Assembly: GCA_017857595.1 (NCBI GenBank)
Contig: JAFMCU010000004.1
Span: 1-64,000 of the forward strand
DNA length: 64,000 bases
From: Thermoprotei archaeon
GTDB lineage: Archaea > Thermoproteota > Thermoprotei > Gearchaeales > Gearchaeaceae
Direction: 5' to 3'
Every line of letters begins with the position of its first letter. The first letter of the stretch is position 1. The translations under genes were made by a program, and so were the position numbers. Below the pieces are notes generated by a model that worked only from the letters and a program-made list of their open reading frames with translations, ran no database searches and was not told the origin of the DNA. Below are positions 1 to 64,000 of the stretch, piece after piece.

Positions 1-350
1 ACCGTGAGATGGGTTTAGACCGTCGTGAGACAGGTCGGTCTCTACCTATCGGGGGTGTTGGCTATTTGAGGCGAAGATGTTCCCAGTACGAGAGGAACGG
101 AACATCGCCGCCTCTGGCGTACCAGCTGTCCGGTAGGGCAAGCTGGGTAGCTACGCGGTAGGGGCTAAAGGCTGAAAGCATCTAAGCCTGAAGCCCTCGC
201 CGAGACTAAATAGTCATTCTCTTCGGTCGAAAGGCCGAAGAGACGAGAACTCCTGCAAAACACAGGGTTGATAGGGCGGGGGTGTAAGCACCAAGGTCGC
301 AAGACCGAGGTGTTTAGCCCACCGCTACTAATCGTTCGAGGTAAGTACGC
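1..350 (+). rRNA. 23S ribosomal RNA, 3' end (partial, truncated by window start)
   Basis: Contains the conserved sarcin-ricin loop region (ccAGTACGAGAGGAACgg) and typical 3'-terminal LSU sequence (cgctactaatcgttcgagg). The 3' end is approximate. Confidence 0.95.
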
Positions 351-383
351 ATTATACCCCCTAAATTCACTATATATGGTCGA

Positions 384-1469
384 CTAATATATGTTAAATA
401 AAGACTTTTTCCTCAAATCTATACTTCTAAATTCTCCTTCTTTGATAAGAATAGGTCCTGCATCAGGAAGTCTTATCCAATAATAACCTTCAGGTACAGG
501 GTTATATTGTTTTACTGGAGGTATTTTTTCGTTGAATGCTAACTTTACGTAAAGCCATGGCATATTACAACCTAGGTTTGAATAAAAATCATTTGTCGTG
601 AAGAATCTTCCTGCATTAATTTCAGTTACACACGGTATTCCATCTTTATTTTTTTTAATATCAACACAGTAGATTCCGTTAGGATTGGTATCAACAGCTT
701 TTATCGCTTTAGTTGCAATTTTATTGATTTCTTCATCATTAACAGTTACCGCTACAGATGGGGTAGATGTTTGACCGCTAGGGGTTATATTTCCAAATAA
801 ATACTCAACTCTTTTTCTAGCTTGTGAAGTGATCAATCTGCCATTTTTCCAAAGACTTTGAAATGCATACTCGTCTCCAGGCAAAAACTCACTTATCATA
901 AAGTCTTCTTCATTCATTCCTTCTTTAAGCTTCCAATAATTTATCCAAAATTTTATATGATCTGCAGAAAAAGCAGGTAGAGAAGCTCTTGAACCTGCCC
1001 CTCTTATAGCTCTTATCCAAACTCTATTATTTTTATCTTTTAATTCATTAAACGCCTTATCTAAATTTACTTCATTAGCCTTATAGCATTTTGCAACGGG
1101 TATGCCTTCCATTTCTAAAACTTTACTAGTATTATACTTATTTTGACACAATTCAATCGTTTTATGAGAAGGCAAAAATATTTTCGCTTTGATTTCATTT
1201 CGGTTTTTAGAGATAGTATATACTTCAATGTCCGGTTGTGCATGTACAAATTCGATGTCTTCTTTTAAAATTACTTCGTTTACCTTATTGATATATTCTT
1301 CATTCGACGCATGAGGTATCAAGTATCTTTTATCTAAATCTGGAAGTTCTAGGTGATATTTGTTGGTATCTGTGCCTACTATAAAAAATTCCTCGGGCGC
1401 ATTTCTTAGAGATTTAATAAAATTGATTCCTGCAGAACCTCCTGCTCCCAACAGTAATAATCTCTTCAT
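384..1469 (-). CDS. ATP-grasp / carbamoyl-phosphate-synthase-large-subunit-like protein
   Basis: N-terminal Rossmann start MKRLLLLGAGGSAGINFIKSL; ATP-grasp-like C-terminal half (GIYCVDIKKNKDGIPCVTEINAGRF). Confidence 0.75.
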   Translation of the reverse strand: MKRLLLLGAGGSAGINFIKSLRNAPEEFFIVGTDTNKYHLELPDLDKRYLIPHASNEEYINKVNEVILKEDIEFVHAQPDIEVYTISKNRNEIKAKIFLPSHKTIELCQNKYNTSKVLEMEGIPVAKCYKANEVNLDKAFNELKDKNNRVWIRAIRGAGSRASLPAFSADHIKFWINYWKLKEGMNEEDFMISEFLPGDEYAFQSLWKNGRLITSQARKRVEYLFGNITPSGQTSTPSVAVTVNDEEINKIATKAIKAVDTNPNGIYCVDIKKNKDGIPCVTEINAGRFFTTNDFYSNLGCNMPWLYVKLAFNEKIPPVKQYNPVPEGYYWIRLPDAGPILIKEGEFRSIDLRKKSLFNIY

Positions 1470-1527
1470 GAGTAATAAATTAGAATGTGCATTAATTAAA
1501 ATAAATACAAATAGTTTTTAGAAAAGT

Positions 1528-3333
1528 TCAACTAACTGTAACAGATTTAGCTAAATTTCTAGGCTTATCAGGGTCTATATCTTTATAGGTTGCAGTATAA
1601 TAAGCGAGTAGTTGAAGTGGTAAAACGTATATCAATGGTGTAAATAATATATTAACGTTTGGTAACGATATTAAATAATCGCTTATTTCTTTAAGTTCGT
1701 TATCTTCTTCGCTTCCTAAAATAATAATGTCTTTTAGATGCTGTACGTAATCAATCAAAATTTTTCTATTAGCGTCTGGAGCTATGATTGCGACTACTGC
1801 TATATTTTTTTCTTCATTTATAGCATCGATATCTTTCTTTGTTACATTTAAAGAAGTTGAAGGTATATAGGATATTTCTAGCAGTTTTAATCTTCCTTCG
1901 AGTGCAGTAGCATAATTAACACCTTTTCCTATGAAAAATACATGCTGTTTATTGCTTATCATTTTAGCAATTTTTTTAACATTGTCTTTTTGTCTGTCTA
2001 ATGTTGTTGCCATAATCTTCGGTATTGTTTCTATTTCTTGTTTCAATTTATCTATTTCATCTTGAGAAAGTTTTCCTCTTTTTTTACCAAGATTAAATGC
2101 TAACATTAAGTGAACCATTAATTGACTTGTGTATGTTTTTGTAGCAGCAACACCAATTTCAGGACCAGATTGCTGTAATATATATGCCCTGGCCAATCTA
2201 GTCAACGTAGAATAAGCGATATTTGTTATAGCAAGAATAGTTGAAGCTTTCATTCTTGCATATTCAACAGCTTGAATTACATCCATTGTTTCACCAGATT
2301 GTGAAACAAATAATATTGATGTATTAATATCAATAGAGTTACCAAATTGATCTATAAACTCAGACGCTATAGAAGGGTAAGTGGCCAAATTAGCTAAATT
2401 AGAATAATAATATGAACCAGCAATGCAAGAGTTATAAGAAGTACCTGAGGCCACTAGAAAAACCTTATTAGATTTGTCCATATATTCGCTAATTAAATCT
2501 AAGTATGGTTTTTGAATGTTTGAAGTCCATGAAATAGATATAGGTTGTTCCATTATTTCTTTTAACATAAAATGATCATATCCGGCTTTACTAGCGATAT
2601 CAAAATTCCAATCGTAAACTTTGCTTTTTCTTTTAATATAATTATCAGTATTAAAATCATATATTAAATATGAAGATTTTGTAATTATCGCTCCTTCATT
2701 ATCATTCAATGCTATAATTTCTTTTGTCCTATCAATAAATGCTACTGCATCTGAAGCGACGAAGTTCTCATTTTTACCAATTCCTAAAAGAAGTGGGCTA
2801 TCCTTTTTAGCAACAAATATTTTTTCATCATCTAATGAAGATATTATCGCTATTGCATAACTTCCTTCTAGTCTTTTTATTGACATAATACAGGATTTAA
2901 TAAAATCATGAGTTTGCATATAGTTTTCCTCAACTAAGTGAGCAACGACCTCCGTATCTGTCTTGGATATAAAGTTATGCCCTGTTTGTTCTAGTTCTTT
3001 TTTTAAAGCAAAAAAATTATCAATTATTCCATTATGAACAACAGCAATCGTTCCCTTACAATCTAATATAGGATGAGCATTAGCTTTGGATGGGGCGCCG
3101 TGTGTAGCCCATCTCGTATGAGCTATCCCTATATTACCTGGCAAATCGTCTAATTTTAATCGTTGATGAATTTCATCAATTTTCCCTTTATCTTTTTTTA
3201 AAAATAGTTTTTTTTCAAAGATAGTTGCTATTCCCGCTGAATCATAGCCGCCATATTCTAATCTTTTCAACCCTATTAGAAGAATAGGGGCTATATTTCC
3301 TTTTTCTATGACACCTCCAAAAATTCTACACAT
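1528..3333 (-). CDS. glmS: Glutamine--fructose-6-phosphate aminotransferase (isomerizing)
   Basis: N-terminal MCRIFGG glutaminase Cys, AHTRWATHGAPS, SIS domains (SQSGETMDVIQA), C-terminal KSVTVS. Confidence 0.95.
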   Translation of the reverse strand: MCRIFGGVIEKGNIAPILLIGLKRLEYGGYDSAGIATIFEKKLFLKKDKGKIDEIHQRLKLDDLPGNIGIAHTRWATHGAPSKANAHPILDCKGTIAVVHNGIIDNFFALKKELEQTGHNFISKTDTEVVAHLVEENYMQTHDFIKSCIMSIKRLEGSYAIAIISSLDDEKIFVAKKDSPLLLGIGKNENFVASDAVAFIDRTKEIIALNDNEGAIITKSSYLIYDFNTDNYIKRKSKVYDWNFDIASKAGYDHFMLKEIMEQPISISWTSNIQKPYLDLISEYMDKSNKVFLVASGTSYNSCIAGSYYYSNLANLATYPSIASEFIDQFGNSIDINTSILFVSQSGETMDVIQAVEYARMKASTILAITNIAYSTLTRLARAYILQQSGPEIGVAATKTYTSQLMVHLMLAFNLGKKRGKLSQDEIDKLKQEIETIPKIMATTLDRQKDNVKKIAKMISNKQHVFFIGKGVNYATALEGRLKLLEISYIPSTSLNVTKKDIDAINEEKNIAVVAIIAPDANRKILIDYVQHLKDIIILGSEEDNELKEISDYLISLPNVNILFTPLIYVLPLQLLAYYTATYKDIDPDKPRNLAKSVTVS

Positions 3334-3368
3334 TACTATTATCTAATTTTATCCAAATTATTAAAAGA

Positions 3369-3470
3369 TGCAGGGGGTGGGATTTGAACCCACGAAGGCC
3401 TACGCCATAGGGTCTCTTATTATGCATAATCCTAAGCCCTACCCCTTTAACCAAGCTAGGGAACCCCTGC
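3369..3470 (-). tRNA. tRNA-Leu(UAG) with a 17-nt intron at 37/38 (intron 3414..3430)
   Basis: Acceptor GCAGGGG/CCCCUGC, T-arm GUGGGUUCAAAUCCCAC. Anticodon region UAGGG-CUUAGG|AUUAUGCAUAAUAAGAG|A-CCCUA folds into a canonical bulge-helix-bulge. Confidence 0.93.
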
Positions 3471-3507
3471 ACTAATTTTTTATATATTACAAAATATGTT
3501 AAAATTT

Positions 3508-3909
3508 TTAACTTTCTTCAGTGAAATGCTGACCGATAAAAGAATATATGCCTAATTTTAAAGTTTTTAAAGGCAACAACGCACATTTAATTCTAGTTGG
3601 ACCTAATTTAGGATTACCCAATTCTTTTAGTAAATTATCTTTGTTCATCTGTTTAATTTCATCAATTGTTTTTCCTTTCACTATTTCACTTAAAATGGAA
3701 GCCGATGCTTGACTTATCGCACATCCTTTCCCTTCAAACTTTATATCGATTATTGTATTTTTATTCGCATCTAATTTTATAGTATATTCAATTTCGTCTC
3801 CGCATAATGGATTAGAATCTCTTACTTTTATATCAGCATTTTCGATTTGACCTTTATTACGTGGATATCTATAATGATCAAGTATAATTTCGTAATATAT
3901 GTCACTCAT
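3508..3909 (-). CDS. sufU: SufU/IscU-like Fe-S cluster scaffold protein
   Basis: NifU N-terminal fold: ILDHYRYPRNKGQI, NPLCGDEI, GKGCAISQASAS, third Cys in RIKCALLPLKTL; downstream of sufD. Confidence 0.88.
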   Translation of the reverse strand: MSDIYYEIILDHYRYPRNKGQIENADIKVRDSNPLCGDEIEYTIKLDANKNTIIDIKFEGKGCAISQASASILSEIVKGKTIDEIKQMNKDNLLKELGNPKLGPTRIKCALLPLKTLKLGIYSFIGQHFTEES

Positions 3910-3942
3910 TATTGAAATATATCACAAATTTCTAATAAAATT

Positions 3943-4254
3943 TCATTTATCAATTTCAATATAGACTTCGGAATCTTTCACTAAACTATTATATTTCTTT
4001 AAAGGCTTTTCAGCTGGTGGATTCATGACTTCACCAGTATATACGTTGAATTGAGATAAGTGTAAAGGGCAAATAATAACATCTTCCAATAAGAAACCAT
4101 TAGCCAAATCTGCATCTTCATGTGTACAGTATCCATCAAAAACATATACTTTATTATCTTTTAATATAGCTATAAGATGTAAATTTTCTATATCAATCGA
4201 TTTAATTTTTCCTTCTTCTAAATCTTTAATATTACATAATTTAATCAATTTCAT
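3943..4254 (-). CDS. Rieske-type [2Fe-2S] protein
   Basis: C-x-H ... C-x2-H motif: CTHEDADLANGFLLEDVIICPLH. Confidence 0.88.
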   Translation of the reverse strand: MKLIKLCNIKDLEEGKIKSIDIENLHLIAILKDNKVYVFDGYCTHEDADLANGFLLEDVIICPLHLSQFNVYTGEVMNPPAEKPLKKYNSLVKDSEVYIEIDK

Positions 4255-5654
4255 TTTCTATATTTATAATGAGTTTGGAATAATTTTTCAGGGGTAATTA
4301 CAATTGCTTCTTTTAATTCATGGGTCAATACAAATTTATTTTCTATAGGTATTTTTATATTATCTAGTTTGCTTTCTATTACCTCCATAAACTTTGTTTT
4401 TACATCTTCTATAGGAATTTGATCGATTAATTGTTGAAAGAAACTAACAGTTAATAATTTTTTGGACTCTTGTTCCGACAATCCCCTACTCATTAAATAA
4501 AATATTTGTTCCTCATCTATCTGCGCAACAGATGCTGAATGAGTAGCACGAACCTCGTTGTTAGCAATTTCCAATCCTGGGATGGAATCTGCTCTAGCGC
4601 CTTTATTTAATATCATCGCATGTTCTGCTAGGTAAGCATCTGAATTTTTTGCATTCTCATATATTTTAATCATTCCTTTAAATAAGGCTCTTGATTCACC
4701 TTTTAAAGCACCTCTCGTTAATGATACACTCTTTGTATATGTTGCAATATGTGATAAATATGCAGTTAGGTCGAATCTTTGCTTTTTCTCTCCAAGTATT
4801 ATTTCTATGTTATTAGATGTCGAACCTTGGCTATGCATTCTATTATCTGTTTTAACTCGTGTTACCAATCCTCCAAAAAAGCCAGAATACCAAGCTATGC
4901 TAGCATCTTTTTCGCATATACATCTTCTAAATATTATACCATTCACATTTTCTTCATAACCATTTATATACACATATTCTAGCTTAGCGTTTTCTCTTAG
5001 AATCACATTTAAGTTTTTACTCATTAGTGATTGTGAATTTAAATTTCCAAATGAATAATCTTCTTCAATAATCGCTAAATTTGCATCAGCACCTACGATT
5101 ATAAAGTTTTGATTGAATGAGAGAATATTTTCTTTAGTTACTACATTTATTATTCTTAAAGGAACCTTTAGCTGCATCCCGGCAGGTATGTACATATAGA
5201 AACCTTCATGAAACAATGCATTATTAAGCGCTGCAAATTTATCATCGTCATTTTCTATCTGTCTTATCTTTAATAATTCTTTAATTCTTTCTTCTTTACC
5301 CAAGAAATTTTTAATGCTCTCGATTGACAAGCCCTCTTTATTTAATAGGTCGGGTATATTTATACTATATAATCGACCATCTAAAAAGAATATATAAGGC
5401 ACATAATTTAAACGTTTTAAAAAATCTTCGACTACAGATGGTAAAGTTTTATCCATTGTAAAATCTAGCTTAGCATTTTTTAGATCCATTCCGCTTATAT
5501 CGTAGTGCTTTACATATAGTGGGGATGTTTCGAATGGTAGTTTTTTAAACTTCTCAAATGCTAATAATCTATAATTTGTAAACCACTTAGGCTCATTTGA
5601 AATATATGCCAATTCTTTAATGCTCTCCTCGGAAATCTCTACTATATTGTTCAT
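4251..5654 (-). CDS. sufD: Fe-S cluster assembly protein SufD
   Basis: SufB/D family core; [36 protein letters not shown]; adjacent to sufB and sufC. Confidence 0.9.
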   Translation of the reverse strand: MNNIVEISEESIKELAYISNEPKWFTNYRLLAFEKFKKLPFETSPLYVKHYDISGMDLKNAKLDFTMDKTLPSVVEDFLKRLNYVPYIFFLDGRLYSINIPDLLNKEGLSIESIKNFLGKEERIKELLKIRQIENDDDKFAALNNALFHEGFYMYIPAGMQLKVPLRIINVVTKENILSFNQNFIIVGADANLAIIEEDYSFGNLNSQSLMSKNLNVILRENAKLEYVYINGYEENVNGIIFRRCICEKDASIAWYSGFFGGLVTRVKTDNRMHSQGSTSNNIEIILGEKKQRFDLTAYLSHIATYTKSVSLTRGALKGESRALFKGMIKIYENAKNSDAYLAEHAMILNKGARADSIPGLEIANNEVRATHSASVAQIDEEQIFYLMSRGLSEQESKKLLTVSFFQQLIDQIPIEDVKTKFMEVIESKLDNIKIPIENKFVLTHELKEAIVITPEKLFQTHYKYRK

Positions 5655-5676
5655 GGAAAAAATTAAAAATAATTTT

Positions 5677-7080
5677 TTAACCTACAGCGCCAGTCATTTC
5701 TAGCCTTAAAAGTCTATTCATTTCGACAGCATATTCCATTGGTAATTCTTTAATGAACGGTTCGAAAAATCCTAAAACTATCATATTTAAAGCTTCGTTT
5801 TCAGGAATGCCTCTTGACATTAAATAAAATATTTGGTCTTCGCTTATTTTACCAACTGTAGCTTCGTGTGTCACTGTAGCATCATCTTCTAGTATCTCTA
5901 CATATGGATAAGTATCAGTTTTTGATTTTTCATCAATTAATAGCGCATCGCATCTTACAGTAGCTTTAACTCCTTTAGCGCCTTTAGCAACATGTAACAA
6001 TCCTCTATAAGAAGTTCTACCACCGTCTTTAGATACAGACTTAGAAGTTATTCTAGAGGATGTATAAGGAGCTAAATGGAATATTTTACCACCCGTGTCT
6101 TGGTGCTGACCTTTACCAGCAAAAGCTACAGAAAGTATTTCGCCTCTCGCATGTTTTCCTAATAAATATATAGATGGATATTTCATTGTTACTTTGCTAC
6201 CAATATTAGCATCAACCCATTCAACTGTTGCTTCTTCATAAGCGTGAGCTCTTTTTGTTACAAGATTATATACATCTACAGACCAATTTTGTATTGTTGT
6301 ATATCTTACCTTTGCTCCTTTCTTTGCTATAATCTCTACTACCGCTGAATGGAGCGAATCAGTTGCATATATAGGTGCTGTGCAACCTTCTATGTAGTGA
6401 ACTTCACTATATGGTTCTGCGATTATAAGAGTCCTTTCAAATTGTCCAATATTTTGTGCATTAATTCTAAAATAAGCTTGAAGAGGCAAATCCACTTTTA
6501 CACCTTCTGGTACGTATATAAAAGATCCTCCACTCCATACTGCGGTATTCAACGCTGCAAATTTATTATCATTATGTGGCACAACCGTGCCAAAATATTT
6601 TTTTACGATTTCGGGGTATTCTCTTACCGCTGTATCAGTATCTACGAAAATAACTCCTTTACTTTCTAACTCTTTCCTTATATTATGATAAACAACTTCA
6701 GATTCATATTGAGCACCAACACCAGCTAAAAACTTTCTCTCCGCTTCAGGTATTCCCAATAATTCGAATGTCCTTTTTATATATTCAGGAACTTCTTCCC
6801 AACTCTTTCCTTTTTTGTCTGTTGGTCTTGCAAAATAATGAAATTCATTAAAGTCTATCTTTGTCAGGTCTGCTCCCCACATAGGTAATGGTCTTTCAAT
6901 AAAGTGCTTATAAGCCTTAACTCTTAAATCTTCCATCCATCCAGGCTCATTCTTAATTCTCGATATTTCTCTTACAATTTCTTCATTTATACCTTTGGGA
7001 AATTTTATACTATAAATTACATCGTCTCTAAAATTATATTTACTATAGTCAAAACTAATATCTACATTGGGCTTAGACAT
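5677..7080 (-). CDS. sufB: Fe-S cluster assembly protein SufB
   Basis: SufB signature: [25 protein letters not shown]..., [26 protein letters not shown]. Confidence 0.95.
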
Positions 7081-7112
7081 GCTATTTAATTTCTATAATC
7101 GGTAACATTAAT

Positions 7113-7134
7113 AAATATAACCCTTGTTATATTT
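7113..7134. promoter_or_regulatory. Candidate operator, inverted repeat AAATATAAC-CCTT-GTTATATTT, about 44 bp upstream of sufB start
   Basis: 9-bp perfect arms with 4-nt spacer; same core as sites at 7946..7972 and 13655..13692; overlaps the sufC stop codon. Confidence 0.6.
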
Positions 7135-7915
7135 GTTGAAAATCTTTTTCTTTCAACCAGTTATATCCTTTTTCTTCCAATTTGTCAGCTAATTCTGGGC
7201 CCCCAGAATCGATAATTTGACCATCTACAAGTACATGAACATAATCAGGTCTTATAAATTTCAGTATACGATTATAATGAGTTATAAGAATGAGCCCAAT
7301 TTTCTTATTTGCTATTTGCAATATACCATTAGAAACTATCTTAATCCCATCAATATCCAATCCTGAATCAGTTTCATCTAATATAGCAAATTTGGGTTTT
7401 ATCATTGCCATTTGCACAATTTCTGTTCTTTTTTTCTCTCCTCCTGAAAATCCTTCATTTACATATCTATTTACAAAACTTTCATTCAAACCTAACAATT
7501 TTAGATTCTCTATTAATTCTTGCCTTATTTTTAAAACAGGTAACGCCTCTTTCACTTGAATATTTTGTCCAGCTTCTTGTGGATTCTTAAGAGCAATAAG
7601 TGAAGCTCTAATTAAAGAAAACAAAGTTACACCTGGTAAGCTGATAGGATATTGGAGTGATAAAAAAAGTCCTCTTTGCGCTCTTTTATCAGGTGTTAGT
7701 CCTAATATACTTTCACCGTTGATTTTTATATCACCTTTGGTTATCTTATATTTAGGATGACCCATTATAGCTAATGATAGAGAACTTTTTCCTGACCCGT
7801 TAGGACCCATAATTGCATGTATTTCTCCTGTTTTGATTTCTAAGTTTATATTTCTTAATATTTCTTTTCCTTCAACTTCTACATGAAGATTTTCAATTGT
7901 AAGTACGTCTATCAT
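7127..7915 (-). CDS. sufC: Fe-S cluster assembly ATPase SufC
   Basis: ABC ATPase: GPNGSGKSSL, FSGGEKKRTEIVQMAMIKPKFAILDETDSGLDID. Confidence 0.95.
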   Translation of the reverse strand: MIDVLTIENLHVEVEGKEILRNINLEIKTGEIHAIMGPNGSGKSSLSLAIMGHPKYKITKGDIKINGESILGLTPDKRAQRGLFLSLQYPISLPGVTLFSLIRASLIALKNPQEAGQNIQVKEALPVLKIRQELIENLKLLGLNESFVNRYVNEGFSGGEKKRTEIVQMAMIKPKFAILDETDSGLDIDGIKIVSNGILQIANKKIGLILITHYNRILKFIRPDYVHVLVDGQIIDSGGPELADKLEEKGYNWLKEKDFQQI

Positions 7916-7945
7916 TTTACTTAAATAATACGCTACTAAGCAGAA

Positions 7946-7972
7946 TATAAATATAACTATGTTATATTTATA
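7946..7972. promoter_or_regulatory. Candidate operator, inverted repeat TATAAATATAAC-TAT-GTTATATTTATA, between divergent sufC and PDO genes
   Basis: 12-bp perfect arms; centre (7959) lies 44 bp from the sufC start and 46 bp from the PDO start. Confidence 0.65.
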
Positions 7973-8004
7973 AAAATTAATATTGGATAATTAATCTAAA
8001 ATTT

Positions 8005-8676
8005 ATGTCTCATCTTTTTAAAGAAAAGGATAAAGCATATATTCGTGAAAAATTCAATAAAGAACTAAAAGGAGAAGTTAGAATAATAAATTTCACTCAA
8101 GAATTTGAATGTGAACAGTGTTGGTTGACAAGAGAAATTTTGGAGATATTAACAACCCTTAGTGATAAAATTAAACTTAATGTTTTTGATTTTACAAAAG
8201 ATTTTGAACAAGCAAAGATTTGGAATATTAACAAAATACCTGCTACATTGATTTTTGGGATGAAAGAGTATAAAGTTCGTTACTTTGGAACCCCATTGGG
8301 ATATGAATTCGCAGCTCTTCTTGAAGATATAATTGATGTATCTAAAGGCGAAACTAGATTAAGTAATGTTACAAAAGAAAAGCTAAAATCCATAAACAAA
8401 CCTGTTCATATACAAGTATTTGTTACACCTACATGTCCCTATTGTCCTAGAGCTGTTCGAATAGCGCATCAAATGGCAATAGAAAATCCAAACATAACTG
8501 CCGATATGATAGAGATTGAAGAATTTCCTCATTTAGCAAATAAATATCAAGTGATGGCTGTACCAAAAGTTGTCATTAATGAATCCATAACTTTTGAAGG
8601 AGCTTTGCCAGAACCTTATTTTTTGGAATATGTGATGTATGCAGCGAATAACGAGAAATTCATAAGTAACGATTAA
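8005..8676 (+). CDS. Protein disulfide oxidoreductase (PDO, double glutaredoxin/thioredoxin fold)
   Basis: Two thioredoxin-like halves with CxxC motifs: CEQC (N-terminal) and CPYC (C-terminal), VMAVPKVVIN cis-Pro region. Confidence 0.9.
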   Translation: MSHLFKEKDKAYIREKFNKELKGEVRIINFTQEFECEQCWLTREILEILTTLSDKIKLNVFDFTKDFEQAKIWNINKIPATLIFGMKEYKVRYFGTPLGYEFAALLEDIIDVSKGETRLSNVTKEKLKSINKPVHIQVFVTPTCPYCPRAVRIAHQMAIENPNITADMIEIEEFPHLANKYQVMAVPKVVINESITFEGALPEPYFLEYVMYAANNEKFISND

Positions 8677-8684
8677 ACTGAAAT

Positions 8685-8758
8685 AGCCCCGGGCGGGATT
8701 TGAACCCGCGATCTGCTGCTTACGAGGCAGCCGCTATAGCCAACTAAGCCACCGGGGC
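8685..8758 (-). tRNA. tRNA-Thr(CGU)
   Basis: Cloverleaf on minus strand: GCCCCGG...CUGCC-CUCGUAA-GCAG...CCGGGGC; anticodon CGU. Confidence 0.93.
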
Positions 8759-8798
8759 CTTAATATATAAATTAAGTAAAACTTGTTAAAATATAAGT

Positions 8799-9773
8799 AT
8801 GAATGTAGAAAAGTTAGGTGAAAGAAAGCTTATAGATATTATTCATAAGATTATAACTAAAAATTGGAGTAAGCCAAACTATGACGATGCCGTTTTATGT
8901 AAAAGTCCTTCTTCAGACCAATTATTAATACATACAGATGTTTTTAACGAATCTTCAGATTTATTACCTAATATGGATTTGTATTCATTTGGATGGAAAT
9001 CTACTATCGCAAATTTATCGGATATAGCTGTGAAGGGAGCAAAACCTTTGGGGATCTTATTTTCTATATCATTACCTCCACATGTTACGTATAAGAATTT
9101 CAAAAAATTGATTAATGGTATTTGTGACGCTTCTAAGAATAATTTTGCTAAGTATTTGGGGGGTGATTTATCTTCTGGTATTGAACTATCACTAGCCGGT
9201 TTTTCTTTCGGGTTTACAAAACGGTTTATACCAAGATCAGGTGCAAAAGTAGGTGATTTGATAGGCATAACAGGATATTTTGGCATAACTTCAATAGCTT
9301 TCAAAATATTAATGAATAATTTGCAAGTAGAAAAAGAAGTAAGATCTTTTTTTATAAAGAATGTATATAGACCTAAAGGAAGAATTAAGGAATCAATTTC
9401 GATTTCGCATCTTATTAATTCCAGTATGGATGTAAGCGATGGACTAGCTTTATCTTTACATCAATTATGTAAACAAAGTAAAATTGGCGCAAAAATTTAC
9501 AATATACCTATCCATCCTCGTGTTAGAAAAATATGTGATAAAAATAACTTAGATCCTTTATCTATTGCTCTATATGAAGGAGGTGAGGAATATGAAATAG
9601 TTTTTACTTTTGATGAGAGAAATTTAGAGTTGATTAGAAAGACTTTAAATTCATTTAATTGTAATTTCACAATAATAGGCAAAACAACTAAAGAAAAAAA
9701 TATAATTTACGAAGATAAAACTACGTATTTTCCCATTGAAAATAGGGGTTGGGAACATTTTAAATATCGGTAA
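8799..9773 (+). CDS. thiL: Thiamine-monophosphate kinase
   Basis: AIRS/ThiL family: YDDAVL, GWKSTIANLSDIAVKGAKPLG, KYLGGDLSSG, SSMDVSDGLALSL. Confidence 0.87.
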   Translation: MNVEKLGERKLIDIIHKIITKNWSKPNYDDAVLCKSPSSDQLLIHTDVFNESSDLLPNMDLYSFGWKSTIANLSDIAVKGAKPLGILFSISLPPHVTYKNFKKLINGICDASKNNFAKYLGGDLSSGIELSLAGFSFGFTKRFIPRSGAKVGDLIGITGYFGITSIAFKILMNNLQVEKEVRSFFIKNVYRPKGRIKESISISHLINSSMDVSDGLALSLHQLCKQSKIGAKIYNIPIHPRVRKICDKNNLDPLSIALYEGGEEYEIVFTFDERNLELIRKTLNSFNCNFTIIGKTTKEKNIIYEDKTTYFPIENRGWEHFKYR

Positions 9774-9788
9774 AAATAGATATCAAGT

Positions 9789-9926
9789 ATGAAATGTAAA
9801 TACTGCGGTAATGAAATACATATATTTGTTAAAGATCCAGTTTTGCAGTTTAATGAATATCCATTTTGTACAAATTGTAATTCCATAGTTGAAGTAGAAT
9901 TGGATGATGAATCTAAAGAAGAATAA
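9789..9926 (+). CDS. Small zinc-ribbon protein (45 aa), absent from supplied ORF track
   Basis: MKCKYCGNEIHIFVKDPVLQFNEYPFCTNCNSIVEVELDDESKEE with two CxxC pairs; ATG to TAA in frame. Confidence 0.7.
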   Translation: MKCKYCGNEIHIFVKDPVLQFNEYPFCTNCNSIVEVELDDESKEE

Positions 9927-9932
9927 GTTTAT

Positions 9933-10199
9933 TTATTCTTTCTTTTTTGGCATTATAATATATTTTATTCCCGCCGTCAATAAAGAAATAATCTTGCTTT
10001 TCAAATCTTCTATTGGTTCAAGATAACCATATGATTGCTTAATAATCTGTTTAACAATTTCAACATCCTTGCTAGTTTTAGCTTCAATTATTAACTTAAT
10101 AGGTCTTTCTCTTTTAAACATAAATCCGGCTTTTTTTAATTTTTCTTCGGCTAGTTCAATAGCATAATCATTCCCAAAAGTGGCAATTAGTTTGACCAT
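9933..10199 (-). CDS. Hypothetical protein (88 aa), tightly linked to HerA-like gene
   Basis: Open frame, 2-nt gap to next ORF; family not recognised. Confidence 0.6.
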   Translation of the reverse strand: MVKLIATFGNDYAIELAEEKLKKAGFMFKRERPIKLIIEAKTSKDVEIVKQIIKQSYGYLEPIEDLKSKIISLLTAGIKYIIMPKKKE

Positions 10200-10201
10200 A
10201 A

Positions 10202-10723
10202 TTATACAACTTTTAATATTATGGGTTCTTTATATTCTATATAATCCTTTGGTGTAAAAAAATATTTTGACCATTTAGCCGATATAATTCCTAATAATTT
10301 TACTTCTTCATAACCTTTAAATACATTTAAATCGATTATATATTCCCTTTCAAAATTGAATAATTTTTTCTTTATTTCATTAAAATCATATAAAATATAA
10401 GGTTTTCCATCCTCCATAATAAGTTCGACCCATATTCGTTTATGTATTAATGGATTTCGTGTCCAAAATATTATTGCTTTTCTCTTTATTCTTTCTTTAA
10501 TTAATTCTTTTTTAAAAATAAAGCCCCTCTTGACTATTTTTATATAAAAATTCAGGTTGAATTTTCTATCACCTTTATCGTATGCTTCCTCTATTTTTTC
10601 TAAGTTAAAATCTTCTTTTATTTTACCATCTATTTCAAATCTAATAGTTATTCTAACTTTGTTGTCCTCTAAATTGTAAGCTTCGACAGAAAAATCTTTG
10701 AAATAATTATTTTTAGTCTTCAT
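10202..10723 (-). CDS. Hypothetical protein (173 aa), tightly linked to HerA-like gene
   Basis: Open frame, 3-nt gap to the HerA-like ORF; family not recognised. Confidence 0.6.
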   Translation of the reverse strand: MKTKNNYFKDFSVEAYNLEDNKVRITIRFEIDGKIKEDFNLEKIEEAYDKGDRKFNLNFYIKIVKRGFIFKKELIKERIKRKAIIFWTRNPLIHKRIWVELIMEDGKPYILYDFNEIKKKLFNFEREYIIDLNVFKGYEEVKLLGIISAKWSKYFFTPKDYIEYKEPIILKVV

Positions 10724-10726
10724 TTT

Positions 10727-11806
10727 CTAATGTATTATTGATTCATGCTCTTCTGTTCCAATCTTTATAATTCTACCTTCTAATTCATCTAGTGTGCGTA
10801 TAAAGGCTTCACCACAGTTTAAAGAATATAATACATTTTCTAAAGAATATTTAAAATTGGTTGAATAAGCATGTTTCTTTATCATATCTATATCATATGA
10901 GCTTAGTATCTGGTGAGAAATAAATGTCCCACAATTAGACAATATATTTTCTGATAAATTAGAGGGTCTAGGCGAGACTAATATTAATGATAACCCATAT
11001 TTTCTCAATTCCATTGACATCTTTTCTAATATGCTGTATTTTTCATTCTTATTAATTAAATTTTGTGCCTCATCTATAGCTAATACCAATCTTACTTTTT
11101 TAGAAAACCCAGCCCTTTTGATTTCTAAATATATTGAAGTAGCAGCAATTAAACTTAACATGTTTTTAGGTTCGTCGTTTTCAAAGACTGATAAATCTAG
11201 TATATTTATACCTCTCAAATTACTTATCAATTTTGGTTTTGAATTTGATATATCCAAGAAAGCTTTCTTAAATTTTCCGACAGTGAAAATTTGAAATCTA
11301 CTAGCAATAGCTTCTGCTGATTCATACCAAATTTTAAGTTCATGTTCAATAATTTTTCTACATTCTTTAACAATATTGTCAAAATTAGGATTATGACCTC
11401 TTCTGTATATATTTAATAATGATTCTGTAAGTAATCTTATTTGTAGAGGGCTTAATTGTTCATTCCATGTTATTCTACAATATTCATTTAATAACCAAAT
11501 TTCATTTTGAACTCTTTCTTCAATCTCAAGATCATGCCAAATTCCAAACGGGGATGCATAGTAATTATATCCAGGTATTATTGTGTAACTCCATTTTTTC
11601 AATCTACTTGTATATTCACCAGTCCGATCAAATATTATAACCGGTATTCCTAATTTATTCAATTCATATGCAATTATAGATAATGTGGTAGATTTACCAG
11701 AACCGGTTGTACCAAATATGCATATATGCCTTGTAAGAAAATTAGTATTTAGATAGAAAGTTTCCTTAAAATAGCCATCTTCTTTGACATAACCTAACTT
11801 TATCAC
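10727..11806 (-). CDS. HerA-like (DUF87) ATPase
   Basis: Walker A GTTGSGKSTTLSIIAYEL, FDRTGEY, Walker B LVLAIDEAQNLI, LVSPRPSNLSENILSNCGTFISHQ. Confidence 0.85.
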   Translation of the reverse strand: MIKLGYVKEDGYFKETFYLNTNFLTRHICIFGTTGSGKSTTLSIIAYELNKLGIPVIIFDRTGEYTSRLKKWSYTIIPGYNYYASPFGIWHDLEIEERVQNEIWLLNEYCRITWNEQLSPLQIRLLTESLLNIYRRGHNPNFDNIVKECRKIIEHELKIWYESAEAIASRFQIFTVGKFKKAFLDISNSKPKLISNLRGINILDLSVFENDEPKNMLSLIAATSIYLEIKRAGFSKKVRLVLAIDEAQNLINKNEKYSILEKMSMELRKYGLSLILVSPRPSNLSENILSNCGTFISHQILSSYDIDMIKKHAYSTNFKYSLENVLYSLNCGEAFIRTLDELEGRIIKIGTEEHESIIH

Positions 11807-11845
11807 AAATAAAATTTTTGAAAAAAATATTTTAGTAGCTATAAG

Positions 11846-13588
11846 CTAATTAGAAACAGTAGCGGCTCCTGTTTTTGAACTGTGAATTACTGAACACGCG
11901 CAACCTGGCTGATTAATTCCCATGTTTGTATTACTTGATCCCTTTGCTATATCACAGCCACAGTTTGGATGGTGTTTACCTCTTCTAAATACACCTCTGT
12001 ATAAACCATCTTCCAACTTTCTTCCGGTCATTTTTTCCCATTCAGGTACAGGGATTCCATATTTTTGTTGTATTCTATCTCTGTAAAATTCAGGAATTAC
12101 GTTAAACGAACAGAACGGTATGATTCGCAAATCTGGGGTTAGATAGTGGATATCGCACCTCTGTAATCTTTCCTCATCTTGATTATATTTATCTTGGAAA
12201 TGCATCATACCCAAAAATAAACTTTTCATTTGCAATTGTCCAACAGATTCATAGTCATGGTAAATTATTATATTGCTAATTAGCTTTGAAAAGTTTAATC
12301 CTTTAGGTTCTTTGCTTTCATCTATGAAAGATTTTATTTTCATAGCAAGTTCAGCAACAGCAAGTAGTCTTGGCTTACCTGATTTAATCTCATCAACTTT
12401 TTCATCGAGGAATTCTATTAAACCTTTAATATCTACAAATTTTGTTATTTGAACTAATTTATTGCTTTCTTCATCTAAAAATACATATGTTCCTGCACCA
12501 CAAGCAAAATGTATAGATAATTCGTATTTTGGTTTCTTAGTAATGAATTGTATAAAATCTGATAAAGGTGTGCATGAAGGCACTGGGAACCACCCGTCTT
12601 TTATAATTTCTCCGTTTGTTTGTTCTTCAATTCTCTCGATGCAATCTGGTATAGTTATTCTATATTTTTCTCTTTCAGCCTTTGTCAATCTTCCTGTTAA
12701 GGATACAGGCTGGAAGTTAACAGCTCTTACAACATCTATATTTCTTTGGGCAAATTTAATTATTGATCCCAATTCATGGTCGTTTACACTTTTTATTACT
12801 GTAGGAACTAGAACAACTCCTAAATTAGCCTTTCTACAAGCATCCAACACGTATGGAACTTCCCAATGGTTCTTTGGATTCGTTCTAGGGGTAACTCCGT
12901 CAAAACTTAAATATAAATTGGACACTCCTGCTTCTCTTAATTGTTTAGCATATTCAGGACCCTTTAAAGCTATTGTAATTCCATTCGTGTTTAGTTGTAT
13001 GTGATCAATACCTTCTCGTTTTATAGCCTTTATTATTTCGACTAGGTCTTCTCTCAATGTAGGTTCTCCGCCAGTTATTTGAACTGAATTTCCAGGCACC
13101 GGTCTTTCGCTTCGTAACATTCTTACCATTTCAACAATCTGATCAATTGTAGGTTCATAAACATATGCTCCTTCTAATCCTTTCTTAACATAAAAGAAAC
13201 AATACCAGCAAGTCAAATCACATCTATTGGTAATTATTATGTTAGCTAATCCTGTATGACTAATATGGTTACTACATAAACCACAATTATAAGGACACAT
13301 GCATCTTTCTTGAGGAACGTTTGGTGCTAATGTTCCTTTACCGTCCTTCCAATAAGTACTAAACTTCTGATACATTTCATATGAACCAAAATACAATTCT
13401 TCTGTTTCTCCATGTACAGGACATGTTTTTTTCATAAAAACTTTACCATCTTTTTCATAAACAACAGCTGAAATTAATCTGTTACATTCAGGGCATATAC
13501 TTTGAGTATCCCTAATTTTTGTTGTATCTTCTAATTCAACCTTAACTTCATTAAGCTTTCTGGGTTTTATTTGTATTAATTGTGCCAT
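11846..13588 (-). CDS. tes: Radical SAM tetraether lipid synthase (Tes-like)
   Basis: N-terminal zinc-binding CPEC...CPVHG; radical SAM CDLTCWYC; ITGGEPTLREDL; C-terminal Cys-rich HPNCGCDIAKGSS...GCACS. Matches the MJ0619/Tes architecture from memory. Confidence 0.85.
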   Translation of the reverse strand: MAQLIQIKPRKLNEVKVELEDTTKIRDTQSICPECNRLISAVVYEKDGKVFMKKTCPVHGETEELYFGSYEMYQKFSTYWKDGKGTLAPNVPQERCMCPYNCGLCSNHISHTGLANIIITNRCDLTCWYCFFYVKKGLEGAYVYEPTIDQIVEMVRMLRSERPVPGNSVQITGGEPTLREDLVEIIKAIKREGIDHIQLNTNGITIALKGPEYAKQLREAGVSNLYLSFDGVTPRTNPKNHWEVPYVLDACRKANLGVVLVPTVIKSVNDHELGSIIKFAQRNIDVVRAVNFQPVSLTGRLTKAEREKYRITIPDCIERIEEQTNGEIIKDGWFPVPSCTPLSDFIQFITKKPKYELSIHFACGAGTYVFLDEESNKLVQITKFVDIKGLIEFLDEKVDEIKSGKPRLLAVAELAMKIKSFIDESKEPKGLNFSKLISNIIIYHDYESVGQLQMKSLFLGMMHFQDKYNQDEERLQRCDIHYLTPDLRIIPFCSFNVIPEFYRDRIQQKYGIPVPEWEKMTGRKLEDGLYRGVFRRGKHHPNCGCDIAKGSSNTNMGINQPGCACSVIHSSKTGAATVSN

Positions 13589-13654
13589 TATTTTGTTTTT
13601 ATCACTTGGATTTAAAAAGATTTTCCAACTTTCAACCCTAAGTTTAGGTAGATT

Positions 13655-13692
13655 ATAAATATAAATATAACATATGTTATATTTATATTTAT
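13655..13692. promoter_or_regulatory. 38-bp perfect palindrome TATAAATATAAATATAACATATGTTATATTTATATTTATA (candidate operator) overlapping rhodanese start codon
   Basis: Every base from 13655 to 13692 pairs about centre 13673.5; contains ATATAAC-ATAT-GTTATAT, as at the suf sites. Confidence 0.65.
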
Positions 13693-14536
13693 GGGTTACT
13701 TTGACAATTACGTATTAGTATCGACTGAATACGTTCAACAAAATATAAACAATCCAAATATACGAATATTAGAGGTTGATTATGATCCTTCGAATTATTT
13801 CCAAGGTCATATTCCTAATGCTTTACTTGTAGATTGGAGAAAAGATATGAATGATCCAATTATGAGAGATATTATTAAAAAAGAAGATTTTGAAAGGCTA
13901 ATGCAAAAGTTAGGAATTAATAACAATACAGAAGTCGTCTTATATGGGGACTTCAATAATTGGTTTGCTTCTTTTGCCTTTTGGGTTTTCAAATACTATG
14001 GCCATAAATATGTAAGATTGATGAATGGAGGTCGAAAGAAATGGATCGAAGAAGATAGACCTTTGACAAAAGAAATTCCACAAGTAACACCTGCACAATA
14101 TAAAGTAAGCGAACAAAATGAGAATATTAGAACTTATTTTGAATATGTTTACACATCTTTACCTTACTATGTAAAAGATAAACTTTTAATAGATGTACGA
14201 AGTCCTAAGGAATTTACAGGAGAAATATTAGCCCCACCCGAATATCCAAATGAAGGTGCACAAAGAGGAGGTCATATACCTAAGGCTATAAATATACCTT
14301 GGTCAGTAGCAGTAAATGAAGATGGTACTTTTAAATCTTACGAAGAATTAAAAAGCATTTATGAAAGTAAAGGTGTAACTCCGGACAAAGAAATTATAAC
14401 ATATTGCAGAATAGGTGAAAGAGCTGCGGTTACGTGGTTCGTTCTAACACATTTATTAGGATATAAAAACGTAAAGCTTTATGATGGTTCATGGACTGAA
14501 TGGGGTAATAAGATACGCGTGCCTATAGAAAAATGA
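13691..14536 (+). CDS. Thiosulfate sulfurtransferase / two-domain rhodanese
   Basis: Two rhodanese domains; active-site loop EIITYCRIGERAAVTWFVL; FQGHIPNALLVDWRKDM. Confidence 0.92.
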   Translation: MGYFDNYVLVSTEYVQQNINNPNIRILEVDYDPSNYFQGHIPNALLVDWRKDMNDPIMRDIIKKEDFERLMQKLGINNNTEVVLYGDFNNWFASFAFWVFKYYGHKYVRLMNGGRKKWIEEDRPLTKEIPQVTPAQYKVSEQNENIRTYFEYVYTSLPYYVKDKLLIDVRSPKEFTGEILAPPEYPNEGAQRGGHIPKAINIPWSVAVNEDGTFKSYEELKSIYESKGVTPDKEIITYCRIGERAAVTWFVLTHLLGYKNVKLYDGSWTEWGNKIRVPIEK

Positions 14537-15181
14537 TTATTTCTTAATCAAAAAGAACCATAAGTCATTCTCTTTTCGGTAATCTATTAACTTATTTTTT
14601 GTTTGATCGGTCCATCTGACCATTTCAACATAGGCTGTTGGATCATCTGAAACTATCAATACCACATCATTATAGTTAAGTCTAGAAAACATTTCATTAA
14701 GTTTAGCGATGACTGCTGAACACTCTGTACCTATTTCATATAAATATATATCTGGGATCATCTTAAAGCATTTAATATTATAGAAGTTTATTTTTTCTCT
14801 TATTTTATCTTCGTCACAATTATACATATATCTTGATGTATCCTCTATTGGTTGAATAATTGCTAGCCAACCTTCATCATAACAATTATTGTTAACTATC
14901 TTTGTATTTATAGTAGCGTATGTATTGACATTGACTATTTTAAACGTAAAAGGTAATCGTATCGCTTCAATTTTTTTATCACTTTCAATTATACATAAAT
15001 TCTTATTTTTTTCTATAATACCGTTATCTCGTATGAACCTAATTCTATTAATTTTTCCTATATACCATGAATATGCAGATGTTATTCCTAATTTAAAGAA
15101 TAATTCTTCTTTTTTAAACCAAATCTTGAAATCCTCATCATACGCTAAATTTTCGGGAAAATCACAACTGTTTACTTTCAT
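14537..15181 (-). CDS. Predicted GcvH-like lipoyl domain fused to TusA-like sulfur-carrier domain
   Basis: N-terminal half aligns by eye with GcvH (LGITSAYSWYIGKI...CIIESDKK...FKIVNVNT...YDEGWLAIIQP). C-terminal half resembles TusA (YEIGTECSAVIAKLNEMFSRL..NDVVLIVSDDPTAYVEMVRWTDQTKNKLIDYRKENDLWFFLIKK). Confidence 0.75.
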   Translation of the reverse strand: MKVNSCDFPENLAYDEDFKIWFKKEELFFKLGITSAYSWYIGKINRIRFIRDNGIIEKNKNLCIIESDKKIEAIRLPFTFKIVNVNTYATINTKIVNNNCYDEGWLAIIQPIEDTSRYMYNCDEDKIREKINFYNIKCFKMIPDIYLYEIGTECSAVIAKLNEMFSRLNYNDVVLIVSDDPTAYVEMVRWTDQTKNKLIDYRKENDLWFFLIKK

Positions 15182-15236
15182 ACATTAAGCATATACAAAA
15201 TAAGATTTAAATTATGTTTAGTTAAAAAAAGATATA

Positions 15237-15593
15237 ATGAGTTTAGACGAAAAAAATATAAAAGAAATATTTATTAACGAATTAAATTTTACACCTGAAG
15301 AAGTTGATGCTTATATATTCATGTTGAAAGCGAAGGAATTTTCAGCTTTTAATTTATCTGAACAACTAAAATTAGATGATGCAAAAGTAAGTTTGATATT
15401 AGATAAATTTATGAAATATGGACTAATAATACGTTCTATAGATAATAAGTATAAATGTTTGCATCCTAGGATGGGTTTAACAAACGTTTACAAGATATGG
15501 GAACAAGACTTAATTGCAACTATGAGAAGAAAAAGGGCAAAAATTGAGTTATTAGTAAGAAATTTAACTTCTAAATTTGAAAACAATGAGTAA
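15237..15593 (+). CDS. TrmB/MarR-like winged-helix DNA-binding protein
   Basis: LNFTPEEVDAYIFMLKAKEFSAFNLSEQLKLDDAKVSLILDKFMKYGLIIRS resembles the TrmB HTH. Confidence 0.65.
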   Translation: MSLDEKNIKEIFINELNFTPEEVDAYIFMLKAKEFSAFNLSEQLKLDDAKVSLILDKFMKYGLIIRSIDNKYKCLHPRMGLTNVYKIWEQDLIATMRRKRAKIELLVRNLTSKFENNE

Positions 15594-15993
15594 ATGCAAA
15601 CACATCATAACATATTACGGCGTAATAAATGTTTTAGAAAAAAATGAAGTAATAGCAGCAGTTGATTTTTATCATTGTAGATTATGTAAAAAGACATTTG
15701 CTGATTTAAGAAGAATAGGGCTTCCTGTACCTCTAGAGCCTAAATTAGGGTTTGAAGAATTAGAAGAAGGTAATGATTGGTATATATTAGTCTGCAACAA
15801 AGAAAATAAGTATCAAGTAAATCTTATTCAAGGGAAATTGGGTGATAAAATAAAACATAATTGTATAGGAGGAGAGAAAATAGCTAAATTTGAATCAGAA
15901 GATGTATTTTATCTTGATGGGGATTGTTATCATAAATTTATTAAGGCAGCTAATTATCTAGCTAGACATGTTGAAATAACAGGTGAATCATAA
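15586..15993 (+). CDS. Hypothetical Cys-containing protein
   Basis: MSKCKHIITYYG...YHCRLCKKTFADLRR; start overlaps the end of the upstream HTH gene (ATGAGTAA). Track lists start 15577. Confidence 0.6.
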   Translation: MSKCKHIITYYGVINVLEKNEVIAAVDFYHCRLCKKTFADLRRIGLPVPLEPKLGFEELEEGNDWYILVCNKENKYQVNLIQGKLGDKIKHNCIGGEKIAKFESEDVFYLDGDCYHKFIKAANYLARHVEITGES

Positions 15994-16001
15994 ATAAAGT
16001 A

Positions 16002-16754
16002 ATGTCTATATCAGATAAGGCTAGAAAAGCATTATTAGAATTAGGTTTAACCCATTATGAAATAAAAGTTTATACCTCTTTAGTTAATCATGGATACTTA
16101 ACTGCTAGTGAAATAAGTCAAATAGCTAACGTACCCTTTTCTAAAGTTTATGATGTTCTAGCGAGTTTACAAAATAAAGGCTTTGTAAGAGTTGAAGAAA
16201 CTAGACCTGCTAAGTATTATCCGGTCGAGCCTAAAGTCGCTTTTGATCAACATCTTAAAAATATAAGTTCTAAAATAAAACAGAACGTGGATATTGCTGT
16301 TTCTGAATTAAATAATCTTTATGAAAAAAAGGGGCTTAAAGAGAAATCTAATGTTTGGTTAATTAGAGGATTTGGAGAAATTATTGCTAGAATAAGAGAT
16401 ATGGTATTAAAAACAAAATACGAAATTTTTATATCGTTACCTATTTTTCACAAAGAATTTGAATCGTTGTTATCATTATTTTTATCGTTAAAATTAAAGA
16501 ATGTAAAATCCTATATTTTAGTTTCTAAAGACATCCCTAAAACATTCTTAGATTTTATAAAAGAATATGGAGAAATCAAGTATGCTGGAAAAATGTTTGG
16601 CGGTGGCATAATTATAGACTCTAAAGAAGTGATTCTATTACTTCCTGAAGAAAAAAATGAAGCGGTAGCCTTGTGGTCAGATCATGAAGGATTAGCTAAT
16701 TTTGCTAAAAATTATTTTATGCATTTATGGGAAACTTCTCAATCTATACATTAG
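16002..16754 (+). CDS. TrmB-family transcriptional regulator
   Basis: LLELGLTHYEIKVYTSLVNHGYLTASEISQIANVPFSKVYDVLASLQNKGFVRVEETRPAKYYPVEP. Confidence 0.88.
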   Translation: MSISDKARKALLELGLTHYEIKVYTSLVNHGYLTASEISQIANVPFSKVYDVLASLQNKGFVRVEETRPAKYYPVEPKVAFDQHLKNISSKIKQNVDIAVSELNNLYEKKGLKEKSNVWLIRGFGEIIARIRDMVLKTKYEIFISLPIFHKEFESLLSLFLSLKLKNVKSYILVSKDIPKTFLDFIKEYGEIKYAGKMFGGGIIIDSKEVILLLPEEKNEAVALWSDHEGLANFAKNYFMHLWETSQSIH

Positions 16755-16760
16755 CTAACG

Positions 16761-16834
16761 TGGGCTGGCCCGGATTTGAACCGGGGATCACCTGCGTGTG
16801 AGGCAGGCATCTTACCGGGCTTGACCACCAGCCC
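16761..16834 (-). tRNA. tRNA-Val(CAC)
   Basis: Cloverleaf on minus strand: GGGCUGG...CCUGC-CUCACAC-GCAGG...CCAGCCC A. Confidence 0.93.
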
Positions 16835-16840
16835 TAAAAT

Positions 16841-17005
16841 TTACTTTTTAACGATTTCTCTTCGTTTTAATCTTAAATTTTTTCTTTTACATTTTCTACA
16901 TTTTTCAGCCTTTATTGAATTTCTTGCACCACATTCTCTGCATATTTTGTAGAATAATAAATATTTTTGTGCTAATTGAATCTTTTCAGGATCATTAATA
17001 GGCAT
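16841..17005 (-). CDS. rpl40e: 50S ribosomal protein L40e (54 aa), absent from supplied ORF track
   Basis: Hand translation MPINDPEKIQLAQKYLLFYKICRECGARNSIKAEKCRKCKRKNLRLKRREIVKK with C-x2-C ... C-x2-C. Confidence 0.93.
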   Translation of the reverse strand: MPINDPEKIQLAQKYLLFYKICRECGARNSIKAEKCRKCKRKNLRLKRREIVKK

Positions 17006-17097
17006 ACTAAATTTACTACATTAATTACATATATTTAAAAATTTTTTATAAAAATATTTAAGTAGCTTGTAGCAAAAATAATTTGTAACGATAATAT

Positions 17098-17607
17098 TTG
17101 ATGAAAGGCAGAATCTGCAAAATCTGCGCAGAAAGTGGAATATTCTGTGAACAATGTGATTTTAAAATTAAGCAGGGGTTAATATCTTCAACAGAAATTG
17201 AGATATCAAAATTAATGTATGAACTAGAGAATAAATTTAAAGACTTGGAACATGTTCAGATAGAATTTGTTAGTGAGGTGGATAGTTCTAATATTTTTGT
17301 GATTATTACATCAGATAGTAGTATTAAACCGTCCTTTATTAAATTTCTATCTTCTTATTTAGGAGAAAAAACTCATAAAAACGTTAAAGTTATAGAAAAA
17401 ACAAACGATATGAAACGATTTATATCTCAAATATTATTTCCTATAAGAGTTTTAAGCATAAACCAGATTTGGTCTCCAGACGGAAGCCATGAATATTCTA
17501 TACGAGTAAGTAACTATGATTTAAAGAAAAATTACATAAATATTGCAGGCTTGGAGAAATTATTATCAAATTTACTTCAATATAAAACAAGAATACAAAC
17601 GTATTAA
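17098..17607 (+). CDS. NusA/KH-like archaeal transcription elongation factor-like protein with N-terminal zinc finger
   Basis: CKICAESGIFCEQCDFKIKQGLISSTEIEISKLMYELENKF; upstream of aspS, as I recall in crenarchaea. Confidence 0.65.
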   Translation: MMKGRICKICAESGIFCEQCDFKIKQGLISSTEIEISKLMYELENKFKDLEHVQIEFVSEVDSSNIFVIITSDSSIKPSFIKFLSSYLGEKTHKNVKVIEKTNDMKRFISQILFPIRVLSINQIWSPDGSHEYSIRVSNYDLKKNYINIAGLEKLLSNLLQYKTRIQTY

Positions 17608-17611
17608 GAAT

Positions 17612-18898
17612 ATGAAAAAATATTATATTAAAAACGCAGTAAAGAATATAGGCCAATTAGTAACTTTAAAAGGATGGGTTCATGAAATAAGGGAAACAAG
17701 CAATTTTTTATTTATAATTTTACGTGACTCTACAGGTAAAATACAATTAACTTTAAAAAAATCTGAATCTACTTCAAATCTAGTTGATATCGCTAAAACT
17801 CTACATCATGAAGATGTTATTGAAGTAGAAGGTGTTATTTCAAAATCAAATATAGCTAGATTAGGCATAGAAATGATTCCATATAAATTAAACATCATAA
17901 ATAGAGCTAAACATCCTTTGATGCTAGATGTAACAGGTAAGATTAATGCAGAATTATCAACAATCCTTGATGCAAGATTTTTATCTTTAAGAAGGGATGA
18001 TTATTATTCAATTTTTAAAATACAATCAGAATTGGTCAAGATTATCAGAGATTACTTGTACCAACAAGGTTTTACAGAAATTTTTTCGCCTAAAATAATC
18101 AAATTTGCAACAGAAGGAGGTGCTGAATTATTTAAGGTACAGTATTTCGATACTGAGGCATATCTTGCACAGAGCCCTCAATTATACAAAGAAATGTGCG
18201 CAGGTGTATTCGAAAAAGTTTTTGAGATTGGTCAATATTACAGAGCAGAAAAATCTCATACACCGTACCATTTATCTGAATTCTTATCTTTCGATGTTGA
18301 ATGCGCTTTTTATACCTATAATGACGTTATGGACTTCCTAGAATCTTTGTTAAAAGATGTTATAAGTAATCTATATTCTGTAAGTAATGAGTATTTTAAC
18401 AAACTAGGCGTTGATAAAATTAATTTAGATTATAAATTCGAAAGGATTAAGTATGATGAAATTATATTAATGCTTAATAATTATGGCTTAAAATGGGGGG
18501 ACGACCTAACTTCGCAATATTTAAAAATAGTAGAAGAAAAAATTGGCAAAAAATTTTTCTTTATAATTGATTGGCCAACTCAACTTAAACCGTTTTATAC
18601 TTATGAACATGAAAATAATAATCAAATAACTAAGTCATTTGATCTAAATTATGGCTCTTTAGAAATAGCTTCTGGAGGTGAAAGGATATATAAAAGTGAA
18701 GATTTGATAAATAAACTTAAAAAGATTGGCTTAAAATTAGAAAATTTTAGTATATTTATAAAAGCTTTAGAATCTGGTTCTCCTCCTCACGCTGGCTTTG
18801 GATTAGGATTGTCTAGATTGCTAATGATATTGACTGGTAGAAAGAATATAAAAGAAGTAGTATTGTTTCCAAGGGATGTAGAAAGGCTAATCCCTTAA
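17612..18898 (+). CDS. aspS: Aspartyl-tRNA synthetase (track ORF starts at 17543; ATG at 17612 preferred)
   Basis: Class II aaRS; TEIFSPKIIKFATEGGAELF, YLAQSPQLYKEMCAG, HAGFGLGLSRLLMILTG; MKKYYIKNAVKNIGQLVTLKGWVHEIR N-terminus. Confidence 0.94.
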   Translation: MKKYYIKNAVKNIGQLVTLKGWVHEIRETSNFLFIILRDSTGKIQLTLKKSESTSNLVDIAKTLHHEDVIEVEGVISKSNIARLGIEMIPYKLNIINRAKHPLMLDVTGKINAELSTILDARFLSLRRDDYYSIFKIQSELVKIIRDYLYQQGFTEIFSPKIIKFATEGGAELFKVQYFDTEAYLAQSPQLYKEMCAGVFEKVFEIGQYYRAEKSHTPYHLSEFLSFDVECAFYTYNDVMDFLESLLKDVISNLYSVSNEYFNKLGVDKINLDYKFERIKYDEIILMLNNYGLKWGDDLTSQYLKIVEEKIGKKFFFIIDWPTQLKPFYTYEHENNNQITKSFDLNYGSLEIASGGERIYKSEDLINKLKKIGLKLENFSIFIKALESGSPPHAGFGLGLSRLLMILTGRKNIKEVVLFPRDVERLIP

Positions 18899-18901
18899 CT
18901 T

Positions 18902-19261
18902 TTATAATAATTTCAATTTTCCAGTAAGTTTATCGATTTCAGCTGAATTATGAGGACCTATTGCAATACATGTAATGGTACCTTCAGGCAACTGAGTTAA
19001 CCCCCTATCTTCGACTAGAACTACATTCAAGTAGTTACTTTTTGCTTTTTCATATAATTCTAATAATTCATCTAAACTGTTAACTTTAACAACAATTTTT
19101 TTTTGACCTTGATTTAACCACTCTTCAGCTATTTTTCTATTCTTTAATAATGTTTCATAAAATGCTGTAACTGCAGCATGAGCGACTTGCGTAGCTATTT
19201 TCCCTTTACCCATTTTTAAATCATTTCTAACTACAATTACTTGTTTTAATTCATCGAGCAT
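18902..19261 (-). CDS. pth2: Peptidyl-tRNA hydrolase, Pth2 type
   Basis: VVRNDLKMGKGKIATQVAHAAVTAF; DRGLTQLPEGTITCIAIGP. Confidence 0.94.
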   Translation of the reverse strand: MLDELKQVIVVRNDLKMGKGKIATQVAHAAVTAFYETLLKNRKIAEEWLNQGQKKIVVKVNSLDELLELYEKAKSNYLNVVLVEDRGLTQLPEGTITCIAIGPHNSAEIDKLTGKLKLL

Positions 19262-19298
19262 TTCACTTGTATATATTTTTGATTATGTAAATAATATA

Positions 19299-20429
19299 AT
19301 GATGTATGATGTGATAGTTGTAGGGGGTGGGCCCACCGGATTAAGCTCCTCTATATCTTTGTTATCTAATGATTTAGATGTTCTTATACTTGAAGAACAT
19401 AAAGAAGTCGGTATTCCTAGGCATTGCACAGGAGTAGTTAGCGAATCTTTGATAAAACTAGTAGGTTACCCAGCGGAAGCAAGCATAATAAATAGAATAA
19501 ATAAAGCAAAATTTAAATCACCTAGCGGTTATACATTCGAGTTATCTTTTGAAAAGTATACCAATTTTATATTAGATAGAATATTATTTGAAAGGAATCT
19601 TCTAAGAGAGTTCGAAAAGAAGGGCGGTAATATACTTTATAATAAAAAAGTAAAGAAAATTGAAATTTTAAATGATAAGGTAGCTGTAAAGTTCGATGGT
19701 AATACATTATATACAAAATTTGTATTTATAGCATCTGGAACTCATGTTAAGTTAATTGATGGATATAAACCACCTAATTCTTTCCCTTCAATTCAATATG
19801 AAATTGAAGACTCCGTTGAAAATAAAAATGAGGTGGAATTAATATTTACTAAAGAAGCTAAAGGATTTTTTTTATGGAAAGCGCCTACATCGGATAATTC
19901 TTATTTAATTGGATTAGGAAGAAAAGACATTTATTCGAAGTACTACTTAGATAGCTTTTTAAAGAAAAATAATATAAAAGGTAAAATAAAAGCCGTGTAT
20001 AGTGGACGGATTATTTTTGATAAGCCTTTGTCTCGTCCTTATTTTAAAAATGCTGTATTGGTTGGGGATGCAGCAGGTCATTCTAAGGCTACAACAGGCG
20101 GTGGACTATTTTATGGAATTTTAGGTTCTAAGATCGCTGCTGAGATAGTAAGCAAGTATTTAGCTAAAGAATTGCCTGTCAATTATGTTGAATTAGAATA
20201 TATGGAAAGAAAGCACGTTATTTCATATTTAAATAACACATACACTTTAGCAAAGTATTTTTATGCCCTTTCAGATAAGCAGTATGACATTTTAATTAAA
20301 GCTCTTTCTAAAATTCAATCAAAAATAAGCATAAATCCTGATTATCAGGATTATCATCATACTTACATAATAGATTTCATATTAAATCCCAAATTGGCCG
20401 TTCAATTTATTAAGAGTTTTATATCTTGA
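19299..20429 (+). CDS. Geranylgeranyl reductase family FAD-dependent oxidoreductase
   Basis: FAD-binding VVGGGPTGLSSSISL; EEHKEVGIPRHCTGVVSESL; AVLVGDAAGHSKATTGGGLFYGI. Confidence 0.88.
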   Translation: MMYDVIVVGGGPTGLSSSISLLSNDLDVLILEEHKEVGIPRHCTGVVSESLIKLVGYPAEASIINRINKAKFKSPSGYTFELSFEKYTNFILDRILFERNLLREFEKKGGNILYNKKVKKIEILNDKVAVKFDGNTLYTKFVFIASGTHVKLIDGYKPPNSFPSIQYEIEDSVENKNEVELIFTKEAKGFFLWKAPTSDNSYLIGLGRKDIYSKYYLDSFLKKNNIKGKIKAVYSGRIIFDKPLSRPYFKNAVLVGDAAGHSKATTGGGLFYGILGSKIAAEIVSKYLAKELPVNYVELEYMERKHVISYLNNTYTLAKYFYALSDKQYDILIKALSKIQSKISINPDYQDYHHTYIIDFILNPKLAVQFIKSFIS

Positions 20430-20485
20430 AATTAACAATTAGGTTAATAAATAATTTGAATGAATTATATGGATAAGTGTTTAGT

Positions 20486-20668
20486 ATGACACATAAACAA
20501 TTAAATTTAGTAAAGTGTTCATCATGCAATAAGCCAATTCCACCATATGAACGCGCTATAAAATTTCCATGTCCTAATTGCGGTCAAACTACTATTATTA
20601 GATGTGAGAGATGTAGAAAATTAGTAAATAATTATATTTGCATAAATTGTGGCTTTAAAGGTCCATAA
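20486..20668 (+). CDS. Zinc-ribbon protein (DUF1610/HVO_2753-like)
   Basis: Four CxxC-type knuckles: CSSC, CPNC, CERC, CINC; immediately upstream of aEF1B, as typical in archaea. Confidence 0.8.
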   Translation: MTHKQLNLVKCSSCNKPIPPYERAIKFPCPNCGQTTIIRCERCRKLVNNYICINCGFKGP

Positions 20669-20670
20669 AA

Positions 20671-20946
20671 ATGGGAAAAGTACTAGTTATAGCAAAAATT
20701 TTGCCAACAAGCATAGAAGTAGATTTGAATAAGATATATGCAGATATAAAGAAAGCTTTACCATCTAATGTAGAACTTAGAGGCTCTAAAATTGAAGATA
20801 TAGCCTATGGATTAAAATCATTAAAAGTACAGCTAGTAATACCAGACGACTTAGAAGGAGGGACAACCAAAATAGAAGAATTTTTATCATCAATAGAAGG
20901 TGTTGAACATGCAGAAATTGAGTTTATATCTTTAGTCAGAGAGTAA
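20671..20946 (+). CDS. ef1b: Elongation factor 1-beta (aEF1B)
   Basis: MGKVLVIAKILPTSIEVDLNKIYADIKKALP...EIEDIAYGLKSLKVQLVIPD; IEGVEHAEIEFISLVRE. Confidence 0.92.
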   Translation: MGKVLVIAKILPTSIEVDLNKIYADIKKALPSNVELRGSKIEDIAYGLKSLKVQLVIPDDLEGGTTKIEEFLSSIEGVEHAEIEFISLVRE

Positions 20947-20956
20947 TCTATATTTA

Positions 20957-23158
20957 ATGCATAGGGCTAATTCTTCAACAAAGGAAAAGAGAGAATTTAT
21001 ATTAAGAGTAGCTGAAGCTAAACAAAAAGATGTAGGAAAAGGAAGAGTTAGAATTGATAGTGAAATTCTTGAAAAATTGAAGCTTGATAAATTATCAATT
21101 GTAGAAATTGAAGGTAAAAATAAAACTACCGCTGTAGCTTTACCAGCGTTTGCTGAAGATGACGGTCTTCAAATAATTAGAATGGACGGTCTTTTAAGAA
21201 AAAACGCAGGTGTATCTTTAGGAGAAAAAGTTATTGTAAGAAAGGCAGAATATAAAGTAGCTGAGGTTGTCAAGTTAGCACCACAAGATCATAGTGTAAG
21301 CATAGATCAGTCGGGCATTTTATATATTAAAAATAAGTTATTAAATCGTCCTGTTATAGAAAATGACCTTATACAAATACCCAGTTTAGAATATGACTTA
21401 TTATTTAAAGTTGTTTCTACAAAGCCAACTGGTATTGTTGTTATAGATTCATCCACTTCATTAGTCGTATTAGAAAAACCAGTTTCAGAAATGCCTAGAA
21501 TAAAAGTTACATATGAAGACATAGGAGGCTTAAAGGATGTCATAGATAAGGTAAGAGAAATGATAGAATTACCACTAAAGTATCCTGAATTATTCAAAAG
21601 ATTAGGAATAGATCCTCCTAAAGGTATTTTATTGTATGGTCCTCCAGGAACTGGTAAAACTTTATTAGCTAGAGCTGTAGCGAATGAAACATCAGCTTAT
21701 TTTATTTCTGTTAATGGTCCAGAGATAATGAATAAATATTATGGAGAATCGGAAGCAAGATTAAGGGAGATATTTGAAGAAGCAAGACAACATGCACCTT
21801 CAATCATTTTTATAGATGAAATAGATGCGATTGCTCCAAGACGGGAAGATGTTCATGGAGAAGTAGAAAAAAGGGTTGTAGCTCAATTACTTGCGTTGAT
21901 GGATGGATTGGAACAGAGAGACAATGTGATCGTAATAGGGGCTACAAATATGCCTAATATGATCGATCCTGCTTTGAGAAGACCAGGTAGATTTGATAGA
22001 GAAATAGAGTTTCATGTACCTAATAGTTCAGAAAGATTGGAGATATTACAAATACATACTAGAAATATGCCTCTTGCTGAAGATGTCGATCTTAAGCATC
22101 TAGCTGAAATCACACATGGATTTGTAGGAGCAGACCTAGCTGCTTTAACAAGGGAAGCCGCTATGAAAGCAATAAGAAGATATTTGCCAAATTTAGATAT
22201 TAAAGAAAAATTACCACAGGAAGTTATAGAAAAAATAGAAGTAAATTACAAAGATTTCTTAGAAGCGTTAAAAAGCATCACCCCTACAGCTATGCGTGAA
22301 GTTTATTTTGAAAAGCCAAATGTAAGAATGGAAGACATAGGAGGTTTGGAAGATGTAAAAAAAGAGCTTGAGGAATCTATAATTTTGCCAATTAAAAGAC
22401 CTGATATTTATGAGAGATTAGGTATCGATAATGTGAGAGGAATATTGCTAGTTGGTCCTCCTGGTACAGGAAAAACTATGTTAGCAAAAGCTATAGCAAA
22501 TGAAAGTGGTCTTAACTTTATATCAGTTAATGGTCCAGAAGTTTATAGCAAATGGGTAGGTGAGTCTGAACGAACTATAAGAGAGATCTTTAGAAAAGCT
22601 AAGACAGCATCGCCTTCAATTATATTTTTCGACGAGATTGAATCAATTGCTCCATTACGTTCATCATATTCAGCAAATGAAGTATATAGTTTAGTTTTAT
22701 CTCAATTTCTTACCGAATTGGACGGTTTCAAAAGCAGCGACCAAATTTTTGTGGTTGGTGCAACTAATAGACCAGATTTGCTTGACCCTGCTATTTTAAG
22801 ACCAGGTAGATTTGATAAAGTAATACTAATATTGCCCCCGAATGAATTAGAGAGGCTTAGCATATTTAAAATATACACCAAAAAGATGCCTTTAGCAAAT
22901 GACGTTAATTTGGAAGAACTAGCTAAGATAACAAATTTATACACAGGTTCAGATATAAAGAATGTTTGTAGAGAAGCAGCTTTATTGGCTTTGCGAGAAG
23001 ATCCCAACACAAATAAAATTTATATGAGACATTTTATGGACGCTTTGAAAAGAATTAAACCTTCTACAGATGAAACAATGATAAACTTCTATTTATCATG
23101 GTATAATAAATCAAAGCAAATATTCCAAACTAAACCATCTCCTATTACATTTGTATGA
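20957..23158 (+). CDS. cdc48: CDC48/VAT-type AAA+ ATPase
   Basis: N-domain plus two AAA domains (GPPGTGKT twice, [28 protein letters not shown]). Confidence 0.96.
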
Positions 23159-23370
23159 GTTATACTAATATACCTTTAGAGAATATAATTTGGGACATTA
23201 TTAGAAAGAAACAAAAGTTAACAGAGAAGGAACTTTTAAGTGAACTAAAAAAAGTAGATAATGATTTATCTACTAGAGATATATATAGAGCATTGATGGT
23301 ACTTGAGTTATTTGGAAAGATAATAGTATTGACACAGAAGGAAGGTAAATTGATCATGCTAAGAAGTTAA
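23155..23370 (+). CDS. Small winged-helix-like protein
   Basis: 71-aa ORF overlapping cdc48 stop by 4 nt (ATGA); LTEKELLSELKKVDNDLSTRDIYRALMVLELFGKIIVL. Confidence 0.65.
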   Translation: MSYTNIPLENIIWDIIRKKQKLTEKELLSELKKVDNDLSTRDIYRALMVLELFGKIIVLTQKEGKLIMLRS

Positions 23371-23372
23371 TT

Positions 23373-24404
23373 ATGGGTGTTGATTTATCAGAAATAATTC
23401 AAAGGAAAATAATTAAATTAGACGACTTAAAAGGTAAAATAATTGCTATAGACGCATATAATGCACTTTATCAATATTTAGCTGCCATAAGGCAACAAGA
23501 TGGAAAACCTTTAATGAATAGGTTTGGAGAAATAACAAGTCATCTATCAGGTCTGTTTTATAGAACTATAAATCTCTTAGAGCTTGGTATAAAACCAGTA
23601 TATGTATTTGATGGTAAACCTCCTGAATTGAAATATAAGGAATTAGAAAGACGTATAAAAGTAAAGGAGGAGGCTGAGAAGCAATATCAAAAGGCTATAG
23701 AAAGTGGGGAAATAGAAGAAGCAAGAAGTTATGCTCAAAGAGCTATTAGATTAACAGATAGGATGGTTGATGATTCTATCAGATTATTAACTTACATGGG
23801 CATTCCATATGTAAAAAGCCCTTCAGAAGGTGAGGCGCAGGCTGCATATATAGCCAAAAAAGGAGATGCATGGGCTGCAGCTAGCCAAGATTATGATTCT
23901 TTACTTTACGCTTCACCACGACTGGTGAGAAATTTAGCTATAACTGGTAAACGTAAAGTACCTAAAATGGACGCATATGTAGAGGTGCTACCTGAGCTGA
24001 TAATTTTAGAAGAGGTATTATCTAGTCTAAAAATTACACAAGAACAATTAATTGAGCTAGGCATATTAATTGGAACTGATTATAATCCTGAAGGATTTGA
24101 AAGAATTGGTCCTAAAACAGCTCTCAATTTAATTAAAAAATATGGAAATTTACGTATGGCTTTAAAGAGTATAAATATCGAGTACAAAGATGAGTATGAT
24201 AAGATAAAAAGCATTTTTCTAAATCCAAATGTAACAGATAACTATAAGCTAGAATGGAATTTACCAGACGAAGGGAAAGTAATTTCCTTTTTAACAGGCG
24301 AAAAAGATTTCTCACAAGAAAGAGTAAAAAATGCACTACAAAGGATTAGACAATCACCTGTATTTAAAAAGTCCCAATCTGGGCTTGAAGCTTGGTTTGG
24401 TTAA
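23373..24404 (+). CDS. fen1: Flap endonuclease 1
   Basis: MGVDLSEII, KGKIIAIDAYNALYQYL, VYVFDGKPPELKYKE, SPSEGEAQAAYIAKKGDAWAAASQDYDSLLYA, PIP box-like SGLEAWFG. Confidence 0.96.
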   Translation: MGVDLSEIIQRKIIKLDDLKGKIIAIDAYNALYQYLAAIRQQDGKPLMNRFGEITSHLSGLFYRTINLLELGIKPVYVFDGKPPELKYKELERRIKVKEEAEKQYQKAIESGEIEEARSYAQRAIRLTDRMVDDSIRLLTYMGIPYVKSPSEGEAQAAYIAKKGDAWAAASQDYDSLLYASPRLVRNLAITGKRKVPKMDAYVEVLPELIILEEVLSSLKITQEQLIELGILIGTDYNPEGFERIGPKTALNLIKKYGNLRMALKSINIEYKDEYDKIKSIFLNPNVTDNYKLEWNLPDEGKVISFLTGEKDFSQERVKNALQRIRQSPVFKKSQSGLEAWFG

Positions 24405-24430
24405 AATTTACAAATTTTATTAAATCAAAC

Positions 24431-25078
24431 TTATTCTGATGATGAAAAAACGCGTCCAGAACCTTTTAGTGGAACAAATGCCACATTACCTAAATTTTCT
24501 ATCTTTATTTTTCCATCTTTTTTGATAACTTTTATTAAATCTTGATAGTATAAATCTGAACCTATTGGAATAATTAATCGCCCATTATCTTTTATTACTT
24601 CCAAATATTCTTTCGGTAAATTTTTTGAACAAGCAGTTACTATAACAGCATCGAATTTATTTCGTAAAGGTATCGAATAAGTGGCATCTGCATTTATTAC
24701 ATGCACATAAGCATCTAAGCCTAATTTTCTTAAATTTTTTTTAGCAAATACGGCTAAATCTTTAATTATTTCAATACTAATAACTTCTTGTTTTGTTATA
24801 TAATTATATATAGAAGCCATGTAACCGGATCCAGTTCCAATTTCTAACACATTATCATTTTCGCTCAAGTTTATTGATTCACATATAATAGCTATCATAT
24901 GAATAGCAGATGTAGTTTGATTGTGACCTATAGGTATAGGCGTATCCAAATCTGCATAATGTTTTACTTCATCAGGTAAGAATTCTTTTCTAGGAATGTC
25001 TTTAAGAGCATCCTCCACTATTTTCCTTTTAATTATCCCAATTTGTTTCAATTCTTCTAATACTGTTTCGATCCTCAA
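24431..25078 (-). CDS. pcm: Protein-L-isoaspartate O-methyltransferase
   Basis: IGHNQTTSAIHMIAIICE; VLEIGTGSGYMASIYN. Confidence 0.93.
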   Translation of the reverse strand: MRIETVLEELKQIGIIKRKIVEDALKDIPRKEFLPDEVKHYADLDTPIPIGHNQTTSAIHMIAIICESINLSENDNVLEIGTGSGYMASIYNYITKQEVISIEIIKDLAVFAKKNLRKLGLDAYVHVINADATYSIPLRNKFDAVIVTACSKNLPKEYLEVIKDNGRLIIPIGSDLYYQDLIKVIKKDGKIKIENLGNVAFVPLKGSGRVFSSSE

Positions 25079-25146
25079 TCTAAATTTTAATTACTATTTA
25101 TGGTTTAAATTTGCATATTTAATTATTAAAGTTTCCTAATAAATTT

Positions 25147-25599
25147 GTGAAAACTAAGAAGGTTATGGTTGCAGGCTCTTTCGAAATTTTACATCCTGGT
25201 CATATTTATTTGCTGAAGGAAGCTAAAAAGTTGGGTAAGGTTTTTGTCGTAGTTTCAAGTGATTATAATTTTGAAAGATTTAAGAAAAGAAAACCAGTTA
25301 TTGATGAAAAACAAAGACTCGAAGTAATTAAAAGTATAAAATATGTTGATGAAGCAATTATTGGGAATCCTAAGGATAATATTTTTGAAATAATTTTAAA
25401 AATTAAACCTGATATATTATTACTAGGTCCCGACCAAAATATAGATGAACATGCATTAAATGAATTTCTAATAAAACATAATTTAAATATTGAAGTTAGA
25501 AGATTGACAAAAAAATTGGAAGGTGAATTATATAGCAGTAGTAAAATCATAGAAAAGATTATAAAAACATTTAGTGATAAATCTCTTATGGGCCCGTAG
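25147..25599 (+). CDS. ribL: FAD synthetase-like cytidylyl/adenylyltransferase
   Basis: GSFEILHPGHIYLLKEAKKLG; KRKPVIDEKQRLEVIKSIKYVDEAIIG; stop lies inside the downstream tRNA gene. Confidence 0.85.
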   Translation: MKTKKVMVAGSFEILHPGHIYLLKEAKKLGKVFVVVSSDYNFERFKKRKPVIDEKQRLEVIKSIKYVDEAIIGNPKDNIFEIILKIKPDILLLGPDQNIDEHALNEFLIKHNLNIEVRRLTKKLEGELYSSSKIIEKIIKTFSDKSLMGP

Positions 25600-25663
25600 C
25601 TTAGCCAGGTTGAGCACTCGGCTCTTAACCGAGGGGTCGTGGGTTCGAATCCCACCGGGCCCG
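25590..25663 (+). tRNA. tRNA-Lys(CUU)
   Basis: GGGCCCG...CUCGG-CUCUUAA-CCGAG...GUGGGUUCGAAUCCCAC-CGGGCCC-G. Confidence 0.94.
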
Positions 25664-25673
25664 TTTTTTATTG

Positions 25674-27008
25674 TTAGTAATGATACAGTCCTAGTATTAT
25701 TAATCCTATAATGCTAACTACTAGAGAAGCTAGTGATAATTTTTTCTTAACTAAATACTCATAGCCAAAAATTGATGCCATTGGTATTGCGAAAGCTAGT
25801 AATAAGTTACCGCTAAAAATTCCTGGAAAAGTAAGCAGTAATAATATTGAACTTGCTGGCTCATTTTTAAAATCTATTTCTTGTACAACCTTATATAATA
25901 TAAAACCTGAAACAGTTGCCAATGCAGGGGATGTGGCCCATAAAAGTATTGAAAATGGTAACTTTGAAAGGAACGGAGCAAAAAACAATACAGGTATAAA
26001 TATTAGTCCTGTAATAATACTTGCAATTCCTGTTCTAGCACCGGCTGTTACTGCTCCAGCGCTTTCAATATAAGTACCAACAGTCGGTTGCCCTAGTAGC
26101 GCGCCTACAGCTGTTGAAACTCCCTCTACTCGCATCACTTTCTCGATTACTTCTTCTTCATTTTTTAATTTGAATGGTGTTACTAATGCTTTTAATGTTC
26201 CAGTAACATCCACTAATTCAACAAGTAAGAATATTGTTACTAATGCTTTTAATGTTCCAGTAACATCCACTAATTCAACAAGTAAGAATATAAGAATAAA
26301 AGGAGCCCATTTCCAAGAGTTAATAAAATCAACTTTTAAAATTACGTTCGTAGGATCAGCTATTCCAAAGTTGAAAGAAGGGTAGCTTGTATTGAATATG
26401 AATGGAACTAAAATTAAAGCGATTATTATGCTTACAATTAAACTTGCTCCTTTTAATGCTTGAGGTAAATATCTATATAGAAAAATAATTACTGCAGCTA
26501 GAATAAAAAATGTAATTACTGTAGGAGATTTATAGTCTCCAGGTATTGTAGGTAAACCGGTATTTGAAGGTAAAAAAATCCCTGCATCTGATAATGCAAG
26601 ATAAAGGAGGAAAACCGCTACAGCAAATCCCCATGTTAAAGATAGTTCTCTAGGAATTGATTGACCAAATCTTTTTCTTAACCCAATTATAGTGATTATA
26701 AAAAATATTATTCCTGACCAAAATACTACTCCTAGTGCATCATTGTAGGGTATTTTCAAAGATGCGACCATAACAAATGCGAAAAATGCATTCTCGCCCA
26801 TATATACACTCTGGACAAATGGAACATTTGCGTATAAACCATTAACTATGGTAAATATTATTGTTACAAGTATAGTCGTTGTCATTAACGCTCCGAATAA
26901 ATTTGGATCAATTCCGCCTGAAACTATTGTAGGGTTTAATATTAAGGCATAAGATACTAAAGAAGCGTTAACTAATCCTCCTATTATTTCTTCTGTTCTA
27001 ATTTTCAT
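25674..27008 (-). CDS. NCS2/AzgA-like nucleobase (xanthine/uracil/guanine-type) permease
   Basis: Multi-TM protein with VELVDVTGTLKAL and QPTVGTYIESAGAVTAGARTGIASIITGL; contains an exact 57-bp internal duplication. Confidence 0.87.
   Translation of the reverse strand: MKIRTEEIIGGLVNASLVSYALILNPTIVSGGIDPNLFGALMTTTILVTIIFTIVNGLYANVPFVQSVYMGENAFFAFVMVASLKIPYNDALGVVFWSGIIFFIITIIGLRKRFGQSIPRELSLTWGFAVAVFLLYLALSDAGIFLPSNTGLPTIPGDYKSPTVITFFILAAVIIFLYRYLPQALKGASLIVSIIIALILVPFIFNTSYPSFNFGIADPTNVILKVDFINSWKWAPFILIFLLVELVDVTGTLKALVTIFLLVELVDVTGTLKALVTPFKLKNEEEVIEKVMRVEGVSTAVGALLGQPTVGTYIESAGAVTAGARTGIASIITGLIFIPVLFFAPFLSKLPFSILLWATSPALATVSGFILYKVVQEIDFKNEPASSILLLLTFPGIFSGNLLLAFAIPMASIFGYEYLVKKKLSLASLVVSIIGLIILGLYHY
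26178..26291. repeat. Exact 2 x 57-bp in-frame tandem duplication inside the NCS2 permease CDS
   Basis: gttactaatgcttttaatgttccagtaacatccactaattcaacaagtaagaatat(t) repeated with no mismatch at period 57; protein shows IFLLVELVDVTGTLKALVT twice. Confidence 0.97.
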
Positions 27009-27130
27009 TAAGCCATTAAATAAATGTCTATATTTAAGTTCTTCTTATTAAACAAAGTTAATAAAATAATCGATAACAATTCAATATAATTTTAATATAA
27101 AAATAAGAATAAAATCAAAAAAATTTATAT

Positions 27131-27532
27131 CTACTTCTCGAATATTCTAAATCCGTCTCTTTTTACTTTATGGACGGTGTAGAATTTAGGTTTTAGCCTT
27201 TCGACTATGTAATTAAATGCTTTAGTGGGATTACTTTTATTTCCGCAAGTATAAACATCTACGCTAGCGTAATTGTATTCAACCCATGTATGTATTGTTA
27301 TATGACTTTCAGTAATTAATGCTATAACTGAGACACCGCCTTTTTCTCCGCTCATTGTCCATGATTTCACTTCTACTAAATGCATATTTGCCAGCTTAAT
27401 CGCATTTAGAACAGTTTCTTTTAGATATTCCTCAGAATTTATTAAATTTTTGTCGCATTCGTATAAGTTTCCATAAACATGTTTGCCAATGATTTTTGTC
27501 TCCTTCCTCGACTCTAAAACGCTCTCCGACAC
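27131..27532 (-). CDS. speD: S-adenosylmethionine decarboxylase family proenzyme (AdoMetDC or archaeal arginine decarboxylase)
   Basis: GKHVYGNLYECDKNLIN; GGVSVIALITESHITIHTWVEYNYASVDVYTCGN. Substrate class not resolved. Confidence 0.9.
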   Translation of the reverse strand: MSESVLESRKETKIIGKHVYGNLYECDKNLINSEEYLKETVLNAIKLANMHLVEVKSWTMSGEKGGVSVIALITESHITIHTWVEYNYASVDVYTCGNKSNPTKAFNYIVERLKPKFYTVHKVKRDGFRIFEK

Positions 27533-27597
27533 TTACTTTTTTCTTGTTTATTTTTATCATAGAAAAGTATTTAAACTTTTATTAAAAGTATCTCTAA

Positions 27598-28395
27598 ATG
27601 ACTTATAATTCTAATAGTTTAAATTCTACATTAACCTCGCTCATGGATGAAACAGATTATAGTTTCGATGATAAACTAATAAACTATGAATTAAGGCTTA
27701 CAACGGTTCATCTTTTAAGAGCTTTGAAAAGTATAATGAGTTATAACGAACTTTCAAAGTTATTCAATATTAATATTTCTCTTTTATGCAGGTATATTAA
27801 AGGTCAAGTAATACCGAGTCTTGAAGTTGCAAGAAATATTATCAATATAGCTATGCAAGAAAAATTATTCATCAAATTATTGCACAAAAATTATGAAGAA
27901 TCAAGTAGCAATTCAATAAATCCTGACATCTTCTATTTTATTTCAGCATATGTAGCTTACTTAATTAATTTTTCTTCTATAGACAAAATTGTTTGCTTTT
28001 TTCCGAAAGACGCAATGTTTGGTTATTCTCTCTCCTTAAACATTGGTAAAAAATTATTATTTGCCTATAACGAACGTTCCCTATTTCCTGAAAAGTATTA
28101 CGAACATGTGTATTATATACGTTCGCAAATAGGATATGAAGATTTAAAAAGGTCTGTTGCAATACCAAAAAATTCAATTAAAAATTCAGACAGACTTGTA
28201 ATTGCTGGATTTTACTTAGAAAATATTGAAGATTACATTAATTTGCTTATCTTGTTAAAAAAAGTAAAATTAAAAGTGGAGGTAAAGTATTGCATATTTA
28301 TATCAACCATTAGCAAAAAATTATACGAAATCTTTACCGAAAAAGTAAAAAATATTGCAGAAGAATGCACCACAATATTAGTTTCAGCTTTGTAA
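27598..28395 (+). CDS. HTH plus phosphoribosyltransferase-like (GfcR/OPRT-like) putative regulator
   Basis: N-terminal XRE/PurR-like HTH (MSYNELSKLFNINISLLCRYIKGQVIPSLEVARNI) plus PRTase-like fold with a PRPP loop that looks degenerate. Confidence 0.65.
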   Translation: MTYNSNSLNSTLTSLMDETDYSFDDKLINYELRLTTVHLLRALKSIMSYNELSKLFNINISLLCRYIKGQVIPSLEVARNIINIAMQEKLFIKLLHKNYEESSSNSINPDIFYFISAYVAYLINFSSIDKIVCFFPKDAMFGYSLSLNIGKKLLFAYNERSLFPEKYYEHVYYIRSQIGYEDLKRSVAIPKNSIKNSDRLVIAGFYLENIEDYINLLILLKKVKLKVEVKYCIFISTISKKLYEIFTEKVKNIAEECTTILVSAL

Positions 28396-28466
28396 AAATT
28401 GTGAACGTTATAATACTTAAGCTGCACTAACGCAAATATAAATAATTGTTCTAGAAAGTTATTTAA

Positions 28467-28850
28467 TTGATTGAAAATATGTTATCAGACGATGATAATA
28501 ATATTGATATTTTAGATAAATTAGAATCAGCACATTTAAGCTGGCAACATATTAAAGTAATGTTAATATCAGGTGCCAGCTTTTTCACCGACGCTTACGA
28601 TCTTTTTGTTATCGGTGTTGTTTTATTAATGATAATCCCTATATTCAATTTAGATAGCACATTAGCTGGTTTGGTTGCTAGTTCAGCTTTATTCGGTGCA
28701 GTTATAGGGCCTATAATATTTGGGTACATTGGAGATAAGTTTGGTCGAGTTTTTTCTTATTGGACTACTGTGTTGATACTAGTAATAGGCGCACTGGGCT
28801 CGGCATTTTCCTTCTCGGTGTTAGAACTAATAGCTTGGCTTTCATATTAG
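28467..28850 (+). CDS. MFS (PHS-like) transporter, N-terminal fragment, frameshifted
   Basis: TM1-4 of sugar/phosphate MFS (SGASFFTDAYDLFVIG; GPIIFGYIGDKFGR); terminates after LELIAWLSY*. Confidence 0.8.
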   Translation: MIENMLSDDDNNIDILDKLESAHLSWQHIKVMLISGASFFTDAYDLFVIGVVLLMIIPIFNLDSTLAGLVASSALFGAVIGPIIFGYIGDKFGRVFSYWTTVLILVIGALGSAFSFSVLELIAWLSY

Positions 28851-30454
28851 GTATAGGAATTGGAGGGGATTATCCATTAACATCAACAATAGTAGGCGAA
28901 TATGCAAATAGAAAAGATAGGGGGAAATTAATTGCGTCTACTTTTGCTATGCAAGGTTTTGGAATAATGGCAGGGGTTGGTTTGGCCTTTTTGTTACTTT
29001 CATTAGGTATAACATCCGATATAGCATGGCGCATATTATTAGGTGCTGGTGCGATACCTCCTATATTAACACTTAATGCTCGAAGAAAGCTATATGAAAC
29101 CCCGCGTTTTAATATAATGAAAGGAGATAAGAAATTTAATTCTGATATAGAACATTATACTTTATTACCTGTAGGTTTTAAGTATTATGCTGAAAAGAAA
29201 TGGAAAATTATTCTTGGAACATCTTTAACATGGTTCTTATTAGATGTATCTTTCTATGGGACTGGTATATTTACACCTTATTTAGCATCCTTATTTGGGT
29301 TTTCTGGATTATTTGCTTCTGTCAAAGCTTCTGCTCTAACAATAATTTTGACAGCTGTACCGGGTTATTGGGTCGCTGTTGCACTTATAGATAGACAAGG
29401 ACGAAAATTTATACAGACACTTGGTTTCTTAATAATGGGGGCTTGTTTTGGCATACTTTATTTTATAGGAAATGAGATTCTAAATTATTCAGTGTACTTA
29501 TTTTTCTTTATATACAGTTTAACATTCTTTTTTACCAACTATGGACCTAACACAACAACGTATGTATATCCTGTTGAATTATTTCCTACTCCATTTAGGG
29601 CGAGAGGGCATGGTATTGCTTCAATGAGTGGAAAGTTAGGAGCTGCTCTATCTGCATTATTATTTCCTTTTCTAATTAATAATATAGGTAAGTTTAATTT
29701 GATTGGTATTCTATCTCTCGTATCATTTTTAGGTGCTTTAACTACTATAATTTTACTGCCTGAAACTAAGCAAAAATATTTAACAGAAACTTCAGGTGAA
29801 AATGAATTAATATTAATCACGACGAAGTTGAATAATGAGTTTACGTCTCTATCAAGCCATATGATCGCATCTGCAAAAATGTTGAAGGATGAAATGTTTA
29901 AAGAAAAAATCGATTCTTATATTTTCTTTAATAAAATAAAAGCTGAGGAACATGAAGCAGATCAAAATGTTCATAAAATAATGGACTATATAACAAATAC
30001 TAAAATAAGTTCAATAATTTATATGGATATTTCTCATCTTGCAAGGAGAATTGACGATATTATCGATACTATAGAAGCTGTAGCGGCTCGTTTTTATATT
30101 TATGATCTTACATTTGCAGATGATTACATGAAAGAATTGAGTAATCATATTTTTAATTGTGTAATAATTGTGGACAAAAGTTTAAGCGAGTTAAATAATT
30201 TACTTGCAAGAAAAAGTGGACAGGATAGAATTATGGCATTATATAAAGAAGCAACAAATATTGAAAATATGGCAGATGATCTTCTTCGTATTTCATTAAG
30301 AGATTTAATGAAAATATCTGATCCTATTAAAATTATAAAGTTTAAAGAAATATATGAAGATCTTGAAACAATAACTGATCGGTGTGTTGATGTACTGGAT
30401 ATAATTAGTGATATTACATTAAGATTTATATACAGCTTAAAAAGTTTATCCTAA
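28760..30454 (+). CDS. MFS transporter C-terminal portion fused to DUF47/PhoU-like domain (true coding begins near 28838 after the frameshift)
   Basis: [29 protein letters not shown] continues the MFS; residues after LPETKQKYL are helical PhoU/DUF47-like ([32 protein letters not shown]). Confidence 0.8.
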   Translation: [564 protein letters not shown]

Positions 30455-31473
30455 TATTTTTTTATAATTTTATATATATTTTCTTGAACAGGTCTGTTTA
30501 TGATTCCTACATCTGTAATGATCGCATCTATGAATTCGGGCTCTGTTATATCAAAAGCCAAATTTAGCGCTTTAGCTTTTTTAGGAGCTAACCAATATCT
30601 CTTTATTTTTAATATTTCTTCTGGGCTTCTCTCTTCTATTTTTACCTCTTCTATTTTGGATTTTAGGTCAAGTGTTGTAAGAGGTGCTGCAACAAAAAAT
30701 GGGACTCTATATAAATTAGAGATTGCAGCTAACGTGAACGTTCCTATCTTATTTATAACATGACCAGATAAAAGAATTCTGTCAGCGCCTACAAGAACTT
30801 TGTTTATTTCTCCATTTTTAATTAAAAAACCTGCTGTAGAGTCTGTTATTATTTTATAAGGGATCTTTTGTCTTTCTAACTCCCATGCAGTAAGTCTAGA
30901 GCCTTGCAATTTAGGCCTAGTTTCTGTAACATATACGAATAATTTTTTGTTTTCAGAAGCTTTTGAAATAATTCCTAATGCGGTACCTACGCCAACTGTT
31001 GCAAGAGCGCCCGTATTGCAATGTGTTAAAATTTTGTCTCCATCTTTGATTAGATCTTTACCATATTCAGCTATTTTTAGATTAGCCTTTATATCTTCTT
31101 CACATATCTTTAGCGCGATATTTAGTACTTTCTCAGCTAAACTTTCTTCTTTAACATTTATATTTGTTAGGATCCGATTAATAGATGCATAAATATTGTA
31201 TGCTGTAGGTCTAGCTTTTATTAATTTTTCGGAGTATTGATTTAATAATTCAAAAAGCTCTTCATTACTTTTATACTCTTTATATAATGCAACTAATGCC
31301 AAACATAATGCAGCAGCTGCGCCAATAGCAGGGGCACCACGGATTTCCATATCTTTTATAGCTTGAATTAGTCTATCTGGATCTTTTGTTTTTATAACTT
31401 CATATTTTGAAGGTAACTTGTTTGTGTTTATAAATTCTGCATAACCGTCTTTAAACTTTATATTTATTAGCAT
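30451..31473 (-). CDS. mtnA: S-methyl-5-thioribose-1-phosphate isomerase / eIF2B-alpha-like
   Basis: MEIRGAPAIGAAAALCLAL; ILTHCNTGALATVGVGTALGII; GADRILLSGHVINKIGTF. Confidence 0.88.
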   Translation of the reverse strand: MLINIKFKDGYAEFINTNKLPSKYEVIKTKDPDRLIQAIKDMEIRGAPAIGAAAALCLALVALYKEYKSNEELFELLNQYSEKLIKARPTAYNIYASINRILTNINVKEESLAEKVLNIALKICEEDIKANLKIAEYGKDLIKDGDKILTHCNTGALATVGVGTALGIISKASENKKLFVYVTETRPKLQGSRLTAWELERQKIPYKIITDSTAGFLIKNGEINKVLVGADRILLSGHVINKIGTFTLAAISNLYRVPFFVAAPLTTLDLKSKIEEVKIEERSPEEILKIKRYWLAPKKAKALNLAFDITEPEFIDAIITDVGIINRPVQENIYKIIKKY

Positions 31474-31509
31474 TCTTTAACTACAATAATAATAATTTAA
31501 TTTATAATA

Positions 31510-32037
31510 ATGTCATTTAATATGAAGCTGAATTTAATTATCGATAATTCAAATAGGATCTATGCCAATAAATATACCTCATCCAAACTAATTGAAGAAG
31601 GAATAGGTATTGTAGATAATGATTTATTATTGATAGAACCTTTCGAAGCTTTATATTTATTGTATAAAGGTAGAGCAATTTTGTATAAGAATGATTTTAG
31701 TTTAGATTTTAATGAAGCGCTGCAATACTTAACAAAAATTGATAGTAGATGTTGGGAAAAATTTTTAGTGTATAATTTTTTAAGGGAGAAAGGGTTTTAC
31801 GTAAAAAAAGGCTATGGTGATAATTATGATTTTCTATTAAGCTTAAAAAAATCTAAATCTGAAGATACCATATTTAATTACATAATAACAATAATTCATG
31901 AAGGAAAAAGCTTAGATATAGAGAAATTTGATGAAATGCTCAACTTTGCTAGCAGAATGAGAAAGACATTAGTATTAGCTATAATAGATTCAAATGGTGA
32001 TATAACTGCTTATGAAGCTTCAAAAGTTAACATTTAA
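31510..32037 (+). CDS. endA: tRNA-splicing endonuclease subunit, probably non-catalytic structural subunit
   Basis: EndA fold: FLVYNFLREKGFYVKKGYGDNYDFLLS...RMRKTLVLAIIDSNGDITAYEAS; catalytic His region not evident. Confidence 0.78.
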   Translation: MSFNMKLNLIIDNSNRIYANKYTSSKLIEEGIGIVDNDLLLIEPFEALYLLYKGRAILYKNDFSLDFNEALQYLTKIDSRCWEKFLVYNFLREKGFYVKKGYGDNYDFLLSLKKSKSEDTIFNYIITIIHEGKSLDIEKFDEMLNFASRMRKTLVLAIIDSNGDITAYEASKVNI

Positions 32038-32923
32038 AAGCAAATTCATAGCCTTTTTTGAGATCATTAGACCTATAAATTGCTTTATGATTGGTTTAGC
32101 AACATTAATAGGTATTCAAATATCAAACCCTATATGGTATAATGTAAATGTTAATTATTTATTTGGAACCATTAATGGATTATTATATGGTTTTATAGCA
32201 TTTACAGTAGCATTTTTTGCAGCTTCATTTTCTATGACTTTAAACGATTATGTAGATTATTTTGTAGATTTAATAAATTCTCCTGAAAAACCAATTCCTT
32301 CAGGTAGAATAACAAGAGAACATGCATTGAAATATTCAATTATTCTAGCGGTAATATCTGCGTTCTTATCTTTGTTACTTTTGAATATATTATCATTATT
32401 GCTTGTAATTTCTGGTCTTTTAATATCATTTATCTATAATATGAAATTAAAGAAAAGAGGATTTATAGGAAATGTAGCAGTAGCTTATTCTACAGCTTTA
32501 CCATTTATCTTTGGTGCCAGCTTATTTAGTTTTTCTAACTTTGCTCCAATATTTATATTAGTTATACTTGCGCTAATTTCAAATATAGGTAGAGAAATAA
32601 TTAAGGGAATAATCGATATAACTGGTGATAGAACAATGGGCATTATCACTGTTGCAAATAAATACGGAATTGATTTTGCAACAAAATTGGCTTCGTTTAT
32701 GATTTTTATAGCAATACTTTTGAGTATATTGCCATTTCCATTAAAACTTTTACAATTCACATATTCATTGCCTGTAATCATAACAGACGCAATATTAATT
32801 TATGCTACTTTAATAGTGGTTAAAAATAAATCTCGAGAAAGTGCAATTAGAGCTAAAAATCTTTATCTAGTTGGTATGTTAATTACGCTAATTGGATTTT
32901 TTATTATATCATATTATGGTTGA
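32012..32923 (+). CDS. UbiA prenyltransferase, probable digeranylgeranylglyceryl phosphate synthase
   Basis: LNDYVDYFVDLINSPEKPIPSGRITREHAL; NIGREIIKGIIDITGDRTMGIITVANKYG. Confidence 0.87.
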   Translation: MKLQKLTFKSKFIAFFEIIRPINCFMIGLATLIGIQISNPIWYNVNVNYLFGTINGLLYGFIAFTVAFFAASFSMTLNDYVDYFVDLINSPEKPIPSGRITREHALKYSIILAVISAFLSLLLLNILSLLLVISGLLISFIYNMKLKKRGFIGNVAVAYSTALPFIFGASLFSFSNFAPIFILVILALISNIGREIIKGIIDITGDRTMGIITVANKYGIDFATKLASFMIFIAILLSILPFPLKLLQFTYSLPVIITDAILIYATLIVVKNKSRESAIRAKNLYLVGMLITLIGFFIISYYG

Positions 32924-34205
32924 CAAACTACAAAACGTTAAAGGAACAAGGGATATAATTTTTGAAGAAGCTGAAAAATTCATCCATATTATAGATACAG
33001 CTCGAAGAATTAGTAAGTTCTATGGATATTCCGAGGCTATCTTACCTACATTAGAGTATTATGAGCTATTTGCAAAGAAATCAGGATATGAAATAAATAA
33101 AAGGATGTATGTTTTTGAAGATTTATCTAAGAGGAAAATAGCCCTAAGGCCGGAATTAACGCCTTCTGTAGCTAGGGTATTTATAAATAAGTTACAACAG
33201 CTTCCTAAGCCACTAAGAATTTCATATTTTGCTAATGTTTTTAGATATGATGAACCCCAAAAGGCAAGATATCGTGAATTTTGGCAAGCTGGATTTGAAC
33301 ATCTGGGCTCACAATCAGTATTAGCTGATATTGAAATAGTAAATATGTGTTACGATATTTTTAGTGCGTTAGGAATAGAAAAAGTTCAGCTAAAGGTAGG
33401 TCACATGGGTCTAATTAAAGAACTTTTAAAAATAGGCGGTGTTAGAGATTTAGAATTGCCCTATTTCTTATATCTTATTGATAAGAAGAATTTTGATGAA
33501 TTAAAAAGGAAAATATCAAGTTATGAAAAAGGTTTAGAGGTTTATGAAATTCTATTGAATTTATCAAATCTAAAAGGTGATAATATAATGGATGAAGCAA
33601 AGAAATACCTAAAGTACGAGCCTTTATTAAAACATTTAGAAAACTTTTATATTTTTATCAGCTATCTTAATAGCATAAATTTAAAAAATTATAGCATCGA
33701 TTTATCTTTTGCTAGAGGTATCGAATATTATACTGGTGTGATTTATGAGTATTATGTACCGAACTTAAATGTCTCTGTAGGAGGAGGTGGCAGATATGAT
33801 CTATTAATTGAATATTATGGAGGATTTCATACCCCAGCGACAGGTTGTGCACTTGGGATTGATAGAATCGCATTAATTCAAAATATTAAAGTAAATTACC
33901 AAAAAATATTGTGTATAATCTACTCTTTAAATATTAATGAAAAACTTATTCAATTTCTATTTAAAATTGTTTCTGAGTTAAAAGAAGTGAATTGTATTGT
34001 TAATATTGATACAACTAACCATTCTTTGAAAGAAGCTCTTAGTGAAGCAAGTAAAAAGAAAGCAAATTATTTCCTAATAATTGGAGAAAAAGAATTGAGA
34101 AAAAATGTTGTTATAGTTAGGGACATGTTAACTAAGAATCAATATGAGGTTGACTTATCAAAGCTTAAGGAATGGTTTTTAAATAATGTTAGAAGCAGAA
34201 TTTAA
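32892..34205 (+). CDS. hisS: Histidyl-tRNA synthetase
   Basis: KGTRDIIFEEAEKF; ALRPELTPSVARVF; FDEPQKARYREFWQAGFEHLG-like motif; GRYDLLIEYYGG. Confidence 0.95.
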   Translation: MDFLLYHIMVDKLQNVKGTRDIIFEEAEKFIHIIDTARRISKFYGYSEAILPTLEYYELFAKKSGYEINKRMYVFEDLSKRKIALRPELTPSVARVFINKLQQLPKPLRISYFANVFRYDEPQKARYREFWQAGFEHLGSQSVLADIEIVNMCYDIFSALGIEKVQLKVGHMGLIKELLKIGGVRDLELPYFLYLIDKKNFDELKRKISSYEKGLEVYEILLNLSNLKGDNIMDEAKKYLKYEPLLKHLENFYIFISYLNSINLKNYSIDLSFARGIEYYTGVIYEYYVPNLNVSVGGGGRYDLLIEYYGGFHTPATGCALGIDRIALIQNIKVNYQKILCIIYSLNINEKLIQFLFKIVSELKEVNCIVNIDTTNHSLKEALSEASKKKANYFLIIGEKELRKNVVIVRDMLTKNQYEVDLSKLKEWFLNNVRSRI

Positions 34206-34467
34206 AAGGTTAAAAGAAATTTTAAAGGCAAAAAAGGCTAGATCTGCTATTATATTATCTAATACTAGATATTCTATTATACTGGATGGAAATGTATTTG
34301 TTGAAGATAAATATACAGGAGATCAAATAAAATGGTTTCAAGCTTTTGGTAACAAATCTATTGTAGATATTTTAAAATATTTTAAAATAGAAAAAATAAT
34401 TTTGACCGTCAAGGATAAAGAATATAATTTTAAAGATATTCAAGAAGTAATAGCTTTTTTAGAATAG
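34186..34467 (+). CDS. Hypothetical protein (93 aa)
   Basis: ORF overlapping hisS 3' end; family not recognised. Confidence 0.55.
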   Translation: MLEAEFKRLKEILKAKKARSAIILSNTRYSIILDGNVFVEDKYTGDQIKWFQAFGNKSIVDILKYFKIEKIILTVKDKEYNFKDIQEVIAFLE

Positions 34468-34484
34468 TAACTATTAAATAATCA

Positions 34485-34835
34485 ATGTTAAAGCCATTAG
34501 GGCCATATGTTTTAGTAAAAAAGGCTAATAACTTTTACTTTATATCTGGTTTACTACCTATTGAACCGTCTACTGGTAGCATTATAGAGGGTGATGACCA
34601 TAAAAGATTCAAGCAAGTTTTTGAAAATTTAATTGAAGTCTTGAATGCTAATTCTTTAAGTCTGAATGATATAATTAAAGTAACAGTTTATTTAAAATCG
34701 AGGAATTCAAAGTTGTTTAATGAGGTGTACAAACAATATTTCAAAGATAATTTACCGGCTCGTACATTGATTTTCGTAGATAATTTACCTATGGATGCTG
34801 ATGTTGAAATAGATGCTATAGCATATAAAGAATAG
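34485..34835 (+). CDS. RidA (YjgF/YER057c/UK114) family protein
   Basis: LKPLGPYVLVKKANNFYFISGLLPIEPSTG; PARTLIFVDNLPMDADVEIDAIAYKE. Confidence 0.9.
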   Translation: MLKPLGPYVLVKKANNFYFISGLLPIEPSTGSIIEGDDHKRFKQVFENLIEVLNANSLSLNDIIKVTVYLKSRNSKLFNEVYKQYFKDNLPARTLIFVDNLPMDADVEIDAIAYKE

Positions 34836-34866
34836 AAATTTTTATAATATAGCTTATTCAATATGT

Positions 34867-35694
34867 ATGATCAAAAAAGCATTTGATTTTGTAAAGATTG
34901 ATGACTTACCACCAAAACCTAGAAAATACGGATTGATTGAAATAAGAGGGCCATATTATACCTCAGTAAGTTATGGGTATTTGAAAGATTTACTTGATGA
35001 TTGGGGTGAATACGTAGACGGTTATAAATTTGCAGGAGGCTCGATGCGACTACTTTCAAAAGAAAAAGTAAAGAAGATTATCAAAATATGCCATGACTAC
35101 AATGTATATGTCTCTACAGGTGGCTTTATTGAAAGAGTTATCTTGCAAGGAGATAAAGTCGTTGATAATTATATTGAAGAATGTAAAGAGCTTGATTTCG
35201 ATGTAATAGAAATTTCAAGCGGTTTCATTTCGATTCCATTAGATTATAAGCTTGATATGGTCAAAAGAGTTATGAATCGAGGTCTTAAGGCAAAGCCTGA
35301 AGTTTCTTTAATAATTGGTGCAGGAGGTGGCACACATATAATTGGTTATGAAGAAGAAATTAAGCTTAGATCTGTTGAAAATTTTATACAAGAATGCAGA
35401 ATTTTTATAAACGCGGGAGTCAACATGATTATGATAGAATCAGAAGGTATAACTGAGGATTTGCCTCCTGAAAAGTGGAGAACAGACGTTGTAAAAAAGC
35501 TCATAGATAATTTTGGTTTCGAAAAGCTTATGTTTGAAGCTTCTGACCCACCAGTCTTTAAATGGTACCTTAAAAATATTAGCAAGAATGTGAATTTATT
35601 TATCGATCACACACAAATAGTAGAATTTACAGCTTGGAAACTAGGCCTGTGGGGGGATAAAGATATCTGGAAGGATTTTAATTTAAATAGGTAA
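34867..35694 (+). CDS. comA: Phosphosulfolactate synthase (ComA)-like protein
   Basis: PPKPRKYGLIEIRGPYYTSVSYGYLKDLLDDWGEYVDGYKFAGGSMRLL; FDVIEISSGFISIPLDYKL; MIMIESEGITE. Confidence 0.85.
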   Translation: MIKKAFDFVKIDDLPPKPRKYGLIEIRGPYYTSVSYGYLKDLLDDWGEYVDGYKFAGGSMRLLSKEKVKKIIKICHDYNVYVSTGGFIERVILQGDKVVDNYIEECKELDFDVIEISSGFISIPLDYKLDMVKRVMNRGLKAKPEVSLIIGAGGGTHIIGYEEEIKLRSVENFIQECRIFINAGVNMIMIESEGITEDLPPEKWRTDVVKKLIDNFGFEKLMFEASDPPVFKWYLKNISKNVNLFIDHTQIVEFTAWKLGLWGDKDIWKDFNLNR

Positions 35695-35700
35695 TTCTAA

Positions 35701-36351
35701 ATGATCAAAGGTATCGTGTTTGATTTAGATGGCACATTAATTGATTCAAACTTACATTTAGCAAAATCATGGGTTACAGTTTTTAAAGAATTAGGCTATG
35801 CAATCACAGTCGAATATTATTTTAAGGAACTTCGGGGATTATCGGCAAGGGACATAATAAAAAAAGTTACTAGAATTGAAAATGATGAAAGAATAAAAGA
35901 TATAATTGAAAGAAGGAAAGAAATTTTATCTAGTTCAATTAATGATATAAAGCCGTTTCCTGAAGTGCAACCTACTCTTAGTCAATTAAAACTTTTAAAT
36001 CTGAAACTTGCGATAGCTTCAAGTCTAAGCTATGACATAATGCAAGTATTAAAGAATAAATTACAATTTAATCAAATTGAAGCATGGGTAAGTAGCGATA
36101 TGGTTAAGGAAGGTAAACCTAAGCCTGATGTTTTCATAGAAGCTCTTAAAAGAATAAATATAAGCTCTAAAGAAAGCATTATCGTAGGGGATAGCATAAA
36201 TGATATGATACCTGCAAAATCAATTGGAGCTATTGCTGTATATATCAAGAGATATAAAGATGATTATAATAATATAGCAGATTATGTAATAAATAGCTTA
36301 TTGGAGCTCGTAGAAATTGCAAAAAGATATTTGTTGTTACATCAAATATAA
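35701..36351 (+). CDS. HAD-superfamily hydrolase (phosphoglycolate phosphatase/beta-PGM-like)
   Basis: GIVFDLDGTLIDSN; KPDVFIEALKRIN; IVGDSINDM. Confidence 0.9.
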   Translation: MIKGIVFDLDGTLIDSNLHLAKSWVTVFKELGYAITVEYYFKELRGLSARDIIKKVTRIENDERIKDIIERRKEILSSSINDIKPFPEVQPTLSQLKLLNLKLAIASSLSYDIMQVLKNKLQFNQIEAWVSSDMVKEGKPKPDVFIEALKRINISSKESIIVGDSINDMIPAKSIGAIAVYIKRYKDDYNNIADYVINSLLELVEIAKRYLLLHQI

Positions 36352-36543
36352 ATTATAAAACAAAATTTTTTATTATTAAATATATTCTTTCAGTAGGTTT
36401 AATGAATCTATCAATTTATTTTAAAATTCACTATAGTGTTACAAAATTAAGATTGAATATTATTTAAACCATGTTCATTTATGATATGATAATGAATAAA
36501 TAAATAACGCTATAAGAATAAAGAATAGAATATTAAATGAATA

Positions 36544-37065
36544 CTATTTTAAAATTGTTATTGTTTTAACATCTTCAAATTTGCTAAGTTCGCTTAAGAA
36601 TTCGCCTGGGATACTTCCTTCTATAACTACAGTCAATTTAGGTTCTTCAAAAAGTTCTGGGTCATCAGCAAATATCTGTCGTATACCTAATCCATACTTT
36701 GCTATTAAATTTGTTACATTAGACACTATTCCTGACTTTTTCGGGTCTTTTACTGTTATTACTAAAGATGTAAAGCCTAGCAAACCAGATACTTTTGTCA
36801 TTGAACAAATTGGAGTTAAATTCATGAATAACTTTTTTAATTCTTCATCGTTTAAAATGTAAAAAGCAGTTTCTCGCACAATCCTTCTATCAATATTAAG
36901 TGCTTTAGCTAAAGAAGAGTCTGGAATTTTAAATGGCCCAGCTCTATAATGTCCTTCATTATCAATACTTATACCATTTGAAAGCATCGATTTTATGATA
37001 GGTAATCTTGATCTATATCTGCCTAATTTTTCTTCAATTAATTTTTTATAATATGATATACTCAT
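36544..37065 (-). CDS. ACT-domain-containing putative regulator of amino-acid metabolism
   Basis: N-terminal HTH-like region and C-terminal ACT-like SGIVSNVTNLIAKYGLGIRQIFADDPELFEEPKLTVVIEG; divergent from trpB2. Confidence 0.7.
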   Translation of the reverse strand: MSISYYKKLIEEKLGRYRSRLPIIKSMLSNGISIDNEGHYRAGPFKIPDSSLAKALNIDRRIVRETAFYILNDEELKKLFMNLTPICSMTKVSGLLGFTSLVITVKDPKKSGIVSNVTNLIAKYGLGIRQIFADDPELFEEPKLTVVIEGSIPGEFLSELSKFEDVKTITILK

Positions 37066-37164
37066 ACATGTATAATTTTTATCATATCTTCTATTAATAA
37101 TTTATGAAAAATGTATTTTTTTGTACAAAAATGCTTAATAAAAATGAGAAGATAATAATTTCTC

Positions 37165-38553
37165 ATGGTATCTGCAATTCGTGTTATTGTGGAAGCAACT
37201 ATTCCGGATTATTGGTATAATATTTTGCCTGATTTACCAAAACCTTTACCGCCACCGATAAATCCTGCTACAAAAGAACCCATAAATCCGAAAGACTTGG
37301 AGATCATATTTCCCAAAGAATTAATCAAGCAGGAAATGTCTAATGAAAGGTGGATACCCATTCCTAAAGAAATAAAAGAAGCATATAGATTATGGAGACC
37401 TACCCCATTATATAGAGCTTATAATCTTGAAAGTTACTTAAAGACGCCTGCGAAGATCTATTATAAATATGAAGGTGTCTCGCCGCCAGGTAGTCATAAG
37501 TCTAATACAGCTATTGCACAAGCATATTACAATTATAAAGAGGGTATAGAAAATTTAACTACAGAAACAGGTGCCGGACAGTGGGGTAGTGCGTTGGCTT
37601 TTGCTTGCCATATGTTTGGCTTGAAAGCTAGAATTTATATGGTTAGATCTAGTTATGATCAAAAACCATACAGAAGAATCTTAATGCAACTATGGAATGC
37701 TGATGTTTATGCAAGTCCAAGTAATAATACAAAATATGGAAAATCTTTGTTAGAAAAAGATCCTACTAATCCAGGTAGTTTAGGGATAGCAATAAGCGAA
37801 GCTATAGAAGATGCAATAACACATGAAAAAACTAAGTATTCGTTAGGCAGTGTTCTCAATCATGTGTTACTGCATCAGACGGTTATAGGTCAAGAAGCTA
37901 AACAGCAAATAGAATATTTAGATGATTATCCTGATATGATTGTTGGCTGTATTGGTGGTGGCAGTTCATTTTCTGGTTTATTTTGGCCATTTTATTACGA
38001 CGTCGTGTCCAAAAAAGCTAAAAAGAACATAGAATTTATTGCGGTGGAACCTACAGCAGCACCTAGTATAACAAAGGGGGTTTATATTTATGATCATGGA
38101 GATACCGCTAGATTAACACCGTTAATTAAAATGTATACTTTGGGTCACGATTTTATACCACCACCTATACATGCAGGTGGTTTACGATATCATGGTAAAG
38201 CTCCTACATTGTGTTTACTTGCTAACGAAGGGATTGTTAAAACAAGAGCTTATAATCAATTAGAAGTATTCAATGCTGCATCTTTATTTTTTAAGCTTGA
38301 AGGAATATTGCCAGCTCCTGAACCAGCACATGCAATAAAGGCAGTAATAGATGAAGCTATTAAATGCCGTCAAACAGGAGAAGAGAAAACAATTTTATTC
38401 CTTTTATGTGGTCATGGATACTTTGACATTAAAGCCTACCAAGATTATCTAGAAAACAAACTTTTACCATATGAATATCCAGAAGAGGAAGTTAAGAAAT
38501 CTATCGAAAGGTTATATGAATTGTATCCGTGGCTAAAAAATATAAATTTTTAA
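37165..38553 (+). CDS. trpB2: Tryptophan synthase beta chain, TrpB2 type
   Basis: [68 protein letters not shown]. Confidence 0.95.
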
Positions 38554-38652
38554 ATTGAGCAGATAGATCTATTTGACGATTGATATTTTTATACTTTTCT
38601 ACAATGAAAACATATATATCTCATCCAACTATAAATTAAAATTAGCTTTAAA

Positions 38653-38726
38653 GCCCTGGTAGTTTAGCCCGGTTAGAATGTGAGGCTGTCACCCTTGCGA
38701 CCCGGGTTCAAATCCCGGCCAGGGCG
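38653..38726 (+). tRNA. tRNA-Asp(GUC)
   Basis: GCCCUGG...UGAGG-CUGUCAC-CCUUG...CCAGGGC G. Confidence 0.92.
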
Positions 38727-38771
38727 TTTTATTTGTTTATTATGAGAGTTTATTTTCAACAATAGATTTTT

Positions 38772-38846
38772 CGCCCCGGACGGGAGTTGAACCCGTGACC
38801 TCTGGCTTAGAAGGCCAGCGCTATGTCCAAGCTAAGCTACCGGGGC
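38772..38846 (-). tRNA. tRNA-Arg(UCU)
   Basis: Minus strand GCCCCGG...CUGGC-CUUCUAA-GCCAG...CCGGGGC G. Confidence 0.93.
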
Positions 38847-38889
38847 ATATATATAGCCTTAATAGATTTAATAATGTAATAAATTTTAT

Positions 38890-41784
38890 TTACTCTATTA
38901 AAATTCCTGGTTTAAAAGGTAAAGACTTTTTGGCTTTATTCAATGGATCATAAATATCCTTATCGTCTTCTCTATAAACTTCAACTATTAACTTTTGTCT
39001 ATTATAATGTTGTCTTAACTCTTCAATTGTTCTCTTGTCAATTTCTTCAGCATTAATTATGTTATCTCTCAATATTTTTTCTAAAGAGAAATAATATTTA
39101 AGTAAAGTATTAATGGCATCCTTTGTTTGAAAATTCTCCTTTTTATAGATAAGATTAAAAATTCTCTTTTGGTCTTCTCCTTTTAGAGCTAATTCATATA
39201 TTTCTTTTAAAATTTCATATTTCGTTTTTGAAGGTAAATATAAAAATATTTTCTCCGCTTTCTCTTTTTTTGAAATAATATTTTGAATATCATTTTGTAA
39301 GTTAATAAATAATATTTCTTTTGCTTCTTCCTTTTCATCTATTAGATTTTCATTATACTTTGGCCATTCAGAAAGTGAAATGAACCCAGATTTTCCTATT
39401 TTCTCCCACAATTCCTCGCAAATATGTGGTATTATAGGGGTAAGTAATTTTAGCCAGTTTTCTATGATATTCCTCAAAAGCTCTACATTAGGAGTTTCAG
39501 TTCTTTTCAAATACCACTTTATGTCTGACCAAATTTCATATAAAGCTACATTTGTTGCACTTCTTATTTTAAGCTCTTCAAAAAATTCAGTGACTTGTTT
39601 TATCCTTTTTTGAAATATACTTATTAGCCATTTATCCATGTTTGTTTTATTAGATAATATATTCATGTTAATCAGTCGCATTATGAAGGAGTAAAATGAA
39701 TTTAGTGTGTTTATTGTCTGCTTTAATCCAGACGAAGTCCACTCAACATCATCAAGTCCTTCCGCTGCTAAAGCTAAAAATAACCTTATTGTATCTGCCC
39801 CGTAATTTTCTACAGCTTCTTGTATTGAAATTATATTTCCTTCAGATTTAGATATCTTTTTACCCTCTATATTCATCAATCCGTTTACACCTATGGCCTT
39901 GGGCCATAAATCTTCTGGGAATAGTGCCACATGGTGGAATATAAAGAAAGTTAGATGATTGTTTATAAGTTCTTTAGCTGAGTTTCTTAAATCGACAGGA
40001 TACCAGTATAAAAATTCTTTTCTTATATTCAGTAACAAATTTCTATCTACATTGCATAATTTACTAATATAATCAATATCTCCTTTTCCTAAGAGAACAA
40101 AATCGAAAAATTTGTCTTTTAAATTATCTATATTTATTAATCCTAAATTGACATATTTGGAAATTATATAATATGACATGTATATTGTAGAATCACTCAA
40201 TGGTTCAATTATCCATGTACTATCCCATGGTAAATATGTCCCTAAACCTGATTTTCTTGTGCATGCCTTATCTTCTAACCATTCAATTATATCCAAAAAC
40301 ATTCTTTTAGCTTCAGTTGGATAAAATTTCATTTTCTCGACAGCCTTTTTAGCCAATGATTTCCATGTCGGATCAGAATATTTTAAAAACCATTGATCTT
40401 TAAAAATAGATACGATACATCTTGTACCACATCTACAAATTACGGGTTCTGGGGCATCATAAAGTTTATCCAATATTGATCGTTTAAGCAAATCTTCTAT
40501 AATCTTTTTCCTAGCTTCGCTAACTTGTATACCTGCATAGATTGAACAATTTTCCTTTAGCTTACCTCTTCTGAATTCTTCAGAGTATATATACTTTGTA
40601 GCTTCTTCTAATTTAGGATCATTTTGGTTTTCTATTTTCATTTTGACCACAATATCCTCAGCGGGTATTTCTGATAACCCCTCGGTACTAATTATTGAAA
40701 TAGGCTTTAATCTCTCGATTTCAATCGAATTTAGTTGAAACTCTTCCTGAATCTTTTTATCTTTTTTAATATCTATCAATGCAATATAGTCGTAAGGTGC
40801 ATGGGCTGGTACACTATACACCACACCTGTACCCAATTTAGGATCTATAAAATATGCTGGTAGAATTAATATCTCTCTATTATAAATTGGTTCTTGTGCT
40901 TTTTTACCTATAAAGTATGCACCTTGAAGATATTTTAATACTTCACAATCAAAATCTTGTTCCTTTAATTTAATTACCGTATCTTTAGATACAAACCAAA
41001 TCTCATTCTTAACTTTTACTTTTGCATATTGCTCATCAGATTTAATCCATAAATTAGTAACTCCGAAAATTGTTTCAGGTCTTAAAGTTGCAGCTACTAA
41101 GAATCCATCTTCAAACTTAAATTTCATAAGATAGAAAACTTCTGGAGAAACTCCTTCTCCTTTTAATCTATCATGATCCCCTGTTGGAGATTTATCATTT
41201 GGACACCAAATGACTGGATGTGTTCCTTTAATCACGTAACCCTTTTCTTTTAGTTTTCTATATTGCCATTGGACAAACGCACTATATTCTTTATTTAAAG
41301 AAGTTGTAACAAATTCTCTTCTCCAATCTACCGAATATCCCAGTTTCATTATAGCGGGTTTAGCTTTATCTGTGTAATATTTGGCAATGTATATTGGGTC
41401 TACAAATTTTTTTAAATCATCATCGGATATTTTATCAATTTTTTTTAATACATTTATTAGCTTTTTATCACCGTTAGCAATCCTTTTGGCAGTACCAGCT
41501 ATAGGTTCACCAGTCCAGTGCCAAGCCATTGGAAACAAAACATTGTAGCCTTGCATTCTTTTGAATCGGCTATAAAATTCACCTCTTGATGATGTATATG
41601 CAAATCCCACATGTAAATGCCCATTCATATAGGGGTAAGGAATAGTAATAAAAACCTTATTTTTACCCTCAATCGGTTCAGCCTCAAAAATTTTTGCATC
41701 TCTCCATCTATCTTGCCATTTCTTTTCTATTTCAAAAAAATTCATTTCTTGATTGCTCATATTAGCTAAATTTAAATTTTTCAA
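38890..41784 (-). CDS. leuS: Leucyl-tRNA synthetase (true start possibly the internal Met at 41760)
   Basis: PYPYMNGHLHVGFAYTSSRGEFYSRFKRMQGYNVLFPMAWHWTG; KISKSEGN (KMSKS-like). Confidence 0.95.
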   Translation of the reverse strand: MKNLNLANMSNQEMNFFEIEKKWQDRWRDAKIFEAEPIEGKNKVFITIPYPYMNGHLHVGFAYTSSRGEFYSRFKRMQGYNVLFPMAWHWTGEPIAGTAKRIANGDKKLINVLKKIDKISDDDLKKFVDPIYIAKYYTDKAKPAIMKLGYSVDWRREFVTTSLNKEYSAFVQWQYRKLKEKGYVIKGTHPVIWCPNDKSPTGDHDRLKGEGVSPEVFYLMKFKFEDGFLVAATLRPETIFGVTNLWIKSDEQYAKVKVKNEIWFVSKDTVIKLKEQDFDCEVLKYLQGAYFIGKKAQEPIYNREILILPAYFIDPKLGTGVVYSVPAHAPYDYIALIDIKKDKKIQEEFQLNSIEIERLKPISIISTEGLSEIPAEDIVVKMKIENQNDPKLEEATKYIYSEEFRRGKLKENCSIYAGIQVSEARKKIIEDLLKRSILDKLYDAPEPVICRCGTRCIVSIFKDQWFLKYSDPTWKSLAKKAVEKMKFYPTEAKRMFLDIIEWLEDKACTRKSGLGTYLPWDSTWIIEPLSDSTIYMSYYIISKYVNLGLINIDNLKDKFFDFVLLGKGDIDYISKLCNVDRNLLLNIRKEFLYWYPVDLRNSAKELINNHLTFFIFHHVALFPEDLWPKAIGVNGLMNIEGKKISKSEGNIISIQEAVENYGADTIRLFLALAAEGLDDVEWTSSGLKQTINTLNSFYSFIMRLINMNILSNKTNMDKWLISIFQKRIKQVTEFFEELKIRSATNVALYEIWSDIKWYLKRTETPNVELLRNIIENWLKLLTPIIPHICEELWEKIGKSGFISLSEWPKYNENLIDEKEEAKEILFINLQNDIQNIISKKEKAEKIFLYLPSKTKYEILKEIYELALKGEDQKRIFNLIYKKENFQTKDAINTLLKYYFSLEKILRDNIINAEEIDKRTIEELRQHYNRQKLIVEVYREDDKDIYDPLNKAKKSLPFKPGILIE

Positions 41785-44482
41785 TAATTTTTTCTATTGC
41801 AAGTTTTATTCCACCCTCGTCTGTTCCTACAATCCTAGCGAATTTTTCATCTCCACCGCCTTTTCCTTTAAGATATGTAGAAATCATCTTAGCTATTTCA
41901 TAAGCGTAAATCTTTTGCTTTATTAAATCCTGGCTAGCGAAAATAAAGCATTCAACTCTGTTATCTAACCTACTGAATAGTACTGCTAAAGAATTACTCT
42001 CTTTTTTTGTAATTAATTCTCCTATATTTATCATCTCTTTTTCTCCTAAACTTTGAAATTGACCAAAATAGACTTTAATTTTATTTAAGACGTATGGTTT
42101 GTTCTTTAAGTTATTATAGATTTCGTTAGCAATTCGTAAGCTTAATTTTTCATTTAGTTTTTTCAGTTTCTTGTTTTCTTCTAACAACTTGGTTATTCCT
42201 TCCAATAGTTTGTTGGTAGGAACATTTAACTTATTTGTGGCTAATAATATTTCTTTCTCTAATTTTCCAAAATATTCTACGGATTTAAACCCTGCAGTGT
42301 ATATAATCCTCTCAATACCGTCTTGTATTCTTTCCGTTCTTATGACTTTAATTATTCCTACTTCTCCTGTTGTTGAAACATGCGTCCCTCCGCAAGCTTG
42401 ATAATCATAATCACCTACGCTTACTATTCTGATAAATCTTCCATCAGGTACGCCGCCCTGATAAATATAATATCCGTATTTCTCTTCTGCTTCTTTTCTA
42501 TCCATAAATCTAGCCTTTACAGGAATATTTGATAACACTATTTTATTTGCTTCCTGTTCTATCTTCTTTAATTCTTCTTCATTAATCCTTTTATAATGAG
42601 TTATATCTAACCTGCCTTTTTCCTCATCTTTTTGAGCACCTGCCTGCCAAACGTGATTACCTAGTATTTTTCTAAGTGAATAAAGCATAATATGTGTAGC
42701 TGTATGATGTCTCATTATATCTAATCTTCGATTGAAATCAATCTTGCCGATTACTTCTTGTCCTTCAATACCACTGATTATCTTGTTAACTTTATGATAA
42801 ATAACATTATCAAATTTATAAACAGACAGAACATTCATTTCAAAATCGTTGTAAATAATTTTTCCAGTATCGTATATTTGTCCTCCTCCTTCAGGATAAA
42901 ATGCTGTTTTATCTAATATAATCCAATCTGGATATATTACCTTCAAAACTTTAGCTCTGAATGTATCAGTATATGGATTATCATAATATAATGGGTATGT
43001 CGGCTGTAAATCTTTTGTTATAGGCAGATCTACTTTTTTTATATCTTTTTTTACGCTAATTTCATGTTTTTCTACTATTTTAGAAAGGAAATCTTTAGGT
43101 ACGCTTATTTCAATATTATATTTTGCTGCCTTTTCAACTACATATTCTGGGCTAATTCCATGTGAATCGTATAAATTTATTAATTCATCTATATTAAATT
43201 TTTCATTTTTCTTAATTTTCTCCCTAATTAAATTATCTATCATTGTATCGGCTCTTTTAAGGAGTTGGTCGTATTTTTCTCTTTCAATATTGACAATTTC
43301 TATTATTCTATCCTTTTCTTTTACGAGGTGTGGAAAGCTTTTACTCCATAAACTTATTTGATCTTCTATGAGCTCTTCTAGTGTTATATCAATGTTTAGT
43401 AATTTCATTATCCTTAATAATTTTCTTATGACTAATCTACCAAGATATCCTTCTCCTACATTTGAAGGAACTATACCATCAGCTAACAAAAATGTTATGC
43501 ATTTGGAATGATCCAATAGAACATAGCTAGCTTCAAGCCTTTTTATTATTTCCCTTATTTCTTTTTCATTCGTATTTAATTCTTTACTTATGCTAAAAAT
43601 TGGATCTTTATCTTGTAAGTACAAAAGTGACTTTTTTGAGTGTATTTCACTTATATGATTAACTTCTTTATCCAGACCTAATTTTTTAAAAATTTTTTCA
43701 AGTAATTTATCATAGATTGCATGAAATGCTGAAGACTTACCTGATATAAACCAAGCATATCTTTCAAGACCATAACCAGTATCTACGATAAATAGAGGAA
43801 GATCTTTTAATGTTCCATTTACTATTTGATATTTCATAAAAACTAAAGTCGCAATTTCCAATCCCTTAGATGCTACTTCGAAACAAGGCCCAGCATTTCC
43901 ACCACCTTCCCACGCATCTTCAATGTAGCAGATACTTAAGGGATCTATGTTCAAAATTTTCGAGGAAAAATCTTGACAGTATTCAACAGTTTCATCTTTC
44001 CAATAAATTGTGTTATAAACTGTGTTAAATGAATGATGCGCCATCATCTCAAATATAGTTAGATGTCTACCCGCTGTTTTACCAACAAGATCAATATCCT
44101 TTAATCTAATACAAGGTTGAGAAAAAACTAGAGGATTAGCAGGTGGTGGAACTATTCCACTTGTAACAAAAGGTTGAAAAACAGCAATACTTGCTATTGT
44201 TAAATATATGTCATCCCTCCATCTAGCAACAACAGGTCTATAACTGATTTCTGTATGACTTTTTTCTTTAAAATAATTAATAAACAGATTTCTTACTTCA
44301 TTTAGATTAAAATTGGATATTTTTTCTCCTATAAAGCCATATTCAACACAAGGAGAACTTTGGCAATATTCAAAATCTTTATTAAGGGTCCAAAAATATC
44401 TTTTACAATTTTTACATTGCTTTCTAACGAAACCATTTTGAATAAAATATTTTAATTCATATTCGTCTTTGCTAAATTCCAT
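41762..44482 (-). CDS. alaS: Alanyl-tRNA synthetase
   Basis: RHHTATHIMLYSLRKILG editing-domain His; QACGGTHVSTTGEVG; archaeal N-terminal Zn/Cys region (CKNCKRYFWT). Confidence 0.96.
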   Translation of the reverse strand: MEFSKDEYELKYFIQNGFVRKQCKNCKRYFWTLNKDFEYCQSSPCVEYGFIGEKISNFNLNEVRNLFINYFKEKSHTEISYRPVVARWRDDIYLTIASIAVFQPFVTSGIVPPPANPLVFSQPCIRLKDIDLVGKTAGRHLTIFEMMAHHSFNTVYNTIYWKDETVEYCQDFSSKILNIDPLSICYIEDAWEGGGNAGPCFEVASKGLEIATLVFMKYQIVNGTLKDLPLFIVDTGYGLERYAWFISGKSSAFHAIYDKLLEKIFKKLGLDKEVNHISEIHSKKSLLYLQDKDPIFSISKELNTNEKEIREIIKRLEASYVLLDHSKCITFLLADGIVPSNVGEGYLGRLVIRKLLRIMKLLNIDITLEELIEDQISLWSKSFPHLVKEKDRIIEIVNIEREKYDQLLKRADTMIDNLIREKIKKNEKFNIDELINLYDSHGISPEYVVEKAAKYNIEISVPKDFLSKIVEKHEISVKKDIKKVDLPITKDLQPTYPLYYDNPYTDTFRAKVLKVIYPDWIILDKTAFYPEGGGQIYDTGKIIYNDFEMNVLSVYKFDNVIYHKVNKIISGIEGQEVIGKIDFNRRLDIMRHHTATHIMLYSLRKILGNHVWQAGAQKDEEKGRLDITHYKRINEEELKKIEQEANKIVLSNIPVKARFMDRKEAEEKYGYYIYQGGVPDGRFIRIVSVGDYDYQACGGTHVSTTGEVGIIKVIRTERIQDGIERIIYTAGFKSVEYFGKLEKEILLATNKLNVPTNKLLEGITKLLEENKKLKKLNEKLSLRIANEIYNNLKNKPYVLNKIKVYFGQFQSLGEKEMINIGELITKKESNSLAVLFSRLDNRVECFIFASQDLIKQKIYAYEIAKMISTYLKGKGGGDEKFARIVGTDEGGIKLAIEKIIEKFKFS

Positions 44483-44524
44483 TAATAAATAGTTAAATTA
44501 ATTCAATAAATGATATTTTTATCT

Positions 44525-44842
44525 TTACCCGAATAAAGCAGAAAGTCCTGCAGATAGCGTTTCCTCTGAGACTTCTTCTTCTTTCTTTTCTTCTTTCTTT
44601 TCTTCTTTCTTAGCTTCAGCAGGTGCTGTTGTTTGTTGAGGTGTAGCTGTAACAGCTGCTGGTAGTGCAGTTGCAGACTTTAATGTCTCTTCTATATTAA
44701 TTTCCTTTAAAGCAGCGGCAAACATTTTAAGTTTATTTTCATCATACGGTATACCTGCTGACTGAAAGATCTTGGTCAAATTATCTTCATTTATCTCCTT
44801 TTTTGCATAATGCAGCAATAAACCAGCATATACGTATTCCAT
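44525..44842 (-). CDS. rpl12: 50S ribosomal protein P1/L12
   Basis: [30 protein letters not shown]; charged hinge [22 protein letters not shown]-terminus. Confidence 0.96.
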
Positions 44843-44893
44843 ATTTCTTTAAACTATATGTAACTTCCTAAATAAAAATATTTGCTTTTTAAT

Positions 44894-45760
44894 TTACTTA
44901 ACGTTAAGCTTATCTAATAGGTATTTGGCTAACATTTGCGCTTTAATCAAATTAAACGATAAACTTTCCTTTTCCGGTAATACCATATTTTGTAATAATT
45001 TTATTGAATTCATTTGTGCACTTAGTATCAACGCAGGCAATGTTTCCTTAACGGGTAATGCATTATTTAAAGCGATTTTTAAAGCGTTGTTATAAGCATC
45101 AATTATTTCTTTCCTTATTTCTTCTATATCTAATACTATTTTTTCTATTATGTTTTTTCCATCGAATGCGAACTTTAAATTTAAGGTTTTTGATATTGGC
45201 TTTATATTTAGTAAATTTAATAATTCTACTATTTCTTTAGTTATTTCTGTACCCTGTTTGGCTACTATAGTATCTTTAGCTATCCAAACTGAACCTTCTT
45301 CAATTTTAGTTGGTACCTTTAATTTACTAAACTTACTTAATATAGGTCCTGGTGTTAAGCCAGTGTTTCCTGCTGGAACAATAATATCTATAGGAGCTTT
45401 CATTCCAGGTTGTGCCGCTGAATATATCTTGTTTTTTTCTAGTATCAAATACAGCTCATATGGATTTATATTAGTAAAAATAAAGCAATTTTGATTTGTT
45501 AATAATTTATCGATTTTATCTCGTATTTGCTTTCCAAATTTTTTTTCTATTGCTATTTTAACTAAATTGTTTTTTGCAACTTTTAATATGCCATAATTTC
45601 TTACAATTTTTCTAATTTCTTGAATTTCACTACTTCTTAGACCAATTAAATCAGCAACTATTATATATTTGAAGTCATTAAGTAAGCGAATTATTTCATC
45701 TAACTGTTTAGATTTTTTTAATTTTGTAACTTTCTTTATGGCCTTGTATTTTAATGACAC
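44894..45760 (-). CDS. rplP0: 50S ribosomal protein P0/L10
   Basis: YIIVADLIGLRSSEIQEIRKIVR; AGNTGLTPGPILSKFSKLKVPTKIEEGSVWIAKDT. Confidence 0.94.
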   Translation of the reverse strand: MSLKYKAIKKVTKLKKSKQLDEIIRLLNDFKYIIVADLIGLRSSEIQEIRKIVRNYGILKVAKNNLVKIAIEKKFGKQIRDKIDKLLTNQNCFIFTNINPYELYLILEKNKIYSAAQPGMKAPIDIIVPAGNTGLTPGPILSKFSKLKVPTKIEEGSVWIAKDTIVAKQGTEITKEIVELLNLLNIKPISKTLNLKFAFDGKNIIEKIVLDIEEIRKEIIDAYNNALKIALNNALPVKETLPALILSAQMNSIKLLQNMVLPEKESLSFNLIKAQMLAKYLLDKLNVK

Positions 45761-45762
45761 TT

Positions 45763-46425
45763 TTATCTCACCCTAATAGGATTTGACATCGTTTTCTTTA
45801 TATACACACTTTTAATTCTTCCTTCACCAGCTAGCACTCTTTGTATTTCATTTATCACAAAAATAGCATTTTCTGCTAACTTCTTAGGATCATCTCCTTC
45901 TTTACCTATAGCACAACTTAAGGTTGGTTGATTCTTTATTCTAATTCTCACACTTTGTTTCAAGTCCTTTACCAAATTTGCTACATCGGTGTTTGGATGT
46001 AAAACTTGTGGCAATTTACCTTTTGCACCAAGATATTGGCCTAATAACTTTCCAACGACGGGCATCATTTCAGGTTGAGCTAGATAGAAATTATATTTTT
46101 TAGCTAATTTTTTCAATTCTCTTTTATTTCCTTGTAATTTATCCAGATCACTTTTTCTAATAACTGCATCAGCTCCAGCTTCTTCAGCTAATTTTGCTAC
46201 ATCTTTTTCGGCAAAAATACAAACTTTTGATTCTTTTGAAATCTTATTAGGTAATTTTAATATCAAATTCATTTTGTTGGCTACTTTTTTTAAATCTACA
46301 TCAGCTAAATTTACTATTATTTCATACGTTTGGTTGAATCTTCTCTTCTTTGATAACTCTAATTTAGAAATTGCACTAAGTATAGTATCTGAATCTGCTG
46401 ATAATTTTTGAATTGTTTTTGACAT
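45763..46425 (-). CDS. rpl1: 50S ribosomal protein L1
   Basis: Cluster position and L1 features: LLGQYLGAKGKLPQVL; NAIFVINEIQRVL; SVYIKKTMSNPIRV. Confidence 0.94.
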   Translation of the reverse strand: MSKTIQKLSADSDTILSAISKLELSKKRRFNQTYEIIVNLADVDLKKVANKMNLILKLPNKISKESKVCIFAEKDVAKLAEEAGADAVIRKSDLDKLQGNKRELKKLAKKYNFYLAQPEMMPVVGKLLGQYLGAKGKLPQVLHPNTDVANLVKDLKQSVRIRIKNQPTLSCAIGKEGDDPKKLAENAIFVINEIQRVLAGEGRIKSVYIKKTMSNPIRVR

Positions 46426-46427
46426 AA

Positions 46428-46916
46428 TTATATTTCTTTGAATAAATTATCGTATAAACCTTTATCTATTTCTTTTTGTACTTCTCTAGGATCCTTATTT
46501 TCAACTGTTATACCAAAGCTAACGCATGTACCTAATATTTCTTTAGTTGCCGCTTTAATATCCTTAGCTAAAAGATCTTTAATTTTCAATTTTGCTATCT
46601 TTATTACTTGTTGGAGCGTTAAATTTCCAACTTTTTGTTTTGATGGAGATGAAGAACCTTTCTCTATTTTTAATTCATTTAGAAGCAACGCGGCTGTTGA
46701 AGGCGTTCCTATTTCTATATCAAACTCTTTTGTTTCAGGATCAACTTTAACAGTTACAGGTACACGCATTCCTGCGAATTCTTTTGTAGCTTCATTTATC
46801 TTTTTAACAACATCCATCACATTTATACCTGAAGGTGTCAGTGCAGGACCTATAGGCGGTCCTCCTGTAGCTTTTCCTCCTTCTATAGTAAAATTAAATG
46901 ATTTTGATTTTGGCAT
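46428..46916 (-). CDS. rpl11: 50S ribosomal protein L11
   Basis: [36 protein letters not shown]. Confidence 0.96.
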
Positions 46917-46933
46917 TTTATTTATTGTTATTA

Positions 46934-47413
46934 TTATTTCTTTATAACTTTAACATATTCAGCAGATAAATGAATTGGTATATTACTTACAGCATCTTTT
47001 AAAATTACCGTCACTTCATTTTTGCTCTTATCAACTTCAATTATTTCTGCTATATTACCTTTAAATGGACCAAAAATTATCTCTACTTCATAACCTTCTT
47101 TTAAGTCAGTTATTGCTTCTTTAGGAACTAATAAATGTTCTATTTCTTTGATATCTATCATGCCTTTTATTTGACCTTTAACATGTTTAAGCCCGTAAAA
47201 TAGCGATAATACGTCTCCCATATTTTTAGCTTCAACCATAACATAAGATTTTATTTCATCCAACACTAGTGCAGATACAACGCTCGTTTTATCAGCCACA
47301 GCTTTATATCTTTCATTTATTATGAAGGCCGTAGTATTTTCATAACCAGTAGTAACTTTAACTGCAAATATCTTAATTTCTGAACCTTTACCAGATTCTT
47401 TTTCTTGTTCCAT
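46934..47413 (-). CDS. spt5: Transcription elongation factor Spt5/NusG
   Basis: [51 protein letters not shown]. Confidence 0.92.
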
Positions 47414-47663
47414 AGTAATATAATAATAATACTATTCCTATAACCACCGTAAATATTAATATTGCTATTTGAGGTACGCTTGAGATATTTATACTTTGAA
47501 GACCAAAACCTAATAGGCTTATTACAAAAGTATATGTTCCTACAATTAAAAACCCAACACCTACTATCTTAAACATTAAATTAAATTCTTCTTTTGTAGG
47601 TTTAATTGCTAGAGATAATATGTTACGAATTGAATTCCAAAGCGATTTTAATTTTTCTGACAA
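47388..47663 (-). CDS. secE: SecE/Sec61-gamma-like translocase subunit
   Basis: ILSLAIKPTKEEFNLMFKIVGVGFLIVGTYTFVISLLG; adjacent to spt5. Confidence 0.85.
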   Translation of the reverse strand: MSEKLKSLWNSIRNILSLAIKPTKEEFNLMFKIVGVGFLIVGTYTFVISLLGFGLQSINISSVPQIAILIFTVVIGIVLLLYYYGTRKRIW

Positions 47664-47704
47664 GTTAGCAATTAAAATTTAAGCTAGGATCTATTTAATA
47701 AACT

Positions 47705-48661
47705 TTATTTTAAGAGAGCAATTAAAATAGCTTTGCTTGTATGCAATCTATTTTCTGCTTGTTCGAATACTATAGAATTTTTACCATATACGACTCCTTC
47801 AGTAACTTCTTCTCCTAGATGCCATGGAGCACAATGCATAAAATATGCATTTGGATTTAATTCGAATATTTTTTCATTAACTTGATAATCCTTCAATTCT
47901 TTTAATCTAATTTCTTTTTCTGATTCCATTCCCATAGATACAAAGGTATCCGTATAAATAATATTGGCATCCAACATTGAATTCTTAATTTCTTCTGTGA
48001 CTCTAATCGAAGATCCTGATTTTTTAGCAATAATTTGGGCCTTTTCTAGAATTTGTGAGGTAGGTTGATATCTTTTGGGAGAAATAATTGTAATATTCGT
48101 TCCTAAAATAGCTGAACCTAGAAGTAGGCTTATCGCAACGTTGTTATTACCGTCGCCAATATATGAAATTTTTATACCTTCTAATTTACCAAATTTTTCA
48201 TATATAGTAAAAAAATCAGATAGAATCTGACATGGATGCTCCAAATCACTTAAAGCATTGATAACAGGCCCGTCAAAATAATTTGCAAATTCTTCCAAAT
48301 CACTATGTTTATAAACTCTTAAAATAGCTGCATCAAAGTATCTATTCAAAACACTAGCTGTATCTCTTATACTTTCACCCCTAGCTAATTGTAATTCATT
48401 CCAACTAAAATAATAAGATTGAGTACCTAATTCTTGTAAAGCTACCGAAAATGACGCTCTTGTTCTTGTTGAATGTTTCTGGAATATAAGTGCTACTTTT
48501 TTATCTACTAAATAATTAAAACTTTTTACTCCTATTTTACTAAGCGTTTTAATATATTCAGCTAGATTTACAATTGATAAGATTTCTTGTTTATTAAGAT
48601 CTGTAATTGAGAGTAGATCTCGTCCTCTCATCCCTTTTATGTTATTTATTATATTCTTCAT
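47705..48661 (-). CDS. argF: Ornithine carbamoyltransferase
   Basis: STRTRASFSVALQELG; LSDLEHPCQILSDF; YFMHCAPWHLGEEVTEGVV. Confidence 0.9.
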   Translation of the reverse strand: MKNIINNIKGMRGRDLLSITDLNKQEILSIVNLAEYIKTLSKIGVKSFNYLVDKKVALIFQKHSTRTRASFSVALQELGTQSYYFSWNELQLARGESIRDTASVLNRYFDAAILRVYKHSDLEEFANYFDGPVINALSDLEHPCQILSDFFTIYEKFGKLEGIKISYIGDGNNNVAISLLLGSAILGTNITIISPKRYQPTSQILEKAQIIAKKSGSSIRVTEEIKNSMLDANIIYTDTFVSMGMESEKEIRLKELKDYQVNEKIFELNPNAYFMHCAPWHLGEEVTEGVVYGKNSIVFEQAENRLHTSKAILIALLK

Positions 48662-49557
48662 TCTTCAATCAACTTATTAATTATCCAATCTTTATTTACT
48701 TGTATAAAGTCATTGTAATTTAATCCAGTACCTACGAACAATATTGGCTTTTTTGTGGAATAGATAAGGGTTAAAATTGTACCACCTCTTTCATCTGCGT
48801 CCGTTTTCGTCAATATATAACCTGTTATGTTTAGTTCTTTGTTAAAAATTTCAGCTTGATAATAAGCATCGTTCCCTGATAAGCTATCAACTACTAATAA
48901 TGTTGCATGTGGCTTTATTACTCTTACAAGCTTTTTCATTTCATCTAATAAATTTATATCTGTATCCATTCTACCTGCTGTATCAATTAAGACTACATCG
49001 AAATTGTTTTTATATGCATAAGCAACAGCGTCGTAAGCTACAGCTGTAGGTGACGCGCCATATTTGTGTTTTACCATTTCAACACCTAATAATTTAGCAT
49101 GGGTCTCTAGTTGCTCAATTGCACCAGCTCTGTACGTATCTGAACATGCAAGTAAGCATTTCATCTTATGTTTATTTTTAAGATAATAACATAATTTAGC
49201 AATTGATGTCGTTTTTCCAGTTCCATTAATACCTACGAAAAGAATTATATACGGCTTATTTTTTAAAATTTCATCCAATAAATTTTTATCTTCAATATCT
49301 CTTAGCAGAACTTTTAATGTTTCTTTATATAAAGCATTAATTATATTTTCAGCTTTATCAAATCTCCCTATTTTTTTAGCTATTAGTCTATTTTCAATTT
49401 CTTTTACTATCTTCTCAGCTACTTCTTCAGAAACATTATTTTCAACCAATTTTAATTCAAATTTCCAAAGTTCTTCCTTTAATTCATTTCCTGATAATTG
49501 AGTAGTTAAAATTTTCTCCTTTAACGATGAAAATGCTTTCTTTATACCAGAAAACAT
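48658..49557 (-). CDS. ftsY: Signal recognition particle receptor FtsY
   Basis: GINGTGKTTSIAKLCYYL; DTYRAGAIEQLETHAK; LIDTAGRMDTDINLL; TKTDADERGG. Confidence 0.96.
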   Translation of the reverse strand: MFSGIKKAFSSLKEKILTTQLSGNELKEELWKFELKLVENNVSEEVAEKIVKEIENRLIAKKIGRFDKAENIINALYKETLKVLLRDIEDKNLLDEILKNKPYIILFVGINGTGKTTSIAKLCYYLKNKHKMKCLLACSDTYRAGAIEQLETHAKLLGVEMVKHKYGASPTAVAYDAVAYAYKNNFDVVLIDTAGRMDTDINLLDEMKKLVRVIKPHATLLVVDSLSGNDAYYQAEIFNKELNITGYILTKTDADERGGTILTLIYSTKKPILFVGTGLNYNDFIQVNKDWIINKLIEE

Positions 49558-50007
49558 TTATTCTTTACTTTCAGTTAATTTGGCAAGTTCTGCTTCTAAT
49601 CTAGAGACTATTAAACTTAATTCTCTAATAACTTTGCTAGTATTTTCCAAAGATTCAGTTATTTTTTGTTTTCTTCGATTTAGAAAATTAGTAGCTTGTT
49701 CAAGAGTATATTCAACAAATATTTTTGCGCCAATATTCAGCAATATTTTATTATCTTTATTGAGATTAACCTTTAAATAGGATCCACTACCTAACGATGT
49801 ATAAAGCTCTGTTTGACTTTCTCGAATTTTATATAGCTCGTTTAGAGAAGTTAACGTTGCATCAACTTCATTCAACAATGCTGTTATCGCAGTAAATTCA
49901 TTTTGATAATTATCTAAAAGTTGCTTATAATATTCATATTCTAAAACTTTTCTATTTATTTCCTTCTCTTTGCTGCTCATTTTCTTTAACTTCTTTAATA
50001 TATTCAA
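49558..50007 (-). CDS. pfdA: Prefoldin alpha subunit
   Basis: Coiled-coil ORF with LGSGSYLKVNLNKDNKILLNIGAKIFVEYTLEQA; canonical cluster position. Confidence 0.88.
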   Translation of the reverse strand: MNILKKLKKMSSKEKEINRKVLEYEYYKQLLDNYQNEFTAITALLNEVDATLTSLNELYKIRESQTELYTSLGSGSYLKVNLNKDNKILLNIGAKIFVEYTLEQATNFLNRRKQKITESLENTSKVIRELSLIVSRLEAELAKLTESKE

Positions 50008-50212
50008 TTATTATGTTTTTCCTTTTTACTTTATAATTACTTCCTAATCTTGATAGTATTACATCAGTTGCGTGTTTTAATGAATAGCCAAATACGAATG
50101 TTTTAAAATCTACCTTAAAATCTTTACCTTTTTTAACAATACCTTTAACTTCATACCTATTTAATTTTCTTTGCAACTCCAAAGATTTGTTCAATTTTTG
50201 CGATTTCTGCAC
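49952..50212 (-). CDS. rplX: 50S ribosomal protein L18a/LX
   Basis: YEVKGIVKKGKDFKVDFKTFVFGYSLKHATDVILSRLGSNYKVKRKNIII; cluster position. Confidence 0.88.
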   Translation of the reverse strand: MQKSQKLNKSLELQRKLNRYEVKGIVKKGKDFKVDFKTFVFGYSLKHATDVILSRLGSNYKVKRKNIIIEYIKEVKENEQQREGNK

Positions 50213-50834
50213 CTGTTGTCAACCCCCCAACTATAAGTCCCTTATTATTTTTTATAATTCCTAGCTTAATAATATTACTGCCTCTATTAACTGTACCTAT
50301 ATCGCCTTGTACAGAAAAAACATCTTCAAACATTTTTATATCATAGTCATCAAAATATAAAGACGCTAAAAATCCATTATCATCCACAAATAAATAACTA
50401 GCTAAAGGTTTGTTTTTACTTAACTTTGCAATTTTATTAACTTTAAGCACGCTTTTAATCAATTCAATTTCATTTTCATTAAAATCAACATGCAAGACAG
50501 CGCCCTTTGAATTTGCACTAACGAGATTTCCAATAGCGTTAAATTTTGACTCAAGAACTTCTATATCTTTGAAATATGATTTTAGCATATCTATTTCTTC
50601 TTTAGACGATGTCCAAGGCAAAATTGCACCGTTCTCGTTAGCGACAATAAATATACCAATTAATGGGCTATTTGAAATTGTCGTTTCAAGTATTTCCGTT
50701 TCTAAAGTTTCATTGAATATTTTTTTGGTTTTATTATCAATGCCTTTTGGAAGAAGGCATACTTTATTTGTTGCATATGCAAATGCGCCTATTATTTCAG
50801 AATTATATATGAATCCTTTTGATGTTCCTCCCAC
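50157..50834 (-). CDS. eif6: Translation initiation factor aIF6
   Basis: IGAFAYATNKVCLLPKGID; AIGNLVSANSKGAVLHVDFNENE; pentein-like repeats. Confidence 0.93.
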   Translation of the reverse strand: MGGTSKGFIYNSEIIGAFAYATNKVCLLPKGIDNKTKKIFNETLETEILETTISNSPLIGIFIVANENGAILPWTSSKEEIDMLKSYFKDIEVLESKFNAIGNLVSANSKGAVLHVDFNENEIELIKSVLKVNKIAKLSKNKPLASYLFVDDNGFLASLYFDDYDIKMFEDVFSVQGDIGTVNRGSNIIKLGIIKNNKGLIVGGLTTGAEIAKIEQIFGVAKKIK

Positions 50835-51172
50835 TATTCAATTGGTAGAATTATAGCTTTATTTTTATCAGTTATTATAATCTTAACTTTAATTTTTGAA
50901 GGTGGTTTTTTAGCACTTCTTAACCATATTAATTCATTTATTTTATTATGGATTAATATAGAATGAAGTTTTGTATATCTCATTATGTTTTCTTTAAGTT
51001 CTTTTATTGCTCTTTTTGCTCTTTTTAATTTGGGAGCTTTTTTAGCGTCTCTAAGATTTACTGTTAAAACTTTCTCTTCTTTAACTTTTTCGTTTTCTTC
51101 AAGCAAATTTTCATATAGCGATTCCTTCTTTTCTTCTTCAACAGTTTGATTCTGTTTTTCCTCTACACTCAT
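50834..51172 (-). CDS. rpl31e: 50S ribosomal protein L31e (ATG at 51172 preferred; track start 51196 is TTG)
   Basis: VLTVNLRDAKKAPKLKRAKRAIKELKENIMRYTKLHSILIHNKINELIWLRSAKKPPSKIKV; start overlaps L39e stop (ATGA). Confidence 0.9.
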   Translation of the reverse strand: MSVEEKQNQTVEEEKKESLYENLLEENEKVKEEKVLTVNLRDAKKAPKLKRAKRAIKELKENIMRYTKLHSILIHNKINELIWLRSAKKPPSKIKVKIIITDKNKAIILPIE

Positions 51173-51333
51173 AGCTTTATCGATGAACTTCTCCAAGTTC
51201 TTCTTCTATTAGTTCTCCTCAATCTCTTTCCACCTACTCTTGTTTTTGCAGTTACCCAAATAGGGACAGCTTTAGATAGTTTGAACTCTCTCGCGAGCTT
51301 TTTCTTTCTATATAATGTTTTATTTTTTGCCAT
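51169..51333 (-). CDS. rpl39e: 50S ribosomal protein L39e (54 aa), absent from supplied ORF track
   Basis: Hand translation MAKNKTLYRKKKLAREFKLSKAVPIWVTAKTRVGGKRLRRTNRRRTWRSSSIKL. Confidence 0.93.
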   Translation of the reverse strand: MAKNKTLYRKKKLAREFKLSKAVPIWVTAKTRVGGKRLRRTNRRRTWRSSSIKL

Positions 51334-51683
51334 TATTCTCGCCTTATTATTCTTATTTTTGTATCAGATTGTTGCTGTTGCAAACTTTTTAACATTGCCT
51401 TTAACTGTTCATCAGTTATAGGGGCTTTTATTCTTCCATTCAAGGCTAATTGGATAAGTTGAGCTTCTAATTGTTCAACTAATTCTGGTTTAACAAGTTT
51501 GAGCGTCTCCATTCTACTTCTTGCCTCTGGCGTCATAATCCTTCTTAAAATTTGGGCTTTTTTTTCTTCATATTCTTTTTTCTGTTGTTCTCTAATGTAA
51601 GCCTCTTCCAATCTCCTTTGATATTCTTCAAGCTTTCTTCTCCTTAATTCTTCCAGTTCTGGGTCCTCCGCCAATTTTACCAC
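51333..51683 (-). CDS. PDCD5-family DNA-binding protein
   Basis: DPELEELRRRKLEEYQRRL; ILRRIMTPEARSRMETLKLVKPELVEQLEAQLIQLALNGRI. Confidence 0.92.
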   Translation of the reverse strand: MVKLAEDPELEELRRRKLEEYQRRLEEAYIREQQKKEYEEKKAQILRRIMTPEARSRMETLKLVKPELVEQLEAQLIQLALNGRIKAPITDEQLKAMLKSLQQQQSDTKIRIIRRE

Positions 51684-52143
51684 CTCCAGGTCTATATTTT
51701 ATTAATTCAGGTCTAACTTTAATTATCTCATTAAATAATTTATTTGACAGCTTATTTATTAGTGATCTCCCTTTTTTTGATAAAATTCTACCTTTTTTAG
51801 TTTTCTCTACCAATCCTGCAGCTTCTAATTGTTGCAATATTTTTCTAATTATGCTTCCACTGCCTTTTACATGGTGCTCTAATCTTTTTCCATACCTTTT
51901 TCTTGTACCGTAAATAGTTCTTAATGATTCAACACTTATGGGACCAAATATGTAAATTTTTCTTAAAATAGATGCACTTCTCGTATACCACCAATCATTT
52001 TGAATGGGCAATCTTTCTTTGCCTGTAGAAGTCTTAACAAATGATGCCCATTCAGGAGGAGTTATTTCCTTTACATTTTCTTTTAAGTAACTTGATAGTT
52101 CTTGAATAAGTAACTCAGCGGAAACATATCTAGGGTCAGTCAT
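51628..52143 (-). CDS. rps19e: 30S ribosomal protein S19e
   Basis: PPEWASFVKTSTGKERLPIQNDWWYTRSASILRKIY; YGTRKRYGKRLEHHVKGSGSIIRKILQQLEAAGLVEK. Confidence 0.95.
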   Translation of the reverse strand: MTDPRYVSAELLIQELSSYLKENVKEITPPEWASFVKTSTGKERLPIQNDWWYTRSASILRKIYIFGPISVESLRTIYGTRKRYGKRLEHHVKGSGSIIRKILQQLEAAGLVEKTKKGRILSKKGRSLINKLSNKLFNEIIKVRPELIKYRPGGGKIGGGPRTGRIKEKKA

Positions 52144-52182
52144 ATGTAGATACTTTTATTTTTAACTCCTATATAAGAGTGA

Positions 52183-52500
52183 TTACCTAAATCTTTCAAG
52201 TTCTTCTCTAATAATTCTATTGCATACATTACAAATTTTTACGATTTTAATTTTTTTACCTTTACCATGGATTCTTATCTTTACTCCATCAGGCGGTATT
52301 AATAAGTTATAACATTTTTTACAGTATAAACTTCTCAGATTTTTTGGTAACCGAATATTAAATTTTTTCTTAATCTTATATGCAATTCTTATACAATTAG
52401 ATGAAAATTCTCTATCATATTTATAGTTTTTAATAGCTAAATCAAACAACATCTTTATTCTTTGCCTAGCCAAGTCTTTTTGTCTTTTCTTTCTTAACAT
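52183..52500 (-). CDS. rnp4: Ribonuclease P protein component 4 (Rpp21)
   Basis: NIRLPKNLRSLYCKKCYNLLIPPDGVKIRIHGKGKKIKIVKICNVCNRIIREELERFR. Confidence 0.88.
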   Translation of the reverse strand: MLRKKRQKDLARQRIKMLFDLAIKNYKYDREFSSNCIRIAYKIKKKFNIRLPKNLRSLYCKKCYNLLIPPDGVKIRIHGKGKKIKIVKICNVCNRIIREELERFR

Positions 52501-52570
52501 TATGCAATTAGGCTAATAAATAATAATGTGCAAATTATTTATCTAGGATAATATTATGATTTAATGTCAT

Positions 52571-52642
52571 GGCCCAGGTTGAGTAGTGGTAGCTCGTAGG
52601 CCTGTGGAGCCTATTGCATGGGTTCGAATCCCATCCTGGGCC
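52571..52642 (+). tRNA. tRNA-His(GUG), with encoded G-1:C73
   Basis: G-GCCCAGG...UAGGC-CUGUGGA-GCCUA...CCUGGGC-C; anticodon GUG. Confidence 0.92.
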
Positions 52643-52651
52643 CTTTTATTA

Positions 52652-52723
52652 GGGCCGGTAGTTCAGTGGTAGAATGTCCGCTTCGCACGCGGAAGGTCGA
52701 GGGTTCGAATCCCTCCCGGTCCA
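52652..52723 (+). tRNA. tRNA-Ala(CGC)
   Basis: GGGCCGG...CCGGUCC-A with G3:U70 identity pair; anticodon loop UUCGCAC. Confidence 0.94.
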
Positions 52724-52777
52724 ATTATCCTCGAACTTAATGATATATCCTTTCAATTAGTCAAATTTATAAATTAT

Positions 52778-54043
52778 ATGCATGAAATTATTTTAGTTTT
52801 TACTCTAATGTCAGAATTAAACTCAGGGGAACTGATTAAACTAAAGCGATTAATTAAAGAATTGAAGAGTAAAGAAGGAAGAGGGACAGAGCTCATTTCT
52901 TTGTATATACCTGCAGGTAGGCAGATAGCGGATATAATGGACGTATTGAAAAGCGAATATTCACAAGCAGGAAATATAAAGGATAGAACAACGAGACATC
53001 ATGTTCAAGAATCATTAGTTAGTATAATGCAAAGATTGAAATTCTTTAATAAAGCATCAGAGAACGGGTTGGTTGTTTTTGCAGGTTATATTGCAGGTAA
53101 TGCTCCTGGTAATGAAAAATTTGAAATATATTTAATTGAACCACCTAAACCTATTTCTATTTATTTATACCGATGTGATTCTCATTTTCATACAGATATA
53201 TTAGAGGAAATGCTAAAAGTCGGAAACAAATACGGTCTTGTAGCTATAGATAGAGAAGAGGCATCATTTGCTATTTTAGAAGGAAGCAATCTTGAGATTC
53301 TTGAAACAATAACATCAGGTATTCCAGGTAAACATAGGGCAGGCGGTCAATCTGCTAGAAGGTTTGAAAGAGTTATCGAAATATTAGCACATGAATTTTA
53401 TAAAAGGATTGGGGAACGGATGGTTAAATATTATTTACAGGATAATAAAGTGGATGGTATCGTTCTAGGAGGGCCTGGACCCACAAAAAATGATTTTGTA
53501 GATGGAGACTATATACCAGCTGATCTTAAGAAATTAATCATTGGTGTTATTGATTTGGGATATTCAGGAGAAGAAGGAATCTATGAACTGTTACAACGGG
53601 GAAAAGAACTGTTACAAAAGGTAGAATTAGTTAAGCAAAAAGAAGAAATGGATAATTTTTTGAAATTGTTAAATGACGATCCTAAGAAATTAGCTATTGG
53701 CATAAAGGAAGTTATAAACGTCTTAAACCAAAAAAATATATCCAAATTATTAATTGTCGAAGATTCTATCATAAAAAAGGTTGAATATATATGCCAAAAT
53801 TGTAATACGCTAAATGAAGAAATTTTTGGAAATGATCCTCTTTTGAAAGTTAAACAAAACTTAAAATGTAAGATATGTGGTTCTGAGAACATAAAAATTA
53901 CATCTGAGAGGGATATTACTGATGAAATTGTAGATAAGGCTATAGAATTGGGCGCAGAAGTTATCTATTTAAGCAAAAATATTAGTGAAAGTGAATCGAT
54001 AAGATCTAATTTTCAGGGTATAGTTGCTATTTTAAAATACTAA
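52778..54043 (+). CDS. prf1: Peptide chain release factor aRF1 (true start probably the internal MSELNSG)
   Basis: GKHRAGGQSARRFER (GGQ); GSNLEILETITSGIPG; GGPGPTKNDFVDGDY. Confidence 0.95.
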   Translation: MHEIILVFTLMSELNSGELIKLKRLIKELKSKEGRGTELISLYIPAGRQIADIMDVLKSEYSQAGNIKDRTTRHHVQESLVSIMQRLKFFNKASENGLVVFAGYIAGNAPGNEKFEIYLIEPPKPISIYLYRCDSHFHTDILEEMLKVGNKYGLVAIDREEASFAILEGSNLEILETITSGIPGKHRAGGQSARRFERVIEILAHEFYKRIGERMVKYYLQDNKVDGIVLGGPGPTKNDFVDGDYIPADLKKLIIGVIDLGYSGEEGIYELLQRGKELLQKVELVKQKEEMDNFLKLLNDDPKKLAIGIKEVINVLNQKNISKLLIVEDSIIKKVEYICQNCNTLNEEIFGNDPLLKVKQNLKCKICGSENIKITSERDITDEIVDKAIELGAEVIYLSKNISESESIRSNFQGIVAILKY

Positions 54044-54105
54044 ATAATAAAGCAAAATCTGAATAAATTGAAGTATTTATTTGTTTTTATTAATATCATT
54101 AAAAA

Positions 54106-54777
54106 ATGCAATACGTTTTAAAAATAGGTGGTCATTTAATAACAGAAAATGAAGATTCATTCTTAAAATATTCTAATTTATTGCAGAATCTTGCAGTAAA
54201 ATACAAAAATTTTCATATCGTAATAGGCGGTGGAAAATGGGCAAGGAACTATATTAATATAGGTAGAAAATTGTACCTTCCTGAACCATACCTAGACTTC
54301 ATAGGAATACAAATAAGCCAAATTAATGCAAGTATAATTTATAAAATATTAGCTGAACAAAGTACTTTTGCATTTATAAGAAATTTTGATGAATTAATTC
54401 AAAAATTAAATGAAGGTAAAAGGATAATTTGTGGGGGTTTATTTCCTACAATTTCAACAACAACAGTAGCATGCATTGTTGCTGAATTGAGTAAATCTAT
54501 GTTATTATATGCTACAAATGTTGATGGTGTCTTTGATAAAGATCCGAATGTGTATAAAGATGCTAGATTAATTAAAAAGATGAACATAAATGATTTAATA
54601 AATATTATAACTCCAGCGCATTCTTCTTTAGCAGGTGATTATAAACTTTTTGATCCTCAATCTTTACAAATAATTAAAAGATCCAAAATCCCAGTAAGAG
54701 TATTCAATGGAAAAATAGAGGAAAATATAAAAAGAGCTTTGGAAAATGAAGATATTGGGACAATTGTGACTTCGTGA
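54106..54777 (+). CDS. pyrH: UMP kinase (archaeal)
   Basis: LKIGGHLIT; VIGGGKWARNYINIGR; ATNVDGVFDKDPNVYKDARLIKKM. Confidence 0.88.
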   Translation: MQYVLKIGGHLITENEDSFLKYSNLLQNLAVKYKNFHIVIGGGKWARNYINIGRKLYLPEPYLDFIGIQISQINASIIYKILAEQSTFAFIRNFDELIQKLNEGKRIICGGLFPTISTTTVACIVAELSKSMLLYATNVDGVFDKDPNVYKDARLIKKMNINDLINIITPAHSSLAGDYKLFDPQSLQIIKRSKIPVRVFNGKIEENIKRALENEDIGTIVTS

Positions 54778-54778
54778 T

Positions 54779-54864
54779 GCAGGGGTTCCCGAGCCTGGTC
54801 TAAGGGGCTGGACTCAAGATCCAGTGGCTTAAGGCCATCGTGGGTTCAAATCCCACCCCCTGCA
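54779..54864 (+). tRNA. tRNA-Leu(CAA)
   Basis: GCAGGGG...CUGGA-CUCAAGA-UCCAG...long variable arm...CCCCUGC A; 1 nt after the UMP kinase stop. Confidence 0.94.
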
Positions 54865-54887
54865 AAAAATTAAAAAAATTATTAATC

Positions 54888-55316
54888 TTAACTTTGAACT
54901 ATAGCTACAAAAGGAATTGTACCTGCACTTGTTTGAAGCACTCCATTTACAGTTTGGGAACTTAATGTTATGGTTGTACTTGATATTGCACTAAATGAAA
55001 CAACTGCGCCAGGATTAATGCTTAAAGTCGTAGTACCGCTTATATTCCATGTTATGTTGTTAATAATTACTGATGTTATATTAACTGGAATATTTCCAGC
55101 GTTTTTAACTGTAATGTATAAAGTATATGAGTTTGTATCTTTTACTATTACTGGTGTACCTTCAATTAGTAAAGCACCTTGCTTACTCGCTGAAGTTCCA
55201 AGGTTATACATCCATGTAATAACTACGCTTGCAATTGCTATAGATGCTATTATTAATAAGACCGCTACAATAGGGCCAGATATATCACCTTTTCTTTTTT
55301 TAAGCTTTTTATGCAT
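54888..55316 (-). CDS. Archaeal type IV pilin-like protein (class III signal peptide)
   Basis: KKRKG|DISGPIVAVLLIIASIAIASVVITWMYN: K-G-D-I processing motif plus hydrophobic helix, then beta-rich region. Confidence 0.8.
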   Translation of the reverse strand: MHKKLKKRKGDISGPIVAVLLIIASIAIASVVITWMYNLGTSASKQGALLIEGTPVIVKDTNSYTLYITVKNAGNIPVNITSVIINNITWNISGTTTLSINPGAVVSFSAISSTTITLSSQTVNGVLQTSAGTIPFVAIVQS

Positions 55317-55355
55317 TCCAAAAAGACTTTATTTTTAGATATTTAAGCTCTGTAA

Positions 55356-55736
55356 TTAAGTAGCTACAACAAATATGCTATTATTATTGTATTGAAATAT
55401 GAAATCATAGCCAAAGCCTCCACCTTGAATATGCAAAGGAGATTTAATTATGGCTTGCTGATTCCCTAAATACACGATAAGCAAACTATAATTCAATGTT
55501 TGAATATAGATCAAAGCTGTTGTTAATAATTCTATTTTAATACTCGTATTATAATAAATAGAGTAAAAATAAATTTCTTCTAGAATGTTCTCTATTTTTG
55601 ATTTTAAATTTTTTAGCATAATTAAACTGTTTATACTTTGCATATTGTTGTAAATCGTGAATGTTGAAAACAGAATGACAGTAACTAGGAAAATTAAAGC
55701 GAATGTATTTAAAATTTCAACAATCGCTCTATCCAT
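55356..55736 (-). CDS. Prepilin-like small membrane-anchored protein
   Basis: MDRAIVEILNTFALIFLVTVILFSTFTIYNN; N-terminal helix with R-A-I-V context. Confidence 0.6.
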   Translation of the reverse strand: MDRAIVEILNTFALIFLVTVILFSTFTIYNNMQSINSLIMLKNLKSKIENILEEIYFYSIYYNTSIKIELLTTALIYIQTLNYSLLIVYLGNQQAIIKSPLHIQGGGFGYDFIFQYNNNSIFVVAT

Positions 55737-56435
55737 TTATATGTTGTTACTTAAGATATTCAAATCGAATTTGATGAATGAAAATTGTACGATATCGCCT
55801 TTATTAAGATATATCGAAGCGATTGTATAATTATTCAACATATAGTAAAGTGTTTCATTATATAAAGCAAACCACATAGCTTGAGCAGTCTTCTTATAAA
55901 CTTGAAAAGCTATCTCTTTTTCTCCAATTAACTTTTGTGAACTATTAATTTCGAGATAGATTACTTGTATATAATATTCATTTCGATTTTTCATTATTTT
56001 GCTTGAATTAATTTGGTAGAATATAATAGGCACTATTATATCTTGAAAATCTAAATAGTAAATTTTAGTGGAAGTTAAATTAGGTAAATATAAGCTTTTA
56101 AAAACTTTATCTGTTAATCCCAGTTGATATATTTTTATCGGTATTATTATGCTTTGCTGCCTTAAAACGAACTTTAAAGATAAATTATATATATTTGTAA
56201 AATATAAAAATGAATTGCCAATATTTAAAATAACTTTATTAAAAATAATCTTATTATTATATGTATCATTAATTATGTGTTGTATAAACTCTAATATCTC
56301 GTAATTATTTAACACAGGTTCTTTATTTGAAAATATTTTATAATTAGAATTGTAAAGATAAAAACCTATAATAGAACTAAAAGATATAACAAAAATTATC
56401 AATAAAGCCTTTACAATCGTATCAGATACATTCAC
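55737..56435 (-). CDS. Prepilin-like/membrane-anchored secreted protein
   Basis: MNVSDTIVKALLIIFVISFSSIIGFYLYNS; single N-terminal hydrophobic segment. Confidence 0.58.
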   Translation of the reverse strand: MNVSDTIVKALLIIFVISFSSIIGFYLYNSNYKIFSNKEPVLNNYEILEFIQHIINDTYNNKIIFNKVILNIGNSFLYFTNIYNLSLKFVLRQQSIIIPIKIYQLGLTDKVFKSLYLPNLTSTKIYYLDFQDIIVPIIFYQINSSKIMKNRNEYYIQVIYLEINSSQKLIGEKEIAFQVYKKTAQAMWFALYNETLYYMLNNYTIASIYLNKGDIVQFSFIKFDLNILSNNI

Positions 56436-56458
56436 AAAAAAATTTTTTATTTTATTAT

Positions 56459-58486
56459 TTAAAAACTGCTTAATAAAAGGGTTGTATTGGTATATTGTGA
56501 TGGTAACAATACATACGAACTACTAACGTTTGCTAAGGCTACTGACAAGGAATATATTGTTCCATTGTAATTTATAGTGATAATACCATAATTATCTGAA
56601 GTGAAAAATCCAAAAATAATATTGTTAATTATTACTTCAACTGTTGCATTAGATATTGGTTTTAGATTTAAAAAGTCAACTACTTGTAGAGAGATTGTAT
56701 TTAATGCATTTTGTTTTATTACATAATTTAATCCAATAGCAATAGTTGAATAGTTTATGTAAATATCAGAATACTTCAAATATGAGCCATCAGAGTATAT
56801 ACCTTTAACTTCAATTTGCCCATAAAAATTAGCTGCTAATAAATTAACTAGTGATGAGTTTATTATTACCGTAACATAGCCATTATTATCTATTGGTTTT
56901 CCTTCAATACCATAAGGTAGTAAAATAACATTAAGAAGACCTGACTTATTATAGATTGGATATTTCAAGTTAAACCAATAATATTGTAATATTAATATAG
57001 CTTTATTTCCATCATAATTGGAGTGGTCAAGCTTAATTTGAGGATAATCAATGTAAAATGAAGTGTTCAGGAAAATAGGTATTATAATGGATAATGGAAT
57101 TGTTTTAATGAAATATGTAATTTTAACATAAAACGAAAGGCTTAATTTATAAAAACCAGCACTTGTTCCTAATGCTACTGAACTATTAGTTGTTAATTGC
57201 TTTATTATAAATACAGGAGCTTGGTAATGATTAATTGCTAAAATAAAATTATTGAATATTATTGTATTTGATTGAAGAATGTTATTGTTATATTCTATTA
57301 AAAATGCATTCTGATTTGATGATAAGATAATATTAATAACTGATACGTTTATTATCTTACTATTAAATAACAAATTATTTGGAATATTTAATGATAAATA
57401 TAGAATAAATTTTACTTTCTCTCCCGGAATTCCAATAAAAATGTTTTTACTAGTTAAATTGTAATTATTTACATTAGAATCTATTAGTAAGAGAAAACCA
57501 TTAACATAATAATTTAATCCTCCACCACCGCCTCCTCCACTAGTACTAGATGCTTTATTATACATTATGGTAATTTTTGTATTATTATTTACAACAATTG
57601 TACCATTCGCAGGATTAGGAAAGTAAATTCCATCTGAAGCAGTAACAGATGAAGCGTTCCATTGATAAGTTCCGTATAAAAGATGAAAAACTATATTTTG
57701 TCCTGCTAATGCGGTTTGAGTTATGTTGCTAATGGACACTTTCCAATAAGAATTACCGATTAGTCCTTGCTCTGTAAAAGTTACATTAAACGTTCCCCCT
57801 TTTACGGACCCCTTTATGTATAACGCAATGAATTGATCAGTAGCTATAGTCTGTATTTTAAGCGTGGCTGTAGTTGTTGGGTTATAATAATTATTGACAA
57901 TTATATCATTAGATGCACTCCAATGATCATATTGGAAATTAGTAGGATATATTGCTTTAATTTGGTATGTTCCTGGTGTATAAATTGTTAAACCTCCATC
58001 ATTATAATTTGCATTATTAAACGATATTTGTGCAAAAGATACATGTTGATATCCGGTCGATGTTATCGCATAAACGTAGAAATATAGCCAAGGTTTTCTT
58101 ATGTACAAATTAATATACGATTTTCCTAAATTTTGTTGGAATAAAGTGACGGTTGTCGATGAGTTATAAGCGTTTTGTATTTTAATATTTGGGCTAGAAT
58201 CCCATTTAACAAAAATAAAACCTGTATATAATATAGCATCCAATTTATAATTACCTGTAACATATTCTATGCAAGAGTTCGCACTATAAACATTTCCATT
58301 AAACTTAATCAAAGCACCTGAGCTATATTGTGTAGCTAATCCTTGAGGGCTTTCCAAATATTCATAGAAGCACAACATTGAGGTATTTATTAAACTATGG
58401 TAATTCAATGAGTTAACGTTAGGCAAAGTTATAGCAAATACCATCAGTAATACTGGAACAATTTTTAGCGCTTTTCTTGAGTTCAT
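56459..58486 (-). CDS. Large secreted/surface protein with beta-rich repeat domains and poly-Gly linker
   Basis: N-terminal signal (MNSRKALKIVPVLLMVFAITLPNVNS); thermopsin/S-layer-like VTFTEQGLIGNSYWKVSISN...; GGGGGGG linker. Confidence 0.72.
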   Translation of the reverse strand: MNSRKALKIVPVLLMVFAITLPNVNSLNYHSLINTSMLCFYEYLESPQGLATQYSSGALIKFNGNVYSANSCIEYVTGNYKLDAILYTGFIFVKWDSSPNIKIQNAYNSSTTVTLFQQNLGKSYINLYIRKPWLYFYVYAITSTGYQHVSFAQISFNNANYNDGGLTIYTPGTYQIKAIYPTNFQYDHWSASNDIIVNNYYNPTTTATLKIQTIATDQFIALYIKGSVKGGTFNVTFTEQGLIGNSYWKVSISNITQTALAGQNIVFHLLYGTYQWNASSVTASDGIYFPNPANGTIVVNNNTKITIMYNKASSTSGGGGGGGLNYYVNGFLLLIDSNVNNYNLTSKNIFIGIPGEKVKFILYLSLNIPNNLLFNSKIINVSVINIILSSNQNAFLIEYNNNILQSNTIIFNNFILAINHYQAPVFIIKQLTTNSSVALGTSAGFYKLSLSFYVKITYFIKTIPLSIIIPIFLNTSFYIDYPQIKLDHSNYDGNKAILILQYYWFNLKYPIYNKSGLLNVILLPYGIEGKPIDNNGYVTVIINSSLVNLLAANFYGQIEVKGIYSDGSYLKYSDIYINYSTIAIGLNYVIKQNALNTISLQVVDFLNLKPISNATVEVIINNIIFGFFTSDNYGIITINYNGTIYSLSVALANVSSSYVLLPSQYTNTTLLLSSF

Positions 58487-58521
58487 CGAAATTTTTTTAT
58501 GATTTAATATAAAAGGCGCTA

Positions 58522-58980
58522 CTATTTTGAAATGCTAATGTATATAATCTTAGGATTAAAATAAAGAAAACTGATATAATTTATATTGTTCACAATTTGA
58601 AAATTTTTATCGAATGCTAGGTTGTAAATTATATGACTGCTGCTTATGTTTAATATAAGATTATTCGGATCTGATAAAAATTTTTTATATTGATTACTTA
58701 AGAGAGCATCTAAGGCAGGTCTAAACGATATAGTACCATTTTTGTTAATAACAATTATGCTATTAGGAGGTATGATTATTTTTATCGTAATCGAATATTG
58801 AATGTTTTCATATACGAAATTGATTGCTTCATTAATTTTAATTAAATCTTCTAAAACCACACTTTGATTAACATAATTAAAATAGAAAGCTATTTGCATT
58901 ACACTTGTGGCGTATGAGAAGCTAATTAGAATCAACAATGTAGAGACAACTAATATGCTAGAAATTATGTTAGACGCCAT
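58522..58980 (-). CDS. Small membrane-anchored pilus-locus protein
   Basis: MASNIISSILVVSTLLILISFSYATSVMQIAFYF; N-terminal hydrophobic helix. Confidence 0.55.
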   Translation of the reverse strand: MASNIISSILVVSTLLILISFSYATSVMQIAFYFNYVNQSVVLEDLIKINEAINFVYENIQYSITIKIIIPPNSIIVINKNGTISFRPALDALLSNQYKKFLSDPNNLILNISSSHIIYNLAFDKNFQIVNNINYISFLYFNPKIIYISISK

Positions 58981-58984
58981 TGCT

Positions 58985-59716
58985 TTAAACTAAAACCCAC
59001 TCAACGATGCCATAACTATCAGTTAGACTTATAATAGTTTTTCCAATGCTAGAAGATGGTAATATAAAAATAAAGCTGTTTTTAGATTCTAAATAAACAA
59101 AATTACCTGTATTACTACCATTTATAGAAGGTGAGATTTCATTTAATACATTAACTTTTTTTCCATTAAAGTATGTTATGTAAGTATAATTAACGATAAC
59201 ATAGTAATAATTATAAATACTGGATTTTGATGTAATTACCTTTGCACTAGTTACGTTAGTAAAAAATAGTAATTCAAATTCATTTCTTATAGTTACAGAT
59301 GCATTAAAATAGGAACCATTACCTTTGTTAGAACTAGCTAAGATGCTTATTATGATAGGGTTATAGCTTGAATTCTTCAGCCAAGAAAAATCATAACTGG
59401 GAAGTATATCCATTATCTTTTTAAGGGATAAATAATAGTAATTTATAGCGGTATCTTTAGATAACTTAGCTAGCGTATTACTTATTAAAGGATTAAAGTT
59501 TGAATTTTCATATTGAGATAAAAGTATTTTAAATCCTGTATTTGTACCATTAGCTAAAATTTGTTCGAAAAAATAAAATGTTTCTATTAATTTATTTGTT
59601 GGATCAAACTCAACATATTTATAATTGACCAGTAAAGGATGAATTGTTAACGCAAATAATATTATTAAAATTGAAATTAAAGTTACTACAGGAATTAAAA
59701 CTTGAGCTTTTTTCAT
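58985..59716 (-). CDS. Prepilin-like protein
   Basis: MKKAQVLIPVVTLISILIILFALTIHPLL: K-A-Q-V class III-like motif plus helix. Confidence 0.62.
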   Translation of the reverse strand: MKKAQVLIPVVTLISILIILFALTIHPLLVNYKYVEFDPTNKLIETFYFFEQILANGTNTGFKILLSQYENSNFNPLISNTLAKLSKDTAINYYYLSLKKIMDILPSYDFSWLKNSSYNPIIISILASSNKGNGSYFNASVTIRNEFELLFFTNVTSAKVITSKSSIYNYYYVIVNYTYITYFNGKKVNVLNEISPSINGSNTGNFVYLESKNSFIFILPSSSIGKTIISLTDSYGIVEWVLV

Positions 59717-60120
59717 TCTTTGCTTATTGCTAAAATCAGAATGAAAAATTGAGTAGTATTACCATTTATTCCATTCAATATTAAAATTGAAGTTACCTCG
59801 TTTTTATTGGTAAAATCGGCTGTTTGAAAAGACCATATTATCGCCCAACTTTCATTATATAAAAATATTTTAAACCCATATTCCTTAGGAACTAAGCTAT
59901 AAAGAACTTTTATTAACACAGTAGGATTTTTAAAGATGTATTTAAGATAACCGTTTTCCACGATAAATCCTAAAGTACTACTTACAATATTTTGCTCATT
60001 GCCTAAACTGCTATTAGCTTCAGGTGTATAATACTGGTAAGCAATAATAGTTGCGCTAATTAAAATTAATGATGCTAACAAGGCCTCAATTATCCTTGCT
60101 TGAGCTCTATACTTCTCCAT
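59713..60120 (-). CDS. Prepilin-like protein
   Basis: MEKYRAQARIIEALLASLILISATIIAYQYYTPEANSS; R-A-Q-A motif; overlaps the next ORF (ATGA). Confidence 0.62.
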   Translation of the reverse strand: MEKYRAQARIIEALLASLILISATIIAYQYYTPEANSSLGNEQNIVSSTLGFIVENGYLKYIFKNPTVLIKVLYSLVPKEYGFKIFLYNESWAIIWSFQTADFTNKNEVTSILILNGINGNTTQFFILILAISKE

Positions 60121-60511
60121 AAGTGTTGACTTTTATTGCGGTTATATTACCGTTAAGAAAGTAAGCATAGTAAATTTCTTGGTCGACAAATTCAGGAGGA
60201 ATTTTTCCTCCTTGATATATTATTTTGCTTAATATAGTTCCATTTACAACTTGAATAATGTATATTTGAACATAATAATAAATTCCTTTATCTAATTTTC
60301 CATCACATAAATTAGAAACATTGACGACTGAGTAAGATTTAGCGTTCATATATACAAAAGCGATTTCTTCAGCACAGCTTTGTAAATATGATAAACTTAC
60401 ATTTGCCTGTTGATAATTAATTAGATAAACTACGCTGTTTATCGACCAAATAGAAACAATTATTATTATGAAGGAACAAATTATTGCCTCAATTGAGCCC
60501 TCCATTATCAA
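60107..60511 (-). CDS. Prepilin-like protein
   Basis: MEGSIEAIICSFIIIIVSIWSINSVVYLINY N-terminal helix; overlaps neighbouring ORFs. Confidence 0.58.
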   Translation of the reverse strand: MIMEGSIEAIICSFIIIIVSIWSINSVVYLINYQQANVSLSYLQSCAEEIAFVYMNAKSYSVVNVSNLCDGKLDKGIYYYVQIYIIQVVNGTILSKIIYQGGKIPPEFVDQEIYYAYFLNGNITAIKVNTYGEV

Positions 60512-62379
60512 AAGCTTCCAAATTTAATAATTTGAAAGATTTGCAAAACTAAAAATGCAATTAACAAACATATAATTGAGTTTTTTATTCCTTCAATATG
60601 GTTATATCCTAATGATCCTCCTAAATATCCTAATAATATAGAGTTTAGATATGAAGAAAAAAGCGCGATTTCATAAAGCCAATTAGGTGTTGCATTAATG
60701 ATAAAAAAAGAAGGACCTGTATATATTAAGTTGACTGTGTTAAATGCACTAACAAGATTATTCATAATTGATATAGAAATAGATATAGAAGCAGCTAACA
60801 AAGCTGTAACGAAATAACTAGAGTATTTAAAAAATCTTGTCTTAAGTTTATAGATTTTTCTGCTATTATCAAGCTTATCAACAAAATCTGATAATTCAGA
60901 ATAAATTATTGGATCTGCACCTGCTTGGTCTGTATATTCAATAATGCTAAATATTTGCTTAAACATTAACGGTAATCTTTCTTTAGTTAGCGCATTTGTG
61001 ATACTGGATCCAAATCTTTTTAGGAATACAAGTTTTCTTAAAAATAATTTTATGTATTCATCAAATCTGTCGATTATTTTTTCCAAAGCTTGTAACGGAC
61101 TATTCCCTTTCTTGATTTCTTCCGAGAGTTCTCTTATCATCTTTGGAATCGTATCTATTAGTTTTTCATGGTTTCGATATCTGTAGAAATTAAAATAGAA
61201 AAGACTAAATAATGTTATGATTGAAGGTATTAATAACATATAGCTTGGGTCGATGTTATAAAATCTGTATAGAAAAAATAGTATTGCTAAACTTGTGAAT
61301 AGCACCAAAAGTCCGTTCTTATAATCCATACTAGTAGATACTACAAGAAAAGATGGTATGCTACTTCTAAGAATGAATAAGAAAGCAGCGAAAAATAGAA
61401 TAGGAAGCACAATAAAAATAATAAATGCCATAAAAATGTTCATCCCAATAAAAATAGCAGATACTATCATTGTTATAGGCACCAGTATAAATACCAATAG
61501 TTGAGAAGCAAGAAGAACATTAAACTTTTCAAGTAAGTTTTCTATTTTCCTTTCCAATAGTTTAAAGCTATCTATCATTTTGCTCTTCATTATTTTATGC
61601 AATTCGATAGCTCCTGTAGAAGAAACTGTTATGAATAATTCTTTTAATTCAGGATGATATGCAATATGTGAATACTTTGAGATAGTTTCAATCGGGTTTA
61701 ACATATAAAGTATTCTTATTTTTTCTAGCTGCATGTAGATTTTTTTGAAGTAAGAAAAAAATGGATTTCTGCTTATAATTTCTATAATTATGTAGGGATT
61801 TATTCCAATAGTTAAAAAAGAAGTAAAAACTACGTAGAGCATTTGAATTTCTTTATCAAGGCCAGAATTTAAGTATGACTTCAATATAAAAGGTTTCAAA
61901 ATGATGTAAATTAAGTAGGCATTACTTATAGTTAGAGCAAAAATTAACACAGTAAAATTTATTCCTGAATGGATTTGCAAAAATAGCAGGACTAAATTAA
62001 AAATGAGACTCCTAGTAAAAGCATAAAATATCAACTTAACATAACTTACAGGATCTTCTTTTATTGAAGTGTAAAATAATATTTCTTTATATATTTCAAT
62101 CATTTTTTGTAGAAAATTTGTTTTTTGATTTAAAATATCATATAATTTTCTTTCTATTTTGCTAATATTAATGAATATTATAATTAATAAAAATATTGAT
62201 ACAATTTCAAATAATGATATATTCAAAAATATCATTTCCATTATATCTATAGTCAAAGTAATTATAAATGGTATATTTATTATTAATAATTTAATATCAG
62301 TAAAATATGTGTAATTTAAATTCTTAAATAAATTATTATGATTATCAATTAATAGTAAAAATTTTTTACTACTACTCAT
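60508..62379 (-). CDS. Type IV pilus/type II secretion membrane platform protein (TadC/GspF-like)
   Basis: Multi-TM; T2SSF-like domain TIPKMIRELSEEIKKGNSPLQALEKII...FKQIFSIIEYTDQAGAD; adjacent to the secretion ATPase. Confidence 0.85.
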   Translation of the reverse strand: MSSSKKFLLLIDNHNNLFKNLNYTYFTDIKLLIINIPFIITLTIDIMEMIFLNISLFEIVSIFLLIIIFINISKIERKLYDILNQKTNFLQKMIEIYKEILFYTSIKEDPVSYVKLIFYAFTRSLIFNLVLLFLQIHSGINFTVLIFALTISNAYLIYIILKPFILKSYLNSGLDKEIQMLYVVFTSFLTIGINPYIIIEIISRNPFFSYFKKIYMQLEKIRILYMLNPIETISKYSHIAYHPELKELFITVSSTGAIELHKIMKSKMIDSFKLLERKIENLLEKFNVLLASQLLVFILVPITMIVSAIFIGMNIFMAFIIFIVLPILFFAAFLFILRSSIPSFLVVSTSMDYKNGLLVLFTSLAILFFLYRFYNIDPSYMLLIPSIITLFSLFYFNFYRYRNHEKLIDTIPKMIRELSEEIKKGNSPLQALEKIIDRFDEYIKLFLRKLVFLKRFGSSITNALTKERLPLMFKQIFSIIEYTDQAGADPIIYSELSDFVDKLDNSRKIYKLKTRFFKYSSYFVTALLAASISISISIMNNLVSAFNTVNLIYTGPSFFIINATPNWLYEIALFSSYLNSILLGYLGGSLGYNHIEGIKNSIICLLIAFLVLQIFQIIKFGSF

Positions 62380-62380
62380 A

Positions 62381-64000
62381 TTAATCCAATAATACCTCTT
62401 CTTCAGACTTAATTTCTTCCAAGTTAAACTTTAATGGATCTTTATAAAATTCCCAAATTAGTTTGCTTATGTTCCTATAATCCATAAAATAATCGTTTTT
62501 CTTTGCTTCCTCTTTAATTTTATTAATAAATCTCAATTTTATTTCTATATCATTATACATCTTTTCTTCATCCCACCCTTTTTCCTCCATGATTTGCACA
62601 ATTGTAGGAGTTTTCACAACTTCCTCTATAGAAAGTGTTTTAAATCTATCTTCATCACTTTTGTATGAGGATATTCTTATTAATTTTGGCTCATTATTTG
62701 AAGTTACGTAATTCAGGTCGTATATTCCAGTAACTCTTCTATAGTATATTGGTATTCTTTTTGTGTTTGTATCTTGTTTGTACTGACTTATTCGATGCAG
62801 CTCAACAATAGAATGTAAGGAGCTAAGACTTCCAATCTCCACTTTTATAGGATCACTAATTAATCTTTCAATAGCTGAAATTGGAGTTTCTGCATGCAAG
62901 CTAGTTATTCCTCCATGACCAGTCATAATAGCTTGTGCCCATACTCTTCCTTCTTCACCTCTAACTTCTCCAACAATTAAATAATCTCCACTCATTCTTA
63001 GCGCATGTTTAACAAGAGTAAACATATCTATACTACCTTTTTCGTCTAAAGTGATGCTTTCTCTTGTTACAAGAGGGATCCAATAAGGATGAGCAAGTCT
63101 AAGTTCAGGAGTATTATGACATACAAAACCATTAGCTATAAACTTTCCATTATTTAAAACAGTTAAATCGTATACTCTATCCTTTTTATATGTTTTTTCT
63201 ATATAGACAATTTTTTCTTCATTTATATCGAATTTAGTTTCTTTCCTTTTTTCTTTTTCCAGTACATATTGTTCAGTTTGGATACTATTTATGTGGACAT
63301 GATAATATAGTCCATCGTTTATCTTGACAATTTGGGTTTTAATTTTTATTCCTAACAGAAGGGACATAAAAATAACGTATTGATAGATGTTTAAATTCTC
63401 TTTATTAAATACTAAAGTATTAGAACCTTCTTTTATATGATTATTTATTATTTTGAAATAGTAATTTATTAGTTCATCTATATTTCTAAAAATAGAATAG
63501 TAATTGTTTCTTTCAAAATTTAAATTATATTGAGAAATACAATTATCAATAATAAAATGATTGCGTAAATTTATTACTTCTTTAATATCATTTTTTATTG
63601 AATATATATTATTACCTATTAAACTTGAATGATTAACATAAATCAAATTGTAATTTTCACCTAAATAAAGATTGTCTATAACTAAGATTTTATCATTTAA
63701 TCTTAAATCTGAACATTTTACGGGTTTAATTTTTTTGTTTTCATCATAGGAAAAAAGAGAATGATCACCTGTAACTTCTATTTGTTTACCTGTTTCAGTA
63801 ATAATTTTAACGAATTCTTTTGCTACAAAATGCCTATAGAGATATTGGCATCTTGCCCAAGTCACTCTATATTGTTCGTCTATAGTTAATACATATAAAT
63901 TGGGAATAGATAAAAATCCGTCTTCTTCTATATTATAAATATCAAATAATTGATCTACGAAATTACCTATTTTATCTATTATAATTATATCATCAAGCTT
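62381..64000 (-). CDS. Type II/IV secretion (TadA/GspE-like) ATPase interrupted by an intein; partial, runs off window end
   Basis: C-extein TPELRLAHPYWIPLVTRES...DYLIVGEVRGEEGR...GHGGITSLHAETP. Frame stays open from 63865 to 64000, so the track start at 63865 is artefactual. Confidence 0.9.
   Translation of the reverse strand, partial: KLDDIIIIDKIGNFVDQLFDIYNIEEDGFLSIPNLYVLTIDEQYRVTWARCQYLYRHFVAKEFVKIITETGKQIEVTGDHSLFSYDENKKIKPVKCSDLRLNDKILVIDNLYLGENYNLIYVNHSSLIGNNIYSIKNDIKEVINLRNHFIIDNCISQYNLNFERNNYYSIFRNIDELINYYFKIINNHIKEGSNTLVFNKENLNIYQYVIFMSLLLGIKIKTQIVKINDGLYYHVHINSIQTEQYVLEKEKRKETKFDINEEKIVYIEKTYKKDRVYDLTVLNNGKFIANGFVCHNTPELRLAHPYWIPLVTRESITLDEKGSIDMFTLVKHALRMSGDYLIVGEVRGEEGRVWAQAIMTGHGGITSLHAETPISAIERLISDPIKVEIGSLSSLHSIVELHRISQYKQDTNTKRIPIYYRRVTGIYDLNYVTSNNEPKLIRISSYKSDEDRFKTLSIEEVVKTPTIVQIMEEKGWDEEKMYNDIEIKLRFINKIKEEAKKNDYFMDYRNISKLIWEFYKDPLKFNLEEIKSEEEVLLD
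63113..64000 (-). mobile_element. Intein (Hint splicing domain), C-terminal part; N-terminal Cys/Ser lies beyond the window
   Basis: Block B-like VTGDHSLF (TxxH); C-terminal blocks RVYDLTVLNNGKFIANGFVCHN|T with terminal His-Asn and Thr+1. Confidence 0.9.

Follow-up and report, generated by a model that had tools for sequence, protein, structure and literature searches.

A single long reading frame on the minus strand runs off the end of the window, the 64-kb stretch of DNA that we analyzed, which comprises bases 1-64000 of contig C38 (104,426 bases) in a genome of 1.47 Mb on 60 contigs. The initial annotation had taken this frame to continue beyond the edge, and it does: on C38 it holds 848 open codons without a stop, and the complete ORF encodes 841 aa (C38:64906 to 62381, minus strand), with an alternative ATG five codons inside. 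The predicted precursor comprises an N-extein of 292 aa, an intein of 306 aa and a C-extein of 243 aa. The whole intein spans C38:63113-64030 (minus strand), of which 296 aa lie within the window, and its sequence begins SVSKDSIVAF and ends NGFVCHN. The features of the locus, in window coordinates, are as follows.

63113..64000, minus strand: predicted intein, residues 11-306; residues 1-10, SVSKDSIVAF, fall immediately past the window edge
63665..64000, minus strand: Hint splicing domain, N-terminal half (residues 11-122 in the window; PF14890, TIGR01445)
63752..63775, minus strand: block B, VTGDHSLF (TxxH: T87, H90); the AAA261-N23 allele has VTADHSLF
63227..63664, minus strand: middle region, residues 123-268, the place of a homing endonuclease; alleles 26% identical, with many gaps
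63113..63226, minus strand: Hint domain, C-terminal half (residues 269-306; TIGR01443, PF14890); 63% identical between alleles
63158-63178, minus strand: block F, RVYDLTV
63113-63133, minus strand: block G, NGFVCHN
63110..63112, minus strand: Thr+1, first residue of the C-extein; T also in the intein-less orthologue G002
62381..63112, minus strand: C-extein of a FlaI/GspE-like ATPase, C-terminus and stop (PF00437; PDB 2oap, 4ii7)
63104-63106, minus strand: Asp-box glutamate within the C-extein
60508..62379, minus strand: membrane protein adjoining the ATPase, with weak similarity to UpsF (46.9 bits; cut-off 400)

Elsewhere in the window, Rfam places a tRNA of about 102 bases at 3369-3470 (minus strand) that is missing from the ARAGORN list and may contain an intron.

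Re-reading the sequence recovered the peptides quoted in the initial annotation at their coordinates on the minus strand. That annotation had also proposed that the intein was masked by a false ORF start, correctly so, since the listed GTG start at 63865 falls inside the intein. A gene called from this internal GTG looks like an ATPase that has been cut short and begins unusually, a warning for the annotation of such loci. Upstream of the window edge, the N-extein had been expected to end in IED or VED; it ends ...NSTVITVED, and Ser1 of the intein (SVSKDS, block A) follows directly. The C-terminal junction reads CHN/TPELRLAHPYW, the slash here and below marking the splice junction.

Profile searches place the segment among inteins. 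The Pfam family Intein_splicing (PF14890) matched at 66-68 bits (cut-off 35.8, E about 1e-18), and the NCBIfam models for the N-terminal (TIGR01445, 29.0 bits, cut-off 24.5) and C-terminal (TIGR01443, 25.0 bits, cut-off 15.6) intein regions were likewise exceeded. Because these scores lie above curated cut-offs, we dismiss a chance match as the source of the intein signal. The Hint domain carries blocks A, B, F and G, and the segment is inserted in frame and scarlessly absent from homologues. Its residues are those of a class 1 intein, with Ser1, T87-x-x-H90, YDLTV, His305-Asn306 and Thr+1, and the nucleophiles are intact in both of the alleles described below. An AlphaFold model built from two sequences had a mean pLDDT of 47.7, too low for use.

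Searching the whole genome with PF14890 returned this locus (66.2 bits, E 1.5e-18) and one other, in the replication factor C small subunit (RfcS; G000:C46:11280-12881, minus strand; L002:760-2364), with junctions VLELNA/SVHPD...LLHN/SDERGID. The RfcS intein occurs at the same site in G003, a genome of the same order, and not in G002; pieces of it lie on two contigs of G001 (C57 and C13). We considered a split RfcS intein in G001 (C13, L067:1579-2733, plus strand; C57:4-504) and rejected it: its N-terminal half stops at the edge of contig C57 and shares sequence with the C-terminal part, and a piece is repeated on C13, a picture that fits an artefact of assembly or single-cell amplification.

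The host of the intein under study is a member of the secretion ATPase superfamily. Once joined, the exteins align across the junction in one stretch to 2oap (Archaeoglobus-type GspE, E 7e-61) and to FlaI (4ii7, E 2.7e-51), which reads TIED-TPEL at the insertion site. The T2SSE domain (PF00437) matched at 72.5 bits, and joining yields Walker A, the Asp box, Walker B and the His box, the C-extein holding the Walker B region DYLIVGEV and the His box TGHGG. The NCBIfam FlaI model NF058587 gave 232 bits against a cut-off of 550, a score taken on the unspliced protein, in which the intein splits the match. On these sequence grounds we assign the host to the pilus/archaellum-type motor ATPases and leave the exact pilus type at this level. 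The ATPase and the membrane protein are adjacent in three genomes; in L006 and L053 the gene after the ATPase likewise codes for a membrane protein of about this size.

The site had been described as lying between Walker A and Walker B, which is broadly right, but it can be placed more exactly inside the Asp box (TVED/TPE), three residues ahead of the Mg2+-stabilizing glutamate of CpaF. That residue, E312, aligns with Glu+3 of the C-extein, the Glu of TPE (counted along the alignment from K287), and E357 in the Asp box of PilB has the same part (PMC5424180). Since the intein splits the Asp box before this glutamate, the unspliced precursor is probably inactive as an ATPase. An intein-free copy of this ATPase is absent from the genome (about 90% complete), which holds only paralogues of 36% and 22% identity. 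That pilus assembly would depend on splicing, as suggested initially, is a sound inference.

To ask whether the segment belongs to the ATPase, the initial annotation had called for comparison with intein-less orthologues. The closest of these, on contig C5 of G002 (same family, another genus; 54% identity over residues 28-524), is uninterrupted at the site: ITVEDTPEIRLAHPYW. A longer reading of the same orthologue is also without a break: RATIITVEDTPEIRLAHPYWIPL. The sequence thus passes straight through VED-T. The same motif is uninterrupted in the ATPases of 28 of 28 intein-free relatives (26 by pattern, two by eye), a count that represents 30 ATPase loci minus two intein hosts. With the N-extein and block A in place upstream, both results that the initial annotation had named as refuting thus came out the opposite way. 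The second host is in G001 (SCGC AAA261-N23, same genus), which carries an allelic intein of 312 aa at the identical site (SVCGDAYIL...NFICHN/TPELRLAH), about 41% identical to the one under study. An insertion domain native to this ATPase subfamily and never excised would likewise keep the frame and occur in each of the two genomes of the genus. Such a domain would, however, have to sit in a conserved active-site motif, begin and end in intein blocks whose nucleophiles are all intact in either allele, and leave no scar where it is missing, in the same-family orthologue as in every other relative examined, and we regard it as extremely unlikely. We conclude that the segment is almost certainly, judged from its sequence, a class 1 cis-splicing S1/T+1 intein in a motor ATPase of the archaeal type IV pilus/archaellum family.

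The two alleles match one another best (E 8e-45); in 61 genomes, the matches that come after have E values of 3e-8 or weaker. Because they are by far closest to each other, their relationship fits descent from one insertion in an ancestor of the genus, and the empty site in G002 fits loss or later gain alike. We also searched 400 genomes of the phylum, a sample that did not include G001, for the DNA pattern of the C-terminal junction, HN-T-x-E-(hydrophobic)-x-(hydrophobic)-x-H; it occurred in the genome under study and at five chance-like places in four genomes, and a reversed control pattern gave three matches. A two-intein profile scan of viral contigs found no relative.

Conservation between the alleles is uneven along the intein. 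The N-terminal Hint half is 52% identical, the middle 26% and the C-terminal Hint half 63%, and the exteins are 78% (N-extein, counted from residue 41) and 68% (C-extein) identical. Nei-Gojobori dN/dS values were 0.39/1.34, 0.93/1.71 and 0.20/2.81 for the N-terminal Hint half, the middle and the C-terminal Hint half (about 0.29, 0.55 and 0.07), a rough measure because it comes from the one known allele pair, with intein synonymous sites near saturation. For the exteins, dS was saturated and dN was 0.14 and 0.23. These values fit selection on splicing and relaxed constraint on the middle region. The segment might instead be a dead remnant that has lost splicing, in a dispensable ATPase on its way to becoming a pseudogene; the endonuclease region is degenerate, and the genome has two distant ATPase paralogues. 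Yet both species retain the splicing residues, conservation extends to the Hint halves, where dN/dS is low, and to the exteins, where dN is low, the 848 codons are free of stops, and the ATPase has kept its membrane-protein neighbor in three genomes. Such a remnant is thus highly improbable.

Does the intein also still home? The initial annotation had seen no clear LAGLIDADG motif, and our searches bear this out: neither allele has such a motif, which in a homing intein carries the catalytic Asp, and no Pfam endonuclease family matched. About 146 residues do remain between the Hint halves, enough to entertain a divergent but active endonuclease, and to the eye MSLLLGIKIKTQIVK looks like the end of a LAGLIDADG repeat, as does LLLGIKIKTQIVK. 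Against this stand the missing motif and domain match, and a middle region only 26% identical between alleles, with large gaps; continued homing is very unlikely. A profile of the middle region had no significant match among the other inteins gathered. The earlier proposal of a decayed endonuclease remnant is plausible from the divergence of the middle, but homology to LAGLIDADG enzymes is not statistically demonstrable. We infer that the endonuclease is gone or decayed and that homing has been lost. The homing-cycle model predicts such a degenerate middle once an intein is fixed (PMC8966425), and the allele pair together with an empty-site relative offers a natural experiment, on a small scale, in how the endonuclease decays from then on. 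A ribonucleotide reductase intein in G004 (C79, L065:244-3936, minus strand; TNP/CVSGDT...LNHN/CGEE) has the LAGLIDADG-like motifs ALGWLVGDG and FLRGLFTADG and is for this reason probably still of the homing type.

In the mechanism we propose, the gene would yield a single precursor of about 841 aa, in which the split Asp box would preclude normal ATP hydrolysis. Ser1 would start an N-O acyl shift, the N-extein would be transferred to Thr+1, and Asn306 would cyclize as the exteins are joined, giving an ATPase of ~535 aa with TVED-TPE restored. With its endonuclease lost or decayed, the intein would be inherited with the host gene and kept only by the need to splice.

Inteins are common at ATP-binding and catalytic sites (PMC5874633, PMC7765530), and this one is a genuine but ordinary kind of element, the newness of its site being unproven. 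A literature search, with most subscription journals and InBase outside its reach, yielded no earlier description of a pilus-type ATPase that carries an intein at its Asp box. We put forward only as an unlikely scenario that this is the first known Asp-box intein of a pilus/archaellum-type motor ATPase and that its splicing, conditional on temperature or redox state, acts as a post-translational switch of pilus assembly. The locus would add an archaeal pilus-type motor ATPase, and the Mg2+-coordinating Asp-box site, to the catalytic positions occupied by inteins.

Comparison with known inteins places this one in a familiar setting. Among solved structures, PDB sequence comparison gave as best relatives the methanogen TFIIB inteins 5o9i (E 1.6e-12) and 5o9j, which share the Hint N-terminal region (residues 15-120 here) and block F/G; they occupy another host and another site, and in the 306 aa of the present intein the Hint halves are separated by a long, degenerate middle. 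The well-studied intein of M. jannaschii KlbA (MJ0781, PDB 2jmz) resides in an archaeal protein akin to secretion ATPases. The likeness to KlbA drawn in the initial annotation holds for this broad host family, but not for the type of intein. The KlbA intein is class 2, with Ala1 and a penultimate Ser (PMC7765530), whereas ours has Ser1, His-Asn and Thr+1 in place of the Ala1 and Cys+1 of that class, in a FlaI/GspE-like host. A different secretion-type ATPase in G005, a genome of the same taxonomic class (C33, L054:3342-5936, minus strand), carries a P-loop intein, GEMGSGK/SVSGDELS...VHN/TSLANS. It shares the host superfamily and the residues S1...HN/T+1 with the Asp-box intein but sits at GSGK/T (Walker A) of another paralogue and is not allelic to it, so that one enzyme family hosts inteins in two different motifs of its active site. 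A parallel is the P. horikoshii VMA intein, whose degenerated endonuclease lacks the LAGLIDADG aspartates (PMC8966425). Both inteins interrupt a motif of an ATPase active site, the VMA intein at the VMA-b site in a P-loop and this one in the Asp box of its pilus-type host.
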